The translations under genes and the position numbers were made by a program. Below are positions 1 through 64,000 of a stretch of DNA of 64,000 nucleotides, one piece after another. The notes under the pieces are model-generated. The model was given only the letters and a program-made list of their open reading frames with translations. It was not told where the DNA came from and searched no databases. Numbering within the stretch: the first letter of the stretch is position 1; each line of letters starts with the position of its first letter. Origin of the DNA: a bacterium ADurb.Bin236 (GTDB taxonomy: Bacteria > UBP15 > UBA6099); assembly GCA_002069885.1 (NCBI GenBank), contig MWCD01000003.1, positions 62,001 through 126,000 on the forward strand, read 5' to 3'.

Positions 1-573
1 GGCGGTGCGGTAGTGCGGCAGTATTCCTTTTACGGTGTATCTTCTTACAGTGGCTTTGCAGACGCCCATGATTTTTGCCGCCTCTTCAAGGGTGATTGTC
101 GGGTTCACGAGCCGTTCGATGATTTCCTCTCTGGACTGCTCGTGGTTGCGCCCTTTGGCGGAGAGGAGGGCTGCATCGGGCTTTTCGCGTCCGGCCACCC
201 GCTCTATTCCGGGCAGCCGCGCCTGTCTCAACGCCTGCGACTCTTCCTTTATGGTTTTTTTCGTTCTAGACGATTTCTCGGCGGCTTCCCACACGTCGCT
301 CACAGAAACAAAAGGCGAAGACAGAGAATCGAGGCTCTTGCGCTGAGGCTGGGCCATAGGAATAGGCTCTGCGGACATCTCCGGGCGGGGCGGCTCCGGC
401 TCGCGCTCTTCCGGCAATGAGGCCGGCGCGGCTCGCCTTTGAATCTTGTAGCGGTCTCCGCTTATCGACGGCACGTTGCGCCGAGGCTCTGACGGGACGG
501 ATATCTCGCGGCTCTGGCCGGATTTTTCCATCTGCTCTTTAACGTACTTTTGCCAGTCTTCGTATTTTTTCAC
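1..573 (-). CDS. HTH (MerR/excisionase-like) DNA-binding protein, C-terminus cut by window edge
   Basis: Reading the minus strand from a GTG at 571-573 gives 191 codons open to the window edge. A GGGAG ribosome site lies 9 nt upstream and an in-frame TAA lies further upstream. Residues 1 to about 155 are Lys/Glu/Pro-rich and look disordered. The last visible stretch contains TLEEAAKIMGVCKATVRRYT, which fits the helix-turn-helix of the MerR/excisionase (HTH_17) type, so DNA binding is inferred. It is the most distal visible gene of the operon that starts at mtnA, 48 nt after the acylphosphatase gene. Opposite-strand frames here show no family features. The family assignment rests on the HTH alone, and what follows it is outside the window. 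Confidence 0.6.
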   Translation of the reverse strand, partial: MKKYEDWQKYVKEQMEKSGQSREISVPSEPRRNVPSISGDRYKIQRRAAPASLPEEREPEPPRPEMSAEPIPMAQPQRKSLDSLSSPFVSVSDVWEAAEKSSRTKKTIKEESQALRQARLPGIERVAGREKPDAALLSAKGRNHEQSREEIIERLVNPTITLEEAAKIMGVCKATVRRYTVKGILPHYRTA

Positions 574-621
574 TTTTGAGCGCTCCCAGCCCGGACGAAA
601 TCCGAACAAAAAAAACTGCTG

Positions 622-906
622 TTAAAATAAAATCCTGAACCCCGCGCCCGCCGCATTGCCGCCTTCCGGCTCGGACCATTCCGCCTCCACCCCCGAAACG
701 CGGGACGCGGGCGGCCCCTTCCGCAACGCTTCCAGTAACCTTTCGAGCGATTCCCGCTCCCCTTCGGCCTCCACTTCCACGTCTCCCCCCGGCAGGTTTC
801 TCGCGAAACCTCCGAGACCCAGCATGACTGCGGTTTCCCTCGCGAAATATCTGTATCCCACTCCCTGAACCCGTCCTGACACTCTGGCGGCGAGTTTTCT
901 CTTCAT
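622..906 (-). CDS. acyP: Acylphosphatase
   Basis: 94 aa, the normal length of the family, which hydrolyses acyl phosphates such as acetyl phosphate or carbamoyl phosphate in the cytoplasm. The two signature motifs are present: GRVQGVGYRYFARE near residues 11-24, with the phosphate-binding loop and catalytic Arg, and GFARNLPGGDVEVEAEG near residues 33-49, with the catalytic Asn. Its ATG overlaps the TGA of the upstream 92-aa gene (ATGA at 903-906), so the two are translationally coupled. The physiological role of acylphosphatases is poorly known, and membership in a signalling/envelope operon does not define it further. Confidence 0.93.
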   Translation of the reverse strand: MKRKLAARVSGRVQGVGYRYFARETAVMLGLGGFARNLPGGDVEVEAEGERESLERLLEALRKGPPASRVSGVEAEWSEPEGGNAAGAGFRILF

Positions 907-1181
907 TCCTTGTTCCCGCCTTCAGCGTCGTCGTCGCGGATGATTATCGGCGGCGGAGCCCCCGCAGAAAGCTTGTCCAGCATGCTCGATGTCGGCATCG
1001 TCGGTTTCTGCTCTTTGCGTTTGCCCTCGTCGTATCCTTCGGCGTCCTTTTCGCTCTCTTCGAGCAGATTCAGGAACTCATTGTCCAACTGTCCCTTTTT
1101 CTCTTTTTTCTGTTTCTTCGCCGCATCATGGACCCGGTACAGATCCCTCGTCCTGTCTATCTTTCCGTAGTTGTCCGACAC
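903..1181 (-). CDS. Small highly charged protein of unknown function
   Basis: 92 aa. I do not recognise a family. The N-terminal half is very rich in Lys/Arg/Glu (the stretch KKQKKEKKGQ near residue 22), followed by an acidic segment and a Pro-containing C-terminus. There is no signal peptide, membrane segment or Cys motif, so it is probably a cytosolic and largely disordered protein. It sits 17 nt after the HD-GYP gene and overlaps acyP by 4 nt, so it is a co-transcribed member of the operon. Coding status is supported by this tight packing on both sides. Confidence 0.6.
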   Translation of the reverse strand: MSDNYGKIDRTRDLYRVHDAAKKQKKEKKGQLDNEFLNLLEESEKDAEGYDEGKRKEQKPTMPTSSMLDKLSAGAPPPIIIRDDDAEGGNKE

Positions 1182-1198
1182 AGTAAAATCACCTCGCG

Positions 1199-3520
1199 TC
1201 AGGCCGGAGGAGCGGTTTCCCCGCCTTCAGGATCGAACACTTTTAGAAAAGCCGCGACCACCCTAGGATCGAACTGAGTGCCGCAGTGTTTCTTCACTTC
1301 CTGAATCGCTACCTCGTTGCTGAGCGCCTTCCTGTACGGCCTGTCCGAAGTCATCGCGTCAAAAGCGTCCGCAAGGTGCAGTATCCGGGCAAGCTCCGGT
1401 ATCTCGTCGCCCTTTATTCCGTCCGGATATCCGTATCCGTCGTACCGCTCGTGATGGTGACGGATTATCGGGCAGACTTCCTTCAGGAAAGGAACGGGCT
1501 GGATGATGGTCTCGCCGACGATGGGGTGCGATTTTATCATGTCGTACTCGTCGACGGTGAGCTTTGATTTCTTGCCTATGATGACCTCGCTGATGCCAAT
1601 CTTTCCGATGTCGTGCAGGTCGCTGGCATATTTGAGGAGGTCAAGCTCGTTTTCGTCCAGCCCGTACGCGCGGCCCACAGAAGCGGCGATCTCGCTGACC
1701 CGTTTCGAGTGGCCGTGTGTGTACTGGTCTTTCGCGTCTATCGCCATCGAGAGGGCCTGAATGGTGTTGAGATAATTTTCGCGCAAAGAGTGGAACAGGC
1801 GGGCGTTCTCTATGGCTCCGGCGGCCTGATTGGCGAATATCCCCAGAAGCCGTTTCTCGTCCTCCGTGAATATCCTCTTTTCTTTTGTGTACAGGTTAAG
1901 CACTCCGAGCACGGACACGTTGGTTATTAGCGGGATGCTGATGATGGACTTGACGCCGATGCTTCTGATGATGTGGTCGGGCTCGACCCTTTCATCAGTG
2001 TCCACATCCTCGATAATGACGGGGACGCGTTCCTTTATGGCGCGACCGCTAACTCCCTCTCCCGGCCGGGTCGGAGATTTCTTGATATATTCCTCCCCAA
2101 GCCCGCGGGATATCTTGACCGACATTTTGTTTGTCGCCGGGTCAAGCAGCTTTATCGAGCAGATGTCGATTCCGACTATCTTCACTATGGTGTCTACCAT
2201 CATGTTGAGCACTTCGTTTATATCCAGAGAAGTGGTAATGGCTTGAGTTACTTCTGCCAGAGATGTCAGTTCGCTGACTTTCTGGGACAGATCTCGGTTC
2301 GCCTGTTCCCGTTTCTGGGCATCGCTCTGAACCTGATTGAATGCTTCTTCGAGCTGGCTCTGATAAATTTTGAGAGCGTCGATTTTTGATTCGAGGTCGG
2401 CGCTCATACGGTTGAACGCCGAGGCTAGCCACCCGAACTCGTCTCTGCGATAGATTGTCACGCGCTGACTATAGTGGCCTTGGGAAATCTCTTCGGCGGC
2501 GCGTATAAGCTCGCCTATAGGGTAGGTTATCCTGCGGGCGCGGTACAACGCCAGATATATGGAAACCGCGAGGGCGAGAAGCCCCCACATGAATATCGTG
2601 TTCCTGACTTTGATGACAGGCGCGATAATTCTTTCATAAGGTTGGATGAGAATTAATTTCCAGCCCGCCGCCGGGTTTATCACCGCCGCCGCGACAATCT
2701 GTTTCTTCCCGTCTTCCTCGACTAGAAACTTGTCGGTCTTTCCCTGCTCGCCCGCCAGAATGCCTTTTCTGACTTTGTCGGACGCCGCGCTCAGAGGCAT
2801 CCCGGCTTCGAACACGCACTTGCCTATGGCGTCCGGGTCGGTGTGCGTCAGCACCACTCCGTCCCGGTTTATCAGGAACATGCGCATGTCCCCGCCCGCG
2901 ATTTCCTTCTTTTCGATAAGTTTTTCCATCGCCGCGATGTCGACTATCACCTCGGCGACCACCGCTCCGGCGGCGGCTTCAAAAGCCCCCGCGACTGGGA
3001 CCGCTATGAAGAACGCACCGGGCCGGTCGTAGTCCACCGCCTCTCCGGAAAACACTTTGGCCTTGAATTCCTTCATCGCCTCTTCCACATGTTCCGAGTT
3101 CGATATCTTGTCCAGCGACACGAAGGACTTCTCGTCGTAGTGGCTTGCGCTCACCATCTGCCGCTCGGCGTCGAGTATGAACAGGGCGTTTATGCTCGTC
3201 TGGGAAAAGCTCCTTCTAATCCTATTTTCAAGAGGGAATCCGATTTCCATGGACCTGACGTCGGAAAGGGAAGCCACTTCGGTTACATGGTCGATATGCG
3301 CGTCCAGATCCCGGCGGATCTCCTCGCTGAACACGCCCGCCAGAAGCTCTATCTTCTGGGTCATGTGTTCCTCGGCCATGCGGCGGGTGTGCGAATGGGC
3401 AATCCACATATAGACGCACGTCGAAACGAGCGACAGCAGCACGAATGACAGCAGCAGCTTGGTCCGCACTCCCCAAGACCTCAGAAAACTGTTTTTGCCG
3501 TTCTGCGCGACTCCCGCCAT
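1199..3520 (-). CDS. Membrane sensor HD-GYP phosphodiesterase (dCache-like/HAMP/GAF)
   Basis: 773 aa. Visible order: transmembrane helix at about 21-40, an extracytoplasmic ligand-binding region of about 260 residues (dCache-like), second helix about 307-326, HAMP about 328-378, short coiled coil, GAF about 420-575, then an HD-GYP domain about 585-760. The HD pair is H636-D637 in DLHDIGKIG, and the GYP signature is intact (HHHERYDGYGYPDG near 688-701), so it should be an active c-di-GMP phosphodiesterase. A periplasmic signal and a cytosolic GAF ligand would both feed into output. It lies 11 nt after the lytic transglycosylase gene, which suggests a link between envelope state and c-di-GMP. 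Ligands are unknown. Confidence 0.92.
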   Translation of the reverse strand: MAGVAQNGKNSFLRSWGVRTKLLLSFVLLSLVSTCVYMWIAHSHTRRMAEEHMTQKIELLAGVFSEEIRRDLDAHIDHVTEVASLSDVRSMEIGFPLENRIRRSFSQTSINALFILDAERQMVSASHYDEKSFVSLDKISNSEHVEEAMKEFKAKVFSGEAVDYDRPGAFFIAVPVAGAFEAAAGAVVAEVIVDIAAMEKLIEKKEIAGGDMRMFLINRDGVVLTHTDPDAIGKCVFEAGMPLSAASDKVRKGILAGEQGKTDKFLVEEDGKKQIVAAAVINPAAGWKLILIQPYERIIAPVIKVRNTIFMWGLLALAVSIYLALYRARRITYPIGELIRAAEEISQGHYSQRVTIYRRDEFGWLASAFNRMSADLESKIDALKIYQSQLEEAFNQVQSDAQKREQANRDLSQKVSELTSLAEVTQAITTSLDINEVLNMMVDTIVKIVGIDICSIKLLDPATNKMSVKISRGLGEEYIKKSPTRPGEGVSGRAIKERVPVIIEDVDTDERVEPDHIIRSIGVKSIISIPLITNVSVLGVLNLYTKEKRIFTEDEKRLLGIFANQAAGAIENARLFHSLRENYLNTIQALSMAIDAKDQYTHGHSKRVSEIAASVGRAYGLDENELDLLKYASDLHDIGKIGISEVIIGKKSKLTVDEYDMIKSHPIVGETIIQPVPFLKEVCPIIRHHHERYDGYGYPDGIKGDEIPELARILHLADAFDAMTSDRPYRKALSNEVAIQEVKKHCGTQFDPRVVAAFLKVFDPEGGETAPPA

Positions 3521-3531
3521 CCCCTATCGCC

Positions 3532-4203
3532 TCAATGACCGTACACGAAGAAGGTGTACAGTTTTTTCACTTTCGCGACATAGTCTATCGTCTCCCTGTA
3601 AGGAGGTATTCCCTTGTGCCTCGCGACCGCCTCCGGGCCTGCGTTGTAGCTGGCCAGCGCCAGTTCCAGCGCGCGCTCCGAATTCTGCCACCTCCGGTAT
3701 TGGTCGCTTAGATATTTCACTGTTCCGTAAATATTCTCCCTCGGATCGAAAGCGTTTCTGACGCCCAGCATGGCGGCGGTTCCGGGCATAAGCTGCCCCA
3801 GTCCCATCGCGCCTTTGGGCGACACCGCGTTCGGCTGAAACCTAGACTCGATCACGATGACCGACATCACCAGCCGGGGATCCACCTTCATCGCCGTAGA
3901 GTAATGCAGCACGTAACGCGCTATGTTAAGCGCCTGCCTTTCCGGCAGGTTTTTATTGTAATACCTGACTACGTTCATATAGTCGCTTTCGATTCTGGCT
4001 AACTCGTGGCTGAGAGTTATATCCTGCTGAAACGCTACCGGCATGCTTTCCGGCATAGCCTCAGGCCGGGTTTTCATGACGGCCTGCGCGGAAGCGACTT
4101 CCTCGCCGGACTGCTGCGCCGCCGCCGGAAACCCCGCCGCGACCATGAACGCCAATGCCGCCGCCAGCAGCGCGGCCGCCCTCCTCGCTCTCCTGTCCCT
4201 CAT
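3532..4203 (-). CDS. Lytic transglycosylase, SLT domain, exported
   Basis: 223 aa from the ATG at 4203, chosen because it forms an ATGA overlap with the TGA of the preceding gene and begins a clean signal peptide (basic MRDRRARR, then Ala/Leu-rich core ending near AAAQQ). A start at 4245 in the same frame is possible but would overlap 46 nt. The C-terminal half is a goose-lysozyme-like SLT domain: catalytic Glu in VIVIESRF, then GAMGLGQLMPGTA, NIYGTVKYL and ALASYNAGPEAV. It should cleave peptidoglycan glycan strands to anhydromuropeptides in the periplasm. Its place directly after the beta-propeller protein suggests that it may be regulated by, or be a partner of, that envelope signalling unit. 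Confidence 0.92.
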   Translation of the reverse strand: MRDRRARRAAALLAAALAFMVAAGFPAAAQQSGEEVASAQAVMKTRPEAMPESMPVAFQQDITLSHELARIESDYMNVVRYYNKNLPERQALNIARYVLHYSTAMKVDPRLVMSVIVIESRFQPNAVSPKGAMGLGQLMPGTAAMLGVRNAFDPRENIYGTVKYLSDQYRRWQNSERALELALASYNAGPEAVARHKGIPPYRETIDYVAKVKKLYTFFVYGH

Positions 4204-5900
4204 AGTTTCACCCGCCATATTTTTCCCTTGCACACGTTCTCGCAACCAGCGTCATAACTGTAGCGGTTGCTTCCCACTATATAAAGATACTGCCCCTTCG
4301 GGTCCAGTTTCACGCTCATAGGATAGTAAGACTGCAGGTCGTCCAGCGAATCCGGCGCGATTATTCCCGCTATCTTTCCCATCGGGTTGGCGATCAGCGC
4401 CCGCCTCGCCGCGGTGTCCGCTATGTAAACAAAACCCTGCGAATCCACAGCTATGCCCGACGGCTTGCTGAGCGATATCCTCGCGTTCTCTCCGTCTTTC
4501 TCCTCGAACAGTGTGAACGGAGTTATCTCTTTGCCCACTATCTTCAGCACCATTCCGGACAGTTTTAGCGTGACGAATATGTCGCCGGAGTCCGCAACCG
4601 CGATGCCATTAGGCTCCCTGTAGTTGCGCGGGATGTCGATAGTGCGCTGATGGGATCCGGACTTGTCGAACACCAACACCCTGTTGTTTCCCCTGTCGCA
4701 GACGTATATCAAATCTTTCGCCACGGCGATCGCCTTCGGGTTGCGCATAGTTATCCTTCCGCGCTTAGAGGGCATCTCTCCAGCCGGCTCTCCGTCCGTT
4801 CCTATGGCGAAAACCCGGTTGACGTTTATCGAGAAATCCGCCACATACAACTTGTCCTCGGAGACGTCTATTCCGGTCGGGAACCGTAGTTTGGTCTTTT
4901 CGCCTATGTAAGAACTGTCTCCCGTCGCGGGGTCGTGGCGAATGACCTGATCCCTGCCCACATCCACGATGTAGTAAATCCCGTCGTCGGATATATCTAT
5001 GTCATACGGAACGCGCAGGCCGTCGAGCGCGGTTTCCGGAAGGTACTTCTTGGTATCGGGTTGTATCTTTTCGATCGCCCGCTCGACGAGCGTCTTCTGT
5101 TTCTTCACGTAGCCGAGAGTGTTGGTCCTCACCGCCCTCATGATGTCTCCCCACAGGAACGGTATCATGATGACCACGGCCAGCGCGGCGACTATGCCGA
5201 AGTTGCGCATGTTGGCCGCAGCCGAGTTCCTTCTCTCGTTCTCCTCGAACTTGACAAGGAGCATCCTCGGATCGACCGTCTCCTCGTATCTGTTTGCCGT
5301 CATCTGGAGCTTGCCGCACGCCAAGTTCAGGTCCGGCTCGGTCAGCAGCATGTTTTTCAACTCCAGCCGGGACATGTGCTTGATCATGTTTTCCGAGCAC
5401 ATCGCCAAGCAGTCCCCGCTCCCGGCGGACACTGATTCGGCCTGCACGCTTTTCAGCCCGCGCTGCTCCGGCGTCTTGAACACCTGAAACAGTTTTCTAT
5501 CTTTCAGATAAAACAACGGGCACGCGTTTATGCGCGCGATGTGAAGCTGACCGTGTTTGACCAGCGCCACCGCGAAGGAATGGCGGGTTGACTGATGTTC
5601 CACTAGCCCTGCCGTTTCCAACTCCCGCTGAAGCCCTATCACGATGTCCCTTACGAACGCTTGAGGCTTCGATATCGACCCCACATCCGAGCTGTCCACG
5701 TACGGCGTGGCTTTCTCGGAAAGATATTCCATCCCTGCCCTCTCGGCTTCGGGCGAACACTCGTTGAAAAGCGCGAACAGCCCGAAGTCCAAGTCGGACG
5801 CGTTGGTGTCGTAGATGTAAACGCCCTGCCCGAACCGCGAGTCCGGCCCGCACGAGCCTACCAGCGTCCTGAACGATTTATGAGCGGTTTTGCTCCGCAT
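4200..5900 (-). CDS. Degenerate PP2C-like domain, TM helix and NHL-type beta-propeller
   Basis: 566 aa. Residues 1 to about 220 follow the PP2C phosphatase pattern but with the metal-binding acids changed: NECS at 46-49 where the family has DGMG, NACP at 125-128 for GDSR, SENM at 169-172 for SDGL, and DPRM at 210-213 for DNIT. I read this as a pseudophosphatase. One transmembrane helix follows at about 233-252. The remaining 300 residues contain repeated NHL-like blades (for example PYDIDISDDGIYYIVD, PSGIAVDSQGFVYIAD), predicted to be outside the cytoplasm. It starts 3 nt after the PP2C/PEGA gene and overlaps the transglycosylase start. The PP2C relation is my inference from motif positions; the propeller is firmer. 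Confidence 0.75.
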   Translation of the reverse strand: MRSKTAHKSFRTLVGSCGPDSRFGQGVYIYDTNASDLDFGLFALFNECSPEAERAGMEYLSEKATPYVDSSDVGSISKPQAFVRDIVIGLQRELETAGLVEHQSTRHSFAVALVKHGQLHIARINACPLFYLKDRKLFQVFKTPEQRGLKSVQAESVSAGSGDCLAMCSENMIKHMSRLELKNMLLTEPDLNLACGKLQMTANRYEETVDPRMLLVKFEENERRNSAAANMRNFGIVAALAVVIMIPFLWGDIMRAVRTNTLGYVKKQKTLVERAIEKIQPDTKKYLPETALDGLRVPYDIDISDDGIYYIVDVGRDQVIRHDPATGDSSYIGEKTKLRFPTGIDVSEDKLYVADFSINVNRVFAIGTDGEPAGEMPSKRGRITMRNPKAIAVAKDLIYVCDRGNNRVLVFDKSGSHQRTIDIPRNYREPNGIAVADSGDIFVTLKLSGMVLKIVGKEITPFTLFEEKDGENARISLSKPSGIAVDSQGFVYIADTAARRALIANPMGKIAGIIAPDSLDDLQSYYPMSVKLDPKGQYLYIVGSNRYSYDAGCENVCKGKIWRVKL

Positions 5901-5903
5901 ATC

Positions 5904-7727
5904 TTATTCTCGCTCCAGTTCGATTTCTATCAGCTTGAATTCTCCTTCGAGCGACACCGTCTTCCTCGCCGTCTTCCAGCCGGGTCTGGACACCTGAAAA
6001 ACGTATTCTCCCGGCTCTATGTCGTGCCGCGTGTCGCAGAACCCGGTCAGAGCCAGCTTGCCGTTCCTGAATATCATCAGCGTGCAGTTTCGCACGTTCG
6101 ATGTCACATTGAAATACGCTCTGTTCAACTTTGGCGCAGATGGCTCCGATCCTGCTCCTTCGACTTCTATCGCCGCCGGGTATCCCGTCTCCTTCGATGG
6201 GGATGTCGAAACAACCAGAGGCAAAGGAGGAGGAGGGGTTTCCGGGACCGCGCGCGGCGGCAGCTTCACAGGCTCCGCCTTTGCCGCGGTTTCCGCCCGC
6301 GTGTCGATTATCCTCTCTCCCTCAAACCTGAAAATTATCGACTGGGTTATCCCTGAAGCGATGTTGAGCGAGCGTCCCTCGGACTCCCGGCCTCTCGTCG
6401 CTTCCACATGATGCCGCCCCGGCGGTATCTGCCTAAGCAGTATCTCCTCTTTCGGAAACCCTTCCAGCCTCTTGTCGTCAAGATGAAGCGCGTCGCAGGC
6501 GGGCCTGCATAATATCAACAGCGAGCCGTTGTCCGGCGAAGACGGCAGCAGCGTTATCGACAGCTCGATACGCTCTCCGGGTTTCGGGTTCAGGACTTCC
6601 ATGTGCGGGTCGAACCCGTCCGCCTCGACCCTAAGCTCTATGCCGCCGTTTGCGGGAATCCCGAAAATCTTCCCCGGCTCGTAAATCTGCTGAACACCGT
6701 TCACGAACACCCTCGCTCCGGCTGGAGTCACTGAAATCGACACGCCCGCCTCTCCGCGCCTCAGGCCGGGAATCAAAATCCGCTCCCCGCTCGCGCCGCC
6801 GTCTTCCGAGACCGGAAGGGTTCCGGGCGTCTCGTCTTGCTTTGCCGCTCCGGGCAGCCGCGCGCCGAGATAAAACACCGCCCCCATCGCGCACAACATT
6901 ACGGCGACCGCAAGATATTTCTTCGTGTATGTGGAAACCGGATATTTTACTTTGATGTCCGGCATATGGGTTTTCGATTCCATGGATTCAATCTTGACTA
7001 TGACCACGCCCATGTCATCCTCTGAGCTTTTACCCGCGCCCGCTTCGGCCAGCATCGAGGATGCCGCCTCGTCTATCGTTCTTGAGACTGCCAGAATGTC
7101 CGCCGCCGACTTCTCGCGCAGCTTCGCGTCCAGTCCGTCTGACACGATGACCAGACAATCTCCGACCTGAATCCGCCTGTTGATGTAAACGGGATTGAAG
7201 CCTTCTGCGGGCCATCCGGTGGGAACAAGCCCTTCGGGCCGCTCTTTCGCTTCGCCGTCCTCCAGCGCGCCCAAATCCTGCTTGGGCGTCAACCGGGTCG
7301 CTTTCCCTTCCGCCACGATGTACGCCGCTCCGCCGCCTGCCGCCGCAAGATGCGCCGTTTCTCCTTCGATGTAGCCGCACACTATAGAAGCCGCAGACGC
7401 TTTCTTGTCCTCGCCTCCAGACTCGGCAAGCAGCCTCGCGTGTATCTCTTCTATGCATCCGGGCAGCAGGTTGTTTCCGTTCACGCTGTCCGACTCTCTG
7501 ATAAGTCGCATGGACTCCTTCAGGACGTTGACGGCCAGTTCGCTTGCCGCAGACGCTCGCGCGCCCATCCCGTCCGCTATCCCGAACAGAGCCTTGACCC
7601 GCCCCGGCCCGGAATACGAAACATTACAGATATATTCAGCGTTGAACTCGCGTCCCGCCCCTTTGACGGTCATTCCGGTTGTTCTTGCGGCCGGTCCTTT
7701 AACTTCAGGCGCCGCCGCGTTCATCAT
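5904..7727 (-). CDS. PP2C-family protein phosphatase with TM helix and PEGA domains
   Basis: 607 aa. The N-terminal 245 residues form a PP2C domain with metal-binding motifs kept: GIADGMG (D52), GDCLVIVSDGL (D197) and SEDDMGVVIV (D237-D238). It should dephosphorylate Ser/Thr phosphoproteins in the cytoplasm. A transmembrane helix lies at about 270-288. Beyond it are PEGA-type domains near 330-395, about 400-465 and about 537-600, separated by a Pro-rich linker; PEGA domains are extracytoplasmic beta-sandwiches often tied to surface structures. Its start overlaps the mtnA stop by 4 nt. It is followed immediately by a protein with the same cytosolic fold but eroded active site, so the two may form a heteromeric transmembrane complex (inference). 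No kinase gene is visible in the window. Confidence 0.85.
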   Translation of the reverse strand: MMNAAAPEVKGPAARTTGMTVKGAGREFNAEYICNVSYSGPGRVKALFGIADGMGARASAASELAVNVLKESMRLIRESDSVNGNNLLPGCIEEIHARLLAESGGEDKKASAASIVCGYIEGETAHLAAAGGGAAYIVAEGKATRLTPKQDLGALEDGEAKERPEGLVPTGWPAEGFNPVYINRRIQVGDCLVIVSDGLDAKLREKSAADILAVSRTIDEAASSMLAEAGAGKSSEDDMGVVIVKIESMESKTHMPDIKVKYPVSTYTKKYLAVAVMLCAMGAVFYLGARLPGAAKQDETPGTLPVSEDGGASGERILIPGLRRGEAGVSISVTPAGARVFVNGVQQIYEPGKIFGIPANGGIELRVEADGFDPHMEVLNPKPGERIELSITLLPSSPDNGSLLILCRPACDALHLDDKRLEGFPKEEILLRQIPPGRHHVEATRGRESEGRSLNIASGITQSIIFRFEGERIIDTRAETAAKAEPVKLPPRAVPETPPPPLPLVVSTSPSKETGYPAAIEVEGAGSEPSAPKLNRAYFNVTSNVRNCTLMIFRNGKLALTGFCDTRHDIEPGEYVFQVSRPGWKTARKTVSLEGEFKLIEIELERE

Positions 7728-8758
7728 CTCTTGCAGGCCAATCTCTTTATTTTGTTCGCGTTCGGAGCCTTCGCCACCCCGCGCTCGGTTATTATCGCTG
7801 TCGCCAGTTCTGCGGGGGTCACATCAAACGCCGGGTTATAGACCTCAGTCTCGTCCGGGCAGATTTTCACTCCGTTAATAACTCTCACCTCGCGCTCTTC
7901 CCGCGTCTCAATCACGATTCCCGCGCCGTCCGCCGTAGCCATGTCTATCGTGGACACCGGAGCGGCCACGTAGAAAGGAACCCCGTGCGCCCGCGCAAGA
8001 ACCGCCAGACCGTACGTGCCCGTCTTGTTTGCGAAATCGCCGTTCGCCGCTATCCTGTCCGCCCCCACCACCACCGCGTCCACCTCGCCGCGCGCCATCA
8101 GCGCCCCGGCCATATTGTCGCATATCAATATCGCCGGTATCTTCTCTATCGCCAGCTCAAAAGCCGTCAGTTTCGCGCCCTGAAGCCACGGCCTCGTCTC
8201 GTCCACATACACCCGCTCTATCTTTCCGGCATCCCGCGCCGCGCGTATCACTCCCAGCGCCGTGCCATACCCCGCCGTCGCCAGCCCCCCCGCGTTGCAG
8301 TGGGTTAGAACGCGGCTGTTTTTCTTCAGCAACTTAGCCCCGAAAGCCCCTATAGCCCGGCAGGCTTCCACGTCTTCCCGCCTTATCTTTTCCGCCTCAG
8401 CAACCATCGCCTTCCTGACATTCTCTACCGAACCGCTCTTTGCCGCGACAGATTTCATTCTCGCCAGAGCCCAGAATAGATTCACCGCAGTCGGCCTTGT
8501 AGACGCCAGAAGCTCCGCCGCAGATTCCAGAGCCGCGTTCAACTTTCCCCTGTCCGCCCCCTTAAACTTGACCGCCGCCAGCGCCATCCCCATAGCGGCT
8601 GTCACTCCTATCGCCGGCGCTCCCCTCACCTTCATTCCCACAATAGCGGAGGCGACGGACTCCACCGTCTTCAATTCGATATAGTTGAGTTTGTTCGGAA
8701 GCAGAGTCTGATCAATCAGCCTGACCGCTCCGCTTTTTACCCATGACACTGTTTCCAA
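7724..8758 (-). CDS. mtnA: S-methyl-5-thioribose-1-phosphate isomerase
   Basis: 344 aa from a TTG at 8756-8758, preferred because GGGAG lies 6 nt upstream; the ATG at 8812 would sit only about 7-14 nt from the predicted transcription start and adds an atypical Trp-rich leader. The enzyme isomerises methylthioribose-1-phosphate to methylthioribulose-1-phosphate in methionine salvage. Family motifs: VRGAPAIGVTAAMG, the catalytic Cys in LTHCNAGGLAT, VDETRPWLQGAKLTAFEL, and the catalytic Asp in VVGADRIAANGDFANKTGTY. It heads an operon otherwise made of signalling and envelope genes, which is odd for a salvage enzyme. No other methionine salvage genes are nearby. Confidence 0.93.
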   Translation of the reverse strand: METVSWVKSGAVRLIDQTLLPNKLNYIELKTVESVASAIVGMKVRGAPAIGVTAAMGMALAAVKFKGADRGKLNAALESAAELLASTRPTAVNLFWALARMKSVAAKSGSVENVRKAMVAEAEKIRREDVEACRAIGAFGAKLLKKNSRVLTHCNAGGLATAGYGTALGVIRAARDAGKIERVYVDETRPWLQGAKLTAFELAIEKIPAILICDNMAGALMARGEVDAVVVGADRIAANGDFANKTGTYGLAVLARAHGVPFYVAAPVSTIDMATADGAGIVIETREEREVRVINGVKICPDETEVYNPAFDVTPAELATAIITERGVAKAPNANKIKRLACKR

Positions 8759-8825
8759 AGCAAGCTCCCGACGCCATATGATGTCAAAGTATAATTCCCA
8801 AAACTTGAACAACTGCCGTCGGTCT

Positions 8826-8854
8826 ATTCTATACTAATTAGTATTGGGTTTCAA
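8826..8854 (-). promoter_or_regulatory. Predicted sigma70 promoter of the mtnA operon
   Basis: On the minus strand TTGAAA (8849-8854) and TAGAAT (8826-8831) are separated by exactly 17 bp. The predicted start site near 8819 leaves a leader of about 60 nt before the TTG start codon of mtnA. It is the only good promoter in the AT-rich gap between ispD and mtnA. Confidence 0.7.
8831..8844. promoter_or_regulatory. Perfect 14-bp palindrome inside the mtnA promoter spacer
   Basis: ATACTAATTAGTAT is a perfect inverted repeat lying between the -35 and -10 boxes, the classic position for a repressor operator. No cognate regulator can be named. AT-richness alone could produce such a palindrome by chance, although the position is suggestive. 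Confidence 0.45.
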
Positions 8855-8965
8855 TATAATTTTTTTGACACTAATAGATATGTTTATCACAGAAAAAGTC
8901 TTGGCAAGATAGATTTATGGATATATCGCCAAATAAAATGCTGAGTGTCGTGAAAACCCTAGAAG

Positions 8966-9658
8966 TTAGCTGCCTAAAAACAGGCTGGAGGCGAGTTTAA
9001 GGTCGGCGGGGCGGGTGATTTTAATGTTTGAAGGTTCGCCGGAAACGACTGCGACCGGGCGGCCAAGACGCTCGATGAGGGCGGCGTCGTCCGTCGCCCT
9101 CCATTTCCGTTCCTCCGCAAGCTCGTGAGCTTCGAGTATGGACTCATAATAGAACGCCTGAGGGGTCTGGACGATGTGAATCTCGCTGCGGTCGAGCGTC
9201 TCCGAAACGTTGCCGCCCCTGACTCTCTTGACCGTTTCCTCAACGGGGATGGAGGGCACGCAGGCCCCGTGTTCGGCGGCTCCGGCGATTACGGCGCGGA
9301 ACAGTTCCGGGGTGGCGAGCGGTCTGGCCCCGTCGTGTATCAGTGCGATTGTGGTGTCTGAGGGGAGAGCTTCGAGGGCCTTTCGCACTGTTTCCTGCCG
9401 GGTCGCGCGGCCCTCGACTACTGACAGGTTCGGGAATTCGTCCGCGAACATCTTCGCGGCCTTTTCCATCCATCCCGGAGGGGCGGCAAGAACCACAGCT
9501 CCGATTTCGGGCATCATGGAGATTGTCTTCACGGAATGCCACACTATGGGTTTTCCGCCCAGTTCGATGAACGCTTTCGGAGCTCCCGCATTCATTCTTT
9601 CGCCTATTCCGGCGGCGGCTATCACAGCCGCTATCTTGATTTCTTTGTTTTCGGTCAT
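8966..9658 (-). CDS. ispD: 2-C-methyl-D-erythritol 4-phosphate cytidylyltransferase
   Basis: 230 aa, the usual length. It transfers CMP from CTP to MEP in the non-mevalonate isoprenoid pathway. Nucleotide-binding signature AAVIAAAGIGERM near residue 10, followed by GAPKAFIELGGKPI; then VVEGRATRQETVRKAL, HDGARPL near residue 110, the IspD-typical PVEETVKRV, and the C-terminal ATDDAALIERLG and NIKITRPADL. It is the last gene of the ndk operon, 37 nt after the thioredoxin-fold/propeller gene. A link to peptidoglycan genes upstream makes sense because undecaprenyl carriers derive from this pathway. Confidence 0.96.
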   Translation of the reverse strand: MTENKEIKIAAVIAAAGIGERMNAGAPKAFIELGGKPIVWHSVKTISMMPEIGAVVLAAPPGWMEKAAKMFADEFPNLSVVEGRATRQETVRKALEALPSDTTIALIHDGARPLATPELFRAVIAGAAEHGACVPSIPVEETVKRVRGGNVSETLDRSEIHIVQTPQAFYYESILEAHELAEERKWRATDDAALIERLGRPVAVVSGEPSNIKITRPADLKLASSLFLGS

Positions 9659-9695
9659 TTTCCGAACCCCGCCGCTATGCGAAGCGAGGCCCCTT

Positions 9696-10736
9696 TCATC
9701 TAAAAATTCTCTGGATGAGGGAAGCGCGGGAGAGAGGGGAAACGAGCCACGCGCGCCCTTTGGAATCCGTCGCCAGAATTAGCGCTCCCCCGCGCGCCCA
9801 CTGAACGCCCACGCCCACCGCGGTGGTCTGCCACTTCTTTTCATCGGGCAGATTGTAAATCCACACCGAGTCCCCGTCCAGATAAGCTATCATGTCGCCC
9901 GCCGGAGACCACGCGGGGTTTCTGCCGCTGGAAGAAATCATCTCCGCCGGTTCGTCCAGAGGCTTGAGCCAGAGGTCGCCCTTTTTCTTTCTGGCGTAGA
10001 CCACCGAGTCGCAGCCGGGAGACCAGTCCGCCACCGCCGCGTCCGCCGCCAGATTCTTCCTCGTTACCGTCCCGATATTGTAGGTCCACAGTATCCCGTC
10101 GTTGGTCACATAAAGAAGAAGCTTGCCGTCCGAGGGACAAACTTTGATTAGCGACGCTCCTGAGGCGACGAGTTTCTTTTCCTTGAATTCGTTTTCGAGA
10201 GAAGCGGCGCTAGAGCCGTTTCCGCCCGAAAGGATGGAGGCGAGCTTGTTTTCCAGACCGAACCTGCCGGAAGCGCCCGGCGAGTCCGAAGAGAATTTCA
10301 CCGCGCGGTCCGGGCCGATTATGAACGCCGCCGGGGGTTTTCTCACCCCGAACTTGTTGGCAAGCTCCAGATTGTTGTCGATTATGAGCCGGACCCTGAT
10401 GTCTTTTTCCTTCGCAAAAGCGATTGCTGCGTCGCGGGACGGGTCCATGTTCACCGCGACCATATTGATTTTTCCAGCGAAAGGCGCTTGTTTGCGCAAC
10501 GAGTCTAGCCCTTTGAGCGTTTCCGCCGCGCCGTCGATATAAGCCGAGAAAAAAACGACCAATGTGTGCGCGTCGTCGAGGCCGGCGGGAGAGAAAGAGC
10601 CGCCTTCGGCGTCCTTCACGGAGGAGAATGAAGGGGCCGGGTTTCCCGCCGGGACGAGCGCGCATGCGGGTGTGGCGAACGCTACAGCCAGAACGACCGC
10701 TGTCGCCGCAAGGTATTTCAGAGCGCGCAATGTCAT
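9696..10736 (-). CDS. Exported thioredoxin-fold protein (no CXXC) fused to TolB-like propeller
   Basis: 346 aa, ATG preceded by GGAG at 8 nt. An N-terminal signal sequence (ALKYLAATAVVLAVAFATPA) is followed by an AhpC/TlpA-like thioredoxin fold: NPAPSFSSVKDAEG, TLVVFFSAYIDGA, the beta-strand NMVAVNMD, and a cis-Pro-like segment FGVRKPPAAFIIGP. The active-site CXXC is absent (SAYIDG in its place), so it cannot act as a disulfide oxidoreductase. The C-terminal 150 residues look like WD40/PD40 blades (PSDGKLLLYVTNDGILWTYN, SPAGDMIAYLDGDSVWIYN). Probably periplasmic, with a binding role. Function unknown; the fusion is unusual. Confidence 0.72.
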   Translation of the reverse strand: MTLRALKYLAATAVVLAVAFATPACALVPAGNPAPSFSSVKDAEGGSFSPAGLDDAHTLVVFFSAYIDGAAETLKGLDSLRKQAPFAGKINMVAVNMDPSRDAAIAFAKEKDIRVRLIIDNNLELANKFGVRKPPAAFIIGPDRAVKFSSDSPGASGRFGLENKLASILSGGNGSSAASLENEFKEKKLVASGASLIKVCPSDGKLLLYVTNDGILWTYNIGTVTRKNLAADAAVADWSPGCDSVVYARKKKGDLWLKPLDEPAEMISSSGRNPAWSPAGDMIAYLDGDSVWIYNLPDEKKWQTTAVGVGVQWARGGALILATDSKGRAWLVSPLSRASLIQRIFR

Positions 10737-10783
10737 GGCTTATTCTCCGGGTTAAGGACGGGGTTGCCGGTTGGCCGGCGATA

Positions 10784-10993
10784 TCATGCGTTGTGGCCGA
10801 GGTACACCAGCCCGGCAATCCAGACGCCGAGCATGATGAATATCATCGCGAACCAGAAAAGGGCTTTGGAGAAACGGGGTCTGCCGTCCCGCCTGAAGCC
10901 CCGGTAGATGAACATGCCGGTGGCAGCCAGCCACCCGAACAGGCCGATGTACATCGCCACTAGAGCTACGGGGTTCAGTTGGTCATAAGACAT
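10784..10993 (-). CDS. Small two-helix membrane protein of unknown function
   Basis: 69 aa. Two predicted membrane helices, about 10-28 (ALVAMYIGLFGWLAATGMF) and about 43-64 (KALFWFAMIFIMLGVWIAG), joined by a short basic loop, YRGFRRDGRPRFS. The start is supported by GGGAGG 8 nt upstream. It lies inside the ndk-ispD operon between hisG and the thioredoxin-fold gene (gaps of 27 and 47 nt). I recognise no family. The basic loop suggests both termini outside and the loop in the cytoplasm. Confidence 0.7.
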   Translation of the reverse strand: MSYDQLNPVALVAMYIGLFGWLAATGMFIYRGFRRDGRPRFSKALFWFAMIFIMLGVWIAGLVYLGHNA

Positions 10994-11020
10994 AACGGGA
11001 CCTCCCGCGATTAACTGTAA

Positions 11021-11902
11021 CTATTTTATCACTTTTGACAACGGATATTCAACGATATCGCAAGCTCCCGCCTGCTTGAGCCTCGGAATGATGTCGCGCA
11101 CGACCTTCTTTTCGACAATAACTTCGAGCGCGCACCAGCCGTCCGCCGACAGCGGAGAAAGGGTTGGGCTTTTCATGCCCGGAAGCGCGGCGCGCACGCT
11201 TTCGATGGCGGTCGACGGCAGGTTCATCTTCAGGCCGGACATCTGTCTGGCGTCCAGCGCCCCCAGCAGCAGCAGCGTCAGGTCTTCAATCTTCCGCCTC
11301 TTCCACGGGTCTTTCCACGACTCCCTGTTAGCTATCATCTTCGTGTTAGATTCAATGACAGTGTCCACGATGCGAAGGTTGTGGGCTCGAAGCGAGCTGC
11401 CTGTTTCCGTGCAATCGACAATGGCGTCCACCACGGTCGGCACTTTAATCTCGGTGGCGCCCCAAGAGAACTCGACGTTAACCTTCACGCCGTGTTTGCG
11501 GAAATATTTTTTTGTCACCTGAACAAGCTCGGTGGCGATTCTGCCGCCTTCGAGGTCGGACGGTTTTTTAATTTTTGAATTTTCCGGGGCGGCCAGAACC
11601 CAGCGCACTTTGCCGGAGCCGCTCTTGGCGTAGAAGAGGTCGGCCACGTCCTTCACCTTAGAGCCGTTTTCGAGTATCCAGTCGTGTCCGGTGATGCCCG
11701 CGTCGACGATGCCCTGCTCGACGTAGCGGGAGATTTCCTGAGCGCGGAACAGCATGCCGGACATTGAGGGGTCGTCGAAAACGAGCACGTAAGAGCGGGG
11801 GCCGGCGGTCACTCTGTAGCCAGCCTGTTCAAGCAGTTTGAAAGTGGCTTCCTGAAGGCTCCCTTTGGGGAGCGCTATCTTCAATATTTTTTCCGAAGGC
11901 AT
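11021..11902 (-). CDS. hisG: ATP phosphoribosyltransferase, long form
   Basis: 293 aa. It catalyses the first step of histidine synthesis, condensing ATP with PRPP. The N-terminus KILKIALPKGSLQEATFKLLEQAGY and the internal GRIATELVQVTKKYF and DAIVDCTETGSSLRAHNLRIVDTV (PRPP-binding region) are typical. The C-terminal 75 residues (about 215-290, with DGWCALEVIVEKKVVRDIIP) form the ACT-like regulatory domain of the long HisG type, so feedback inhibition by histidine is expected and a HisZ subunit is not needed. The gene lies alone among murein genes; no other his gene is present in the window. Confidence 0.95.
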   Translation of the reverse strand: MPSEKILKIALPKGSLQEATFKLLEQAGYRVTAGPRSYVLVFDDPSMSGMLFRAQEISRYVEQGIVDAGITGHDWILENGSKVKDVADLFYAKSGSGKVRWVLAAPENSKIKKPSDLEGGRIATELVQVTKKYFRKHGVKVNVEFSWGATEIKVPTVVDAIVDCTETGSSLRAHNLRIVDTVIESNTKMIANRESWKDPWKRRKIEDLTLLLLGALDARQMSGLKMNLPSTAIESVRAALPGMKSPTLSPLSADGWCALEVIVEKKVVRDIIPRLKQAGACDIVEYPLSKVIK

Positions 11903-11917
11903 CCTTATTTTCCTTTC

Positions 11918-12736
11918 TTATGATGACAGGTCGACTTTTTCCACCCTGTCCACCATGCGCCCGACGAGCAACCGCCCGGTCTCTTTGAACGAGTCGGGGT
12001 CGCCGGTGACGTAGAACTGTTTGCGCCCAAGCTCGCAGCGGTCGGCGCGGGCAATCCTATTGTCGGTGAGGACTTTCATGCAGAGAACGGCGGTCCGGCG
12101 GGCCGGGTCGATGAGAGTGACAGCCGCGGTGACGATGTCCTGAATAATCCCTCTGATAAACGGCAGGTGGGTACACGCGAGCACGAGAGTGTCGATGTCC
12201 TCGCGGAGCATGGGCCTGAGATAGTTTTCGGTTAGGTCGCGGGTGTCCGGAGAGCCGATGGCCCCCTGCTCTATGAGAGCTACCAGATCGGTGCACGGCT
12301 GAGCGAACAGCCTCACCGTCGGGTCTATGTTGTCCATGTATCTTTTGTAGAGGCCGCTGTCGATGGTAAGCTGAGTGCCCCAGATGCCGATGCGGAAGTT
12401 GTATGTGACGTATAGCGCGGCGGTGATACAGCCATAGTTGATAATGCCGACCACCGGCGCTCCCTCGCATTCGAGATGGTCCCTCTCGGTGAGCATGCCG
12501 GTAACCGTGTTGCAGGCGATGATTATCATCTTGCAGTCGCGGCGGCGAAGAAAGTCCATTATCTCGTGAGAGTAGCTGATAATCTGCTGTTCGGTTTTGG
12601 CTCCGTAGGGGATCCTAGCGGTGTCGCCGACGTATATGAAGTCCTCATAGGGCATAAGCACGTCAAGTTCGCGCAGAAGTGAAAGCCCCCCGACTCCCGA
12701 ATCGAATATGCCTATCGGCCTCGTGTCGCCGCTCAT
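11918..12736 (-). CDS. murI: Glutamate racemase
   Basis: 272 aa. It makes D-glutamate for peptidoglycan stems. Both catalytic Cys motifs are present: IIIACNTVTG near residue 72 and VLACTHLPFI near residue 180, along with the N-terminal GIFDSGVGGLSLLREL and VGDTARIPYGAKTEQQI. It follows dacB by 38 nt and precedes hisG by 15 nt in the minus-strand operon, matching its envelope role beside dacB. Confidence 0.95.
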   Translation of the reverse strand: MSGDTRPIGIFDSGVGGLSLLRELDVLMPYEDFIYVGDTARIPYGAKTEQQIISYSHEIMDFLRRRDCKMIIIACNTVTGMLTERDHLECEGAPVVGIINYGCITAALYVTYNFRIGIWGTQLTIDSGLYKRYMDNIDPTVRLFAQPCTDLVALIEQGAIGSPDTRDLTENYLRPMLREDIDTLVLACTHLPFIRGIIQDIVTAAVTLIDPARRTAVLCMKVLTDNRIARADRCELGRKQFYVTGDPDSFKETGRLLVGRMVDRVEKVDLSS

Positions 12737-12774
12737 CTTTTCCGTCGTCCCCGGATTATGTGTCCGGGTCCTCC

Positions 12775-14193
12775 CTACATCTCGACGAGCGCCAGAACCA
12801 ATTCGTCCTGAAGCGCCCTAATCTGGTTCGAATGAACGGAGTAGCCGTTCATAATCATTACAAAAGACACCGAGCCGCCGTAGACGGGGCGGATGTATCC
12901 GCTGAGCGAGCAGGCCCCGCGCAGCGCGCCTGTTTTTGCCTTCAACCTTCCGGCGGCGGACGTGTTCACAAGCCGCTTCTCAAGCGTGCCTTTTACGCCC
13001 GGCTCCGCCAGCATGTCTTGAAACGGTCTGCCCGGATTGAAATTATAGAACGACGACAGCAGCGTTAGCAACACCTTAGGGGCAAGCCTGTTTTCCCGCG
13101 ACAGCCCGGAGCCGTCGACAACCGTCAGATCCGAAGCGGCGGCCATGTTCGCGCGCACCATTATGTCCTTGACGACCGCCGCCGCGCCGGGAGCGTCCGA
13201 TGCCCCCCGCAGACCGCCCATCGTCCTCACTATCTGCTCGGCTATGAAGTTGTCGCTGTGTTTCTCCATCTGAGCCGTCACCGCCGCCAGATCAGGCGAC
13301 ACTGCGCGCGCGAAACCCAAGTATCCCGGCGGCAGGTCAGAGGTTTCCCTCATGTCGGCGGAAACCTTCATCCCCGCCCTTTTCATCGCGCCGAGCAGCG
13401 CCGCGCCGTACAGCAGCGTCGGCTTCCTCACGGTGTGCTCGTACTTCGCGCTGGTGTTTTTCTTCACTGACCCGCTCACTGTTATCACGCCTTTATCATC
13501 CTGCGACACCTTCACGCTGGTGTTGCCGGTCGTAGCTTTCAGGCTGACGCGCAAGAAGGATGGATGGACGGGCGGGTCGATTGCCGCTTTCGCAGAGGAA
13601 GCCCCGGCGGACACCGTGACGCGGGCGCAGTTGCCCGCCGCCGAGAGAGCGCCGGGACGCGGCGCGTAGCACCACGATAAATCCTCCTGCGGCCAGCTTG
13701 CCGGACGCATATTGTCCATGAACGAGCCGTCCAGCCACAACACTCCGCTGAAACCCTTGAACCCGTTCTTCTTCAGTTGCGCCGCATGCGCGTCCATCGC
13801 CTCCCCGGCGGTCGCGTAAAACCTGTCCGATATGCTCGGATCTCCATATCCTTTCACGTAAATTCCGTCCGAAAGCCCGGTGGACGGATTGAAATTCTTC
13901 GTCATGAAATCCGTGTGGAATTTGAAGGCGGGGCCAAGCTCCAACATGGCGGCCGCTCCCGTCACCAGCTTCATGTTGGACGCCGGAATCATCATCCTGT
14001 CCGAGTTGATGCTTATCAGCGTCTGGCCTGTTCTGAGGTCTTTGGCCAGCAAGGCGACGGTGGACTGTTTCAAAACCGGGTCATTCAATATCTGCTCAAT
14101 AGAGCGGCGCGCCTGAGCATTCGCCGCGCCCGCCGCGAACGCCATAACAACCGCCGCCAGAACCGCCGCCGATGTCACTTTTGTTATTCTCAT
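12775..14193 (-). CDS. dacB: D-alanyl-D-alanine carboxypeptidase/endopeptidase (PBP4 type)
   Basis: 472 aa with an N-terminal signal peptide (ITKVTSAAVLAAVVMAFAAGAANA). This is a class C penicillin-binding protein that trims or cleaves D-Ala cross-links in the periplasm. The three penicillin-binding motifs are visible: SNMK in MMIPASNMKLVTGAAAM (near residue 73), SDN in EKHSDNFIAEQI (near 311), and KTG in LKAKTGALRGACSLSGY (near 420). The large insert between SXXK and SXN is typical of PBP4. AGGTGAAAAG precedes the ATG. It is followed by murI in the same operon. Confidence 0.94.
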   Translation of the reverse strand: MRITKVTSAAVLAAVVMAFAAGAANAQARRSIEQILNDPVLKQSTVALLAKDLRTGQTLISINSDRMMIPASNMKLVTGAAAMLELGPAFKFHTDFMTKNFNPSTGLSDGIYVKGYGDPSISDRFYATAGEAMDAHAAQLKKNGFKGFSGVLWLDGSFMDNMRPASWPQEDLSWCYAPRPGALSAAGNCARVTVSAGASSAKAAIDPPVHPSFLRVSLKATTGNTSVKVSQDDKGVITVSGSVKKNTSAKYEHTVRKPTLLYGAALLGAMKRAGMKVSADMRETSDLPPGYLGFARAVSPDLAAVTAQMEKHSDNFIAEQIVRTMGGLRGASDAPGAAAVVKDIMVRANMAAASDLTVVDGSGLSRENRLAPKVLLTLLSSFYNFNPGRPFQDMLAEPGVKGTLEKRLVNTSAAGRLKAKTGALRGACSLSGYIRPVYGGSVSFVMIMNGYSVHSNQIRALQDELVLALVEM

Positions 14194-14239
14194 CTTTTCA
14201 CCTGCAACCTGTCCGCATCCCGACGCCGGGCCTTTCGCT

Positions 14240-14704
14240 TCATTCCTGCCTCAGCCAGTTGTCAATGTCCCTGTCATAGTCGAAAATCTCGTCCGGCGAA
14301 AAAAACAGCGAGACTTCCCGCTCTCCGCTTTCGGGGGAGTCCGAACCGTGGACGACATTGTATCTTTTGCTGACCGCGAAATCGCCCCTTATCGTGCCGG
14401 CGGCGGACTCTTCGGGAGAGAGAGCGCCCATCATATTCCTGACCAGCCTGACCGCCCCGCGTCCCTGCGCCGCCACCGCCACCACGGGCGAACTTGTCAT
14501 GAACTTCGCCAGCGGCTCGTAAAACGGCTTCCCGACATGCGCCTCGTAGTGCTTCGCGGCCAGCCCGGCGTCCATCTTCAACATCTTCACGCCCACAATC
14601 TTCAGCCCTCGCCGCTCCAGCCTCGATACCACTTCCCCTATCAACCCGCGCTGCACTCCGTCCGGCTTCACTATCACCAACGTTCTTTCCTTGTCGGGGT
14701 TCAT
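14240..14704 (-). CDS. ndk: Nucleoside diphosphate kinase
   Basis: 154 aa from the ATG at 14704 (GGAG 8 nt upstream); an upstream in-frame start at 14749 would add an unneeded 15-residue tail. It equilibrates NTP pools through a phosphohistidine. TLVIVKPDGVQRGLIGEV at the N-terminus and the active-site His in RYNVVHGSDSPESGERE near residue 120 are diagnostic. First gene of the seven-gene minus-strand operon ndk-dacB-murI-hisG-69aa-Trx/propeller-ispD, with gaps of 15 to 47 nt throughout. Confidence 0.96.
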   Translation of the reverse strand: MNPDKERTLVIVKPDGVQRGLIGEVVSRLERRGLKIVGVKMLKMDAGLAAKHYEAHVGKPFYEPLAKFMTSSPVVAVAAQGRGAVRLVRNMMGALSPEESAAGTIRGDFAVSKRYNVVHGSDSPESGEREVSLFFSPDEIFDYDRDIDNWLRQE

Positions 14705-14772
14705 CCCTTGGTCTCCGGTTCGTCTGTTCTTAGCCCGCCTCGCGCACAAACCCTCGGCGCGGGGCTTTCCGC

Positions 14773-14801
14773 ATTATAGTTAATTCTCATACATTTTTCA
14801 T
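14773..14801 (-). promoter_or_regulatory. Predicted promoter of the ndk-ispD operon
   Basis: On the minus strand a perfect TATAAT (14773-14778) lies 17 bp from ATGAAA (14796-14801). The leader to the ndk ATG is about 60 nt. It sits in the divergent gap between ndk and the plus-strand metallo-beta-lactamase-fold gene. Confidence 0.55.
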
Positions 14802-14886
14802 CCCGCGTTTTTTCAATAAGTTGCCCGCGAGCGCGGATGCGAATAAAATGGGCTTCGGGACACAAGAAAATCAAGGGGGCGACGCG

Positions 14887-15924
14887 ATGAACCGAATAAA
14901 AAGGACACTCCGGGCGACTGCGGCAAAGCTGGCTACAGCGGCAATTTTGCTTTCAGCAGCCGTTTTCGCCCCCCCCGCGCCAGCCCATGCTCAACCCACC
15001 GCCGACATACAGGCGGCTTGTTCCGAATACTCGCCGAAGTTTGCCGAATTGGGCGTTTGGCTGGATTCTCGCCCCCCTGTCCTCGACAATCAGGCCGAAC
15101 GCGAGGCTAAACTGAAACTCATCGACGACGCCCTGCTCTACCCCGAAGCGAAGCTGATGCCCTGCGCGGCGGACTTCCTGCGCCGCCGCATGGAGGCGTT
15201 CATCGCCGATTTCGAGGCGTCCTCCGTCGATTCAGGCATGGTCATCTGGAAGCTGTACAATCATACCGTGATAATCCAGACGCCTGAAACCGCCATCGCC
15301 GTAGACCTTATTCATGGGCCGGGGATAATGCGGACGCCGCGAGAGATAATCGAGCGGATAGTCGCCCGGACGGACATTCTGCTCGTCACCCACCACCACG
15401 GTGACCACATCGATTGGGACGTATGGGACATGTATCTGGACGCGGGGAAAAAAGTGGTCGTGCCCGAACCGGCGAAGAAAGAATACCGGCGCCGCGACGA
15501 ACTGACTGTGATCCGGCAGGGAAAAATCGACCTGCCCGGCGTCCTCGTCAACGTGTTTCCCAGCTATCAGAAAAAAGACCTCGACAGCGTGTACTTGTTT
15601 AAGACGAAAGACGGCGCGACCGCAATGCACCTCGGAGACGAGAACAACATAATGAGGCTCGGCTCGGAGTGGTACAGGAAGATAAAGCCGCCGATGGAGA
15701 TAGACGTGCTGATACCCAACATCTGGTGTCCGAACCTGAAGCCGCTGCTCGACCACATCAAGCCGGCGCTCGTGCTGTCCAGCCACGAGCATGAGATAGG
15801 CCACCCGGTAGAGGGGCGCAGGCCGTACAGTTACGTATACAGGGTGTTGAGAGCGTTTGGGCTGCCGTACGCCGTCCCCGCATGGGGCGAGCGCTTCGCC
15901 GTCCCCGCCCCCCTGCCGCGATAA
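14887..15924 (+). CDS. Exported metallo-beta-lactamase-fold hydrolase (UlaG-like)
   Basis: 345 aa from the ATG at 14887, chosen because AAGGGGG lies 7 nt upstream and a proper signal peptide follows (NRIKRTLRATAAKLATAAIL, ending near PAHAQ). The metal motif HxHxDH is complete in VTHHHGDHIDWD, with later ligands plausible in MHLGDENNI and SSHEHEIGHP. The pattern DLIHGPG, GDHIDWDVWD, DVLIPNIWCPNL resembles UlaG-type lactonases and other beta-lactamase-superfamily hydrolases that act on small molecules. The signal peptide puts it in the periplasm, unlike cytosolic UlaG. The substrate is unknown. It is transcribed alone. Confidence 0.82.
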   Translation: MNRIKRTLRATAAKLATAAILLSAAVFAPPAPAHAQPTADIQAACSEYSPKFAELGVWLDSRPPVLDNQAEREAKLKLIDDALLYPEAKLMPCAADFLRRRMEAFIADFEASSVDSGMVIWKLYNHTVIIQTPETAIAVDLIHGPGIMRTPREIIERIVARTDILLVTHHHGDHIDWDVWDMYLDAGKKVVVPEPAKKEYRRRDELTVIRQGKIDLPGVLVNVFPSYQKKDLDSVYLFKTKDGATAMHLGDENNIMRLGSEWYRKIKPPMEIDVLIPNIWCPNLKPLLDHIKPALVLSSHEHEIGHPVEGRRPYSYVYRVLRAFGLPYAVPAWGERFAVPAPLPR

Positions 15925-16053
15925 CAGCGCGCATGTTGCAGTAAGCTGTAAATTGATTTTTTATATGTTTGCGGCGTTGCCTTGCGCGACGCTTTAGTCA
16001 ACTGTGCGAAATGTCAATCGTATTGCCGTAAAGCTAAACACCGCCCGTTGCGT

Positions 16054-17925
16054 TCAGGCTTCGATGCCGAGTTCGGCGAGTTTGCCGGGGGTGGGGTTGC
16101 CAGTTGCGGGGTCCCAGCCGAGCATGGCGTAGTAGAGTTGCTTCGCGGCCTCGAACGCCTCGCGGGGCACGCGCCGGCCTTCGGCGTCGCCCGACGGGAT
16201 AGGGACGAATATGCGCTCCGGCAGGGTGTCGTCTTTGGCGGTGAACCCCTCGCGGGCGTTAAACGCGCGCATCATGTTCACGCGCCGCTCGCCGAGTTTC
16301 ATTATCTCCCAAAGAGTCATCTTCCATCCGGTCGCCGCCGCCACAAGGTCTTCGAGGTCGCGGTATCCGAAAATCGCGTCCGGCCCCCAGCAGAAGCCGC
16401 AGAGAGTGAACGTGTCCAGCGCGCTGTAGAAGAACTGGGTGTAGACGACGAGTTTGACTTTTTCCGCGTCCAGTTCGTCGAACTGGCGTTTCTCGTAGAG
16501 GGACAGCCCGCGCGCGGCCTCGTTCGGCCCGGCTATCAGCCAGTCGTGCTCGCTCGACATGTGGTCCGCGCCGAACGGGTTCACCGCGTATGTGAGCGCC
16601 TGAGACATCTTCACCTGCGCCATGTGCGCCGGGAATGAAAGGCCTTTTGCGTGTATGCAGAACTTGGCGGTTTCGGAGCCGAGCGCGGCTATGGCGCGGT
16701 CCGGGCCTTCCGCCAGCGTGTTCCCCAGCCCCTCGCGCTCGCCTATCATCCTCAAAGCTTCGAGCATCGCGGCGGAGTCGCCGAACTTGATTTCGAACCC
16801 GCCTGATTGCTTTTTGTCAATCAGCCCGTTTTCCGCGCATTCGGCGGCGTAAGCTATCATCGCCCCGGCGGATATGGTGTCCATGCCGAGAGCGTTGCAG
16901 ATTTCGTTGCCTTTTGCGACGGCGGCGATGTCGTCGATGAGGAGGTTGGAGCCGAGGAGTCCGATGGTCTCGAACTCCGGGCCGCCGTATTCGGGGTCGA
17001 TCTTGAACGGCTCTTCGGCGGACACCACGTTTTTGCATTTGACGACGCAGGCGTGGCAGGTCTCGTCTTTAATTTTTATGGAGTCGCGGAGTGTTTCGCC
17101 GGAGATTTTTTCCATTCCCTCGAACGAGCCGAAGGTGAAGTTTTTCGCGCAGAGGTTGCCGACGCCGGCCTGAAGGCGGACGACGCCGGGAGTGCCCATG
17201 TCGCGCAGAATGGCGTGGAACTTGGAATTATCGAAAGAGGCGGCGCCTTTTTTCGCTATCGCGCGCACGCCGTCGGGGTCCGCGTACTCGTAAGGAGCGC
17301 GAGCGCCTCTGCAAGCGACGGCCTTGAGGTTCTTCGACCCCATCACCGCGCCGGCTCCCGTGCGCCCGGCGTAGTTCGAGCTGCCGCCGGAGATATTTGC
17401 GAACCGGACAAGTTTCTCGCCTGCCGGGCCAATGCAGGCGACTTCGACTTTCTCGTCTCCAAGCTCTGCGCGGATGGCGGCGCGCGCGTCCCCGGTGGTC
17501 TTTCCCCACACCGCCCCGGCGTCGCGAAGCTCGGCCTTGCCGTCCGACACCCACAGATAGACAGGTTTGGGGGATTTGCCGGTTGCGACGACGGCGTCGA
17601 AGCCGGCGTATTTGAGGTCTACGCCCCATTTTCCGCCGCTCTGCGAGTCGCCCGACGCGCCGCCCAGAGGCGAGCGGCACGACACGGTGAACCTGCTGAC
17701 GCCCGACACCGGAGCGCCAGTGAGCACGCTGGGAGCCAGAACGATAACGCTCTCCGGGGCCAGCGCGTCCGTCCCCGCCGGCATCTCTTTTAAAAGATAG
17801 TAAAATCCGAGCGCGCTGCCTCCCGCGTATTTGCGGTAGAACATCTCGCCGGGTTGCTCGATGTCGATTTTTCCGGTTGTGAGATTGACTTTCAGGATTT
17901 TTCCATTGAAACCTTTGGCGTCCAC
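16054..17925 (-). CDS. Aldehyde:ferredoxin oxidoreductase (tungsten/molybdenum)
   Basis: 623 aa from a GTG at 17923-17925 with GAGGAGG 8 nt upstream; longer versions back to 18147 add a sequence with no family resemblance. AOR enzymes oxidise aldehydes to acids, reducing ferredoxin, with a tungsto- or molybdo-bispterin and a 4Fe-4S cluster. Seen: the N-terminal GFNGKILKVNLTTGKI, the pterin-binding GGKWGVDLKYAGFDAVVATG and YAGRTGAGAVMGSKNLKAV, cluster cysteines in DETCHACVVKCKN, and a final Cys in the DTFTLCGFCWG motif. It implies an anaerobic, ferredoxin-based metabolism. It is a single-gene unit, with no small ferredoxin subunit beside it. Confidence 0.94.
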   Translation of the reverse strand: MDAKGFNGKILKVNLTTGKIDIEQPGEMFYRKYAGGSALGFYYLLKEMPAGTDALAPESVIVLAPSVLTGAPVSGVSRFTVSCRSPLGGASGDSQSGGKWGVDLKYAGFDAVVATGKSPKPVYLWVSDGKAELRDAGAVWGKTTGDARAAIRAELGDEKVEVACIGPAGEKLVRFANISGGSSNYAGRTGAGAVMGSKNLKAVACRGARAPYEYADPDGVRAIAKKGAASFDNSKFHAILRDMGTPGVVRLQAGVGNLCAKNFTFGSFEGMEKISGETLRDSIKIKDETCHACVVKCKNVVSAEEPFKIDPEYGGPEFETIGLLGSNLLIDDIAAVAKGNEICNALGMDTISAGAMIAYAAECAENGLIDKKQSGGFEIKFGDSAAMLEALRMIGEREGLGNTLAEGPDRAIAALGSETAKFCIHAKGLSFPAHMAQVKMSQALTYAVNPFGADHMSSEHDWLIAGPNEAARGLSLYEKRQFDELDAEKVKLVVYTQFFYSALDTFTLCGFCWGPDAIFGYRDLEDLVAAATGWKMTLWEIMKLGERRVNMMRAFNAREGFTAKDDTLPERIFVPIPSGDAEGRRVPREAFEAAKQLYYAMLGWDPATGNPTPGKLAELGIEA

Positions 17926-18140
17926 TGCGCGAGCCTCCTCGGGGTCCGCCGCGCGCGAAGGGAGGCGCGCGGCAATCATTGAAAATATACAGGGGGGAAG
18001 TTCTTTTGTCGATAAGCTCAGCCCGACACAACGCCCCCCTCCCGGCAACATAGCCGAGAAAGTTTTTTCTTCCTTGCGCGGCTGGAATCGGGCAAAAAAA
18101 AGGCCCTGCGGCGGCGTTTCATCCCGGCCCCGCCACATTA

Positions 18141-18164
18141 TTGACAACTATTCATTGTTATAAT
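18141..18164 (+). promoter_or_regulatory. Probable promoter of the outer-membrane protein gene
   Basis: A perfect TATAAT (18159-18164) lies 35 nt before the ATG at 18199. A TTGACA at 18141-18146 is only 12 bp away, too close for a normal -35, so it may be incidental; the true -35 would fall near 18136. The -10 is the more reliable part. Confidence 0.45.
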
Positions 18165-18198
18165 AAGCTTTTCCGAAAAGAAACAACGGACACTGACC

Positions 18199-19332
18199 AT
18201 GGCGTTAAACATGAAAATAGGAAAAATAACAGCGGTGGCGTTGCTCGGAATGGCGCTCGCCCTTTTTGCCCTGCCCGCATCGGCGCAGGGCGTCAGGGTA
18301 GACCTCATACTCGAGGACGGCACGGTTCTAATTTACAAAGGAAAGGAGGCCGGGTTTAGGGAAGGGCAAAAACTGAATGTCGCGCGCGGCGGAAGAACAG
18401 TCGGGACGCTCGAAGTCGTCAAGCTTACTCCTCACTACGCTCAGGCCAAAGTATTGACCGGGGCGAAGGACATACAGGAGCTTGACGCGGTGTCCGCGAT
18501 GGCATCGGGCGCGACGGAAACAAAAACGGAATCCAAAACGGAAAAGAAAACGGAAACAGCTCAGGAGCCGGCAGAGGCGTCTTCGGGACGGAAAGGCCGC
18601 GGAGCGGCAGCAACGGAACCCGAACCGGCGGCGGCGGCTGAACAAGCGGCCCCGGCGGCGGCTTCGTCAGGCAGCAGCAGGAGAGGACGCGGCGCAGCGG
18701 CGGCGGCTCCGACGGAACCAGAACCGGCGGCGGCGTCAGCTTCATCGAGCAGGCGAGGCAGAGGCGGTTCGGTAGCGGCGGCGGAACCAGAACCGGCGGC
18801 GGAACCCGCGGAACAGCAGCCTCAAACGCTCGCCAGAGAGCCTTTCTATTCGGTTCACACAGGCTTCATGTTCCTCAAACACGACCTGCCGGGCAATGTG
18901 TCCGACAGTTCAGGCTCCGCCTCCATCGGCGTGGACTATTGGATGCACAGAAAAAAAACCGAGAACGACTACATCGTTTACAGCGTATTGTACTCCAGAC
19001 CCGTGGTAAGCACTTACTACAGCGGACAGTCATACCGGTATCAATTGAAAATCACCGAGTTGTCCGTCAACTACATTCGGGACGGCCTGTCCGGCATAGC
19101 CGGGGCCGACGGGACGATGTACGCCGGGCTGGGAGTGGGATACCGCAACGCCAGTTCCAAAGTCAACGCGTCCATCTCATACGACGGCATGGGCCACGAC
19201 TACAAGAAGTCGATGGAAGGCATAGACTACCACGGCATCTTGGGAGCCAGATTCACGTCCAAGATGGAACTGAAACTCAACTACTGCTTCGACGAGAACT
19301 ATTACGTCATCGATGCGGGTTACAGATTCTAA
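18199..19332 (+). CDS. Outer-membrane beta-barrel protein with low-complexity linker
   Basis: 377 aa. Signal peptide (ITAVALLGMALALFALPASA, cleaved near AQG), then a small periplasmic domain with GTVLIYKGKEAGFREGQKLN, then about 120 residues of Ala/Pro/Glu-rich sequence in which an Arg-rich block (RKGRG or SRRGRG) followed by EPEPAA recurs three times. The C-terminal 165 residues alternate polar and hydrophobic residues as in an 8-strand barrel (SVHTGFMFLKHDLP, YQLKITELSVNYIRDG, MELKLNYCFDENYYVIDAGYRF) and end in Phe, the outer-membrane targeting signature. Family not recognised. The repetitive linker may span or bind the peptidoglycan (inference). Confidence 0.75.
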   Translation: MALNMKIGKITAVALLGMALALFALPASAQGVRVDLILEDGTVLIYKGKEAGFREGQKLNVARGGRTVGTLEVVKLTPHYAQAKVLTGAKDIQELDAVSAMASGATETKTESKTEKKTETAQEPAEASSGRKGRGAAATEPEPAAAAEQAAPAAASSGSSRRGRGAAAAAPTEPEPAAASASSSRRGRGGSVAAAEPEPAAEPAEQQPQTLAREPFYSVHTGFMFLKHDLPGNVSDSSGSASIGVDYWMHRKKTENDYIVYSVLYSRPVVSTYYSGQSYRYQLKITELSVNYIRDGLSGIAGADGTMYAGLGVGYRNASSKVNASISYDGMGHDYKKSMEGIDYHGILGARFTSKMELKLNYCFDENYYVIDAGYRF

Positions 19333-19442
19333 TTCCGTTTTTTCCGCAATGCCCGAAGAATGCATGAGAACGGAGGCGCGCTCGCAATATCGCCGCGTTC
19401 ATACTAAGCTTCCCCGGTTCCCGGCCCTCGGTGGCCAGCATA

Positions 19443-20558
19443 ATGAAAACTCAAGGCAGTCAAGGCTCGATGGCTCTTTTCGAGGAGTATCCCGCGCTGG
19501 GCGACAAGCTGAACTGGAGCCCCATCGGATTCTATCCCACCCCGGTCGAGGAAAAACCCGAACTGGCGGCAAGAACGGGCATCGGCAGGTTGTTCATCAA
19601 GCGCGACGACCTCAGCCATCCGGACTATGGAGGGAATAAAATCCGCAAGCTGGATTTCCTTCTGGCTGAGGCGGCGAAGCGGGGCGCGCGAGTGATTATC
19701 ACTTTCGGCGGCATCGGCTCGAACCACTTTCTGGCAACTACCATCCACGCGGCGTCGCGGGGCATCAAGACCGCCGGAGTGCTTGTTCCTCAACCTGTCA
19801 CCCCCGCTGTGAAAAGAAACATGCTGTGCTACCTTCACTACGGGGCCGAACTCAACCTCGCCGAAGGCGGATATAAAGATGTTCCGTTCGAGACCTTGAA
19901 AGTCGCGGCGCGCTATTCGTTCAACGACGGACGCCCGCCGTTCATAATCCCCGCCGGCGGCTCCTCCGTATCAGGCGTCCTTGGCTACGTGAACGCAGCG
20001 TTCGAGCTGAAGAAACAGATTGAGAAAGGAGACATCCCCGAGCCTGACTACATCTTCGCCGCAGTCGGCACTTGCGGCACGGTGTCCGGCCTGATCGCAG
20101 GCTGCGCCGCCGCCGGGCTGAAATCCCGCGTGGTAGGCGTGAAAGTCACCGACTGGGTGGCGGCGAACACTTTCGCCCTGTCTTCTCTTGCCAATCAGGC
20201 CACGTTCAAACTGTTCTCCATCGATCAGAGTTTCCCCGTCCGCGTGTTCACTCCGTTCAACGTCGAGCTACTCACGGAATTCTTCGGCGGCGAATACGGA
20301 CGAATCACCCCGGAGAGCGCGGACGCAATATCCATGTGCGCCGATTGCGCGGGTGTGAAACTGGAAGGCGTCTACACCGGGAAAGCCTTCGCGGGGCTTG
20401 TCCACACGGCGAAAAACCGCGATCTTTCTGACAAAACTGTCCTGTTCTGGAACACCTATAATTCGGTCGATATGTCAGGCATCGCCGCTCAACACGACTA
20501 CAGCGAGCTTCCCGCCGAATTCCACAGGTTCTTTGAATCGCCGGAAGACGAATCATAA
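19443..20558 (+). CDS. PLP-dependent D-cysteine desulfhydrase/ACC deaminase family protein
   Basis: 371 aa from ATG 19443; a GTG at 19431 and an ATG at 19470 are alternatives. This fold-type II PLP family includes 1-aminocyclopropane-1-carboxylate deaminase and D-cysteine desulfhydrase. The PLP Lys is in the family motif DYGGNKIRKLDFLL, preceded by LFIKRDDL; the substrate loop FGGIGSNHFLAT and the phosphate-binding AVGTCGTVSGLIAG follow. The C-terminus KLEGVYTGKAFAGL is also family-typical. The exact substrate cannot be told from sequence. Followed 23 nt later by the methyltransferase/SNase fusion, possibly co-transcribed. Confidence 0.85.
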   Translation: MKTQGSQGSMALFEEYPALGDKLNWSPIGFYPTPVEEKPELAARTGIGRLFIKRDDLSHPDYGGNKIRKLDFLLAEAAKRGARVIITFGGIGSNHFLATTIHAASRGIKTAGVLVPQPVTPAVKRNMLCYLHYGAELNLAEGGYKDVPFETLKVAARYSFNDGRPPFIIPAGGSSVSGVLGYVNAAFELKKQIEKGDIPEPDYIFAAVGTCGTVSGLIAGCAAAGLKSRVVGVKVTDWVAANTFALSSLANQATFKLFSIDQSFPVRVFTPFNVELLTEFFGGEYGRITPESADAISMCADCAGVKLEGVYTGKAFAGLVHTAKNRDLSDKTVLFWNTYNSVDMSGIAAQHDYSELPAEFHRFFESPEDES

Positions 20559-20581
20559 ATCCAACATCGAAGAGAGCAAAT

Positions 20582-21973
20582 ATGAGCAGAAGAAAAAAAG
20601 CGGCTTCAAAAATAACGCATAGAGTGATAATCGGAGACGCCCGGTCGATGGGCGAGGTAGAACAGGAGACGGCGCATCTGGCGGTGGCCTCCCCGCCGGC
20701 GTGGAAACCTAGCGCAACGTCGCATCCGGGCGGGACGGCGGGCATGCGAAAGTTCGAGGACTACGCGGCGTCTCTTGCGCTGACGTGGCGCGAATGCCAC
20801 CGCATCCTCAAACCCGGATGCAGGCTCTGCGTGCGGGTCTGCCCCGAAATCGTCGATGCCGCAACCGGAAACAAACAAAACGTCTCGCTGCGCGCGCTCA
20901 TAGAGGACGCCTGCGCGAAGGCCGGGTTCAAATTCGAGTCCGAGATAGTCCGCCTGCGAGAGTCCGGACACGAGCCGCCCGCGCCTCCCGCAGCGCCGGA
21001 ATCCCCCCTTCCCCGCTCCGGCTCAATCGCCGTCAGACACGACAGCATCCTCATCTTCGTGAAACCCGGAGAATGCCCGCCGCCGGAGTCTGTTCCGGCG
21101 TCAAGGTCCGCCCTTTCAGAGCGCGAGTGGCGGCGGCTCTTCAACAGCCTCTGGACTTTCCCAGACGACAGAATATCAAAAAGCCCGGAGGAGATGCCGG
21201 AAGAGATACCTCGGCGGCTCATCCGCATGTACACGTTCCTCGGGGAAACCGTGCTCGACCCGTTCCTCGGTTCCGGGGTAACGATGGTAGCCGCTCGGGA
21301 CACGGGCCGCGCGTCCATCGGCTACGAAACAGATGAAAAACTCAAGCCCGTGATTCAGGAGCGGGTGTCCGGCGGACAGACAATGAAACAGCTTTCGTTC
21401 GAGAGCCAAAACCGGCCGAAACGGAGCGTCATCGAAAAGGAAATGAAATCCGTGTCCGGCGCGTCAGAGAAGCCCGCAGCCGCAACGTCCGTAGACGCCG
21501 GGGCGAAGCCAGCGACCACGCGAAAAAGAACAAAGAAACAGACAACCAAAGAAGCGGCGGCCCCTCCGGCGGTCGTGCGGGAAATATTCGGGCTGGACAC
21601 GCTGAAACTGGAAGACGGGCGCGAGATACGGCTGCTCGGACTCCAGACTCCCGCAGCGTTCTACAGCCGCAACAGGGGCGTGTACAGGCAGGCGCTCTCG
21701 TTCGTGGCAATGTTGCTTTCGGGCAAATCCGTATCGCTCCGCAGGCCGGATTCCTCTAAGCTCCACAACGCGCCCGGCAACGCGTTCCACATCGTCGCCC
21801 CCGACGGCTCGAACGCCGCCGAAGCGCTGATCGGCAACGGCTACGGCTTGTGCGACAGGTCGGTGGACCACGACCTCAAAAACAAATTCGAGGGCTTGGA
21901 AAGCGAGGCCCGCAAACAAAGCATGGGAATCTGGGCCTTGATGAAAACAGACTCGCCGAGAAAAGATTCCTGA
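20582..21973 (+). CDS. DNA methyltransferase (N4/N6 class) fused to SNase-like domain
   Basis: 463 aa; AAGAGAG precedes the ATG. Residues 1 to about 265 follow the N6_N4_Mtase (beta-class) layout: motif X-like VIIGDARSM, catalytic motif IV at 37-41, and the SAM-binding DPFLGSGVTMVAARDTGR near 225-242. Motif IV reads SPPAW, with Ala where Tyr/Phe/Trp normally stacks on the flipped base, so activity is doubtful or altered. A Lys/Thr/Ala-rich linker (about 285-330) leads to an SNase-like OB domain (IRLLGLQTPAAFY; ALSFVAMLLSGKSVSL). The usual SNase metal Asp in the RLIGIDTPE-like segment is Gln here, so it may only bind nucleic acid. No restriction enzyme is adjacent. Confidence 0.75.
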   Translation: MSRRKKAASKITHRVIIGDARSMGEVEQETAHLAVASPPAWKPSATSHPGGTAGMRKFEDYAASLALTWRECHRILKPGCRLCVRVCPEIVDAATGNKQNVSLRALIEDACAKAGFKFESEIVRLRESGHEPPAPPAAPESPLPRSGSIAVRHDSILIFVKPGECPPPESVPASRSALSEREWRRLFNSLWTFPDDRISKSPEEMPEEIPRRLIRMYTFLGETVLDPFLGSGVTMVAARDTGRASIGYETDEKLKPVIQERVSGGQTMKQLSFESQNRPKRSVIEKEMKSVSGASEKPAAATSVDAGAKPATTRKRTKKQTTKEAAAPPAVVREIFGLDTLKLEDGREIRLLGLQTPAAFYSRNRGVYRQALSFVAMLLSGKSVSLRRPDSSKLHNAPGNAFHIVAPDGSNAAEALIGNGYGLCDRSVDHDLKNKFEGLESEARKQSMGIWALMKTDSPRKDS

Positions 21974-22025
21974 CCCCGGAGCGAACCTCCGCAGGAACTT
22001 TCAGCTTCTAATCGCGGGAGGAAAA

Positions 22026-23402
22026 ATGAAAAAAGAAATCATATTCCCGAAAGGGTTCCTGTGGGGAACGGCTTCCGCCGGACATCAGGTCGAGGGCGGC
22101 AACGAAAAGTCCGACTGGTGGAAGTTCGAGAGCGAGGGCAAGGTTTACGACGGCACGGTGTCCGGCAAGGCGGTGGATTACTGGAACCGCTACGAGGAAG
22201 ACCACGAAATGATGGCGAAACTCGGCTATCAGGCGTTCCGACTTGGAATAGAATGGGCGCGCGTCGAGCCGGAAGACGGCGTCTTCGACATGAAGGCCGT
22301 CAGGCATTACGAAAAGATTCTGCGCTCTCTGCGCAAACACAATATCAAAATCTGCCTTACGCTGTATCACTGGGTTCTCCCGCTGTGGTTCGCCGAGAAA
22401 GGCGGCTGGGAGCATCCGGAAGCGGCGGACCGCTTTATGGCCTTCTGCGAACTGATAATCAAAGAGTTGGGCGAATACCCCGACCTATGGGTGACGCTCA
22501 ATGAGCCGAACGTGCCCGCCGCCGCCGGATGCCTCGCCGGGGTATTCCCGCCCGAAAAGAAATCCTTCGCCTCATTCTGCAAGGTCTCCAACACGCTGCT
22601 GAAATCGCACGCGCGTTGCTACAGGCTGATTCACGACTTAGTCCCCAAAGGGCCGGACGGCTGGCCCTCGAAGGTCGGCGTGGCAAACGCCTACCAGCAT
22701 GTCGCGCCCTTCGGCACGCCCGGACTCGCCGGAGCGTATGAAAAGGCGCTATCCCCCGTCTTGGCTTACGGCAGCTTCAAGGCGTGGGACTACTCTGTGG
22801 CCACCGGCTGGATCGTCCCCCCCTTCGGACTCGAACACGTGCCCGGCCTCAAGGACAGCTACGACTACTGCGGCGTGAACTACTACACCCGCATGTCTCT
22901 AAAGTTCGACGCCGCGAAAACAGACGACATGCTCATTGACATCCACGGAATACAACCGGGAATAGAGATGAACCAGATGGGCTGGGAAAACTATCCGCCG
23001 GGATTCTTCCACACTCTCAAATTCGTGTGGAACACATTCAAGAAACCCATTTATATCACGGAAAACGGATGCGCGGATCCGCAACGCGACGACATCGACC
23101 GCAGACGCTACCTGCTGGAGCACATGGCGCAGATCGCCCGCGCGCTTGACGCCGGGATCGACGTCCGGGGCTATTTCCAGTGGTCGTTCACGGACAACTT
23201 CGAGTGGCGCGAAGGCTTCATCAAAAAGCTCGGCCTGATCGAATGCGACTACGCGGACCCTGAACTGAAACGCATTCCGCGCGTCAGCGCCGCCATGTAT
23301 GCGGACATCGTCAAGAAAAACGGCATAACTACAAAATTGCTCGAGAAATACGCCCCCGACTGCGCCGACGGCGTCTTCGGCGATAAATGGATGGATCAAT
23401 AG
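22026..23402 (+). CDS. Beta-glucosidase, glycoside hydrolase family 1
   Basis: 458 aa, standard GH1 length, with GGGAGG just before the ATG. A retaining glycosidase acting on beta-linked mono/disaccharides. FPKGFLWGTASAGHQVEGG at the N-terminus, the acid/base Glu in WVTLNEPNVPA near residue 160, and the nucleophile Glu in KPIYITENGCADP near residue 345 are all present, as is the late GYFQWSFTDNFEW. No signal peptide, so it acts on imported sugars in the cytoplasm. It is alone, with no sugar transporter beside it. Confidence 0.94.
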   Translation: MKKEIIFPKGFLWGTASAGHQVEGGNEKSDWWKFESEGKVYDGTVSGKAVDYWNRYEEDHEMMAKLGYQAFRLGIEWARVEPEDGVFDMKAVRHYEKILRSLRKHNIKICLTLYHWVLPLWFAEKGGWEHPEAADRFMAFCELIIKELGEYPDLWVTLNEPNVPAAAGCLAGVFPPEKKSFASFCKVSNTLLKSHARCYRLIHDLVPKGPDGWPSKVGVANAYQHVAPFGTPGLAGAYEKALSPVLAYGSFKAWDYSVATGWIVPPFGLEHVPGLKDSYDYCGVNYYTRMSLKFDAAKTDDMLIDIHGIQPGIEMNQMGWENYPPGFFHTLKFVWNTFKKPIYITENGCADPQRDDIDRRRYLLEHMAQIARALDAGIDVRGYFQWSFTDNFEWREGFIKKLGLIECDYADPELKRIPRVSAAMYADIVKKNGITTKLLEKYAPDCADGVFGDKWMDQ

Positions 23403-23451
23403 CAGAGATTAAGCGGAATCCACATCGTCAGGGATTTTCACAAATGAATGA

Positions 23452-23554
23452 GAGCCGATTTTGCTTAGAACAAAGTTCTGTAAAATCGGCGTCCAAGAGT
23501 TTTTTCGGAAGGGGCGCGGGGAAACCGGTTTTTGCAAAAAACGGTTGCCCCGCA
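23452..23554 (+). repeat. Structured intergenic repeat R3, copy a
   Basis: About 103 bp that match, base by base without large gaps, the reverse complement of 60891-60994. It folds as two hairpins. The first has arms GCCGATTTT and AAAATCGGC. The second is an outer GCGGGG/CCCCGC stem enclosing AACCG...CGGTT and a TTTTTGC-AAAAA loop. The other copy keeps both stems with paired substitutions. It lies between the convergent bglA-like and fabG genes, so it could act as a bidirectional terminator or processing site, or be a dispersed REP/MITE-like element. Confidence 0.75.
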
Positions 23555-23598
23555 AACTTACAAAAAAATTCATTTAAGCATTAGCATGAAAAACGCGG

Positions 23599-24339
23599 TC
23601 AGATATACAGGCCGCCGTCTATCCTGATGGTTTGTCCTGTTATGTAAGAAGCAGCGTCGGAGGCGAGGAAGAGAGCCGCCGCGGCGACATCCGACGCCGA
23701 GCCGAGCCTTCCGAGCGGGATATTCTTTTTCAGTGTTTCCATCACGGGGGCTTCTATGCCGGATAGCATGTCGGTGTCTATGAGGCCGGGCGAAAGCGCG
23801 TTGACGGTTATACCGTACCGGGCAAGCTCGCGAGCGGCGGATTTGGTGAGGGCTATCACTCCGGCTTTCGCAGCCGCGTAGTTCGCCTGCCCCTCGTTGC
23901 CCGCCTCGCCTGCGACGGACGACATGTTGATTATCCTGCCCGCGCGGTCTTTCATCATCCTGCGGGAGAAATGTCTCATGCACAGGAAAGCGCCGCGCAG
24001 GTTCACCGCCACCACCTCGTCGAAGTCCGCCGCCTTCATCCGCAGGAAAAGGTTGTCCCTGCTCATTCCGGCGTTGTTCACCAATATGTCCACCCTGCCG
24101 AATTTTTCGTAGGCCGCCGCGACGAATTTTTCGACGTCTTCCTCTTTGGAAACGTCGGCGACGAGCGGCAGGACATGGGCGCCGAGAGCGCGCATTTCAT
24201 CCGCAGCGGGCATGATGGTGCTCTCCCGCGTGGAAATCACCGCCAGCGCGGCTCCTTCGCGCGCAAACTCCAGAGCTATCTGTTTGCCGATTCCGCGCCC
24301 GGCTCCCGTCACTGCGGCAACTTTTCCTTTAAACCTCAT
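23599..24339 (-). CDS. fabG: 3-oxoacyl-ACP reductase-like SDR
   Basis: 246 aa from the ATG at 24339, chosen because GGAGG lies 8 nt upstream and this gives the standard FabG length; an ATG at 24363 has no ribosome site. NADPH-binding TGAGRGIGKQIA, then NNAGMSRDNLFLRM (strongly FabG-like), catalytic Ser in NMSSVAGEAGNEGQANY and YAAAKAG with Tyr and Lys, then VNALSPGLIDTDM. Expected to reduce 3-oxoacyl-ACP in fatty acid synthesis, although isolated FabG paralogues can have other substrates. No fab genes are adjacent. Confidence 0.87.
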   Translation of the reverse strand: MRFKGKVAAVTGAGRGIGKQIALEFAREGAALAVISTRESTIMPAADEMRALGAHVLPLVADVSKEEDVEKFVAAAYEKFGRVDILVNNAGMSRDNLFLRMKAADFDEVVAVNLRGAFLCMRHFSRRMMKDRAGRIINMSSVAGEAGNEGQANYAAAKAGVIALTKSAARELARYGITVNALSPGLIDTDMLSGIEAPVMETLKKNIPLGRLGSASDVAAAALFLASDAASYITGQTIRIDGGLYI

Positions 24340-24399
24340 CGCGCTCGCCTCCGCCGCTTTCATTATGCAGGAGGCCCGGCGGCCCCCTTTTCACGCGTC

Positions 24400-24408
24400 A
24401 TTATAGCA
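24400..24408 (-). promoter_or_regulatory. Extended -10 promoter for fabG
   Basis: TGC-TATAAT on the minus strand, about 55 nt before the fabG start. No convincing -35. It overlaps the divergent promoter region of the CoA-transferase gene. Confidence 0.5.
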
Positions 24409-24425
24409 CACGCTCCCCCGCGCAA

Positions 24426-24434
24426 TGATATAAT
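24426..24434 (+). promoter_or_regulatory. Extended -10 promoter for the CoA-transferase gene
   Basis: TGA-TATAAT on the plus strand, about 58 nt before the ATG at 24492. It is separated by only 17 bp from the opposing fabG -10, so the two promoters probably compete for polymerase. Confidence 0.5.
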
Positions 24435-24491
24435 TGCCCCGAATCGCGTCGGGCGCGGCGGGAGGCTCCGCCGCGGGGAAGGGGTTGCTTT

Positions 24492-25703
24492 ATGGCTACT
24501 AAAGTCCTCGAAGGCGTGAAGGTTATGGACTTGTCGCAGTTTCTCAGCGGGCCGCGCTGCTCTCAGCTTCTGGCGATGAAGGGCGCGGACGTTGTGAAAA
24601 TCGAGCCGCCGCAGGGCGAGACGATGCGCCTGCTCGCCGGGTTCATGCGCTCGGAGCGGATGCTGAGCGTGTTGCACCAGAACAAGCGCGGGGCCGCAAT
24701 CGACATGAAGAAGCCCCTCGGACTTGAAGCCGTGCGCAGGCTGGCCGACAAGGCTGACGTGCTCGTGGAGAACTTCGCGCCCGGCCTGATGAAAAAAATC
24801 GGCCTCGACTACGACAGCCTCAAGGCGTCCAACCCCCGGCTAGTTTACGTCTCCATCTCCGGCTTCGGGGCGACAGGCCCTCTGGCGGACAGGCTCGCGT
24901 TCGACATCGTATCTCAAGCCACCGCCGGGATAATGAGCGCGTACAAAATGGAAGACCGCACCCCGAAGGTTTACTTCGGCGACCTCGTGAGCGGGGCGTA
25001 CGCCGCCCTCGGCGCGGTAGAGGCGCTGTTCTGCCGCGAGCGAACGGGCGAGGGAATGTTCGTCGACATCTCGATGCAGGACGTCATGTACTTCCAGAAC
25101 TTCTCCGCGCTGAGCGAAAACGCGCTTTCCCCCGTCTTGGGAGACATCGAGAAGCTCATCGGGCGATCCATGAGCAACCTGCTCACGGACGACGACAACC
25201 CGCTCCCGTTCTGGTATAGCTATAAAGCAAAAGACGGGCATGTTGTGATAGTGGCGCTCACCGAGCGGCAGTGGGCGGACTTCATGCGCGCCATCGGCAG
25301 GCCGGACGCGCTGGCGGACAACCGGTTCAACAACTTCGTCGCGCGCATCAGGAACGCCGCCGGCGGCATAGCCATGATCGCTCCTTGGGTGGCCGAGCGT
25401 GGCGTCTCCGAGGTCGTTTCCATCCTTGAAAAGAGCGGCATCCCGTGCGCGCCCGTGCTCAATTTCCATCAGGTCAATGCTGATCCGCAACTTGCCGCGC
25501 GCGCCATGCATGCAGTCGCGACCGACCCCGTTCTGGGCGAGATTGCCGTGCCCGGCGACCCGGTGAAGCTGAGCGGATGCCCGCCGGACATTCATTCCGC
25601 CTGCCCGCGCCTCGGCGAACACACGGACGAGATTCTCCGCGACTGGCTCGGTTTGGGCGACGACGAGATCGCCGACCTGAGAAAAGCCCGCGCCATTATC
25701 TGA
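24492..25703 (+). CDS. CaiB/BaiF family (class III) CoA-transferase
   Basis: 403 aa. Moves CoA between carboxylic acids through an aspartyl intermediate. Family features: VKVMDLSQFLSGPRCSQLL at the N-terminus, GADVVKIEPPQGE, NKRGAAIDMKKPLG, DVLVENFAPGLMKKIGLDY, and the catalytic Asp in VYFGDLVSGAYAALGAV near residue 160. C-terminal GEHTDEILRDWLGLGDDEI is typical. GGGG lies 7 nt upstream of the ATG. The acids it uses cannot be read from sequence. Repeat element R2a begins at its stop codon. Confidence 0.9.
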   Translation: MATKVLEGVKVMDLSQFLSGPRCSQLLAMKGADVVKIEPPQGETMRLLAGFMRSERMLSVLHQNKRGAAIDMKKPLGLEAVRRLADKADVLVENFAPGLMKKIGLDYDSLKASNPRLVYVSISGFGATGPLADRLAFDIVSQATAGIMSAYKMEDRTPKVYFGDLVSGAYAALGAVEALFCRERTGEGMFVDISMQDVMYFQNFSALSENALSPVLGDIEKLIGRSMSNLLTDDDNPLPFWYSYKAKDGHVVIVALTERQWADFMRAIGRPDALADNRFNNFVARIRNAAGGIAMIAPWVAERGVSEVVSILEKSGIPCAPVLNFHQVNADPQLAARAMHAVATDPVLGEIAVPGDPVKLSGCPPDIHSACPRLGEHTDEILRDWLGLGDDEIADLRKARAII

Positions 25704-25889
25704 ACCCGGATTCGGCGATAGAGCCGACGAACCGGGGCGATTTTCATAGCGGCGAACTGCTTCGTTGCTGCCGCATTTTTTTGTTCATGAACCATGAGTT
25801 CTATTCACTGCAAAAATGCGCCTTGCGTTCCGCGTTTCATCCGCTCTGAAAAATCGCTCCCGAATCCTAATGACGGATTCGGGTTGAAA
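25703..25889 (+). repeat. Structured intergenic repeat R2, copy a
   Basis: About 187 bp nearly identical to the reverse complement of 50823-51011. The ends are inverted repeats (AACCCGGATTC at the left, GGATTCGGGTT at the right). Inside are at least three stems: TCGGC/GCCGA near the left end, GCGGC...GCCGC in the middle, and CCCGAATCC/GGATTCGGG at the right. The whole gap from 25704 to 26008 otherwise holds only the promoter at 25918-25947. It begins on the last base of the CoA-transferase stop. No coding potential is evident. Confidence 0.8.
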
Positions 25890-25917
25890 ACTTCCCGCGC
25901 CGCTCTCCGCGCGCGCG

Positions 25918-25947
25918 TTGAATATGGCGTCACCGTTGTGCTACAAT
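25918..25947 (+). promoter_or_regulatory. Promoter for the amidotransferase-homoserine kinase unit
   Basis: TTGAAT (25918-25923), an 18-bp spacer, and an extended -10 TGC-TACAAT (25939-25947), about 60 nt before the GTG start at 26009. Confidence 0.6.
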
Positions 25948-26008
25948 TCCATTCTTGCGGGAAGACGGGCGAAACTGCGGCCTTTCTCTTCCCGGTCCCG
26001 GAGCCGCG

Positions 26009-26689
26009 GTGAGCGAAAACTCGATTCTGATAGTTGACTGTCTCGAAGGCGCTCTCGCCGATTTCTACTATGAACGGATGGCGGCGTTCGCCCCCGAAGG
26101 CTGGAGCGCTCCGAGGCTCCGCGCGATGTCCGGCAAGTTCCCGGAAGACGTCCCGCGATGGCTCCGGGAGCAAGGCGCGCGCGCCGCGATTATCGGCGGC
26201 TCGCTCCATTCGCCTCTGGACTCCGACCTGTGGATTCGCGGGCTTGAGGAGTTCGTCCGAGGGTTCGCCGCGACCGGTTTGCCGGCTCTGGCGATATGCT
26301 TCGGACACGAGGTTCTGGCGTCCTCGCTCGGTGGCGCCCTTGCAAGACGCGACGAGCACACTGTCGCCTCGCGCGAAGTCCGCGTCTCCGCCCCGGACGA
26401 CCCGTTGTTCTACGGCCTCGGCCCGACGACGCGGCAGCTTGTCGCCCACGAGGTCATGGTCTCCGCGCCGCCGCCGGATTTCGACGTTATCGCTTCGACC
26501 GGCGACTGCCCGGTTCAGGCGATGAAGATGCGGGGAGCATCCGTGTACGGAGTTCAGTTTCATCCCGAAGTCGGGCCGGGAGTGGACGAGTTCGACCCGG
26601 ACTGGGCGGTCGTATCCGACGCCGACTTCGCCGCCGCGGAAGGCGCGGCGATAATGAAAAATTTTGCCGCCATAGTCGCGGGCGGCTGA
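26009..26689 (+). CDS. Class I glutamine amidotransferase-like protein
   Basis: 226 aa from a GTG at 26009 with GGAG 6 nt upstream; the same frame is open further upstream to 25955 but without a ribosome site. Stand-alone GATase1 domain similar to the GMP-synthase-like/YLR126C group: oxyanion region AIIGGSLHSPLDSDLWI, nucleophile Cys in LAICFGHEVLASSLGG near residue 95, and the His-Glu pair in SVYGVQFHPEVG near residue 180. It should hydrolyse glutamine or a gamma-glutamyl compound. It is 41 nt upstream of thrB, and a glutamine-synthetase-like ligase follows, so a gamma-glutamyl ligase/hydrolase pair is possible (inference). Confidence 0.82.
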   Translation: MSENSILIVDCLEGALADFYYERMAAFAPEGWSAPRLRAMSGKFPEDVPRWLREQGARAAIIGGSLHSPLDSDLWIRGLEEFVRGFAATGLPALAICFGHEVLASSLGGALARRDEHTVASREVRVSAPDDPLFYGLGPTTRQLVAHEVMVSAPPPDFDVIASTGDCPVQAMKMRGASVYGVQFHPEVGPGVDEFDPDWAVVSDADFAAAEGAAIMKNFAAIVAGG

Positions 26690-26730
26690 CGCCTGACCCG
26701 CGCGCCGCGCGGGCGGAGAGGATAGACATC

Positions 26731-27669
26731 ATGCAGACAGTGAGAGTTTACGCGCCAGCCTCGATAGGCAACATCGGCCCCGGATTCGACGTTCTCGGCT
26801 TGGCTGTTACCAACCTCGGCGACGTGGTGGAGGCGCGGCGGCGGCGCTCCCCCGGCGTTTCCATCATCGACATCAAAGGCGACGGCGGCAAGCTCCCGGT
26901 GGACCCGGCGAAAAACACCGCGTCCATCGCCGCCGCGAAAGTCCTCGAACGCCTCGGCGCAAAGGGCGGCATGAACATCGTCGTCGAAAAAGGCGTGCCC
27001 TTCCCCTCAGGCCTCGGCAGCAGCGCGGCCGGCGCGGTCGCGGGCGGCGTCGCCGCCAACTTGCTGTTCGGCGACAAACTCCCCAAGGACGAGCTGCTTC
27101 TGGCATGCACCGAGGCGGAAGCCGCCGTCAGCGGCGGATTTTTCGCCGACAACACCGCCGCCGCCGTGTTCGGGGGCTGCGTCGTCAGTTCATTCTCCGA
27201 CGGAAAGTTTAAGCTCGCCCGCCTCGGCGGAATCCCGGACGCCGCAATCATTCTGGCCACCCCGGAATTCCCGATGCCGACGAAAAAATCCCGAGCCGTC
27301 CTCCCGAAGACTGTTCCGATGAAGGATTTCGTCTCGAACATGGCGAACACCGCGCTCATTGTGGCCGCGTTCGCGAAAAAGGACGCGGCTCTTTTCGGAA
27401 GCTGCATAGACGACAGGATAGTGGAGCCGGCCCGCAGAAAACTGATACCCGGGTTCGACGAAGTGAAGGCCGCCGCGCTCGGCGCGGGCGCTCTCGGCTG
27501 CTCCATCAGCGGCGGGGGCGCGTCCATCTTCGCGGTCGCCCGCAAGGGTCAGCCTCTTGACCGCATCGGCGAGGCCATGAAGCGGGCATTTAAAAATAAT
27601 GGGCTGGAATCTAAAATACATATCTGCAACATAGACACAAGAGGAGCGCGCGCGATCGGCGGCAAGTGA
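26731..27669 (+). CDS. thrB: Homoserine kinase
   Basis: 312 aa from ATG 26731, with GGAGAGGA 9 nt upstream. A GHMP kinase phosphorylating homoserine on the route to threonine. YAPASIGNIGPGFDVLGLA at the N-terminus is the homoserine kinase signature, the ATP-loop is VPFPSGLGSSAAGAVAG near residue 90, and the third GHMP motif is GCSISGGGASIFA near 265. Threonine synthase, the next enzyme, is encoded 26 kb away at 52489. The stop overlaps the far upstream extension of the following ligase ORF but not its chosen start. Confidence 0.95.
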   Translation: MQTVRVYAPASIGNIGPGFDVLGLAVTNLGDVVEARRRRSPGVSIIDIKGDGGKLPVDPAKNTASIAAAKVLERLGAKGGMNIVVEKGVPFPSGLGSSAAGAVAGGVAANLLFGDKLPKDELLLACTEAEAAVSGGFFADNTAAAVFGGCVVSSFSDGKFKLARLGGIPDAAIILATPEFPMPTKKSRAVLPKTVPMKDFVSNMANTALIVAAFAKKDAALFGSCIDDRIVEPARRKLIPGFDEVKAAALGAGALGCSISGGGASIFAVARKGQPLDRIGEAMKRAFKNNGLESKIHICNIDTRGARAIGGK

Positions 27670-27719
27670 TTCTCCGTCCCGAAGGCGGCGCGCTAATAAA
27701 AAGGAAGGGGAACCCATCC

Positions 27720-29093
27720 ATGGCAGCGAAAGGCAGAATCGACCTGAAGGAACTCAAAAAGAGAGCGGCCGAGGGAGCCATCGAAACCGTTATCGTCTGC
27801 GGCATCGACATGCAGGGCCGGCTGTACGGCAAGAGAGTCACGGCTTCGTTCTTCTTGGAAAGCGCGGACGGCTCCACCAACACTTGCGCTTGCAACTTCG
27901 GCTGGGACATGGATCTCATTCTCATCCCCGGCCTCGAATTCACCGGCTGGCACACCGGCTATCAGGACATGAAGGCCGCGCCGGACTTCAGCACGCTACG
28001 CATTTACCCGTGGTTCGACAAGACCGCCATCGTCATCTGCGACTCGACATACGAAGACGGCTCGCTAGTCGAGATTGCCCCGCGCACCATGCTTCGCCGC
28101 CAGCACGAGGCCGCCGAAAAAATGGGCTTCACTCCCTTCATGGCCTCCGAACTCGAATTCTTCCTCTTCAAGGACTCCATCGATTCGGCCCGCGAAAAAG
28201 ATTACCGCGACGTAGAGCCGTTCTCGAAATATTACTCCGACTACTCCGTGTTCCGAGGCTCGATGGACGAGTGGCTCATAGGAGCGATGCGCAACAACCT
28301 CAACGAACTCGGCCTCGAAGTGGAAAGCTCCAAGGCCGAATGGGGGCGCGGGCAGGTCGAGCTTGCCATCAAATATTCCACCGCCCTCGAAGCCGGAGAC
28401 CGCCACATGCTCCTCAAACAGGGCATAAAGGAAATCGCCGCCCTCAACGGCGTCATGGCCACTTTCATGGCAAAACACAAGACAGACGACTCCGGTTCCG
28501 GCATGCACATTCATGTGAGCCTGTGGGACAAAGCCGCCAAGAAAAACATGTTCTGGAACCCCAAGAAAGAGCACAACATGTCAGACACCATGAGACACTT
28601 CCTCGGCGGCATGATGAGGCTCGCGCCCGACATGCAGTATTTCTACGCGCCCCTCATCAACTCGTACAAAAGATACGTGCCCGAATCGTTCGCGCCGTGG
28701 AACGTCGGCTGGGGCGGAGACAACCGCACGGTGACATTCCGCTACTGCGGGCACGGCAACGGGTTCCGCATCGAGAACCGCGTGCCCGGCTCGGACGCCT
28801 GCGGCCCGCTGGCGCTCGCCGCCTGCCTCGGCTCCGGACTCTACGGCGTCAAACACAAACTCGAACCCGTCGGCCCGTTCATCACCGGCGACTCCTACAA
28901 GGAAAAATCCCTGCCGCCTCTGGCCCGCACGCTCTCAGAGGCCGCGCGCAACTTGAACGCCAGCAAACCGGCCCGCGAAATCTTCGGCGACGGCGTCATC
29001 GACCACTACGTGAAAATCGCCCAGTGGGAAGTGGACAGGTTCAACGAATACGTCACTGACTGGGAGAGGCGCAGATACTTCGAGATGGCCTGA
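27720..29093 (+). CDS. Glutamine-synthetase-like ligase (gamma-glutamyl-amine type)
   Basis: 457 aa from ATG 27720 (AAGGAAGGGG upstream). The glutamine synthetase fold is clear: the metal site in FMASELEFFLF, EVESSKAEWGRGQVEL, DDSGSGMHIHVSLWD, SYKRYVPESFAPWNVGWGGD and the final RIENRVPGSDACGPLALAACL. The sequence differs from the type I GlnA at 33196 and resembles the PuuA/GlnA3-like subgroup that joins glutamate to amines other than ammonia. The substrate is unknown. It is followed by an SDR 111 nt later; a GC-rich hairpin (29106-29131) with no T-run lies between. Confidence 0.85.
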   Translation: MAAKGRIDLKELKKRAAEGAIETVIVCGIDMQGRLYGKRVTASFFLESADGSTNTCACNFGWDMDLILIPGLEFTGWHTGYQDMKAAPDFSTLRIYPWFDKTAIVICDSTYEDGSLVEIAPRTMLRRQHEAAEKMGFTPFMASELEFFLFKDSIDSAREKDYRDVEPFSKYYSDYSVFRGSMDEWLIGAMRNNLNELGLEVESSKAEWGRGQVELAIKYSTALEAGDRHMLLKQGIKEIAALNGVMATFMAKHKTDDSGSGMHIHVSLWDKAAKKNMFWNPKKEHNMSDTMRHFLGGMMRLAPDMQYFYAPLINSYKRYVPESFAPWNVGWGGDNRTVTFRYCGHGNGFRIENRVPGSDACGPLALAACLGSGLYGVKHKLEPVGPFITGDSYKEKSLPPLARTLSEAARNLNASKPAREIFGDGVIDHYVKIAQWEVDRFNEYVTDWERRRYFEMA

Positions 29094-29204
29094 GTCGGCG
29101 GTTGCGCGCCCCGCTCCCGAAGGGGGGCGCGAGACAATGGAAAAAAACGCGGCGCCTCGCGCGACCGCGACATCAACCGGCTGAAGCCGGCGGAGGATAT
29201 GGAA

Positions 29205-29969
29205 ATGAAAAGACTCAAAGGCAAAGTCGCTCTGATCACCGGAGCGGGCATGGGACAAGGCCGCGCGGCCGCTCAGGTTTTCGCCCGCGAAGGAGCTAAA
29301 ATCATCGTCGGCGACGTCGATGAAAAAGCCGGCAAGGAAACTGTCGCCCTCATAAAGAAAAGCGGCGGCGACGCCATCTTCAAACGCTGCGACGTCGGCA
29401 AGGAAGCAGACTGCGCCGCCATCGTCAAAGCCGGCGTGAAAGCTTTCGGCAAACTCAACGTCATATACAACAACGCGGGCGTTCTCTGGAAAGACAAAGA
29501 CGTCTCCCTCGTCAACATCGACATGGAAAACTGGAAACGAATCACGGACATCTGCCTCATGGGCGCGGTTTACACATGCAGGCACGGCATACCCGAAATG
29601 AAGAAAGCCGGAGGCGGCTCCATCATCAACATCGGCTCCATCTCCGCCCTCACCGGCTCATCCATCCCGCAGGACGCCTATAACGCCTCCAAGGGCGCTC
29701 TCATCATCCTCACAAAATCCATCGCCATCCAGTTCGCCAAAGACAAAATCCGTTGCAACATAATTCATCCCGGCATGGTCAACACGCCCATGCAACACAA
29801 ATACATGAAGAACGACGCGTGGCTCAAAGCCGTTCTCGACTGCATCCCGCTCGGCATATTCGGCGAGCCGGAAGACATCGCCAACGCCGCCCTCTTCCTC
29901 GCCAGCGACGAGTCGAAATTCATGACCGGAGCCGAGATGGTCGTCGACGGCGGCTTCATGGCCACCTGA
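29205..29969 (+). CDS. Short-chain dehydrogenase/reductase
   Basis: 254 aa from ATG 29205, 8 nt after GGAGG; an ATG at 29199 is only 2 nt from that site. Classical SDR: LITGAGMGQGRAAAQVFARE (cofactor loop), VIVGDVDEKAG ending in an Asp typical of NAD preference, NNAGVLWKDKDV, catalytic Ser in IGSISALTGS, then YNASKGA with Tyr and Lys, and CNIIHPGMVNTPM. Substrate not predictable. It is paired with the gamma-glutamyl-type ligase upstream and is cut off from glnA downstream by the type IIG restriction gene. Confidence 0.87.
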   Translation: MKRLKGKVALITGAGMGQGRAAAQVFAREGAKIIVGDVDEKAGKETVALIKKSGGDAIFKRCDVGKEADCAAIVKAGVKAFGKLNVIYNNAGVLWKDKDVSLVNIDMENWKRITDICLMGAVYTCRHGIPEMKKAGGGSIINIGSISALTGSSIPQDAYNASKGALIILTKSIAIQFAKDKIRCNIIHPGMVNTPMQHKYMKNDAWLKAVLDCIPLGIFGEPEDIANAALFLASDESKFMTGAEMVVDGGFMAT

Positions 29970-29981
29970 GCCGCGCGCGAT

Positions 29982-30009
29982 TTGACAAATGCGACGCGGC
30001 GCATATTAT
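29982..30009 (+). promoter_or_regulatory. Strong promoter predicting a leaderless type IIG R-M mRNA
   Basis: Perfect TTGACA (29982-29987), 16-bp spacer, TATTAT (30004-30009). Seven nt downstream of the -10 is the A of the ATG at 30016, so transcription is predicted to begin on the start codon. No ribosome site precedes this ATG. Confidence 0.7.
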
Positions 30010-30015
30010 TGCGTT

Positions 30016-33000
30016 ATGACGCCTGATAAAATCATTGAAATCGTCGAGCGCTTCGAGCGTAACATCGACGTTTACAGAAGCTCTTCATACAACGAGACCG
30101 AGTTGCGCGTCGAGTTCATCAATCCATTTTGGAAAGAGCTTGGATGGGACGTTGACAACGAGTCCGGCTACGCTCATATATATCGCGATGTCGTCCATGA
30201 AGAACCAATATCTTCCGGCGGCGGCTCAAAAGTTCCCGATTATTGTTTTCGCGTCGGCGGCATGAGAAAATTTTTTCTCGAAGCCAAACGACCCGGATTG
30301 AACATAAAAGAAGACGCCGCCGCCGCGCACCAACTGCGCCGCTATGCTTGGAGCAGCAAGCTGCCCATATCAATTTTGACCAATTTTGAAGAACTCTCCA
30401 TTTATGACGGTCGACTCCGCCCACATGCCTCAGATAAAGCGTCTAAAGCTAGAATCTCCTATTTCACCTATAAAGACTATGTGAGCAAATGGGATGATAT
30501 TGCCGGAGTGTTTGCGCGCGAGTCCGTTCTGAAAGGTTCATTCGACAAATACGCGGTCGCCGTTAACGGAAGGCGCGGCACATCCGAAGTGGATGCCGAG
30601 TTTCTTAGCGAAATTGAAGAATGGCGCGATCTTCTTGCCGATGAAATTGCTGCGCGCAATCCTGAATTGGGCGCGCGCGACCTGAATTATGCGGTACAAA
30701 CGACTATTGACCGAATTGTTTTTTTACGGATGTGCGAAGATAGAAATATAGAGTTGCACGGTCAATTGCAAGCTCTCTGCGCCGGACCTCGCATATATCC
30801 TAGACTTCTCGAAATCTTTGAGAAAGCCGATGATAAATTCAATTCGGGATTATTTCATTTTCGAATCGAACCCGGCAGACCCGGAGAGCCGGACAACCTG
30901 ACTCCGAAGCTGGACATTCGAGACGCTCCATTGAAACATATCATTTCTCGCCTTTACTATCCTGAATCGCCCTACGAGTTCGGAGTCATCCCTGCGGAAA
31001 TTCTCGGCAATGTTTATGAGCGATTCTTGGGAAAAGTGATTCGAATAGACGAAGGCAAGCAGCGAGCTATTGTTGAGGAAAAACCAGAAGTCCGCAAGGC
31101 TGGCGGCGTTTATTACACTCCTCAATATATCGTCAACCACATTGTCGCCAAGTCGCTCGGAAAGTTATGCGAACGAAAATCTCCGGCTGAAATCAGCAAG
31201 CTTCGCATACTTGATCCCGCATGCGGATCGGGATCATTCCTGTTGGGAGCATACCAGTTTCTTTTAGATTATCACCTGAAATGGTACCTTGAAAAAAAAG
31301 AGACAACCGGCAAGATTCCGTCTTCCCCATCAACCGCGACAAGAAAAAAAGCCGGCTCACGGCAGGCTATCTATGAAGCGAGAAAAAATGAATGGCGACT
31401 ATCGTCCTCGGAAAAAAAAAGGATTCTTCTTAACAACATCTATGGGGTGGACATAGACGCGCAAGCTGTCGAGGTGACGAAGCTTTCTCTTTTGTTGAAG
31501 GTTCTAGAAGACGAGAGTTTTGAGACTTTGCGCGCTCAGCTTGCTATGTGGCGAGAACGCGCATTGCCCGATCTTGCCGGCAACATCAAATGCGGCAATT
31601 CGCTGATCGGCCCAGATTTTTATTGCAACGGACAATTGAGCCTTTTCAACGAGGAAGAAATTTACCGCATTAATGTTTTTGATTGGAACGACCCGGTTTA
31701 TGGATTTGGCCGGATAATGAAATCGGGCGGCTTCGATTGCGTGATTGGCAATCCGCCTTATGTTCGCATTCAGGCAATGAAAGAATGGGCTCCGTTTGAG
31801 GTAGAGCATTATAAAAAAACCTACCGTTCAGCCGGTTCGGGAAACTTCGACATCTACGCGGTCTTTGTGGAAAAGGGACTGAGTCTGCTAAACCCCAAAG
31901 GACGATTAGGATACATACTTCCTCACAAGTTTTTCAATTCTCGATATGGCGCGCCTCTTCGCGGAATACTAGCCGATGGAAAGCACCTATCCGAGGTGAT
32001 TCATTTCGGAGATCAGCAAGTTTTCAACGGCTCAACCACCTACACCTGCCTGCTTTTTCTTGAAAAAACAGGAACATCGTCAATGAGATTTAACGTGGTC
32101 GACGACATAGTCGAATGGTCGGAAACAGGAAAGACGCGCAACGGGTTGATTCGCGCTGACAAAATATCGGACGCCGAGTGGAATTTCATAGTCGGCGATG
32201 GAAAACGGTTGTTTAATAAATTGAGCAAAATGCCTGTCAAGCTAGGCGATATCGCCAATATATTTGTCGGCACGCAAACCAGCGCAGACGACATATTCGT
32301 CCTCGAAAACTGCAAAGAACAAAAAAAGCATGTGTCGGGATTCTCAAGATCTCTAAATGAAAATGTTAAGATAGAACGGGATTTGACAAAACCATTCCTT
32401 TTCGGACGGCAGATCAGGAGGTATGACCCTCTTGTCACTGATTCGCGCTTGGTGTGTCCTTATGAAATCAACGAGACTGGTTGCCGCCTTTACTCTGAAC
32501 AGGAATTGACATCCGAATATCCCCTCGCTTGGGATTATCTGAAAAGAAACAAAAAGAATCTTCAAAAAAGAGAAAACGGGAAATTCAAAGGCAAACCGTG
32601 GCACGCTTTCGGCTATCCAAAAAGCATGCCCTTGTTTGACAAAACAAAAATCGTTGTTCCAGACTACAACGATGAGCCCTCTTTCACATTTGACACCTCC
32701 GCTTCTTTTTTCAAAACCGGCTATGGGATTATTTTAAAAGACGAATCATTATCGCCGTTGTATTTGCTGGGGCTTCTTAATTCAAAGCTTCTATTTCACC
32801 ATTTAAAATCCATCGGAACTTCTCTTCGCGGCGGTTACATCAGGTTCTGGACACAGTTCCTTGAGAAGCTTCCGGTGCGGCAAATCAATTTCAACAACGA
32901 TGAGGACAAAAAGGCTCACGACACGATAGTGTCGCTCGTCGAAACAATGCTCGACCTGCGAATAAAAATTATCAACTCAAAAACCCCGGACGAAACAATC

Positions 33001-33105
33001 CGAGTCGAACGCCTTGCGACAGCGACCGACAGCCGCATAGATTCTCTGGTTTTTAAGCTTTACGAAATTGCCGACGCCGACATCAGGATCATAGAAAAAG
33101 ACTGA
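30016..33105 (+). CDS. Type IIG restriction-modification enzyme (nuclease-methyltransferase fusion)
   Basis: 1029 aa from ATG 30016. N-terminal nuclease of the HsdR-like PD-(D/E)XK type: ETELRVEFINPFWKELGW, then D75 in VPDYCF and E89-x-K91 in FFLEAKRPG. A helical connector follows. The gamma-class adenine methyltransferase shows GGVYYTPQYIVNHIV, SAM motif I LDPACGSGSFLLGAYQF near residue 398, and catalytic NPPY in CVIGNPPYVRIQ near 578. The C-terminal 300 residues fit a TaqI/Eco57I-like specificity domain. Such enzymes cut and methylate from one polypeptide and need no partner; none is present. Its composition is poorer in G+C than its neighbours, which suggests transfer. A lone PglX-like methylase is less likely because of the nuclease domain. 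Confidence 0.88.
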   Translation: MTPDKIIEIVERFERNIDVYRSSSYNETELRVEFINPFWKELGWDVDNESGYAHIYRDVVHEEPISSGGGSKVPDYCFRVGGMRKFFLEAKRPGLNIKEDAAAAHQLRRYAWSSKLPISILTNFEELSIYDGRLRPHASDKASKARISYFTYKDYVSKWDDIAGVFARESVLKGSFDKYAVAVNGRRGTSEVDAEFLSEIEEWRDLLADEIAARNPELGARDLNYAVQTTIDRIVFLRMCEDRNIELHGQLQALCAGPRIYPRLLEIFEKADDKFNSGLFHFRIEPGRPGEPDNLTPKLDIRDAPLKHIISRLYYPESPYEFGVIPAEILGNVYERFLGKVIRIDEGKQRAIVEEKPEVRKAGGVYYTPQYIVNHIVAKSLGKLCERKSPAEISKLRILDPACGSGSFLLGAYQFLLDYHLKWYLEKKETTGKIPSSPSTATRKKAGSRQAIYEARKNEWRLSSSEKKRILLNNIYGVDIDAQAVEVTKLSLLLKVLEDESFETLRAQLAMWRERALPDLAGNIKCGNSLIGPDFYCNGQLSLFNEEEIYRINVFDWNDPVYGFGRIMKSGGFDCVIGNPPYVRIQAMKEWAPFEVEHYKKTYRSAGSGNFDIYAVFVEKGLSLLNPKGRLGYILPHKFFNSRYGAPLRGILADGKHLSEVIHFGDQQVFNGSTTYTCLLFLEKTGTSSMRFNVVDDIVEWSETGKTRNGLIRADKISDAEWNFIVGDGKRLFNKLSKMPVKLGDIANIFVGTQTSADDIFVLENCKEQKKHVSGFSRSLNENVKIERDLTKPFLFGRQIRRYDPLVTDSRLVCPYEINETGCRLYSEQELTSEYPLAWDYLKRNKKNLQKRENGKFKGKPWHAFGYPKSMPLFDKTKIVVPDYNDEPSFTFDTSASFFKTGYGIILKDESLSPLYLLGLLNSKLLFHHLKSIGTSLRGGYIRFWTQFLEKLPVRQINFNNDEDKKAHDTIVSLVETMLDLRIKIINSKTPDETIRVERLATATDSRIDSLVFKLYEIADADIRIIEKD

Positions 33106-33116
33106 CAGGACATTTA

Positions 33117-33173
33117 TTCACTTCGCGAAATGGCTTAGTATTATACAGTTCGGAATTCGTGATTAAGAATTCC
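33117..33173 (+). promoter_or_regulatory. glnA promoter region with inverted repeat GGAATTC-N8-GAATTCC
   Basis: TTCACT (33117-33122) and TATTAT (33139-33144) with a 16-bp spacer form a plausible promoter. Just downstream, at 33152-33158 and 33167-33173, perfect 7-bp arms GGAATTC and GAATTCC flank 8 bp. This falls in the predicted leader or start site, so it may be an operator or an RNA hairpin controlling glnA. Confidence 0.45.
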
Positions 33174-33195
33174 ATTTCATAAAAGGAGCAAGCCC

Positions 33196-34623
33196 ATGTT
33201 CAAAAACCACGAAGACCTGATGAAGTTCGTCAGAGACGCGGACATCGAGATGCTCGACCTGAAGGTCATCGACCTTCCCGGCAGATGGCATCACATGACG
33301 TACTCGACGCGCCACATCAGCGAAAAAGTGTTCACCGACGGCACGGGCATCAGCCTCTCCCCCTATCAGGGCTACAGGCAGATAACTCAGGGCGACATGA
33401 AAGTCGTCCCCGACCCGTCCACCGCCTTCATAGACCCGTTCTACGATGCCAAGACCCTCAGCGTCATCTGCGACATCCTGCTGCCGGACGGACAGCCCTA
33501 CGAGCGCGACCCGCGCCGCATCGCCCGCGCCGCGGAAAAATACATCCTCGACAGCGGCATCAACGCCCGCTCTCTGTGGCTTCCCGAACTCGAATTCCAC
33601 GTGTTCGACGAAGTCCGCTACGGCTCATTCATCAACAAGTCGTTCTACAGCGTGGACTGCGAGTGGGGTTTCTGGAACGCGGACAACGACAAATGGCCTC
33701 AGCTCGGCTCAAAGCTGGGAGCCTCCGGCTGCGGCCAAGCAGACGCGCCCCGCGACAGGCTGTTCAACTTGCGCACAGAGATGGTCCGCCGCATCGAGAA
33801 CGCCGGATACCGCGTCAAATACCACCACCACGAACTCGGCGGCCCCGGCCAGATGGAAATCGAACCTTATTTCGAGCCTCTGCTGCGCGCCGCAGACAGC
33901 GTTATGGTAATGAAATACATGGTCGCCAACACCGCCCGCCAAGCGGGCAAGACCGTCACATTCATGCCCAAACCGCTGTTCGACACTCCCGGCAACGGAA
34001 TGCACTTTCACCAGTACTTGGAGAAGGACGGCAAATCGCTCTTCTACTCGAATGACGGATACGCGAAACTAAGCGGAATGGCGCTGAGCTACCTCGGCGG
34101 CCTCTTCCGGCACACACCCGCTCTCATGGCGCTCACCAACCCCAGCACCAACTCGTACCGCAGGTTCGGCGTCGGCATGGCCGCCCCGATGAGCCTCTTC
34201 TTCGGCGAGTCCAACCGCAGCTCCGCCATCCGCATCCCCTCCTACTCGAAAAACGAGACGGACCAGCGCGTGGAATACCGGCTGCCGGACGGCTTGTGCA
34301 ACCCCTACCTCGCCATCGCCGCACAGCTCATGGCCGGCCTCGACGGCGTGCTGGACAAAATGGACCCCACCGCCGAAGGCTACGGCCCTTTCGACTTCAA
34401 CAATTACACCCTCTCCGACGAGGAGAAGGCGAAGATACGAACCGCCCCCTCTTCTCTCGAAGAGACTCTCGAAGCTCTCGAAAAAGACAGCGCCTTCCTG
34501 ACTCGCGGCGGCGTCTTCCCGGAGGAAATAGTGTCCGCGTGGACGACCCTAAAACGGGACGAGTTGCGTATCGTCAAATCACGCCCCCACCCCGCCGAGT
34601 TCGACCTCTACTACGACCTGTGA
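33196..34623 (+). CDS. glnA: Glutamine synthetase, type I
   Basis: 475 aa, GGAGC ribosome site. It joins ammonia to glutamate; the dodecameric type I enzyme is expected. Sequence landmarks: VIDLPGRWHHMTYS, metal Glu in WLPELEFHVFDEV, HHHELGGPGQMEIE, KTVTFMPKPLFDTPGNGMHFHQYL, TNPSTNSYRRF, and RIPSYSKNETDQRVEYRLPD. Near the C-terminus, FDFNNYTLSDEE aligns with the adenylylation loop of enteric GlnA, and the Tyr is kept, so control by adenylylation is possible although no glnE is in view. It has its own promoter and a strong terminator at 34651, so it is monocistronic. Confidence 0.92.
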   Translation: MFKNHEDLMKFVRDADIEMLDLKVIDLPGRWHHMTYSTRHISEKVFTDGTGISLSPYQGYRQITQGDMKVVPDPSTAFIDPFYDAKTLSVICDILLPDGQPYERDPRRIARAAEKYILDSGINARSLWLPELEFHVFDEVRYGSFINKSFYSVDCEWGFWNADNDKWPQLGSKLGASGCGQADAPRDRLFNLRTEMVRRIENAGYRVKYHHHELGGPGQMEIEPYFEPLLRAADSVMVMKYMVANTARQAGKTVTFMPKPLFDTPGNGMHFHQYLEKDGKSLFYSNDGYAKLSGMALSYLGGLFRHTPALMALTNPSTNSYRRFGVGMAAPMSLFFGESNRSSAIRIPSYSKNETDQRVEYRLPDGLCNPYLAIAAQLMAGLDGVLDKMDPTAEGYGPFDFNNYTLSDEEKAKIRTAPSSLEETLEALEKDSAFLTRGGVFPEEIVSAWTTLKRDELRIVKSRPHPAEFDLYYDL

Positions 34624-34650
34624 GACGGGCTTTCGACGAATAGACTCCGA

Positions 34651-34683
34651 ACGGGGCGCGATTGCCGCGCCCCGTTTTTTTTG
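34651..34683 (+). terminator. Intrinsic terminator after glnA
   Basis: Perfect 10-bp stem ACGGGGCGCG / CGCGCCCCGT with a 4-nt loop (ATTG), directly followed by eight T. It starts 28 nt after the glnA stop. Confidence 0.9.
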
Positions 34684-34702
34684 TTTTGATTTTATAGGGC
34701 GT

Positions 34703-34971
34703 ATTAAGGGAAAACTTTTGAAAAAGTTTTCCCTTAAAATCCCTTTCAAAACATTTCACGCTAGCGCCGTATGCGGAGCTTCGCTTCCGCCTTTGGCGCG
34801 TATCATAAGAAAAGATATTGGAAAAGAGATTTTCGTGAGAATCTTCTTCTTAAACATTTTCACAGGAGCGTAGTGACGGCGCGCTGCAGCGCGCCGTCAC
34901 TACGCGCAAGGAAAAGTTTGAAGGATTTTCAAGGAAACTTTTCAAAGTTTCCTTGAACCGCCGGAGGCGCT
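34703..34971 (+). repeat. Structured intergenic repeat R1, copy a
   Basis: About 269 bp sharing its first 135 bp and its last 14 bp (CCGCCGGAGGCGCT) with 37519-37774 in the same orientation. The shared part holds two hairpins: AAGGGAAAACTTT...AAAGTTTTCCCTT at the left end, and a stem built on GGCGGA/TCCGCC around an AGCTTCGCT loop. Copy a alone carries a 38-bp perfect palindrome (34868-34905) and a terminal AAGGAAACTTT/AAAGTTTCCTT hairpin. The middle differs completely between copies. No ORF with family features. It occupies most of the gap 34624-35233. Confidence 0.75.
34868..34905. repeat. Perfect 38-bp palindrome
   Basis: Every base from 34868 to 34905 pairs with its partner around the centre 34886/34887; each arm is 19 bp and starts GCGTAGTGACGG. 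There is no loop, and no T-run follows, so it is not a standard terminator. It lies in the variable middle of repeat R1a. Confidence 0.85.
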
Positions 34972-35233
34972 TGATGAACGCGCGGAGTATATGCGCGTAT
35001 AGTCGGCAGGTCTTGATTTCTTTTTTGCGCTATTATCATGAAAGTGTTAACGGCATGCTCGAAAATCAGGGATATTTTGTTTTCGCTGTAAGTTTGCCAG
35101 TGTTGAGAATATTTTTTATTCGGAGTTGTTTTCAATTGATTGATTATGCTTTATTATGATATATTGTATGCAAAGGATTGCAAAATGGCCGTAATGTATT
35201 TTAAATTACGCTCATAATATTTGGGAGGCAAAA
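34972..35233. other. Non-coding AT-rich stretch before the exported protein gene
   Basis: No gene found. It contains an inverted repeat CGTAAT-N9-ATTACG at 35190-35210, within or beside a weak promoter (TTGCAA at 35179-35184, TTAAAT 17 bp later), and a GGGAGG ribosome site at 35223-35228 for the next gene. The repeat could be an operator. The rest shows nothing I can interpret. Confidence 0.4.
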
Positions 35234-36151
35234 ATGGTGAAGAGACTCAAACAAACGTTTCTTGCGGCGATGGCGGTCGCGTTGATGTTGCCGGCGGTCG
35301 CTGCTGCGACGACAACGGCGCTGCCGATAGATTCTGCGGCGGCGGCGGCGAATGTGGAGAAGATGATCGCTACGGCCACCGAGCGCCCGGAGGATTACCG
35401 CCAGCAAATTGACGCCATGATCGACCTGACGCTGCACATTCTGCGCGGCCCCGTCCCCGACGGCTCCGGCTATCAGTATGCGGAGGCGATTATCGACAAG
35501 ACGGTAGAGCCTGAGACTCTGCTCAGCGAGAGAGTGAGCGCGGTGTGGAAGGCGAACCAGCAGCAGACTTTCTCCGCCGAGGCGAGGACGGTCTATATGC
35601 TTCAGATTTACGCTCCGAAATACCGCTCCGGCCTTTTCAGGAACAACGGCGACACTTATGTTGAAAAATACAAAGTTGAATTTTCGATTCAGGGCAAAGT
35701 TCGCACGATCAACTGGGAGCACAAGAACTGGATTTCCCGTGACTCGACGGTCGAAATTCCGCTGCCGGGCATAGCGGAATGGGCGAAGATAGAGATAGTG
35801 GCCGGGGTCGAAGCGTCGGACGTCGGCAACGCGATAATCGAACTTCGCGCCGTGCGCCCCATCGTCAAAGACGACCCGAAGAACCCGTTTTCATACTCTA
35901 TAGACCAGTTGAAGGCGTTGCAGAAAAATATCGCGTACGCAAAGAACGAGGCCATCCTCTCTCAGTTGAACGAAGCTCTCGCCGGAATCAAAACCGCGCC
36001 GGTGGCGGCGGCTGCCGTGGCGGCTCCTTCGGATCAGGCCGTCGTTCAGAAGCTCGAAGCCATTTCCTCTCTGATGGACGGAAGCGAAGAGGACCGCGCA
36101 AAGGCGAAAGCCGAGTTGAAAAGCTTAATCGAATCGATGAAAAAGAACTGA
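35234..36151 (+). CDS. Exported protein of unknown function
   Basis: 305 aa; GGGAGG 5 nt before ATG. Signal peptide LKQTFLAAMAVALMLPAVAA. The mature part has an Ala-rich helix, a central beta-rich domain with YVEKYKVEFSIQGKVRTINWEHKNWISRDST and PGIAEWAKIEIVAGVEASDVGNAIIELRAVRP, which reads like a jelly-roll or carbohydrate-binding-like sandwich, and a C-terminal helical region with an Ala/Val linker and a Lys/Glu-rich tail. I do not recognise a family. It is predicted to be periplasmic and has its own promoter region. The 74-nt gap to the next gene allows co-transcription. Confidence 0.65.
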   Translation: MVKRLKQTFLAAMAVALMLPAVAAATTTALPIDSAAAAANVEKMIATATERPEDYRQQIDAMIDLTLHILRGPVPDGSGYQYAEAIIDKTVEPETLLSERVSAVWKANQQQTFSAEARTVYMLQIYAPKYRSGLFRNNGDTYVEKYKVEFSIQGKVRTINWEHKNWISRDSTVEIPLPGIAEWAKIEIVAGVEASDVGNAIIELRAVRPIVKDDPKNPFSYSIDQLKALQKNIAYAKNEAILSQLNEALAGIKTAPVAAAAVAAPSDQAVVQKLEAISSLMDGSEEDRAKAKAELKSLIESMKKN

Positions 36152-36224
36152 CGCGCGAGAACCGCGCGACTAAGGCGGCTCTGGGACGATCCCGCTTCGG
36201 CGCGGCCATACGAATGGTTCGGTA

Positions 36225-36752
36225 ATGGCGAAATATGAGTTGGGCGGAAAAAGGCCGGTGGTCGGCGACGGGACTTGGGTCCACGAGACCGCGCAGCTTA
36301 TCGGCGACGTTGTGGTCGGCTCCGGATGTTTTATCGGAGCGGGGGCCGTCCTTCGGGGCGACTTCGGGAGTTGCCGCGTCGGCGACCGTTCGAGCGTTCA
36401 GGAGAGTTGCGCCATGCACTCGCGCCCCGGAGAGGTTTGTTCCGTAGGCTCCGATTCGACAATCGGCCACGGGGCCGTCCTTCACGGCTGCAAGGTGGGA
36501 GACCGCGCGGTGGTCGGCATCCACTGCGTGGTTGCGGACGGCGCGGAAGTGGGCGACGACTGCATAATCGGCGAGAACTCGCTGGTGAAATCGGGGATGA
36601 AGATACCCGCCGGGAGCCTCGCCGCAGGGTCGCCCGTGGTTGTGAAAGGGCCTCTGAAGGAATCGCAGATAATGATGAAAAACGCGGGGGCCGCGCTGTA
36701 CGCGGACCTTGCGGCCAGATACGTCAGAGAAGCCCGCAGGCTGCCCGACTGA
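36225..36752 (+). CDS. Gamma-carbonic-anhydrase-like hexapeptide protein
   Basis: 175 aa, the typical length of YrdA/CaiE-like trimers with a left-handed beta-helix. Hexapeptide repeats run from about residue 20 to 140 (QLIGDVVVGSGCFIGAGAVLRGD, VGDDCIIGENSLVKSG). The three zinc histidines of gamma-carbonic anhydrases are in place: one in CAMHSRPG and two in IGHGAVLHGC. CO2 hydration is possible, but many homologues have no measured activity, so the role is open. Only 6 bp separate its stop from that of the convergent hydrolase gene. Confidence 0.87.
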   Translation: MAKYELGGKRPVVGDGTWVHETAQLIGDVVVGSGCFIGAGAVLRGDFGSCRVGDRSSVQESCAMHSRPGEVCSVGSDSTIGHGAVLHGCKVGDRAVVGIHCVVADGAEVGDDCIIGENSLVKSGMKIPAGSLAAGSPVVVKGPLKESQIMMKNAGAALYADLAARYVREARRLPD

Positions 36753-36758
36753 ACGCGC

Positions 36759-37484
36759 TCACGCGAACTGTTTTATCCAGTCCAAGCACAACGAGAAAAA
36801 GATTTCCCTGTGTTCGGGGCGAGTGAACGCGTGGTCGGCTCCGGGGACAATCTCAAGCCGCTTTGGCTCGGCTGCAAGCGCGTGGATGCGTTCGGCGTGC
36901 CAAGACGGAATCAGTTCGTCGTCCGAGCCGTGGCATGTCAGAAGGCGCGAAGCGCGCGCGCAAATCGCGGGAATGTCGTGTCCCGCCGCGTCCGTCTCCA
37001 ACGCCCGCTTCACTCTCGTTCCGTCGCCCAAATTGATGTAATCGCCGTCGCGGGAATACTCCGGGCCGAGACGCGGAAAGAAATCGAAGTTGAACGGGGT
37101 GGCGCAAATAACGGAGCAGAAAGGCCGCGCGGTTTCCGCCGCCGTAAGAGCCGTCAGGCCCCCGAAGCTGCTGCCGATGAGAGCTATGCCGCGAGCGCCG
37201 AAACGCTCTCTGACGAAACCGGCCGCGGCCTCAAGCTCGGCGGCGCGCCCCGTGAGCGTGATGTCCTCGAACTTCCCTTCGCTCTCCCCTATGCCGCTGT
37301 GATCGAACCTGAAAGCGGAAATCCCTGCCGCCGCCAACCCCTCGCAGACGAACGTCCATTTTTCGCTGTCTTTCGAGCCTGCGAACCCGTGGCTTATCAC
37401 CGCCGCTGGAGCGTCCGCGCTCCCGGCTTCATGCCACGCCCCCGCAAGTCTCAACCCTGCATGTTCAAATGACATTTTTTCCAT
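36759..37484 (-). CDS. Alpha/beta hydrolase
   Basis: 241 aa, cytosolic. Oxyanion HGFAGSKDSEKW, nucleophile elbow GSSFGGLTAL (Ser near residue 104), acid CHGSDDELIPSWHAE and His in GADHAFTRPEH complete the catalytic triad. The pattern is that of small serine esterases/lipases related to YuxL/BAAT-like hydrolases; the substrate is unknown. It is read from the opposite strand to its neighbours, and its upstream region is repeat R1b. Confidence 0.87.
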   Translation of the reverse strand: MEKMSFEHAGLRLAGAWHEAGSADAPAAVISHGFAGSKDSEKWTFVCEGLAAAGISAFRFDHSGIGESEGKFEDITLTGRAAELEAAAGFVRERFGARGIALIGSSFGGLTALTAAETARPFCSVICATPFNFDFFPRLGPEYSRDGDYINLGDGTRVKRALETDAAGHDIPAICARASRLLTCHGSDDELIPSWHAERIHALAAEPKRLEIVPGADHAFTRPEHREIFFSLCLDWIKQFA

Positions 37485-37518
37485 GCTTCTATTATACGGG
37501 CAAGAAAAACTTATTGGA

Positions 37519-37774
37519 ATTAAGGGAAAACTTTTGAAAAAGTTTTCCCTTAAACCCTTTCAAAATCTTTCATGCCAGCGCCGAAGGCGGAGCTTCGCTT
37601 CCGCCTTCGGCGCGTATCAAGTGAAAAGATATTGGGAAATGGTTTTCAGTGGAATCCAATTGATAAGTGATTTTGACAAGAAAAGAATTGTAGGGGCGGT
37701 CCGTTGGGTCGCTCTGATAGTATGGATCATTGCCATTTTTTCATAAATGATTTTACATGGCCGCCGGAGGCGCT
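37519..37774 (+). repeat. Structured intergenic repeat R1, copy b
   Basis: About 256 bp, a direct repeat of 34703-34971. The left hairpin is nearly unchanged. The second hairpin is perfect here (CCGAAGGCGGA pairing with TCCGCCTTCGG), whereas copy a has mismatches in the same stem. The middle is unrelated to copy a, and the right end CCGCCGGAGGCGCT is identical. It fills the 382-bp gap 37485-37866 together with the leuS promoter, and no gene is seen. Confidence 0.75.
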
Positions 37775-37794
37775 GTTAAAAGACGCGGATTTCT

Positions 37795-37823
37795 TTGAAA
37801 AAATGTCGGTTTTATGGTACATT
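37795..37823 (+). promoter_or_regulatory. Promoter of leuS
   Basis: TTGAAA (37795-37800), 17-bp spacer, TACATT (37818-37823), about 40 nt before the leuS start at 37867. No T-box features are seen in the short leader. Confidence 0.6.
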
Positions 37824-37866
37824 TATCTGCTTGGTAGGAGCTTAGATTGGAAAGGTTCGCACGGCC

Positions 37867-40357
37867 ATGAGAGAATACGACTTTGAAAATTTTGAAGCAG
37901 AGTGGCGGCGGCGCTGGGAAGAAAGCGGGATGCACACCTGCAAGGACGACGATCCCAGACCTAAATATTACTGTCTGGACATGTTTCCGTATCCGTCCGG
38001 GGCGGGGCTTCACGTGGGCCACTGGCGGGGTTATGTGCTGTCAGACGTGGTGACGCGCTACAAGACACTGCGCGGCTTCAACACGCTGCATCCGATGGGA
38101 TGGGACGCTTTCGGACTGCCCGCCGAGAACGACGCCATAAAAAAGAAAATTCATCCGAGAGAAAACACCAAGAAAAACGTGGACAACATCCGCCGGCAAC
38201 TCAAGGAAATCGGCGCGATGTACGACTGGTCGCGGGAGTTCAGCACCACAGACCCGGATTATTTCAGATGGACGCAATGGATATTCGTTCAGATGTTCAA
38301 GGCCGGGCTGGCCTATAAGAGAGAGATGCCCATCAACTGGTGTCCCTCGTGCAAAACAGGCATCGCCAACGAGGAAGTGGTCAACGGGGTCTGCGAAAGG
38401 TGCGGCGAGGCTGTCGATAAAAAGAATCTCAATCAGTGGATGCTCAGGATAACGAAGTACGCCGAGCGGCTGCTGACCGACTTGGACAAGCTCGACTGGC
38501 CGGAGCAGGTCAAGCTGCTTCAGAGGAACTGGATCGGGCGCAGCGAGGGAGCGGACGTGGTGTTCACCGCGATCAGCGCCCGGGATGGCTCCCGCAAGGA
38601 TGTCACCGTATACACCACCAGACCGGACACTCTGTTCGGCGCGACATTCATGGTGTTCGCCCCCGAACACCCGATGGTGGCGGAAATTTGCGACCCGGCG
38701 AAAGAACAGGAAATCAAAGAATACGTCGAGTGGGCGCGCAAACAGACCGACATCGACCGCGCGAACGTGAAAAAGGACAAAACGGGAGTTTTCATCGGCG
38801 CATACGCCGTCAACCCTGTGAACGGCGCCGAAATACCTATCTGGATTTCGGACTACGTGATGATGGGTTACGGAACGGGCGCGATAATGGCTGTCCCGGC
38901 GCACGACGAGCGCGACTTCGAGTTCGCCACCAAGTTCGGCATCCCCATCATCGAGGTCATCTACAGCGAAAACGCGAAGAGAGACGCCTCCGGCGCTCTC
39001 ACGGAAGCCAAACGCACCGCTTATAAAGGTGTCGTCCGCCCGGTCGAAGGCACAATGCTGACAGTTTTGAAAGACACATCCGAAAAAGTCAATCAATGTC
39101 TTGCTGGCCGGAAAAAGCCGGGGCAAAAAAGCCGTCAACTACAAGATGCGCGACTGGATATATTCGAGGCAGAGGTACTGGGGAGAGCCGATTCCGCTCG
39201 TGAACTGCGACAAATGCGGATGGGTGGCAGTCCCCGAAGACCAGCTCCCGGTGACGCTCCCCGAAGTCGAATCATACGAGCCGACGGGAACCGGCGAGTC
39301 GCCTCTGGCCGCGATGACGGACTGGGTGAACACGACCTGCCCGGAATGCGGAGGCCCGGCCAAACGCGAGACGGACACCATGCCGCAGTGGGCAGGCTCC
39401 TCGTGGTATTTCCTGCGCTACGCTTCCCCGAAGTTCGACGGCGGAGTGGCGGACCCGGCGGCGCTCGACAAATGGCTGCCAGTAGACCTCTACGTCGGCG
39501 GCATTGAGCACGCCATACTCCACCTGCTCTACTCCCGGTTCTTCGTCAAATTCCTGTTCGACATCGGAGCGGTAAAGTTCGACGAGCCGTTCACCCGCCT
39601 GTTTAATCAGGGCATGATAACCCGCCACAGCGAGAAGAGCGGCAAAGTCGAAAAGATGTCCAAATCGAAAGGCAACGTGGTCAGCCCGGACGAGCTGGTG
39701 ACGCTCTACGGGACGGACACTGTGAGGATATACGAGCTGTTCGTGGGGCCGCCGGAGTCGGAATCCGAATGGAATGACCGGGGCATCGAGGGGATTTTCA
39801 GATTTCTTAAGCGCGGTTGGCGCTGGACTCTGGAGATGAAGGAAAAAGCTGGCACGGAAGACGATCCGGCAATGCTCCGCGCGCGGCACGCCCTCATTAA
39901 AAACTGCACCGAGCGGCTCGAATCATTCCGCTTCAACACCATAATCAGCGCCCTGATGGAATTTGTGAACTTCGTCGCCGACGAGAAGAACGCCGGGCTG
40001 GCGGTCAGTCGCGAAACAGTCGACGCGTTCCTCGTTCTTATAGCGCCGCTCGCGCCTCATTTCTCCGAAGAACTCTGGAAGGAGCTTGGGGACGCGGACA
40101 GCATTTTCAAACAGAAGTGGCCGGAATTCAACGAGGCCCTCACGCTCGCGGACGCGGTGACGGTGGTGGTGCAGATAAACGGGAAAGTGCGCGACAGGTT
40201 CGAGGCATCCGCCTCCGCTCCCGACGACGAACTGCGGAAAACTTCTCTCGCGCTCGACAGAGTGAAAAAGAATATCGAGGGCAAACAGGTCGCCAAAGTG
40301 ATAGTGAACCGCAACCCTAAGGGCAACTCGGCGCTTGTGAGCATTGTGGCGAAGTAG
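37867..40357 (+). CDS. leuS: Leucyl-tRNA synthetase, split by an apparent frameshift near 39083
   Basis: Charges tRNA-Leu. The reading frame from 37867 gives the HIGH-type motif (GAGLHVGHWRGYVLSDVV), zinc cysteines WCPSCKTG...CERCG, and the CP1 editing domain (TTRPDTLFGATF, GTGAIMAVPAHDERDF). Continuity is lost near 39090, and the rest (VNYKMRDWIYSRQRYWGEP, PQWAGSSWYFLRY, KMSKS in VEKMSKSKGNVVSP, anticodon and C-terminal domains) is in the +1 frame to 40357. Dropping one A from the A5 run at 39083-39087 restores a continuous protein (SEKSINVLLAGKSRGKKAV) of about 829 aa with normal spacing. As this is an essential, otherwise intact gene, a sequencing/assembly indel is the simplest explanation. 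Own promoter upstream. Confidence 0.93.
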
Positions 40358-40407
40358 AGGGACGGCGGCAGAGCGGGAAAAGAACAACACACTGAGAGGA
40401 GCCGGGA

Positions 40408-42219
40408 ATGCCTGAAAAACAACAGAAGACCATATCAATGAGGTACTCGTGGTACGCGCTCTTCGTGATGGTGATGATCAACACGTCGAACTATGTGGAC
40501 AGGTTGAGCATCGGGCCGGCGATGGAGCACCTCAAGAGATATTTCAGCGCGTCCGACACCCAACTGGGCTGGATACTCGGAGCGTTCACGTTCGTGTACG
40601 CGATAATATCGTTGCCGATGGGATTTGCGTCTGATAGAGGCAAGAGAACCTTCTTCGTCGGGCTAGGAGCGCTCGTGTGGAGCATTGCGGCCACCACATC
40701 CGGATTCTGCAAATCATTCACAGGGTTCTTCGCCGCGAGGGCGGCGGTGGGAGCCGGCGAAGGCATCTACGCTCCCTCCGGAACAGCGCTCATCGCGGAC
40801 TATTTTCCGCGGAACAAGCGCGCCACCGCAATCTCGATTTTCATGTCCGCCATGCTAATCGGCGGCGCTCTGGCGATTATCGTCGCCGGCATAATCCTCA
40901 AGAAAACAGACAAGTTCGACCTCGAACGTATGGCCAAGCTGACGCCCTACTCGCAGGGCGAACAGGCCGGCGACTGCGTTTACAACGGCCTTCATCAGAC
41001 GAAACACAGGCTCGTGTCGTTCGACTTCGACTGCGGCGGCGAGCCGTTGTCCGTCGTGTTGTCCAACATCGACAAGAAACATGAGGCCGACGCCCGCACA
41101 ATACTGTTCAATGTGGATTATCGCGCTGGCGAAGCCGAACCTGAAGGCAGCCTTCTTGAGTTCGCGTCTTCTTTCACTGACATTGTCCGAGACCGCGAGG
41201 ACGACGATCTTCAACTGGTGACCGCGGAACTCAAGCAACTCCCCTCGCACTTCAAATTGCCTGCGCAGTACGAGGGCAAGCTGGTGTTCGACGAGAAAGC
41301 CGGACTGCTCGCCTACAAAGGCATCATGACCAAGGATGACTTGAAGGCTCTCCGGGACATATCGGACATGCCGGAATACCAGAAAGCGGTCATCTCCATT
41401 TCCAACGAGGCAAATTTCTACTTTCGCCGTTCGGACAACTGGAAATGGATATTCTGGATTCTGGGGCCTCCGGGACTCATCTTCGCGCTCATGGCGTTCA
41501 TGCTCAGGGAACCGGTCAAGGGCGGAACCGAGGATTACCTGACCGAGTCACAAGCCGCCGCGATCAACGCCAAAGGCAAAATCGACTACTCTCCTCTGTG
41601 GAAAACGCCTTCGCTGGTGATAATGGTGTTTTCAAACGTCATATTCACCGCAGCCATCGGCGGGCTGAACATGTGGCTGTTCCCGTTCGTAGAAAGATAC
41701 AAAGGCATGGAGTCTTCAGAGGCGGCCATGAAAATCGGCCCCATAGTCGTCGTCGCCATGCTGGTCGGCGTCGTCCTCAGCGGCATCGTCTCCGACATGA
41801 TGTTCAAGAAAAACAAACGCGCGTACAACTGGATCATATTTGTCTGTATCCTTGCGGGCATACCTTTTATCTATGTCTTCATAATGTCTGACAACTATCT
41901 TGCGATAGTAGGAGCGATAGCCGTGGGAATGTTCCTGCTGTCGTGGGTAAACGGACCTCAAAACACCCTGCTCGTTTCAGTGGTAGACCCGAAGCTGCGC
42001 GCCACCATGAATGCCATTCACATCCTTCTGATACACGTTCTTGGAGACGGCCCGTCGCCGATTATCATCGGATACCTCTCAGACCAGTACAGCCTGAAAT
42101 TCGCCTTCATGTGGTTGCCGGTGGCGATGCTGGTCGGCGCTGTGGGATTCATGATCGCCGGAATATTCGTTCCGAACGATTTAAAGAAGCTGGAACAGAG
42201 AATGACCGGGCAGGTATGA
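40408..42219 (+). CDS. MFS transporter with large extracytoplasmic insertion
   Basis: 603 aa. Helices 1-5 fit a Spinster/GudP-like MFS protein (NYVDRLSIGPAMEHLKRYF, GFASDRGKR loop 2-3, ARAAVGAGEGIYAPSGTALIADYFPRNKRATAISIF). Between helix 5 and helix 6, where the family has a loop of a few residues, about 175 residues (167-342) are inserted. The insert is acidic, has two cysteines and beta-rich stretches (HRLVSFDFDCGGEPLSVVLSN), and no helix of membrane length. By topology it faces the periplasm. Six further helices follow, ending with VSVVDPKLRATMNAIHILLIHVLGD. Substrate unknown; organic anions or sugar acids are common in relatives. 50 nt after leuS. Confidence 0.85.
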   Translation: MPEKQQKTISMRYSWYALFVMVMINTSNYVDRLSIGPAMEHLKRYFSASDTQLGWILGAFTFVYAIISLPMGFASDRGKRTFFVGLGALVWSIAATTSGFCKSFTGFFAARAAVGAGEGIYAPSGTALIADYFPRNKRATAISIFMSAMLIGGALAIIVAGIILKKTDKFDLERMAKLTPYSQGEQAGDCVYNGLHQTKHRLVSFDFDCGGEPLSVVLSNIDKKHEADARTILFNVDYRAGEAEPEGSLLEFASSFTDIVRDREDDDLQLVTAELKQLPSHFKLPAQYEGKLVFDEKAGLLAYKGIMTKDDLKALRDISDMPEYQKAVISISNEANFYFRRSDNWKWIFWILGPPGLIFALMAFMLREPVKGGTEDYLTESQAAAINAKGKIDYSPLWKTPSLVIMVFSNVIFTAAIGGLNMWLFPFVERYKGMESSEAAMKIGPIVVVAMLVGVVLSGIVSDMMFKKNKRAYNWIIFVCILAGIPFIYVFIMSDNYLAIVGAIAVGMFLLSWVNGPQNTLLVSVVDPKLRATMNAIHILLIHVLGDGPSPIIIGYLSDQYSLKFAFMWLPVAMLVGAVGFMIAGIFVPNDLKKLEQRMTGQV

Positions 42220-42293
42220 CGCGAGACGTTCGCCTGAAGAGCGTTAAAACCGCGAAAAAGCTTTTGCTTAATAGATTGTTTGCTGTAATCAAT

Positions 42294-42324
42294 ACCGGGG
42301 CCTCTCCCCAGAGGCCCCGGTTTT
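42294..42324 (+). terminator. Intrinsic terminator after the MFS gene
   Basis: Perfect 12-bp stem ACCGGGGCCTCT / AGAGGCCCCGGT with a CCCC loop followed by a short T-run. 75 nt after the MFS stop. Confidence 0.85.
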
Positions 42325-42386
42325 ACTAAAAAACGGGGAACATCCGGGAAATTGGGATGTTTAAACACTTACAGGGGGTAAAGAGT

Positions 42387-42677
42387 ATGGCTGCAGCAAA
42401 AACCGGAATAGCGAAGAAGCCGCGCGCGACCGCAGCCGCGTGTGTTCACAAATTCGAAGCGACCAAAGGCAAGGCATACTGGGTCGTCAAGGCAAAACCC
42501 ATAAACAACAGGGGAGAGGCCAAAGACGTAGAGGTCCCGGTGACGGTTTTCAAATGTTCGTGCTGTGGAGAGCTTAAGGAGTATCCCGACATCTGGGAAT
42601 CGAATTTCACCGCTCCCGTCAAAAGGACGAAATCCGTGAAACCGGCGATTAAAAGAGCCGCCAAGACAAAGGCTTGA
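42387..42677 (+). CDS. Small basic Cys-containing protein of unknown function
   Basis: 96 aa from ATG 42387 (GGGGGTAAAGAGT upstream); an in-frame ATG at 42357 lacks a ribosome site. Basic Ala/Lys-rich tails flank a core with one Cys-x-His (ACVHKFEATKG), YWVVKAKPINNRGE and CSCCGELKEYPDIWESNF. The Cys/His arrangement could bind a metal, but only CxxC is convincing. Low complexity in the tails (TKSVKPAIKRAAKTKA) resembles nucleic-acid-binding proteins. No family recognised. A hairpin AAGGCT/AGCCTT overlaps the stop codon. Confidence 0.6.
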   Translation: MAAAKTGIAKKPRATAAACVHKFEATKGKAYWVVKAKPINNRGEAKDVEVPVTVFKCSCCGELKEYPDIWESNFTAPVKRTKSVKPAIKRAAKTKA

Positions 42678-42738
42678 AAAAAAGCCTTCGACAGACAATA
42701 TATTTTGTTGAATGAACATACGTTACATTTCGACGCGC

Positions 42739-42758
42739 CCCGTTTACAGCGGGTTTTT
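42739..42758 (+). terminator. Weak terminator-like hairpin
   Basis: CCCG, 7-nt loop, CGGG, then five T. The stem is only 4 bp; suggested as the end of the 96-aa gene transcript. Confidence 0.35.
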
Positions 42759-42893
42759 GCGTGGAATCTTTCCGGGGCCGGATTGCCAGCGCCGCCGGTT
42801 TGTTTCCATGCTTTTATATTATTAATTGTTTTCAAGTGTAATGTTTAAGTGGTTTTGTTTTATACTTCTAGGAATAAATCTTTCGGAGGATAT

Positions 42894-43796
42894 ATGGCAA
42901 CTGCCGAAAAAAACAGCGGAGAGAAAAAAATGTCCAGAAGAATCATCGGAGCGATAGTAATTATGATGGCGGGCGCGTTCGTTTGCGGCTGTTCGTCAAA
43001 GATTGAGGCGACGGAAGCGGCGGCCCTCAAACCGGCTGCGGACTTTCAGGACGCGGTAAAGTTGATCAAGGAAAGCTACGTGTGCCTCGAATCCGGAGTG
43101 ACCATCAAAGAGGCAGAGGAAGAAGGCGAGACCTGCAAGTCCGGCGAGCGCGTCATCGAGATAGCCGAGTCCCTCAGCAAATCCGGATGGAACAAAGAGA
43201 AAATTATGTCGATGTTCGACCTGATGGTGAGGGCGAGGTCGTCGCGCGCTACTGTAGACACAATGGGACTTGTGATGTTCGGCAAAGCAGACGCTCCCGT
43301 AACCATGATCGAATTCACGGATATGCAGTGCCCCTACTGCGGCAGATATAACAAGACCACTTTCCCTACAATAAAGAAGAACTACATCGATACCGGCAAG
43401 GTTAAGTATTTCCATGTGAACCTGCCTCTCGGATTCCACCCGCAGGCGTTCAGGGCGGCGGAGTCGCTTTACTGCGCGGCAGACCAGAACAAACTGCTTG
43501 AAATGAGAGACGAGAACTACGACAACCAGAAAGCTCTCGACGTGGACTCGCTCAAGAGAATGGCCGCCAAGATAGGCCTTGACACCGGCGCGTTCAACAA
43601 GTGCATGGATGAAAAGAAATACGAGAACCGCGTCAACGAAGACATGAAAAAGGCGCAGGCCGCGGGAGTCGGTGGAACTCCGGGCTTCGTCATCGCGCGC
43701 TCCGCCGCAGGAACCATCGTCAAGGGAAAAACCATCAGCGGCGCCCAGCCCACCGAAGTGTTCGCGGGAGAAATAGAAGGCCTGCTTTCGAAGTAA
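42894..43796 (+). CDS. DsbA-family thiol-disulfide lipoprotein
   Basis: 300 aa from ATG 42894 (GGAGGA just upstream); ATG 42930 (GGAGAG upstream) is a good alternative and would put the signal sequence at the very start. Signal helix IIGAIVIMMAGAFV is followed by a lipobox-like VCGC, so lipid anchoring at C33 is likely. After a helical spacer with two further Cys comes a DsbA/DsbG-like thioredoxin fold with active site FTDMQCPYCGRYN (C146, C149) and cis-Pro in GVGGTPGFVIA. It should act on disulfides in the periplasm. It stands directly upstream of the ccm genes, which lack CcmG/CcmH, so a role in handling apocytochrome thiols is an attractive inference. Confidence 0.83.
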   Translation: MATAEKNSGEKKMSRRIIGAIVIMMAGAFVCGCSSKIEATEAAALKPAADFQDAVKLIKESYVCLESGVTIKEAEEEGETCKSGERVIEIAESLSKSGWNKEKIMSMFDLMVRARSSRATVDTMGLVMFGKADAPVTMIEFTDMQCPYCGRYNKTTFPTIKKNYIDTGKVKYFHVNLPLGFHPQAFRAAESLYCAADQNKLLEMRDENYDNQKALDVDSLKRMAAKIGLDTGAFNKCMDEKKYENRVNEDMKKAQAAGVGGTPGFVIARSAAGTIVKGKTISGAQPTEVFAGEIEGLLSK

Positions 43797-43882
43797 CCAC
43801 GAATAGCATATTAGCACGGCGCCCGCGCGGCGGAAGCCGCCGTGTTTGACATCGTCGGAATTTTTGTCGCGCAAATTGCCGG

Positions 43883-44524
43883 ATGGAGCGTCTTTTGGAA
43901 GGCCTGATACTGGAAAATGTCGGCAAGCGGTTCGGGCCGAGGCCAATATTCAGCGGAATCAGTTTCAGCGTGTCGCTGGGCGAGGCTATGTGCCTGTGGG
44001 GACCGAACGGGGCGGGAAAAAGCACATTGCTAAAGATCGCCGCCGGACTAGCCCGCCCCAGTTCAGGTTCGGCGACGTGCTCTTTCGGAGGGCGGTCGGG
44101 CAAACCTCTCGAATTCAGGAACAGCATCGGCGTTTGCGCTCCGGACGTGGCGCTGTACGACGAGCTATCCCCTGAGGAGAACCTCGATTTCTTGTCGCGG
44201 GCGAGGGGCGCGAAACGGGATAAGGCGCACGAGCGGGAATTAATGGAGTCTTTTTCGCTCGAAGGTTTCGCGAACGCGCCGCTGGGAACTTTTTCATCGG
44301 GCATGCGGCAGCGCTTCAAACTGATAGCGGCGCTCGCGCACAGGCCGCGCGCGCTGCTGTTGGACGAGCCGTCGTCTTTCATGGATGAAGCGGGGCGCGC
44401 GCGGGTCGAGAGCATCGTCGCCTCGCTCAAAAATTCCACCGCCCTTCTGGTGGCGACCAACGACCCCGCCGAACGCGCTTGGTGCGGCTCGACGGTCTCT
44501 CTCGGCGGAGATAAATTCTGCTAG
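43883..44524 (+). CDS. ccmA: Heme exporter ATP-binding subunit CcmA
   Basis: 213 aa, small ABC ATPase as in CcmA. Walker A GPNGAGKSTLLKIAAGL near residue 40, Q-loop region replaced by FRNSIGVCAPDVALYDELSPEENLDF, signature GTFSSGMRQRFKLIAALAH near 135, and Walker B ALLLDEPSSFMDE near 158. Energises heme loading onto CcmE together with CcmB and CcmC. Identity is set by the following ccmB-ccmC-ccmD-ccmE-ccmF. The ribosome site is weak. Confidence 0.88.
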   Translation: MERLLEGLILENVGKRFGPRPIFSGISFSVSLGEAMCLWGPNGAGKSTLLKIAAGLARPSSGSATCSFGGRSGKPLEFRNSIGVCAPDVALYDELSPEENLDFLSRARGAKRDKAHERELMESFSLEGFANAPLGTFSSGMRQRFKLIAALAHRPRALLLDEPSSFMDEAGRARVESIVASLKNSTALLVATNDPAERAWCGSTVSLGGDKFC

Positions 44525-44539
44525 CGGAGCGCGCCGCAG

Positions 44540-45229
44540 TTGCCGGCGCGATTGCTTATGGACTTCATATCGGGCGCATGGGCAGTGATGAAGAAAGACA
44601 TTCTGGAGGAGTACCGCGCCAGATACGCCTTCAACACCACCCTGCTCTTCTGCGTCACATGTCTTGTGATGGTCAGCTACTCGCTCGGCGGAGCCGTGAC
44701 CGACCCGATGCTGCAGTCGGCTATGCTATGGGTCATCCTTTTCTTTTCGGCAATGACCGGCTTGTCCCGCGCGTTTATTAAGGAAGAAGACAAAGGGACG
44801 ATGAACACGCTTAGGCTGTGTTGCCGGGCGGATCACGTTTTTTACGGAAAAACCGCGATGAACTTTCTGATGATGTCATCCGTGATTGTGATAGTGGCCC
44901 CGTTGTTTATAATATTGCTCAATGTTAATATGCGCCATGTCGGGTATTTCGCGCTGACGACGGCGCTGGCGACCGTCGGGCTTTCGGCGGTGAGCGCGTT
45001 GCTGTCGGCCATAGTGGCGCAGGCGCGGGCGCGCGGCATGTTGTTCCCCGTGCTCGCGTTTCCGGCGCTGATGCCGGTGTTTTTAACGGCTGTGCGGGCG
45101 ACGGGCATGTCGCTGGCGGAGGCGGCCCCGTGGACTGGCGGCGGGGAGCTGGTCTTCCTCGCCGCATACGCGGTGGCGGCGACGGTCGGCGGCGGTTTTC
45201 TTTTCGAATACGTGTTTTCGGAGCAGTAG
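44540..45229 (+). CDS. ccmB: Heme exporter membrane subunit CcmB
   Basis: 229 aa from a TTG at 44540 (GGAG 10 nt upstream); ATG 44558 gives MDFISGAWAV and is equally possible. Six predicted membrane helices. Family features near the N-terminus: KKDILEEYRARYAFNTTLLF, SRAFIKEEDKGTMNTLRLC. Permease partner of CcmA in the inner membrane. 15 nt after ccmA and 2 nt before ccmC. Confidence 0.88.
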   Translation: MPARLLMDFISGAWAVMKKDILEEYRARYAFNTTLLFCVTCLVMVSYSLGGAVTDPMLQSAMLWVILFFSAMTGLSRAFIKEEDKGTMNTLRLCCRADHVFYGKTAMNFLMMSSVIVIVAPLFIILLNVNMRHVGYFALTTALATVGLSAVSALLSAIVAQARARGMLFPVLAFPALMPVFLTAVRATGMSLAEAAPWTGGGELVFLAAYAVAATVGGGFLFEYVFSEQ

Positions 45230-45231
45230 GC

Positions 45232-45894
45232 ATGGGAATGTTGTTTCTAGCGGCTCTGTTCGGATTCATGACGTGGACGCTGTACGGCGCGCTCGTTGTG
45301 ACCCCGCCCGCGCATGTGCTCGGCGAGACGGCCCGCATCATATATTTCCACGTGCCGGTCGCTTGGGTCGCCGTGCTGGCCTTCACGATGTCGCTTTGGA
45401 ACAGCGTGGTCGTGCTAAGGCGGCACAGCTACGAAGCCGACATGAAAGCGGAAGTGTCCGCGCGCATGGGCCTTTGGTTCTGCGTTCTGGCGACCATCTC
45501 CGGAGCGTTCTTCGCAAAATCGGCGTGGAACATGTACTGGAACTGGGACCCGCGCCAAGTCTCCATCACCGTGTTGCTCCTCGTCTACATGGCTTACTTC
45601 GGGCTTCGCTCGGCGACGCCTGACTTCGACAGGCGCATCCGGCTGGCCGCCGTCTACGCAATACTCGCTTTCGCCGTTATGCCTTTTCTTGTGTTCGTCA
45701 TCCCGCGCGTTTACATGAGCCTTCACCCCGACACCATCATCAACGCGGACGGTCAGGGCAAGCTGCTGGACGACAAGATGCGGCTCGTGTTCTGGTGCGC
45801 GGCGGCGGGATACTCTTTTCTCTATCTGAAACTTTACAATCTCTCTGTGCGCGTCGAACGGATAGCGCGCAGGAAGGAGGGCTGGGATGTCTGA
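45232..45894 (+). CDS. ccmC: Heme handling protein CcmC
   Basis: 220 aa from ATG 45232 (GGAG 8 nt upstream, 2 nt after the ccmB stop). Six-helix protein with the tryptophan-rich WWD motif WNMYWNWDPRQVSITVLLLVYM and the heme-ligand His in IIYFHVPVAWVAV and SLHPDTI. Presents heme to CcmE at the periplasmic face. Overlaps ccmD by 8 nt. Confidence 0.93.
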   Translation: MGMLFLAALFGFMTWTLYGALVVTPPAHVLGETARIIYFHVPVAWVAVLAFTMSLWNSVVVLRRHSYEADMKAEVSARMGLWFCVLATISGAFFAKSAWNMYWNWDPRQVSITVLLLVYMAYFGLRSATPDFDRRIRLAAVYAILAFAVMPFLVFVIPRVYMSLHPDTIINADGQGKLLDDKMRLVFWCAAAGYSFLYLKLYNLSVRVERIARRKEGWDV

Positions 45895-45994
45895 ATGGCA
45901 GACTGTTCTTGTGTGCTCGATGACGACCCTCGCGGGGATTTTCGTCTACATCGTTTACCTCGACCTAAAACTTAAAAAGGCGGAGAAGAAATGA
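45887..45994 (+). CDS. ccmD: Small membrane protein CcmD
   Basis: 35 aa: one membrane helix (TTLAGIFVYIVYL) followed by a basic tail KLKKAEKK, exactly the CcmD plan. It starts inside the end of ccmC (GGAGG upstream), and its TGA overlaps the ATG of ccmE (ATGA at 45991-45994). In System I it helps release holo-CcmE from CcmABC. Sequence is too short for similarity alone; position and topology make the call. Confidence 0.82.
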   Translation: MSEWQTVLVCSMTTLAGIFVYIVYLDLKLKKAEKK

Positions 45995-46392
45995 AACCTA
46001 AACACATAATCGGAGCGGTGATAATAGCCGCGTGCCTCGGCGCGATGTTTTACTTCTCGAAGAACTTCGCGACGCCGTACGTGACGTTCGACGAGGCTCA
46101 GAAGGCTCAGGGAAGACAGGTTCAGGTGATGGGCGAACTGATAAAGAGCGCCGGCGCCGCCCTCGTCCCCGAAACCGGAGCTTATGAGTTCTCCATCTCC
46201 GATCCGGACGGCAAAGTGATGCGAGTCAGGACGATGAAGGGCCTGCCTTCGAACTTCGAGCAGGCCACTCAGGTCGTCGCCAAGGGCGCGTACGAGGACG
46301 GCGTGTTCGTCGCCTCGGACATTCTTACTAAATGCCCGTCGAAATACGAGGCCAAGGCCGACGAAGCTTTCCACAAGGAACAGGGTGAGTAA
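45991..46392 (+). CDS. ccmE: Heme chaperone CcmE, CxxxY variant
   Basis: 133 aa. N-terminal anchor helix IIGAVIIAACLGAMFYFS, then the OB-fold domain typical of CcmE (VTFDEAQKAQGRQVQVMGEL, VVAKGAYEDGVFVASDILTKC). The heme-attachment residue, His in the classical HxxxY motif, is Cys here: C115-P-S-K-Y119. This CxxxY form is known from Desulfovibrio and some archaea, where CcmG and CcmH are missing. Ends 1 nt before ccmF. Confidence 0.9.
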   Translation: MKPKHIIGAVIIAACLGAMFYFSKNFATPYVTFDEAQKAQGRQVQVMGELIKSAGAALVPETGAYEFSISDPDGKVMRVRTMKGLPSNFEQATQVVAKGAYEDGVFVASDILTKCPSKYEAKADEAFHKEQGE

Positions 46393-48666
46393 ATGGGTTT
46401 CGGTCAAATACTAATATACGCGCTGCTGTGTCTTAACATTCTGACGTTCGTTTACTACCTGCTGTCGATAGACGGAGCGGAGGGCTGGAACAAGGCGGGC
46501 CGCGCCGCGTTGTGGGCCAAGGCCGGCCTCTCCTCTCTAGGCGTCTTCTACCTCGGCTCTCTTTTCGTCCACGACAGGTTCGCTTTCAAATACGTGTTCG
46601 AGCATAGCGAGATATCTCAGGAGTTGATTTACAAGATATCCGGAATCTGGGCGGGACAGGAAGGCACGTTCCTGCTCTGGGTTTGCTTTCTGGCAATCAC
46701 CGCGCTCGTCATGGCTTTCGCTATGAAGAGCTATGAAAAATGGTCTATGGTTTTTTTCGCGGGACTTGAGCTTGCGCTATGCGCGCTGCTGATACACGGC
46801 AGCCCGTTCGCGCCGCTCGGATGGGAAGCGCCGGACGGCGCCGGCATGAACGCGCTGCTGAAGAACCCATGGATGGCGCTGCACCCTCCGGTGATGTTCT
46901 TGGGATACGCGCTGGCGGCGGCCCCGTTCGCGATTTTCTTGGCCGGGCTGGCGAAGGGCGAAACCACGGCATGGACGAAGGCGGCGCGCCCGTGGGCCGT
47001 CCTCTCTTGGTGCGTCCTCGGCATCGGCATTTTCATGGGCAGCTACTGGGCATACGAGGTGCTCGGCTGGGGCGGCTACTGGGGCTGGGACCCCGTCGAA
47101 AACGCCTCCCTTTTCGCTTGGATCGCCCTCGGCGCTTTGCTCCATGGCATGCTTCTTCAGAACCGCAACCGCCGCTTCGTTTTCTGGAACGCGGTCATGG
47201 TCTCAATCGCCTACTTCACCGTCCTCTACGCCACTTTCCTCACTAGGAGCGGCGTGTTGAGCGACGTTTCCGTGCACTCTTTTCAGGGCGGCTCCATCTA
47301 CCTGCCGATACTTCTTGCGCTGATAGTCACGGCGGCGGCCGCGAGCGCAGCCGTCGTCTGGCAGGGCGTCAAGATGTCGAAAGACCTGCCCCCTGAACGC
47401 GCCGCGAAAACCGACGCGCGGGACGTTCTCCTTTACGGCTCTGTCATCGCTATGTGGGCTTTCTTCGCGTTCGTTTTCATGGGCACGAACTGGCCGATTT
47501 TCTCCAAGTGGTTCACGGAAGGAACATCCACGTTTGACGAGAGGTATTACAACGCGACATCGATGGTGGCGGCGCTGCCGCTGGCGATCCTGCTTGCGGC
47601 CTGCCCGGCGTTTTTTATGCGCCGCGCGGGAGCCAAGCTCAACGCCGCTCCGTTCGCCGCCGGGGCTGTCGTCGGCGTCGCGGGCGCGATAATCGCAGTC
47701 GCCATCGGCGTTAAAAACGCGACCTCCGTCGCCCTCGTGTTCTTTTCCTGCGCCGCCGCCGTCTCGAACCTGTGGGCGTTCGCCTCTTTCGCCGCGTCGC
47801 GAAAGATGAACTGGGCGTCCTACCTCGCGCACATCGGGGCCGCGCTGGTTCTCGTGGGCGTCATAACGTCGTCCGCCGCCAAGCATACCGACAGGTTCGG
47901 TCTGCTCGAAGGCCAGAGCGAAGAGCTTGCCGGATTCACATTTGTTGTCAAAGAGATACGGCCCTTCGAGTACGGCGACAGCGTTGCGATTGAAATAGGA
48001 GGCAGGGCGTCCGCGTCCGCCGAGATTTCTTACGTCAGCGACGAATGGCATAACAAGGCCGTAAACAAACCATACGTTATGAGGATGTTCGCGGGGGATC
48101 TCTATCTTACTCCCGTGCAGCTCGCGCCGCCCGACGGGAACGCTCCGGCGTCCGGCCCCGCCGGAAAAGTTATAACCCTCCTGAAAGGCAAATCGGCGCT
48201 CGTCGATGGCGTAGAGATAACATTCGACGGATTCGACGCGTCCCGTATGCAGGAAGGCGTAGTCGGCGTAAAACTATCCGCCGCGCTGAACGGCGCGACA
48301 GAAAATCTGATCGCCTCCGCAAGAATGGGGGCTCAGGGCATTGAGTCCGACACCGTGGTAGTCAAAGCCAACGGCCTGCGGCTTCGCGCGGCGAGCCTGA
48401 TGCCCGACACCGGGGGAGTGGCTATCGAGTGGCAGCCCGCCGAGAGCGCGCCCGTCCCCGAAAGCGACGCGACCGACCCTGCTGTTTCGGGAGCGGAGAA
48501 CGACGCCGGAGCCGAACCAGAAGCCGCCTCTCAAACCGGATACCGGGCTATATTCCAAGCCAGTTTCAAGCCGTTTATATGGCTGTACTGGGCCGGGCTG
48601 ATACTGATAACCCTTGGCTCCCTGCTTGCCGCCGTCCGGCGCTTTGCCGGGCAACGCGCTGACTGA
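46393..48666 (+). CDS. ccmF: Cytochrome c heme lyase subunit CcmF
   Basis: 757 aa, a little longer than enteric CcmF. Many membrane helices; WWD domain SYWAYEVLGWGGYWGWDPVENASLFAW near residues 217-243; heme-ligand His residues in FLGYALAAA-flanking MALHPPVMF and in NRRFVFWNAVM/SVHSFQ regions. A periplasmic domain of about 170 residues before the last helix ends with a Pro/Ser/Ala-rich stretch. It attaches heme to apocytochromes. Last gene of the ccm operon; no ccmG, ccmH or ccmI follows. Confidence 0.94.
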   Translation: MGFGQILIYALLCLNILTFVYYLLSIDGAEGWNKAGRAALWAKAGLSSLGVFYLGSLFVHDRFAFKYVFEHSEISQELIYKISGIWAGQEGTFLLWVCFLAITALVMAFAMKSYEKWSMVFFAGLELALCALLIHGSPFAPLGWEAPDGAGMNALLKNPWMALHPPVMFLGYALAAAPFAIFLAGLAKGETTAWTKAARPWAVLSWCVLGIGIFMGSYWAYEVLGWGGYWGWDPVENASLFAWIALGALLHGMLLQNRNRRFVFWNAVMVSIAYFTVLYATFLTRSGVLSDVSVHSFQGGSIYLPILLALIVTAAAASAAVVWQGVKMSKDLPPERAAKTDARDVLLYGSVIAMWAFFAFVFMGTNWPIFSKWFTEGTSTFDERYYNATSMVAALPLAILLAACPAFFMRRAGAKLNAAPFAAGAVVGVAGAIIAVAIGVKNATSVALVFFSCAAAVSNLWAFASFAASRKMNWASYLAHIGAALVLVGVITSSAAKHTDRFGLLEGQSEELAGFTFVVKEIRPFEYGDSVAIEIGGRASASAEISYVSDEWHNKAVNKPYVMRMFAGDLYLTPVQLAPPDGNAPASGPAGKVITLLKGKSALVDGVEITFDGFDASRMQEGVVGVKLSAALNGATENLIASARMGAQGIESDTVVVKANGLRLRAASLMPDTGGVAIEWQPAESAPVPESDATDPAVSGAENDAGAEPEAASQTGYRAIFQASFKPFIWLYWAGLILITLGSLLAAVRRFAGQRAD

Positions 48667-48757
48667 CGCGCTCGCTAATCATTTCGCAGATAAAAACATT
48701 GGAAACCCCGCGCCGGGGCGGCGCGGGGGGACATTGTGAACTATTTCTCAAACCGCG

Positions 48758-48787
48758 TTGCCCGCTCCCGCCGTCCCCGGTTATAAT
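48758..48787 (+). promoter_or_regulatory. Promoter of purH
   Basis: TTGCCC (48758-48763), 18-bp spacer, perfect TATAAT (48782-48787), about 100 nt before the purH ATG. The leader carries no obvious purine riboswitch. Confidence 0.55.
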
Positions 48788-48892
48788 TGCTCTCATTCCG
48801 GCGGTTCCGTCCGCCGGGCCGCGCGTCAGGCGCGCAATATTACAAAATATTCCGCCGGGTTTTCTCCCGGCGATTTCCACAAGGGGGATGCT

Positions 48893-50665
48893 ATGTTAAA
48901 AATCAAAACCGCCGTGTTGAGCGTAAGCGACAAGACAGGCGTGGTCGAGTTCGCCAAGTTCCTTTCCGCCAACGGTGTGAAGATTATCTCCACCGGCGGA
49001 ACCGCAAAAGCGCTCAAGGAAGCGGGCGTGAAAGTGGTTCCGATCAGCAAAATCACAGGCAACAAGAAAGACGACTATTTCGACGGCAGGATGAAAACCA
49101 TCAGCTTCAACTACGAGAGCGCCCTGCTTTACAAGCGCGACAACCCGACCCATGTCAAACAGGCCGCCGAACTAGGCATCCCGAAGATAGACATGGTTGT
49201 GTGCAACCTGTACCCGTTTGAAAAAGTGACGGCGGCAAAAGACTGCACTGTGGACAAGGCGGTCGAAAACATTGACATCGGCGGGCCGTGCATGGTTCGC
49301 GCCGCAGCAAAAAACTTTGAAGGCGTGGCGATCGTCGTCGACCCGGCGTCCTACGGCTCCATCATGGCAGAGATGAAGGCGAACAACGGCGGGGTAACGC
49401 TGGACACCCGAGCGAAACTGGCCTCGAAAGCGTTCGAGCGCACCGCTGACTACGACGCCGCCATTAACACCTTCTTCAGCGCGAAGCTTGAAGACAAGAT
49501 GGTCAAACGGCTCAAATACACCGACGGATTCCAACTCGGACGCTACGCGGAGAACTGGCACCAGAAAGGCTGGCTATACCGCGAGGAAGGCGTCGAATGG
49601 CCCAACCTGCCGAACTGCAAACAGGTCTTCGGCGGCGCGCTCGGTTACAACAACTACCTAGACGGCGAGGCGGCCATGACCACCGCGCTCGAATTCAAGA
49701 AAGTCCCGGCTGTCTCCATCATCAAGCATTGCAACCCTTGCGGGCTTGCCACCGGCGCCACTATCGAAGAGGCTTTCGAGCGCGCTTGGGCAGGCGACCC
49801 GGTCAGCGCCTTCGGCTCCGTCATCTGCCTCACCCGCAACATGACCCTCGGCATCGCCAAACTCATCGAAGACAGATTCGTCGAGATTATCATCGCCCCG
49901 AAAATCGAGAAGAAAGCCCTCGACTACATCGAGTCCCTCGGCAAAAAGAAAGCCGGTCTCAGACTCCTCGAATTCGGCGACATCAAATTCGCCTCCGCCC
50001 CCAAGTCCAAACTCCGCGCCGTCTCCGGCGGCATGCTCGAACAGGAAACCGACGACGTTTACTACCTCTGCAAAAAACCCGCCGACCTCATGAAAAAAGC
50101 CTCCGAATACAAATGCAAAAACAGCGGCAAAAAGCTGATGGTCGGCGTCGTTTCTAAAAAGCAACCCCCCGCCGGGGCCGGCGACATGCTCGACTTCGGC
50201 CTCAGACACGTCAAAAACGTGAAGTCCAACGCCATCAGCATCATCCGCGAATACTCCAAGGGCAAATACCAAGTCATCGGCATGGGGTGCGGACAACCCA
50301 ACCGCAAAGATTCCGTGCTGCTGTGCGCGTTGCGCGCCACAGGCAACCTGCAGCGAGAGTTCGCCGCCTCTCAGGGCGCCAAAGTCGACCGCGACGAATT
50401 CGTTGCCTCTCTCTCCAAAAACAAACGCGCCGAGTACCTCAAGAAAGAATCCGCCTACATCGCAAAACAACTCGAAAGCGGAAAAATAGTTCTCGTCTCC
50501 GACGCGTTCTTCCCGTTCAGGGACGGGCTGGACAACGCGGCGACCACAGGCGTGAAGTTCATCGTCGAACCGGGCGGCTCAGTGCGCGACGACTCCGTCA
50601 TCGCCGCCGCGGACGAACAAGGCATCGCCCTCGTCTTCACCGGCGTCCGCAAGTTCAACCACTGA
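48893..50665 (+). CDS. purH: Bifunctional AICAR transformylase/IMP cyclohydrolase
   Basis: 590 aa from ATG 48893 (AAGGGGGA upstream); the frame is open 45 codons further upstream with no ribosome site. Performs the last two steps of IMP synthesis. N-terminal MGS-like cyclohydrolase: TAVLSVSDKTGVVEFAKFL, ISTGGTAKAL, VVCNLYPFEK, ENIDIGGPCMVRAAAKNF. C-terminal transformylase: YNNYLDGEAAM, SIIKHCNPCGLATG with the active-site Lys-His, WAGDPVSAFGSVI, and the final DAFFPFRDGLDNAATTGVKF. About 60 residues longer than enteric PurH. Monocistronic, with a strong terminator after it. Confidence 0.95.
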   Translation: MLKIKTAVLSVSDKTGVVEFAKFLSANGVKIISTGGTAKALKEAGVKVVPISKITGNKKDDYFDGRMKTISFNYESALLYKRDNPTHVKQAAELGIPKIDMVVCNLYPFEKVTAAKDCTVDKAVENIDIGGPCMVRAAAKNFEGVAIVVDPASYGSIMAEMKANNGGVTLDTRAKLASKAFERTADYDAAINTFFSAKLEDKMVKRLKYTDGFQLGRYAENWHQKGWLYREEGVEWPNLPNCKQVFGGALGYNNYLDGEAAMTTALEFKKVPAVSIIKHCNPCGLATGATIEEAFERAWAGDPVSAFGSVICLTRNMTLGIAKLIEDRFVEIIIAPKIEKKALDYIESLGKKKAGLRLLEFGDIKFASAPKSKLRAVSGGMLEQETDDVYYLCKKPADLMKKASEYKCKNSGKKLMVGVVSKKQPPAGAGDMLDFGLRHVKNVKSNAISIIREYSKGKYQVIGMGCGQPNRKDSVLLCALRATGNLQREFAASQGAKVDRDEFVASLSKNKRAEYLKKESAYIAKQLESGKIVLVSDAFFPFRDGLDNAATTGVKFIVEPGGSVRDDSVIAAADEQGIALVFTGVRKFNH

Positions 50666-50691
50666 TTTTCTCAAGATAGTTTTCAATCGCC

Positions 50692-50726
50692 AAAAGGGGC
50701 GGGGAATTCTCTCCCGCCCCTTTTTA
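50692..50726 (+). terminator. Bidirectional terminator after purH
   Basis: Perfect 12-bp stem AAAAGGGGCGGG / CCCGCCCCTTTT with a 9-nt loop; A-run on the left and T-run on the right, so it can stop transcription from both strands. Confidence 0.9.
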
Positions 50727-50822
50727 TTGCCCTTTTGACTTCGTAGATATTCAGCGCGGCGTTTCCGAGATGAACGCGCCGTTTTCCTGCTTGTTTTCGA
50801 TTTAGAGAATCATCAAAACATT

Positions 50823-51011
50823 TTGAACCCGAATCCATCATTAGGATTCGGGAGCGATTGTTCAGAGCGGATGAAATGCGAGGCGCAAGGCGCGTTTTTG
50901 CAGTGAATAGAACATACGGGTTCATGAACAAAAAAATGCGGCGGCAACGAAGCAGTTCGCCGCTATGAAAATCGCCCCGGTTCGTCGGCTCTATCGACGA
51001 ATCCGGGTTGA
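50823..51011 (-). repeat. Structured intergenic repeat R2, copy b
   Basis: About 189 bp, inverted copy of 25703-25889. Its stem near the rnhA side uses TTCGTCG/CGACGAA where copy a has TCGGC/GCCGA, a shift that keeps pairing. The CCCGAATCC/GGATTCGGG hairpin is intact. It ends 8 bp from the rnhA stop, just as copy a abuts the stop of the CoA-transferase gene; both copies have the same orientation relative to the gene they follow. The gap 50727-51018 holds nothing else that I can interpret. Confidence 0.8.
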
Positions 51012-51018
51012 AAGCGCG

Positions 51019-51465
51019 TCAGTCCCGTCGGGGCCTGATGCCGAGGGCGGTGTCGAGGGCGACATTGGCCAGCCCGTCCGCCGCGCTGTTCTTCCCTCGC
51101 GGTATTTCGACTATCGCGAACTTTTCGAGCTTCGCGGCGAGCCTGACAACTTTCTCTCTCAACGGCATCAAGTCGGGGTTCTTCACCTTGTACTGCCCGC
51201 GCACCTGCCGGGCGATAAGCTCGCTGTCCGTATGTATTCTGAGGGATGTCGCGCCTAGCTCGGCGGCTGTTTCAAGCGCCAGAAGCGCGCCCTCGTATTC
51301 GGCTCGGTTGTTCGTCGAATGGCCGAGGTAGATTGAGCGTTCAGCGACCACCTGTCCGTTTTTCAGGAGGACCGCCGCCGCCGCTGACGGGCCGGGGTTG
51401 CCCCGCGCCGCTCCGTCCGTGTACGCGTCAAAATCATAGGCAAAACTGTCTTCGTTATTTTTCAT
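51019..51465 (-). CDS. rnhA: Ribonuclease HI family protein
   Basis: 148 aa from ATG 51465; a start at 51519 would overlap the upstream gene by 31 nt. Degrades RNA in RNA-DNA hybrids. Catalytic acids: Asp in AYTDGAARGNPGPSA, Glu in NNRAEYEGALLALE, Asp in LRIHTDSELIARQ, and the last Asp in GKNSAADGLANVAL. The layout matches the short bacterial/archaeal RnhA type without the basic handle loop of E. coli RNase HI. It follows the zinc-ribbon coiled-coil gene by 23 nt, a pairing seen in many bacteria. Confidence 0.92.
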   Translation of the reverse strand: MKNNEDSFAYDFDAYTDGAARGNPGPSAAAAVLLKNGQVVAERSIYLGHSTNNRAEYEGALLALETAAELGATSLRIHTDSELIARQVRGQYKVKNPDLMPLREKVVRLAAKLEKFAIVEIPRGKNSAADGLANVALDTALGIRPRRD

Positions 51466-51488
51466 TGTTTTGGAGATTCCGTTTCCGC

Positions 51489-52223
51489 TCAGCCCTGTCT
51501 GTACAGGATGCGTCCGCAACGCTGGCAGTAAACCAGCCCGTCAGCGCGTTCGAGCGCTTGTAGCGTTCTCAGGCTGACCTCGACGTTGCATCCGGTGCAT
51601 ACTTTGATGTCTTTGTCGTCTGTGTCCTCGATAGTCGCTATCGCCATTCCGTCGTGCGTCTTCTGAAGTTCCTGATAGTGCGACAGCAGGGTCTTGTCGG
51701 AGAAATTTTTGAAGGCCTTGCGCTCCTCGCGCAACTTCTCGACCTCGACTGCGAAGCGCTCCTTGTCGGCGGCGCGCTCGGCGGTGACTTTCTTGAATTC
51801 TTCTTCTATGTCGTTGAGCTGCTCGACGAACCCGCGCTTCTTGAGATCGACGTTGCCAAGCTCAAGCATAAGCTTCACTATCTCGTCTTCGGCGGTCTTT
51901 ATCAGCTTCGTGTACTGCTCTCTTTCCTTAAAGATGAACTGAAGCTCTTTCGGGTCCGTCTGCGAATCGTCCAGTTTCATGTCAACGTTGTTCTTTTTGT
52001 CCTTGTATGCCGCTATCTGGTCCTGAAGCTCCTTGGCTTTCGCTTTGAACGGGATCTGTTCTTTGTCGAAAGCCTCGAGTTTGGCGTTAAGCTCCCTGTG
52101 TTTCTTCTGAACGGGATGCTCGACCTTGTCGATCTGGCGGATGCGCCGCATATTCTGGAGAATCTGGTTGTCGATCTGCTGGAGCTTGAAAAGCTCGTCT
52201 AGCTTGCTGGTCATCTCGGTCAT
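51489..52223 (-). CDS. Coiled-coil protein with C4 zinc ribbon (COG1579 type)
   Basis: 244 aa from ATG 52223 (a TTG directly before it is in frame). Residues 1 to about 185 are a long antiparallel coiled coil; the C-terminus has a four-Cys ribbon, VCTGCNVEVSLRTLQAL and VYCQRCGRILY. This is the domain plan of the COG1579/DUF164 family, thought to bind nucleic acids; the precise role is unknown. It is co-transcribed with rnhA from a good minus-strand promoter. Confidence 0.9.
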   Translation of the reverse strand: MTEMTSKLDELFKLQQIDNQILQNMRRIRQIDKVEHPVQKKHRELNAKLEAFDKEQIPFKAKAKELQDQIAAYKDKKNNVDMKLDDSQTDPKELQFIFKEREQYTKLIKTAEDEIVKLMLELGNVDLKKRGFVEQLNDIEEEFKKVTAERAADKERFAVEVEKLREERKAFKNFSDKTLLSHYQELQKTHDGMAIATIEDTDDKDIKVCTGCNVEVSLRTLQALERADGLVYCQRCGRILYRQG

Positions 52224-52289
52224 CAAAACTTAACCTCCGGCCTCCGGCGCGCGCCGGGGCGCGGGCTTTCCGCCCGGCCACAGGGTAAT

Positions 52290-52318
52290 AGTATATTTGA
52301 TAAGCCCGCTCATTTCAA
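52290..52318 (-). promoter_or_regulatory. Promoter for the zinc-ribbon/rnhA operon
   Basis: TTGAAA (52313-52318), 17-bp spacer, TATACT (52290-52295) on the minus strand, about 60 nt before the start at 52223. Confidence 0.65.
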
Positions 52319-52388
52319 CAGCGCCGCGCGCGCGGCGGCGCGCGCCCCGTTCCCGCTCGGAAAATCACGCTCGCGCGCGCTTGGTTTA

Positions 52389-52417
52389 TTGACAATCGAG
52401 CGCAATCAACATAAACT
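52389..52417 (+). promoter_or_regulatory. Promoter for the thrC/ThiS/NIL operon
   Basis: TTGACA (52389-52394), 17-bp spacer, TAAACT (52412-52417), about 65 nt before the thrC start. It lies divergent to the promoter at 52290, with a CG-alternating low-complexity stretch (about 52321-52380) between them. Confidence 0.65.
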
Positions 52418-52488
52418 CGAATCTGATTTCGCGGGCGGCGTGGCGGGCCGCGCGCGCGCCCCTCCGGGGCCGGGAAGGACGGTAGCTT

Positions 52489-53751
52489 TTGAGCAATCTG
52501 GCGGGCCTCAAATGCAAGGAATGCGGCAGGGCTTTCGACCCCGGCGCGGTCAGCGTCTGCGACTACTGTTTCGGCCCCCTCGAAGCGGACTACAACTACC
52601 AGCGCGCTTCCAAGCTCGCCACCCGGAAAAAAATCAAAAAAGGAACCCCCGACATCTGGCGCTACATGGAACTGCTTCCGCTTGAGGGAACGCGCCCTGT
52701 TGATCTCTCTCCCGGCTTTACCCCGCTGCTAAAAGCGGACAACCTCGGCGCCCGGCTCGGCATAAAAAATCTTTACATCAAAGACGAAACGGTGAACCCC
52801 ACCCATTCGGTGAAAGACCGGATGGTGGCGGTGGCGGTGAGCCGCGCGGTGGAGCTTGGGTTCGGCGTTGTGGCATGCGCGTCGACAGGCAATCTCGCGC
52901 ACTCGCTGGCGGCTCACGCAGCGCGCGCCGGCTTGAAAAGCGTCATATTCGTCCCCCACGACGCAGAACCCGCTCAGCTTGCCGCTATAAACATTTACGA
53001 ACCGGCGCTCATCGCCGTCAAGGGCGGCACTCAGCGCATCAACGCCCTCTGCAACGAGGCGATGGCGAGGGAGAGATGGGCGTTCGTAAACATCAACCTC
53101 CGACCCTATTACGCGGAGGGCGCGAAAACAATAGCTTTCGAAATAGCCGAGCAACTCGGCTGGACCGCCCCCGACCATATCGTCGCCCCCATAGCCTCCG
53201 GCTCCACTCTCACCGCCATTCGAAAGGGAATGACCGAACTGACGGCGGTCGAAATCCTGAAATCGCAGGAAACGAAGCTGCACGGCGCGCAGGCGGAAGG
53301 TTGCGCTCCGGTGGCGGCCGCTTTCCGCAAGAAATCCGAACTGATCCAGCCCGCCGCCCCGGCGACTCTCGCCAAATCATTGTCAATCGGCAACCCGGCG
53401 GACGGCGTGTACGCGCTTCGGGCGGCGCGGGACTCCGGCGGCGCGATCGCGGCGGTCAGCGACAATGAGATAATTGAAGGAATGAAGACGCTCGCTCGCG
53501 AGGAGGGAATCTTTGCCGAGCCTGCGGGCGGCGCTGTTGTCGCCGCTCTCAAGCAACTCGCCTCCGCCCGCGCTTTCAAGGCCGGGGAGACAGTGGTCGC
53601 GGTGATATCCGGAGGCGGGCTGAAAGCCCCGGAAGCGCTGTCCGGCAGATTGAAACCTCCGAGGGTTATCGAGCCGAAGTTATCCGAGCTTGAATCGTTC
53701 CTTGCGCAATTGCGGCGCGCCGAGAACGTGCCCGGCGCCGTCGATATGTGA
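52489..53751 (+). CDS. thrC: Threonine synthase-like PLP enzyme with N-terminal zinc ribbon
   Basis: 420 aa from a TTG at 52489 (GGAAGGA upstream). Converts O-phosphohomoserine to threonine. A rubredoxin-like ribbon CKECGRAF...CDYCFGPLE opens the protein, as in the class of threonine synthases related to archaeal ones. PLP Lys in NPTHSVKDRMVAVAV; CASTGNLAHSLAAHAARAG binds the substrate carboxylate; phosphate loop region IASGSTLTAI. Homoserine kinase in this window supports the role. Because ThiS-like and NIL genes follow at once, an alternative sulfur-transfer reaction (cysteine or homocysteine formation) cannot be excluded. Confidence 0.86.
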   Translation: MSNLAGLKCKECGRAFDPGAVSVCDYCFGPLEADYNYQRASKLATRKKIKKGTPDIWRYMELLPLEGTRPVDLSPGFTPLLKADNLGARLGIKNLYIKDETVNPTHSVKDRMVAVAVSRAVELGFGVVACASTGNLAHSLAAHAARAGLKSVIFVPHDAEPAQLAAINIYEPALIAVKGGTQRINALCNEAMARERWAFVNINLRPYYAEGAKTIAFEIAEQLGWTAPDHIVAPIASGSTLTAIRKGMTELTAVEILKSQETKLHGAQAEGCAPVAAAFRKKSELIQPAAPATLAKSLSIGNPADGVYALRAARDSGGAIAAVSDNEIIEGMKTLAREEGIFAEPAGGAVVAALKQLASARAFKAGETVVAVISGGGLKAPEALSGRLKPPRVIEPKLSELESFLAQLRRAENVPGAVDM

Positions 53752-53780
53752 GACACTCGGTTTTTCTGGAGATTTCGCCG

Positions 53781-54056
53781 ATGCCTGTTAGAATTATGAT
53801 ACCCGGCCCGTTCAGGCGGCTGGCGGGCGGAGCCTCCGAGGCGGAAGTCGAGGCCGCCACAGTTTACGAGGCGATTCGGGCGCTGGAAATACTCGCTCCC
53901 GGCCTGCGCGACCGGCTCACTACCGCCGAAGGAGATGTGCGCCGCTTCATTAGACTTTACGTGAACGGAAAAGATATTTATGAACTGCGCGGCGCGGAAA
54001 CGGAATTGCGGGACGGAGATTCGATAGAGATCGTGCCCGCCGCCGCCGGAGGATGA
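53781..54056 (+). CDS. MoaD/ThiS-type sulfur carrier protein
   Basis: 91 aa from ATG 53781 (GGAG 9 nt upstream); a GTG at 53748 overlapping the thrC stop is an alternative. Beta-grasp fold with the obligatory C-terminal Gly-Gly (IVPAAAGG) that becomes a thiocarboxylate. VRIMIPGPFRRLAGG and LRDGDSIEIVP are typical. Either a molybdopterin synthase small subunit or a carrier for amino-acid sulfur; no moaE or thiG is nearby, and the flanking thrC-like and NIL genes favour the latter. Confidence 0.87.
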   Translation: MPVRIMIPGPFRRLAGGASEAEVEAATVYEAIRALEILAPGLRDRLTTAEGDVRRFIRLYVNGKDIYELRGAETELRDGDSIEIVPAAAGG

Positions 54057-54057
54057 A

Positions 54058-54303
54058 ATGATAAGAAGAAGGCTGCACGTCTCAATGAGCGCCGACCTCG
54101 TCAAGGAGCCGATACTCTATAGGCTGGTCAAGGAATACGACCTTTCCCCGAACGTCAGGCGCGCGGACGTGTCCGCCACCGAAGCTTGGATGGCAATTGA
54201 GCTTCAGGGCGGCTCCGAGGCCCATATTCAGGAAGGCATCGACTACCTGACCGGGCTTGGCGCGACTGTGAAGCCGCTTCAGGGCGACGTTGTGGAAAGT
54301 TGA
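54058..54303 (+). CDS. NIL-domain protein
   Basis: 81 aa, a single ferredoxin-like NIL domain as found at the C-terminus of methionine ABC transporter ATPases and in stand-alone proteins of anaerobes. RRLHVSMSADLVKEPILYRL followed by NVRRADVSATEAWMAIELQG fits. It starts 1 nt after the ThiS-like gene, so the three genes form one unit. Stand-alone NIL proteins often accompany homocysteine/methionine sulfur incorporation; the biochemical role is not settled. Confidence 0.83.
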   Translation: MIRRRLHVSMSADLVKEPILYRLVKEYDLSPNVRRADVSATEAWMAIELQGGSEAHIQEGIDYLTGLGATVKPLQGDVVES

Positions 54304-54363
54304 CATTAGGCTAAATTACGCGCGCGGCCTCCCCGCGCGCGATTACCGGAGAGGCGATAAAAT

Positions 54364-55386
54364 ATGAGCGACACCATGAAAGCCGCCATTTTTGAAGGCG
54401 AAGGAAAGATTGTCCTGAAACAAGTTCCCGTCCCGAAAATCAAAGACGATTTCGACGTGCTGTTGAAAGTGGAGGCGGCAAGCATCTGCGGCACAGACTG
54501 CCAGATACTTAAGACGCCTCCCGGCCACCCGGCCACTCCCGGCGCCATTCTCGGCCACGAATACGTCGGCCAAGTGCTCGAAACCGGCAAAGCCGTCTCC
54601 CACCTGAAACCCGGAGACCGCGTCGCGGTCGACCCCAACCTGACCTGCGGCCTGTGTCCCTATTGCAGGATGGCCATGCCCAACATGTGCGAGAACATGA
54701 CCACTCTGGGCATCTACATCGACGGCGGCTTCGCCGAGTACAACTTGGCCCCGGCCAAGGCCCTTCACAAAATCCCCGAAGACCTCTCCACGGATCTGGC
54801 CATCTTCGCCGAACCGTTGTCCTGCGTCGTGAACGGCGCGACGAAAGCGAAGTTGATGGCTGGCGAGTCGGTAGTCGTCCTCGGAGCCGGGCCGATCGGC
54901 CTGTACTACACCGCACTCATGAAAGCCGGCGGCGCGGGCAAAGTCATCGTCTCCGAAGTCAACGCCCAGCGCGCGGATATGGCCCGCAAGATGGGCGCGG
55001 ACATCATCGTCAACACCGACAAGGACAGCTTGAAGGACGTCGTCATGGCCGAAACCGGCATCGGGGCCGACCTCGTCATCGACGCCGTCGGATGTCTCAT
55101 GACGGAGGCGACCTCCATCTGCCGCCGCGGCGCCCGCGTGTTGCTGTTCGGCATGAACAGCTCCGCCTGCTGCGAGTGCGTCCAGTACGAGATAACCCGC
55201 TACGAGCTTTCCATCATCGGCACTTTCATCTCCAACCATTCCTTCCCGGCGGTCATCAGGCTGCTCAAGGGCGGGAAGCTGCCGCTTGAAAAACTCATCA
55301 CCCACCGCTTGAAACTCGACGACATCCTTGACGGCATCGAGATTATGAAACGCGGCGAAGGCATCGAGATAATCGTCGCGCCGTGA
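54364..55386 (+). CDS. Zinc-dependent alcohol dehydrogenase (MDR superfamily)
   Basis: 340 aa. Catalytic zinc ligands in ASICGTDCQI and GHEYVGQVLE, structural zinc cysteines in TCGLCPYCRMAMPNMC, and Rossmann loop VVLGAGPIGLYYTALMK near residue 180. It resembles threonine/sorbitol dehydrogenase-like polyol or amino-alcohol dehydrogenases. GGAGAGG precedes the ATG. It is 58 nt upstream of a creatininase-family gene, probably in the same transcript. Substrate unknown. Confidence 0.88.
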   Translation: MSDTMKAAIFEGEGKIVLKQVPVPKIKDDFDVLLKVEAASICGTDCQILKTPPGHPATPGAILGHEYVGQVLETGKAVSHLKPGDRVAVDPNLTCGLCPYCRMAMPNMCENMTTLGIYIDGGFAEYNLAPAKALHKIPEDLSTDLAIFAEPLSCVVNGATKAKLMAGESVVVLGAGPIGLYYTALMKAGGAGKVIVSEVNAQRADMARKMGADIIVNTDKDSLKDVVMAETGIGADLVIDAVGCLMTEATSICRRGARVLLFGMNSSACCECVQYEITRYELSIIGTFISNHSFPAVIRLLKGGKLPLEKLITHRLKLDDILDGIEIMKRGEGIEIIVAP

Positions 55387-55444
55387 CTGGCGGGACTCTG
55401 AATGCGAACAAATCAAATTTAACCTCGCGGGAGGGGTAAACGAA

Positions 55445-56476
55445 ATGGCAAAAGCAAAAGCGAAAACAGCAAAGAAGAGCGCCGGAAAACCGTCGCGCGG
55501 CGTTCCGAAGAAACACAAATGGCAACTGCCGGCGGACGGCAAGATGGAAAGCCCGGACGAAATCTATTTCCAGAACATGCCGTGGGCGAAAATTGAAAAA
55601 CGCCTGAAGAAAAACGACATAATAATCCTGCCGATAGGCAGCACCGAAGCGCACGGCCCCCACGCCTGCCCCGGAGAGGACACATTCCTCGTCACCCGCA
55701 TGGCCGAACAGGTCGCCGCCGTCACCGGCTGCACCGTCGCCCAGCCCCTGTGGTACGGCTCCCACCCCTATCACCACATGGGCATGCCCGGAACCGTCCT
55801 AGTGCCCGAAGAATACTTCATCGGGATGCTCAAAGCTATGATGGCCGGGTTCTGGAACGCCGGATTCCGCAAAATGATTTTGCTGAACGGCCACGGCCAA
55901 GAATACGTCATCCCCACAGCCATCCACCAGTTCGCAAAACACTTTCAGGTCCCCGGCGTCTTCATCAACCTCAACTGGTATCACGCCGTGCGCGACTACT
56001 TCAAACTGAAATCCGAAGGAGGGATGTACGACACCAACTTTATCCACGCGGACGAAGTCGAGACATCGTGGTCGCTGGCCCTGTTCCCCGAATTCTTCGA
56101 CATGAAGCAAGCGTGCGACACCGTGCCGCGCGGATACATGAAGGACGGGCATATCGACAAAGCCGGCAACCTGCTCAACAGGCCAATCGCGTGGTACGGA
56201 CAGGTCGGCTGCGGGCCTATCGAGATCTCCGCTTACCCCGAAGGCTGCGTCGGCAAATCCACACTCGCCGACCCGGAAAAAGCAAAACCCGGCATCAGCG
56301 CCCTGCTCGACTACATGGTGCAGCTCATTGAAGACATCGGAGAAGCCTTCCCTCCGGGAAAACTTCCCCCCGGCAACGAAATCTGCGAGCGCTCCAAGGA
56401 AGAGCTTGACGCCCTCACCAAGAAGCCGCTCTCAAAAGGCTGGAAGTCCCTGTACTCCCTCGGCTATCCGTTCTGA
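55445..56476 (+). CDS. Creatininase-family metal-dependent amidohydrolase
   Basis: 343 aa; GGGAGGGG ribosome site. A Lys/Ala-rich leader of about 25 residues (KAKAKTAKKSAGKPSR) precedes the enzyme. Family core: IILPIGSTEAHGPHACPGEDTFLV supplies metal-binding Glu, His and Asp; SHPYHHMGMPGT and ILLNGHGQEYVIPTA give the remaining His and the typical NGHG loop. Members include creatininase and the mycofactocin peptidase MftE. The substrate here is open; the neighbouring zinc dehydrogenase and the ligases elsewhere hint at amine or amide catabolism. The basic leader is unusual for the family. Confidence 0.85.
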   Translation: MAKAKAKTAKKSAGKPSRGVPKKHKWQLPADGKMESPDEIYFQNMPWAKIEKRLKKNDIIILPIGSTEAHGPHACPGEDTFLVTRMAEQVAAVTGCTVAQPLWYGSHPYHHMGMPGTVLVPEEYFIGMLKAMMAGFWNAGFRKMILLNGHGQEYVIPTAIHQFAKHFQVPGVFINLNWYHAVRDYFKLKSEGGMYDTNFIHADEVETSWSLALFPEFFDMKQACDTVPRGYMKDGHIDKAGNLLNRPIAWYGQVGCGPIEISAYPEGCVGKSTLADPEKAKPGISALLDYMVQLIEDIGEAFPPGKLPPGNEICERSKEELDALTKKPLSKGWKSLYSLGYPF

Positions 56477-56637
56477 CAGCAAAAGCGGGCTAGTCCGCAT
56501 CCGAGGCCATATCAGATTGCACGCTCCGCGCCGCCTCCGGGACATTCCCGGGGCGGCGCTCGCGTTTTCCCCCTCCCGCCTAGCCCTGTCTGGACATCTC
56601 TCATCGGGACAACGACAACTGTTATTCACGTCTTCGA

Positions 56638-56667
56638 TTGATTGAGCATTGTTCAATATGATAAAAT
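56638..56667 (+). promoter_or_regulatory. Promoter of the C5-methyltransferase/HNH/Vsr operon, with operator-like repeat
   Basis: TTGATT (56638-56643), 18-bp spacer, TAAAAT (56662-56667), 28 nt before the ATG. An inverted repeat ATTGA-N7-TCAAT (56641-56657) lies between the boxes, where a methyltransferase or C-protein could act as autoregulator. The 218-bp gap before it shows no gene. Confidence 0.5.
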
Positions 56668-56694
56668 GTGGTTACTAACGATAGAGAGAAGACA

Positions 56695-58131
56695 ATGAGC
56701 GGTTCTGTTGCTGATAAAAAACGATTATTGAAGATAACGGCTGGAAATATTAGACAGAGCCACATATATATTAATGGACACCTTGATTTTTTCCCTGAAG
56801 AATGCGTCTATTCAAAGATTTCGGCAGATAAATGCGAGCAGAATAAAATTGAAATATTCCTTGTCGGACTTAATAGAACGATTTTCACGAACATTGCCGT
56901 CGACGATGAAACGGGGAAACCCGGTCGAATATTTCGAGAAAGAGCATGGATAAAAAGGTTTTTTAAACATCATTCGATTCAAGTCGGAGATATTTTAGCT
57001 ATAGAAAGAATGGATTCATTTAGATACAGACTCTATCCTTTTGAATCGAAATCGAAGCGTGAATTTGTATGGCAAAGTTTTATTGAAGAGCGACCACGCG
57101 GGAAGGGACCTACTGTTATCGAACTTTTCGCGGGATGTGGCGGAATGTTGCTTGGTTTTAAAAACACCGGATACAAAACAGTTCTCGCAAACGAGTGGGA
57201 TTCCGCCGCTTGCGACACGATAAGAATGAACCTCACGGATCGAGTCGCGCAGTGCGCCGTTCAGGAGATAGAAAGGTTTCCTAAGGCGGATATAGTCATT
57301 GGCGGTCCGCCGTGCCAAGGTTTCAGCAATCTAGGCGAAAAAGTTCCCAACGATCCGAGAAGACAACTTTGGCGTCAATTTATGAGAGCAGTCTCCGACG
57401 CAGACCCTTACGTGTTTATTATCGAAAACGTTCCCCCTATTCTTTCATCGCAAGAGTTCATCGAAATAAACCGCATCGCCGCCAGTTTGGGATATTCAGT
57501 TATGGGACAAGTCATGAACACCGCAGATTACGGAGTCCCACAAACAAGAAAAAGAGCGATAATTATCGGTTGCAAAGGATGCGCCCCTTCCTTCCCGGAG
57601 CCGACACATTTCAACCCAGATAAAATTGACCTGTTGAATTTTAAACTGAAACCGTGGCTTACTGTAAAAGACGCTATAGGCGATTTGCCGTTGCAACCCG
57701 ACGGCAACAATTGGCATATCGGGAGGAATCCCACGGAAAAATCCATAAGAAGGTATTCACACATACCAGCGGGCGGCAATAGATGGGATCTTCCTGATGA
57801 TTTGATGCCGGATTGCTGGAAACGAAAAACAAAAGGTGGCACTGATTTATTTGGTCGCTTGTGGTGGAATAGGCCGTCCGTAACGATAAGAACGGAGTTT
57901 TACAAACCCGAAAAAGGAAGATATCTTCATCCACAAGAAAATAGACCCATCACACATAGAGAAGCAGCCAGATTACAAGGGTTTCCCGACGACTTCTTCT
58001 TTGTTGGAACAAAGACTCAAGTAGGAATTCAGATTGGAAATGCAGTTCCTCCCCCTTTTGCCGAAGCGTTAGCAAAACATGCGTCGCTTTTAATATCAAA
58101 ATCCAAAAAAAGCGACAAGAAAGCAAGCTGA
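56695..58131 (+). CDS. DNA (cytosine-5) methyltransferase with N-terminal DNA-binding-like domain
   Basis: 478 aa from ATG 56695 (GAGAGAAG upstream); a GTG at 56668 is less likely. Residues 1 to about 130 form an extra domain (FFPEECVYSKI, IFTNIAVDDETGKPGRIFRERAW, IQVGDILAIERMD) that resembles B3/EcoRII-N pseudobarrel DNA-binding domains (inference). C5 motifs follow: I, VIELFAGCGGMLLGF; IV, GGPPCQGFSNLG with the catalytic Cys; VI, FIIENVPP; VIII, QTRKRAIIIG; X, VGIQIGNAVPPPFAEAL. Paired with an HNH nuclease 3 nt on and vsr, so a type II R-M system. Low G+C relative to its neighbours points to transfer. Confidence 0.93.
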   Translation: MSGSVADKKRLLKITAGNIRQSHIYINGHLDFFPEECVYSKISADKCEQNKIEIFLVGLNRTIFTNIAVDDETGKPGRIFRERAWIKRFFKHHSIQVGDILAIERMDSFRYRLYPFESKSKREFVWQSFIEERPRGKGPTVIELFAGCGGMLLGFKNTGYKTVLANEWDSAACDTIRMNLTDRVAQCAVQEIERFPKADIVIGGPPCQGFSNLGEKVPNDPRRQLWRQFMRAVSDADPYVFIIENVPPILSSQEFIEINRIAASLGYSVMGQVMNTADYGVPQTRKRAIIIGCKGCAPSFPEPTHFNPDKIDLLNFKLKPWLTVKDAIGDLPLQPDGNNWHIGRNPTEKSIRRYSHIPAGGNRWDLPDDLMPDCWKRKTKGGTDLFGRLWWNRPSVTIRTEFYKPEKGRYLHPQENRPITHREAARLQGFPDDFFFVGTKTQVGIQIGNAVPPPFAEALAKHASLLISKSKKSDKKAS

Positions 58132-58134
58132 TTG

Positions 58135-59082
58135 ATGGCGAAGAGAAGACAGCATGAATCGGTCGAAGATTTGATTGGTTTAATTGACCGTAAGCTAGCC
58201 TTTTTCGGCAACAACCGCTCTCAATTCAGTCTTCGGGACAAAGTTTTATGTTTGGCTGATATATTTGAAAAGGTTAAAGATTTAGGCGTTAGTGCCATAG
58301 CGGAAAGCGGAATCAATTCAAAAGCGGCTAGAGAACGCATACGACTATATTTATTAGAATACCCCGATACCGTCATTGATGGGATTGAGTTAGCGGTCGT
58401 TTCCGGCATAGCTGATTATCCGAGAAGAATTCGAGAGTTAAGAGTCGAACACGGTTATCAAATAGCGACCGGAGCCTCTCAAGATCCCGAGTTCGGAGTG
58501 GATTTGTCGCCGGATCAGTATTTTCTTGTTTCCGTTGAGCCTGACTTAGACGCAGCCAGACGATGGCATATAGTAAACAGAATAAGAAAAAGCGCAGATG
58601 GAAGCAGGCAGAAAATACTCGCGTTTCTGCTGGAAAACGTAGGGAAAGTTGTTACGACTGAAGAACTGTATTATGTTTCGAACGAGGCTAAAGAATTCGG
58701 AAGGCGAACTCGCGAACTTAGAACAGAAAACGGGTATATGATTGCGACAAGATTCACTGGTCGGCCTGATTTGAAATCAGGACAGTATATTCTTCAATCC
58801 GACCAGCGCATAGCCGAGCCGCATGACAGGCAGATTCCTGATTCAGTGCAAAAAGAAGTTTATAGCAGAGATAGCAATAAATGCAGATTGTGTGGATGGA
58901 GCATTAAGCGATGGTCAAACAATGATCCGAGAATCTTAGAGCTACATCATATTGAGCATCATAAGCAAGGCGGGCCGAACACTGCTAACAACTTAATTGT
59001 GTTATGCAGCAAATGTCACGACGAAGTTCATTCCGGAAAACATAAGGCGATTCTTGATAGAATCGTGAAACAGAATGACTGA
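58135..59082 (+). CDS. HNH restriction endonuclease with repeated winged-helix-like segments
   Basis: 315 aa from ATG 58135 (a TTG directly before is in frame). The C-terminal HNH domain is complete: zinc cysteines in KCRLCGW and LCSKCHDEVH, and catalytic LELHHIEHHKQGGPNTANN near residue 280. Upstream are two similar segments, YPRRIRELRVEHGYQIATG and FGRRTRELRTENGYMIATR, about 95 residues apart, each following a helical block; these look like duplicated winged-helix DNA readers. Position right after a C5 methyltransferase and overlapping vsr by 8 nt makes it the cognate restriction enzyme. Cleavage specificity is unknown. Confidence 0.88.
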   Translation: MAKRRQHESVEDLIGLIDRKLAFFGNNRSQFSLRDKVLCLADIFEKVKDLGVSAIAESGINSKAARERIRLYLLEYPDTVIDGIELAVVSGIADYPRRIRELRVEHGYQIATGASQDPEFGVDLSPDQYFLVSVEPDLDAARRWHIVNRIRKSADGSRQKILAFLLENVGKVVTTEELYYVSNEAKEFGRRTRELRTENGYMIATRFTGRPDLKSGQYILQSDQRIAEPHDRQIPDSVQKEVYSRDSNKCRLCGWSIKRWSNNDPRILELHHIEHHKQGGPNTANNLIVLCSKCHDEVHSGKHKAILDRIVKQND

Positions 59083-59491
59083 CATCTTTTCACCTGACAA
59101 ACGTCGTGCAATAATGAGTGCTGTTCACAGCAAAAATACCCACCCTGAGATGATCGTAAGAAAAATGTTGTTCTCTTCCGGATACAGATACCGCTTGCAT
59201 GACGGAAAACTCCCGGGGAATCCCGATTTGGTTTTTGCCAGCAGAAAAAAGGCTATATTTGTAAACGGTTGCTATTGGCATAGACACAATTGCTCAAAGG
59301 GCAGGTCTACACCTAAAACCAGAGAGGATTTCTGGAAAGATAAATTTGAGGCCAATATTCAGAGAGATGCTAGGAATAAAAAATATTTGAAAAAAATGGG
59401 ATGGGACGTGCTGGTTGTTTGGGAATGCCAAATAAAGCGTTCAAAAGAGGATTTTCTACTTGTGAAACTTATAGGTTTTTTAGAACACTGA
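59075..59491 (+). CDS. vsr: Very short patch repair endonuclease (Vsr)
   Basis: 138 aa, standard length. Nicks 5' of T in T:G mismatches created by deamination of 5-methylcytosine. RRAIMSAVHSKNTHPEMIVRKMLF, the catalytic Asp in PGNPDLVFASRKKAIFVNGCYWHRH with zinc ligands, and WKDKFEANIQRDARNKKYL are diagnostic. Its presence confirms that the neighbouring methylase makes 5-methylcytosine. Overlaps the HNH gene. Confidence 0.96.
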   Translation: MTDIFSPDKRRAIMSAVHSKNTHPEMIVRKMLFSSGYRYRLHDGKLPGNPDLVFASRKKAIFVNGCYWHRHNCSKGRSTPKTREDFWKDKFEANIQRDARNKKYLKKMGWDVLVVWECQIKRSKEDFLLVKLIGFLEH

Positions 59492-59520
59492 CAAATAGAA
59501 TATCTTGAAGAGAGCATAGC

Positions 59521-60849
59521 ATGGACAATATGACAAAGATAAAAGCGGTTGACACTAGGGCGCGCGGCATGGACGCCGCAGTGGCGGAGATGTTCGCGGA
59601 TTTCGGCGGGGCGGGCGCGTTGCTGAAAAGCTCTCGCGACGTCTTCATCAAAGTGAACGCGATAGATTTCAAACCGAACGTGTTCACCGACCCGGAGCTG
59701 GTCGGCGCGGTTGTTCGCCTGTTCAAGGCGGACGGCGCTCGCGCGGTTTACGTCATCGAAAACTGCACTCAGGGAAACTTCACCCGGCTGGTGTTCGAGG
59801 CGACGGGGATGACCAAGATGTGCGCGCGCGAAGGGGCCGTCCCGGTGTTCCTAGACGAGACCGCGGCCGCGCCCGTCAACCTGCCCAACTTCGACTACAC
59901 AATTGACCTCTCCGAACTTGTCGTCGAAAAGTTCATCCGGCGGCGCGACGAAAATCTGTACATTAACATCCCGATGCTGAAAACGCACTCCATGAGCCAA
60001 GTCACTCTGGGGGTGAAAAACCAGTTCGGCCTCGTGCATCAAAGCTCCCGCATCCGCGATCACAACTGGCTGCTTCACAGGAAACTTGCCGACATCTACC
60101 TGACGGTCAAGCCGGACTTCACCCTCATCGACGGACGCGTGGCGGTGAACCGTGGACACTACACCGCAGAGCGCTTCGCCTCCGAGTGCATAGTTCCCGT
60201 CGGACTTCTCATCGGCGGAACGGACACTCTGGCGGTGGACGTCGTGGGCGCGCGGCTCATGGGGTACGAGGCGGACGACGTCGAACATCTCAGGTTGCTG
60301 AAAGAAGACGGCGCGGGATGCTGGAACATCGCGGAGATGGACATCGAGGGAGCCGAACTGCTAGAACGCCGCCGCATGTCTCTATCCCATCAGCTTCTGG
60401 ACAGGTTCCCGCCCGGAGTGAATATAATCCGAGGCGCGGAACGATGCTGCGAGGAAGGCTGCCGCAGAAACCCCGAAACAGCCCTCGAAGTGTTCGCTAA
60501 CGACATCGGATGCTTCCACGACTTCGCGATAGTGATGGGAAAAGGGACGGACGCGGGAGAAGTGTCGCGAATTGACACCCCGGTTCTGGTTGTCGGCGAC
60601 TGCGCGATAGAAGAGCGGGCCGGAGAGCTTCGCGCGAGGCTGGGCCGTGGAAAAGTTTTCACCTCGCCCGGCTGCAACAATCTGGCGGCCACTTGCTCGG
60701 CTCTTATGGGGCTGATGGGGATAAACGCGATGATGGTGACCCGCAAAGGCGCCGGGCCTGTGAAATCCCTCGCCCTTCTTGCCGAGAGCAAGCTGCGCGG
60801 CTCCAAAGCGCGCGTCACCCGCATCGTCCCCCCTCGCGTAAAACGTTAA
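59521..60849 (+). CDS. DUF362-domain protein
   Basis: 442 aa; AAGAGAG 8 nt upstream of the ATG. Residues about 40-260 match the DUF362 plan (VFIKVNAIDFKPNVFTDPELVGAVVRLF, YINIPMLKTHSMSQVTLGVKNQFGLV, DFTLIDGRVAVN, GGTDTLAVDVVGARLMG). The C-terminal 150 residues carry several Cys (ERCCEEGCRRN, CGTD-lacking) and a Rossmann-like end. DUF362 proteins are often linked to ferredoxins, but no 4Fe-4S CxxCxxCxxxC motif is visible here. Function unknown. High G+C composition returns at this gene after the R-M island. Confidence 0.8.
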   Translation: MDNMTKIKAVDTRARGMDAAVAEMFADFGGAGALLKSSRDVFIKVNAIDFKPNVFTDPELVGAVVRLFKADGARAVYVIENCTQGNFTRLVFEATGMTKMCAREGAVPVFLDETAAAPVNLPNFDYTIDLSELVVEKFIRRRDENLYINIPMLKTHSMSQVTLGVKNQFGLVHQSSRIRDHNWLLHRKLADIYLTVKPDFTLIDGRVAVNRGHYTAERFASECIVPVGLLIGGTDTLAVDVVGARLMGYEADDVEHLRLLKEDGAGCWNIAEMDIEGAELLERRRMSLSHQLLDRFPPGVNIIRGAERCCEEGCRRNPETALEVFANDIGCFHDFAIVMGKGTDAGEVSRIDTPVLVVGDCAIEERAGELRARLGRGKVFTSPGCNNLAATCSALMGLMGINAMMVTRKGAGPVKSLALLAESKLRGSKARVTRIVPPRVKR

Positions 60850-60890
60850 TTTCGCAAATTCTTTTTTATGAAAAAGATTTTCTATGATTT

Positions 60891-60994
60891 TGCGAGGAAA
60901 CCATTTTTTGCAAAAATAGGTTTATTCGCGTCCCTTCCAAAAAAACTCTCAATGCGCCGGTCTTGTTAAACTTCGTTCAATTCAAAACCGGCTC
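60891..60994 (-). repeat. Structured intergenic repeat R3, copy b
   Basis: About 104 bp, reverse complement of the 23452-23554 family. Stem one is GCCGG/CCGGC here where copy a has GCCGA/TCGGC, a paired change. Stem two encloses the same TTTTTGCAAAAAA core. It lies just downstream of the DUF362 gene and 50 bp before the pgi promoter. The rest of the gap 60850-61129 holds only that promoter and the ribosome site. Confidence 0.75.
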
Positions 60995-61043
60995 TTTCCA
61001 GTTCCAGAAAATGCCTTCAATGTGGCGAATCGCGATTAAGCTT

Positions 61044-61052
61044 TGCTATAAT
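61044..61052 (+). promoter_or_regulatory. Extended -10 promoter of pgi
   Basis: TGC-TATAAT with no good -35, about 75 nt before the pgi ATG. It is identical to the fabG extended -10. Confidence 0.55.
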
Positions 61053-61129
61053 TGTTCTCGGTGTAAATATGAGTCCATCCAAGATTATTAATATCGCAAA
61101 ATGGTTTAACCACAAAACAGGAGGCTGAC

Positions 61130-62551
61130 ATGGCGGCGAAGAAGAATGTTGTCGGCGGAATTAAGCTTGATTACACAAACATGATGTCGGACGCGGTCGG
61201 GGCGAAGGACGGCCTGACGGCTAATCAGTTGAAGAGCGGGGAGAAGCTCGCGGCGGGGGCGTTCGCGGCTGTTTCCACGCAACGCAAAGCTGGGAAGCTT
61301 CCGTTCATGGACCTTCCATACACGATGGATGCCGCCGCTATTGAAAAATACGCCTCCGGGGCACGCCGCAAGTTCGAGAACCTCGTCGTTCTCGGCATAG
61401 GCGGTTCGGCTCTGGGAATGACGGCTCTTCAAACTGCGCTGAATCCGGCGCACTACAATCTGTTCGACGCCTCAAAGCGCCGCGCGCCCCGGCTGTTCGT
61501 CGAGGACAACGTGGACCCGGAGCGCATTGCCGCTATGCTCGACCTGCTCGACCCCAAAAAGACTCTTTTCAACGTGATAACGAAATCCGGCGGAACAGCC
61601 GAAACGATGTCCGCCCTTATGATAGCCCGCGACATGATTGTGAAAAAACTGGGCAAGAGCGCGCTCAAGGAGCATCTGGTCGCCACGACGGACATCAAGC
61701 AGGGAAACCTGCGCGCCATAGTCGACCGGGAGGGGCTGAGCAGCTTTATCGTGCCGGACGGTGTCGGCGGAAGGTTCTCGGTTTTGACCGCAGTCGGGCT
61801 GTTGCCCGCCGCGATAGTCGGCATAGACATTCGCGGACTGCTGTCCGGGGCCGCCGCGATGGACAAGCGTTGCGCTTCCGGCTCTATAGCCTCAAATCCC
61901 GCGCTGGCGGGAGCCGCCCTGCACTTCCTTATGGACACCGCGAAGGGGAAGAATATTCAGGTGATGATGCCCTACGCGAACGCGCTGGGAGGCGTGGCGG
62001 ACTGGTTCGCGCAGTTGTGGGCGGAAAGCCTCGGCAAGAAGCTTTCGACGGACGGCCGGACGGTCTGCGCCGGGCAGACGCCGGTGAAAGCCATCGGCGC
62101 GACTGACCAGCATTCTCAGTTGCAGCTTTACATGGAAGGCCCCGCGGACAAGACGGTTACATTCATGCGAGTGGAGAAGTTCCGCCGGACGGTGAAAATC
62201 CCTAAAGTTTACGCCGACATGCCGGGGCTGGCGTATCTGGCTGGGCGGGGGATGGACGAGTTGCTGAACGCGGAACAGAAGGCGACAGAGTTGGCGCTTG
62301 CTGCGGCGCGGCGTCCGAACTGCTCGATAATCCTGCCGGAAATCAACGCCGGCTCCGTCGGGCAGCTTCTATACATGTTGGAGATTCAGACGGCGTACGC
62401 GGGCGCGCTATACGGAGTGAACGCGTTTGACCAGCCGGGAGTGGAGAGCGGAAAAATCTCAACCTACGCGCTTATGGGGCGGCCCGGATATGAAAAACAG
62501 CGCGCGGAAATTGAGAAGGCCGCAAAAGCGATGAAGCGCCGGGTGGTCTGA
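61130..62551 (+). CDS. pgi: Glucose-6-phosphate isomerase
   Basis: 473 aa; AGGAGG ribosome site. Interconverts glucose-6-P and fructose-6-P. LVVLGIGGSALGMTALQ, VITKSGGTAETMSALM (phosphate loop), the PGI signature region QLWAESLGKKLSTDG, catalytic Glu region and GATDQHSQLQLYMEGP near residue 323 with the catalytic His. Length and motif spacing match the short bacterial PGI type found in Thermotoga/Bacillus-like lineages. The GH1 glucosidase in the window would feed it. Confidence 0.94.
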   Translation: MAAKKNVVGGIKLDYTNMMSDAVGAKDGLTANQLKSGEKLAAGAFAAVSTQRKAGKLPFMDLPYTMDAAAIEKYASGARRKFENLVVLGIGGSALGMTALQTALNPAHYNLFDASKRRAPRLFVEDNVDPERIAAMLDLLDPKKTLFNVITKSGGTAETMSALMIARDMIVKKLGKSALKEHLVATTDIKQGNLRAIVDREGLSSFIVPDGVGGRFSVLTAVGLLPAAIVGIDIRGLLSGAAAMDKRCASGSIASNPALAGAALHFLMDTAKGKNIQVMMPYANALGGVADWFAQLWAESLGKKLSTDGRTVCAGQTPVKAIGATDQHSQLQLYMEGPADKTVTFMRVEKFRRTVKIPKVYADMPGLAYLAGRGMDELLNAEQKATELALAAARRPNCSIILPEINAGSVGQLLYMLEIQTAYAGALYGVNAFDQPGVESGKISTYALMGRPGYEKQRAEIEKAAKAMKRRVV

Positions 62552-62605
62552 CGCGCGCGCCGTGAGCTGTGAAAAGCAGAAACACGGGGCGCGCGCGGGC
62601 TTCTT
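62551..62605 (+). terminator. Large GC-rich hairpin after pgi
   Basis: CGCGCGCGCC-GTG pairs with CAC-GGGGCGCGCGCG (two-base bulge) around a loop of about 18 nt, followed by a T-containing TTCTTT. It is probably a terminator, but the T-run is poor. Confidence 0.4.
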
Positions 62606-62686
62606 TCGGATGTTATCAATTTTCAAGCCGGTTATTAAGATATTATAGATAGTCCGTTTATATTACATACGGGCTATAAGCTGTTT

Positions 62687-63757
62687 ATGGAGGCGCTCAA
62701 GTTGAAGTCGCTGTTCAGGTCTGTGAAAAATCTATTGAGCGTCGATATGGGAATCGACATGGGGACGACGCGGACGAGAGTATTCGTGCGCGGGAGCGGG
62801 GTTGCCCTAGACGAGCCTTCTTTCGTGGCGGTGAACTACCGGGACGGCGAAACGGAGGCAGTGGGCAAAGAGGCGTACAAGCTGTTCGGCAGATGCCCTC
62901 CGCACTTGGAGATACTCAAGCCTGTCGAGCGCGGGGTGATAGAGAACTTTGAGCTGGCCGAAGCGATGTTGAACGGGCTGTTGGAAAACCTGTTCAAGAA
63001 GAAGGCGCTGCTCGGGGCGAGGATATGCGTGGTGTCGCCCACAGGAGCCACAGATGTGGAGAAGAAAGCGTTCGAGGACGTGGCGATACAGGTGGGAGGC
63101 AGGGAAGTTTTTCTGGTCGAGGCTCCGGTGGCGGCGGCGGTGGGAATGGGGCTGCCAATAGACAAGGCCAGAGGGCTGGTGTGTGTCTATCTCGGCGGCG
63201 GAACCACTCAGACGGCCGTGTTCAGCGAGGGGGAGTTAATGTTCTCAGTGTCGGAGCCGGTCGGCGGGGAAGACCTCACCGAGGCGGTTATTTCCGGGAT
63301 AAGGAAAAAGCATAGGATACTAGTCGGCGCGCACACCGCCGAACAGTTGAAAACAGGGATGGGAAGCGCGTATCCGTCGGACAGGGACGAAACGCGCGAG
63401 ATATACGGCAAGAGCGTCATGGACGGGTTGCCGCGCGCGCAGTTCATATCGAACTGGGAACTGCGGGAGATGATGGAAGGACCGCTGAACAGGATAGCGA
63501 ACGCGATAAAGGCGTCGCTGGAAAAGGCGCCCCCGGATCTGGCGGCGGACATCAAAAGACACGGGCTGTACCTTTGCGGCGGAACCGCCCAACTCGAAGG
63601 CATGGGATCGCTGATCAGCCATGTGACAGGCCTTTCATGCTCGATATCCGGCAACCCGCAGCATGCCTGCATTCAAGGCGCCGAGAAGGTTTCGGGAGAC
63701 ATGCGTAAATACGGCAGATTCACGACCACTCCGGGCAGCCGCCAGTTCACGGGATAA
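62687..63757 (+). CDS. mreB: Rod-shape-determining actin homologue MreB
   Basis: 356 aa. Forms membrane-associated filaments that guide lateral wall synthesis. Phosphate 1 loop VDMGIDMGTTRTRVF, the MreB-typical LKPVERGVIENFELAEAML, phosphate 2 VCVYLGGGTTQTAVF, SVSEPVGGEDLTEAV, and the adenosine loop LYLCGGTAQLEGM. The Asp usual in phosphate 2 (LDIGGGTT) is Tyr here (VYLGGGTT), a notable change. The N-terminal MEALKLKSLFRSVKN is amphipathic and may bind membrane. The C-terminus is extended by about 15 residues. mreC starts 22 nt later. Confidence 0.9.
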   Translation: MEALKLKSLFRSVKNLLSVDMGIDMGTTRTRVFVRGSGVALDEPSFVAVNYRDGETEAVGKEAYKLFGRCPPHLEILKPVERGVIENFELAEAMLNGLLENLFKKKALLGARICVVSPTGATDVEKKAFEDVAIQVGGREVFLVEAPVAAAVGMGLPIDKARGLVCVYLGGGTTQTAVFSEGELMFSVSEPVGGEDLTEAVISGIRKKHRILVGAHTAEQLKTGMGSAYPSDRDETREIYGKSVMDGLPRAQFISNWELREMMEGPLNRIANAIKASLEKAPPDLAADIKRHGLYLCGGTAQLEGMGSLISHVTGLSCSISGNPQHACIQGAEKVSGDMRKYGRFTTTPGSRQFTG

Positions 63758-63778
63758 CGGAGGGCCACGCGCCGCGCT

Positions 63779-64000
63779 ATGAAGCGATTCAAGATAATCA
63801 GGCTGGCATTCATCGCGGTTCCGGTGGCCGTGGCCGCCCTGTTATTTCATTTTTTTGATTTGTCTGGAATCACGCGAGCGCCTGCCGCCGCAGTGAACTC
63901 AATCATAGCGGACGCTGGCGACGCGCTGTCATATTCAGTGGGCGGCAAGTCGGACGCGCGGCGAAAACTCGCCGAGGCCGACGCCGAACGCGCCCGCCTC
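63779..64000 (+). CDS. mreC: Rod-shape-determining protein MreC, N-terminal part (cut by window edge)
   Basis: 74 codons from ATG 63779 to the window edge. A basic N-terminus (KRFKIIR), one membrane helix (LAFIAVPVAVAALLFHFF), and the start of a helical, Ala/Glu/Arg-rich coiled coil (SDARRKLAEADAERARL), the arrangement of MreC. Position directly after mreB supports it. GGAGGG lies about 13 nt upstream, rather far from the start. Confidence 0.75.
   Translation, partial: MKRFKIIRLAFIAVPVAVAALLFHFFDLSGITRAPAAAVNSIIADAGDALSYSVGGKSDARRKLAEADAERARL

Follow-up and report, generated by a model that had tools for sequence, protein, structure and literature searches.

Bacterial PP2C phosphatases of the Stp1, PrpC and PstP type hold their metals through the aspartates of motifs 2, 5, 8 and 11, the third metal has been described as not indispensable, and PstP is anchored in the membrane (PMC12088040). 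In SpoIIE, which is considered here together with RsbU and RsbX, the metal aspartates are D628, D746 and D795, and the enzyme is activated by PP2C-to-PP2C contacts through switch helices (PMC5468089). The M. tuberculosis receptor PknD carries a cytosolic kinase domain, one helix and an outer six-blade NHL propeller (1rwl; PMC1262709). PP2C folds without activity are represented by the eukaryotic proteins TAB1 and PHLPP2, the latter of which has been called a pseudophosphatase (PMC12002173).

The locus described here encodes two adjacent predicted membrane proteins, one with a PP2C domain and outer PEGA domains (PP2C-PEGA) and one with an outer NHL propeller and a cytosolic PP2C-fold domain without catalytic residues (pseudo-PP2C-NHL; its cytosolic domain is called the dead domain below). 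The fold of Stp1, PrpC and PstP appears to be common to both cytosolic domains, according to a structural model for the dead one and to sequence for the live-looking one. PP2C-PEGA aligns over the whole Stp1 profile, and both proteins are, by hydropathy, membrane-anchored as PstP is. In contrast to these phosphatases, the dead domain lacks the catalytic motifs and the flap, the live-looking domain lacks the motif 5 aspartate, and the outer parts are PEGA and NHL domains. PP2C-PEGA has the three-aspartate metal set in common with SpoIIE, RsbU and RsbX, whose dimer switch-helix regulation is the template for the mechanism proposed below (PMC5468089), whereas its match to Pfam SpoIIE is under the cut-off and true SpoIIE proteins are encoded elsewhere in these genomes. 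The pseudo-PP2C-NHL protein resembles PknD in the order of cytosolic signaling domain, single helix and six-blade propeller, but has a dead PP2C fold where PknD has a kinase. The dead domain is comparable to TAB1 and PHLPP2 in its predicted lack of activity, whereas those proteins are eukaryotic, are not propeller membrane receptors and have no PP2C gene next to theirs in an operon. As in the PrkC-PrpC and PknB-PstP systems, a PASTA-kinase homologue, located after fmt-rsmB-like genes, and an Stp1-like PP2C are encoded in the phylum; here, however, the HRD aspartate is missing from the kinase, and the PP2C gene lies at another locus and has another anchor.

The PP2C pseudophosphatases found in the open-access literature were all eukaryotic, and no bacterial one with such a layout was found described there. 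A 2025 survey of bacterial PP2C families mentions neither NHL, PEGA nor inactive members, and in a 2025 survey of bacterial pseudokinases PASTA appears only in a reference title. New here would be a pseudophosphatase in the form of a transmembrane PP2C-fold receptor, a dead domain that is not its neighbor's copy, dead PP2Cs fused to kinases, and a PASTA pseudokinase.

Organization and conservation of the locus

The window is the whole stretch of 64,000 nucleotides that was analyzed, and it belongs to a draft genome (G000) of the UBP15 phylum, genomes of which are known from anaerobic digestion sludge (PMC13248872). The comparison covered seven genomes of the phylum, G000 included. The features of the locus are as follows.

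1199..3520 (-): dCache-HAMP-GAF-HD-GYP membrane protein, last of the four conserved genes (Pfam)
3532..4203 (-): lytic transglycosylase (SLT) with an N-terminal signal-like segment (Pfam SLT, E 5e-24)
4200..5900 (-): gene for the pseudo-PP2C, membrane helix and NHL propeller protein, 566 aa (ORF; Pfam NHL, E 8e-20)
4203..5048 (-): six-blade NHL beta-propeller, predicted periplasmic, residues 285-566 (Pfam NHL; model pLDDT 93.3)
5139..5195 (-): its single predicted transmembrane helix, residues ~236-254 (hydropathy peak 2.3)
5235..5834 (-): its cytosolic PP2C-fold domain without catalytic residues, residues ~23-222 (AlphaFold2 model, PDB matches, alignment, dN/dS)
5904..7727 (-): gene for the PP2C, membrane helix and PEGA protein, 607 aa (ORF; PEGA E 6e-8; PP2C_2 E 1e-4)
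6543..6743 (-): best-scoring PEGA domain, predicted periplasmic, residues 329-395 (Pfam PF08308)
6861..6917 (-): single predicted transmembrane helix of PP2C-PEGA, residues ~271-289 (hydropathy)
6987..7670 (-): PP2C domain with D52, D197 and D237 kept, E31 in motif 1 and GGGA for GDSR (profile match and alignments)
7724..8812 (-): MtnA/eIF-2B-like gene directly upstream of PP2C-PEGA (Pfam IF-2B, E 9e-87)

An earlier note on this DNA had read the locus as adjacent live and dead PP2C phosphatases, both anchored in the membrane. Both open reading frames lie where it placed them. The DGMG (D52) and SDGL (D197) motifs of PP2C-PEGA were found as it had described, together with D237 in SEDD, followed by the helix and PEGA, and the NECS, NACP, SENM and DPRM sequences of the 4200-5900 protein occupy the aligned positions ahead of its helix and propeller. 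For both proteins, the predicted topology is a cytosolic domain, one helix and an outer part; the pseudo-PP2C orthologues in G005 and G006 likewise have one helix by hydropathy. Two PEGA stretches in all were detected by Pfam in PP2C-PEGA, and PEGA is also present in its orthologues in G005 and G006. In a Foldseek search, the propeller model matched the M. tuberculosis PknD sensor (1rwl, E 1.5e-13) and the six-blade Pizza6 designs. Thus, like a PknD-type receptor, the 4200-5900 protein has one helix and, after it, a six-blade NHL propeller, whereas a PP2C fold stands in place of the cytosolic Ser/Thr kinase domain.

The genes are tightly packed. The stop codon of the mtnA-like gene overlaps the PP2C-PEGA start by 4 bp (ATGA), 3 bp separate PP2C-PEGA from the pseudo-PP2C gene, the pseudo-PP2C stop codon overlaps the SLT start by 4 bp (ATGA), and an 11-bp gap precedes the HD-GYP gene, the product of which is likely to be a c-di-GMP phosphodiesterase. 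The order PP2C-PEGA, pseudo-PP2C-NHL, SLT, HD-GYP is kept in G000-G003 and G005, and G006 shows the same order from the PEGA part on, the PP2C part being off the contig; across families the proteins are 25-45% identical. The adjacency of the two PP2C-type genes, whose co-occurrence in other genomes the earlier note had proposed to check, is thus maintained across three families, and the SLT and HD-GYP genes occupy the same position in G005 and G006. The MtnA/eIF-2B-like gene also lies directly upstream of PP2C-PEGA in G005. Downstream of the HD-GYP gene, an HTH_17/MerR-like DNA-binding protein is encoded in the genus, G005 and G006; in the window this gene lies at ~1-585 (-) and runs off the left edge (counterpart L023:15567-16247(+)).

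Orthologues of pseudo-PP2C-NHL were found in six of the seven phylum genomes, the seventh being only 80% complete; they span three families and amount in effect to no more than three divergent sequences. A one-gene search of genome contigs gave matches in the same genus only, and no second protein combining a PP2C fold with an NHL propeller was found outside the phylum among the 386 genomes searched, which are a sample.

A predicted PP2C fold without catalytic residues

The AlphaFold2 model of residues 1-228 of the 4200-5900 protein, built from the six orthologues, had a pLDDT of 72.5 and a pTM of 0.74. PP2C phosphatases were the best Foldseek matches throughout (1.3e-9 to tPphA), and in the VIA search the model matched S. 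aureus Stp1 with a Z of 17.0 over 184 residues at 2.8 A; TAB1 (2pop) was also among the VIA matches (Z 13.5). The top matches of both searches were PPM phosphatases, as expected of the PP2C/PPM beta-sandwich. The guess of a PP2C fold, made from the sequence in the earlier note, is thus supported by the structure prediction.

By sequence, the dead-domain profile scored real PP2Cs at 13-29 bits, whereas none of 1139 scored shuffles exceeded 6 bits, and its matches outside the phylum were PP2C-type domains. With Pfam, residues 1-228 of the window's protein gave no match, and one orthologue matched at E 0.23. The profile-profile match between the dead domain and the neighboring PP2C was in register but spanned only 51 columns at 25% probability; therefore, the homology of the two domains rests on the fold and on other PP2Cs.

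The catalytic motifs are lost in every family. In the alignment, motif 2 (DGMG) is replaced by NECS in the genus (residues 46-49), SGMA in G005 and NGDR in G006; motif 5 (GDSR) by NACP (125-128), NECP and RNCP; motif 8 (SDGL) by SENM (169-172), NEDM and SQDM; and motif 11 (DN) by DP (within DPR, 210-212), TP and AP, respectively. The metal aspartate positions accordingly read, for genus, G005 and G006, N/S/N in motif 2, A/E/N in motif 5, E/E/Q in motif 8 and D/T/A in motif 11. None of the six orthologues from the three families keeps the metal aspartate set, and the flap segment is missing from the alignment in all three families. Neither an N-terminal fold unrelated to PP2C nor a homologue with the metal aspartates, either of which would have spoken against a dead phosphatase, was encountered. 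Conserved residues were not enriched at the former catalytic positions (P 0.12); there is thus no sign of a repurposed pocket, and this candidate explanation was rejected.

Selection on the dead domain and its relation to other PP2Cs

Within the genus, comparison of species shows 1 non-synonymous change in the 228 codons of the dead domain against 14-16 synonymous ones (dN/dS 0.017-0.020), whereas the neighboring PP2C domain, with a similar dS, has 9-10 non-synonymous changes (dN/dS 0.11-0.16). These counts are low, yet all three comparisons point the same way. The values for the rest of the propeller protein and for the transglycosylase were 0.03-0.07 and 0.07-0.13, respectively, so that the dead domain has the lowest dN/dS among the operon parts measured. 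Its identity across families is 33-43%. These results indicate that the dead domain is under very strong purifying selection. A decaying pseudogene was rejected on the basis of the dN/dS of ~0.02 and the full-length reading frames in six genomes. The 4200-5900 protein thus combines a predicted phosphatase fold, loss of the catalytic residues and purifying selection, three features expected of a pseudophosphatase.

The dead-domain profile scored its own neighbor at 0-19 bits, as against 25-34 bits for most other PP2C domains. In a tree, the dead domain groups with dead PP2C domains fused to kinases (89/95) and not with its neighbor, a grouping that carries a long-branch warning. On these comparisons, in which other PP2Cs match better, we do not regard the dead domain as a copy of its neighbor, and a recent tandem duplication was rejected as unsupported. 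The earlier picture of a simple live/dead duplicate is accordingly weakened, the dead domain being nearer to canonical PP2Cs and to kinase-fused dead ones than to its neighbor. Since the neighbor is not the closest in sequence, a dimer interface common to both cannot be taken for granted.

The PP2C-PEGA neighbor

In a profile search, PP2C-PEGA matched S. aureus Stp1 (E 2e-11). Its score against NCBIfam Stp1_PP2C_phos was 50.7 bits over 232 positions (cut-off 230, not reached) and that against Pfam SpoIIE was 17.5 bits (cut-off 25, not reached); the window's copy is also under the Pfam PP2C_2 cut-off. The aspartates of motifs 2, 8 and 11 (D52, D197 and D237) are kept in all five PP2C-PEGA sequences and correspond by motif to D628, D746 and D795 of SpoIIE. 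Conversely, the motif 1 aspartate is missing (NAE, with E31), as is the third-metal aspartate of motif 5 (GGGA for GDSR). Because the three SpoIIE-type aspartates are kept with a glutamate in motif 1 and GGGA in motif 5, an enzyme with a two-metal centre is likely, if unproven. The glutamate and the loss of the motif 5 aspartate also mean that the "live" label is probable rather than proven, and that the enzyme could be weak or inactive. Thus, the dead half of the live/dead pair is borne out by the lost motifs, whereas the live half is weakened.

A putative PASTA pseudokinase and kinase-fused dead PP2C domains

A homologue of the PASTA kinase is encoded in four genomes of the phylum.

L056:2610-4676 (+): PASTA kinase homologue of G001 (G001:C41)
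L071: PASTA kinase homologue of G002
L058:2849-4918: PASTA kinase homologue of G005
L060, minus strand: PASTA kinase homologue of G006

In all four, HRDxxxxN is replaced by HGQFSPRS, HGLLTPES or HGLLTTES, with loss of the aspartate and the following asparagine, both of which are retained in the two reference kinases of the alignment. The VAIK-type lysine and the aspartate of DFG are retained, and the G001 protein scores 310 bits against PknB_PASTA_kin. By these motifs, the PASTA kinase of the phylum is a pseudokinase. The G001 gene directly follows genes that we take to be fmt-like and rsmB-like, with no PP2C gene beside it. All four genomes with this gene also have the pseudo-PP2C. No PASTA match was found in G000, in which the whole 6-kb fmt-rsmB-PASTA stretch of G001 is likewise unmatched; this indicates a gap in the draft, so that the absence there says nothing. 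At a separate locus in G005 (L057:2459-5300(-), G005:C78), an active-looking kinase (HRDLKPEN, DFG) adjoins a canonical PP2C (GDSR, SDGL, DN).

In a second small phylum, all four genomes encode kinase-like domains, a dead PP2C domain and TPR repeats in one protein.

L054:2765-6556 (-), L055 (minus strand), L090 and L091: kinase-fused dead PP2C proteins, frames of 1177-1373 aa

The kinase-like domains, three of which are found in L054, have degenerate motifs. The fused PP2C domains have SGIG or QGVG for DGMG and TGNL or TSDL for SDGL, and the flap is missing in both aligned copies.

Proposed mechanism and alternative explanations

The dead domain has no catalytic residues, yet no other measured part of the operon is conserved as strictly; its role is therefore probably that of a regulator and not of an enzyme. 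Our preferred reading, held tentatively at somewhat short of an even chance, takes the 4200-5900 protein for a transmembrane pseudophosphatase receptor through which an envelope signal would control a partner, most likely PP2C-PEGA. The periplasmic NHL propeller would bind an envelope ligand or protein, and the cytosolic PP2C fold, unable to hold the catalytic metals, would serve as a binding surface and set the activity of a signaling partner, most likely the co-encoded phosphatase. The contact may be made by packing on the switch helices of PP2C-PEGA, as between SpoIIE protomers; the adjacent PP2C is the most likely target because contact between PP2Cs through these helices is a known control of PP2C activity (PMC5468089). 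The pathway would end in the dephosphorylation of a Ser/Thr phosphoprotein that is connected with wall turnover, as suggested by the lytic transglycosylase and HD-GYP protein of the operon. Since SpoIIE-type phosphatases and RsbW-type ATPases are encoded elsewhere in all seven phylum genomes, STAS-type substrates are also possible. We infer the direct contact, the direction of control, the ligand and the substrate.

Instead of the adjacent phosphatase, the pseudo-PP2C may partner the PASTA pseudokinase or a phosphoprotein. The two dead enzymes, kinase and phosphatase, would each have an outer sensor of their own and would dock on one another or on shared clients, as a relay without catalysis. 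The loss of HRDxxxxN from a protein otherwise recognizable as a PASTA kinase, the fmt-rsmB position of the G001 gene away from any PP2C gene, the presence of the pseudo-PP2C in all four genomes concerned and the fusion of dead PP2C to degenerate kinase domains in the second phylum are consistent with such a relay. We nevertheless regard it as unlikely, as the pseudokinase is encoded elsewhere in the genome whereas only 3 bp lie between the PP2C-PEGA and pseudo-PP2C genes, and the grouping with the kinase-fused domains carries the long-branch warning. We consider it quite unlikely that the cytosolic domain is only an anchor or stabilizer for a periplasmic propeller that scaffolds wall enzymes without phosphosignaling. 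The overlap of the SLT gene with the pseudo-PP2C stop codon would fit this, and NHL propellers are known as protein-binding scaffolds; however, the remainder of the protein is under less constraint (dN/dS 0.03-0.07) than the dead domain (0.02), and the 33-43% identity of the dead domain across families is unlike that of a passive anchor.

Two further alternatives concern catalysis itself. Both PP2C domains could be non-catalytic, or nearly so, and form a heteromer of pseudoenzymes that would read phosphorylation and leave it in place. E31, GGGA and the scores of the window's PP2C-PEGA below the PP2C_2, SpoIIE and Stp1 cut-offs point in this direction, but the conservation of D52, D197 and D237 in five of five sequences, the set used by SpoIIE (PMC5468089), and the description of the third metal as not indispensable (PMC12088040) make it very unlikely. 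Conversely, the dead domain could retain low activity through a divergent metal site, since E170 and D210 could bind metal in the window's genus. This is most improbable: the first-shell aspartate of motif 2 is N or S, the last position is T in G005 and A in G006, motif 8 has Q in G006, and the flap is missing.

The data support the PP2C fold of the dead domain, the phylum-wide loss of its catalytic residues, the very strong purifying selection and the lasting adjacency of the two genes; the signaling complex that the earlier note proposed, with sensing by the outer domains and control of the active domain by the dead one, is a hypothesis, and the PASTA pseudokinase is another possible partner. 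A broader and doubtful reading is that in this phylum a PrkC/PrpC-type Ser/Thr axis has been rebuilt on two envelope receptors, the PASTA pseudokinase and the propeller pseudophosphatase, which would control one remaining PP2C with no cognate active Hanks kinase, the kinase-fused dead PP2Cs of the other phylum being a parallel.

Implications

PP2C pseudophosphatases are known in animals (TAB1 and PHLPP2), and bacterial pseudokinases have lately been catalogued. A dead PP2C that is fixed in a phylum and more constrained than its active-looking neighbor would mean that control by pseudoenzymes also reaches the Ser/Thr phosphatases of bacteria, and the pair would offer a concrete case for asking whether a non-catalytic receptor partner can set PP2C activity. 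The findings would also raise the question of what use a PASTA kinase without the HRD aspartate is to the phylum.
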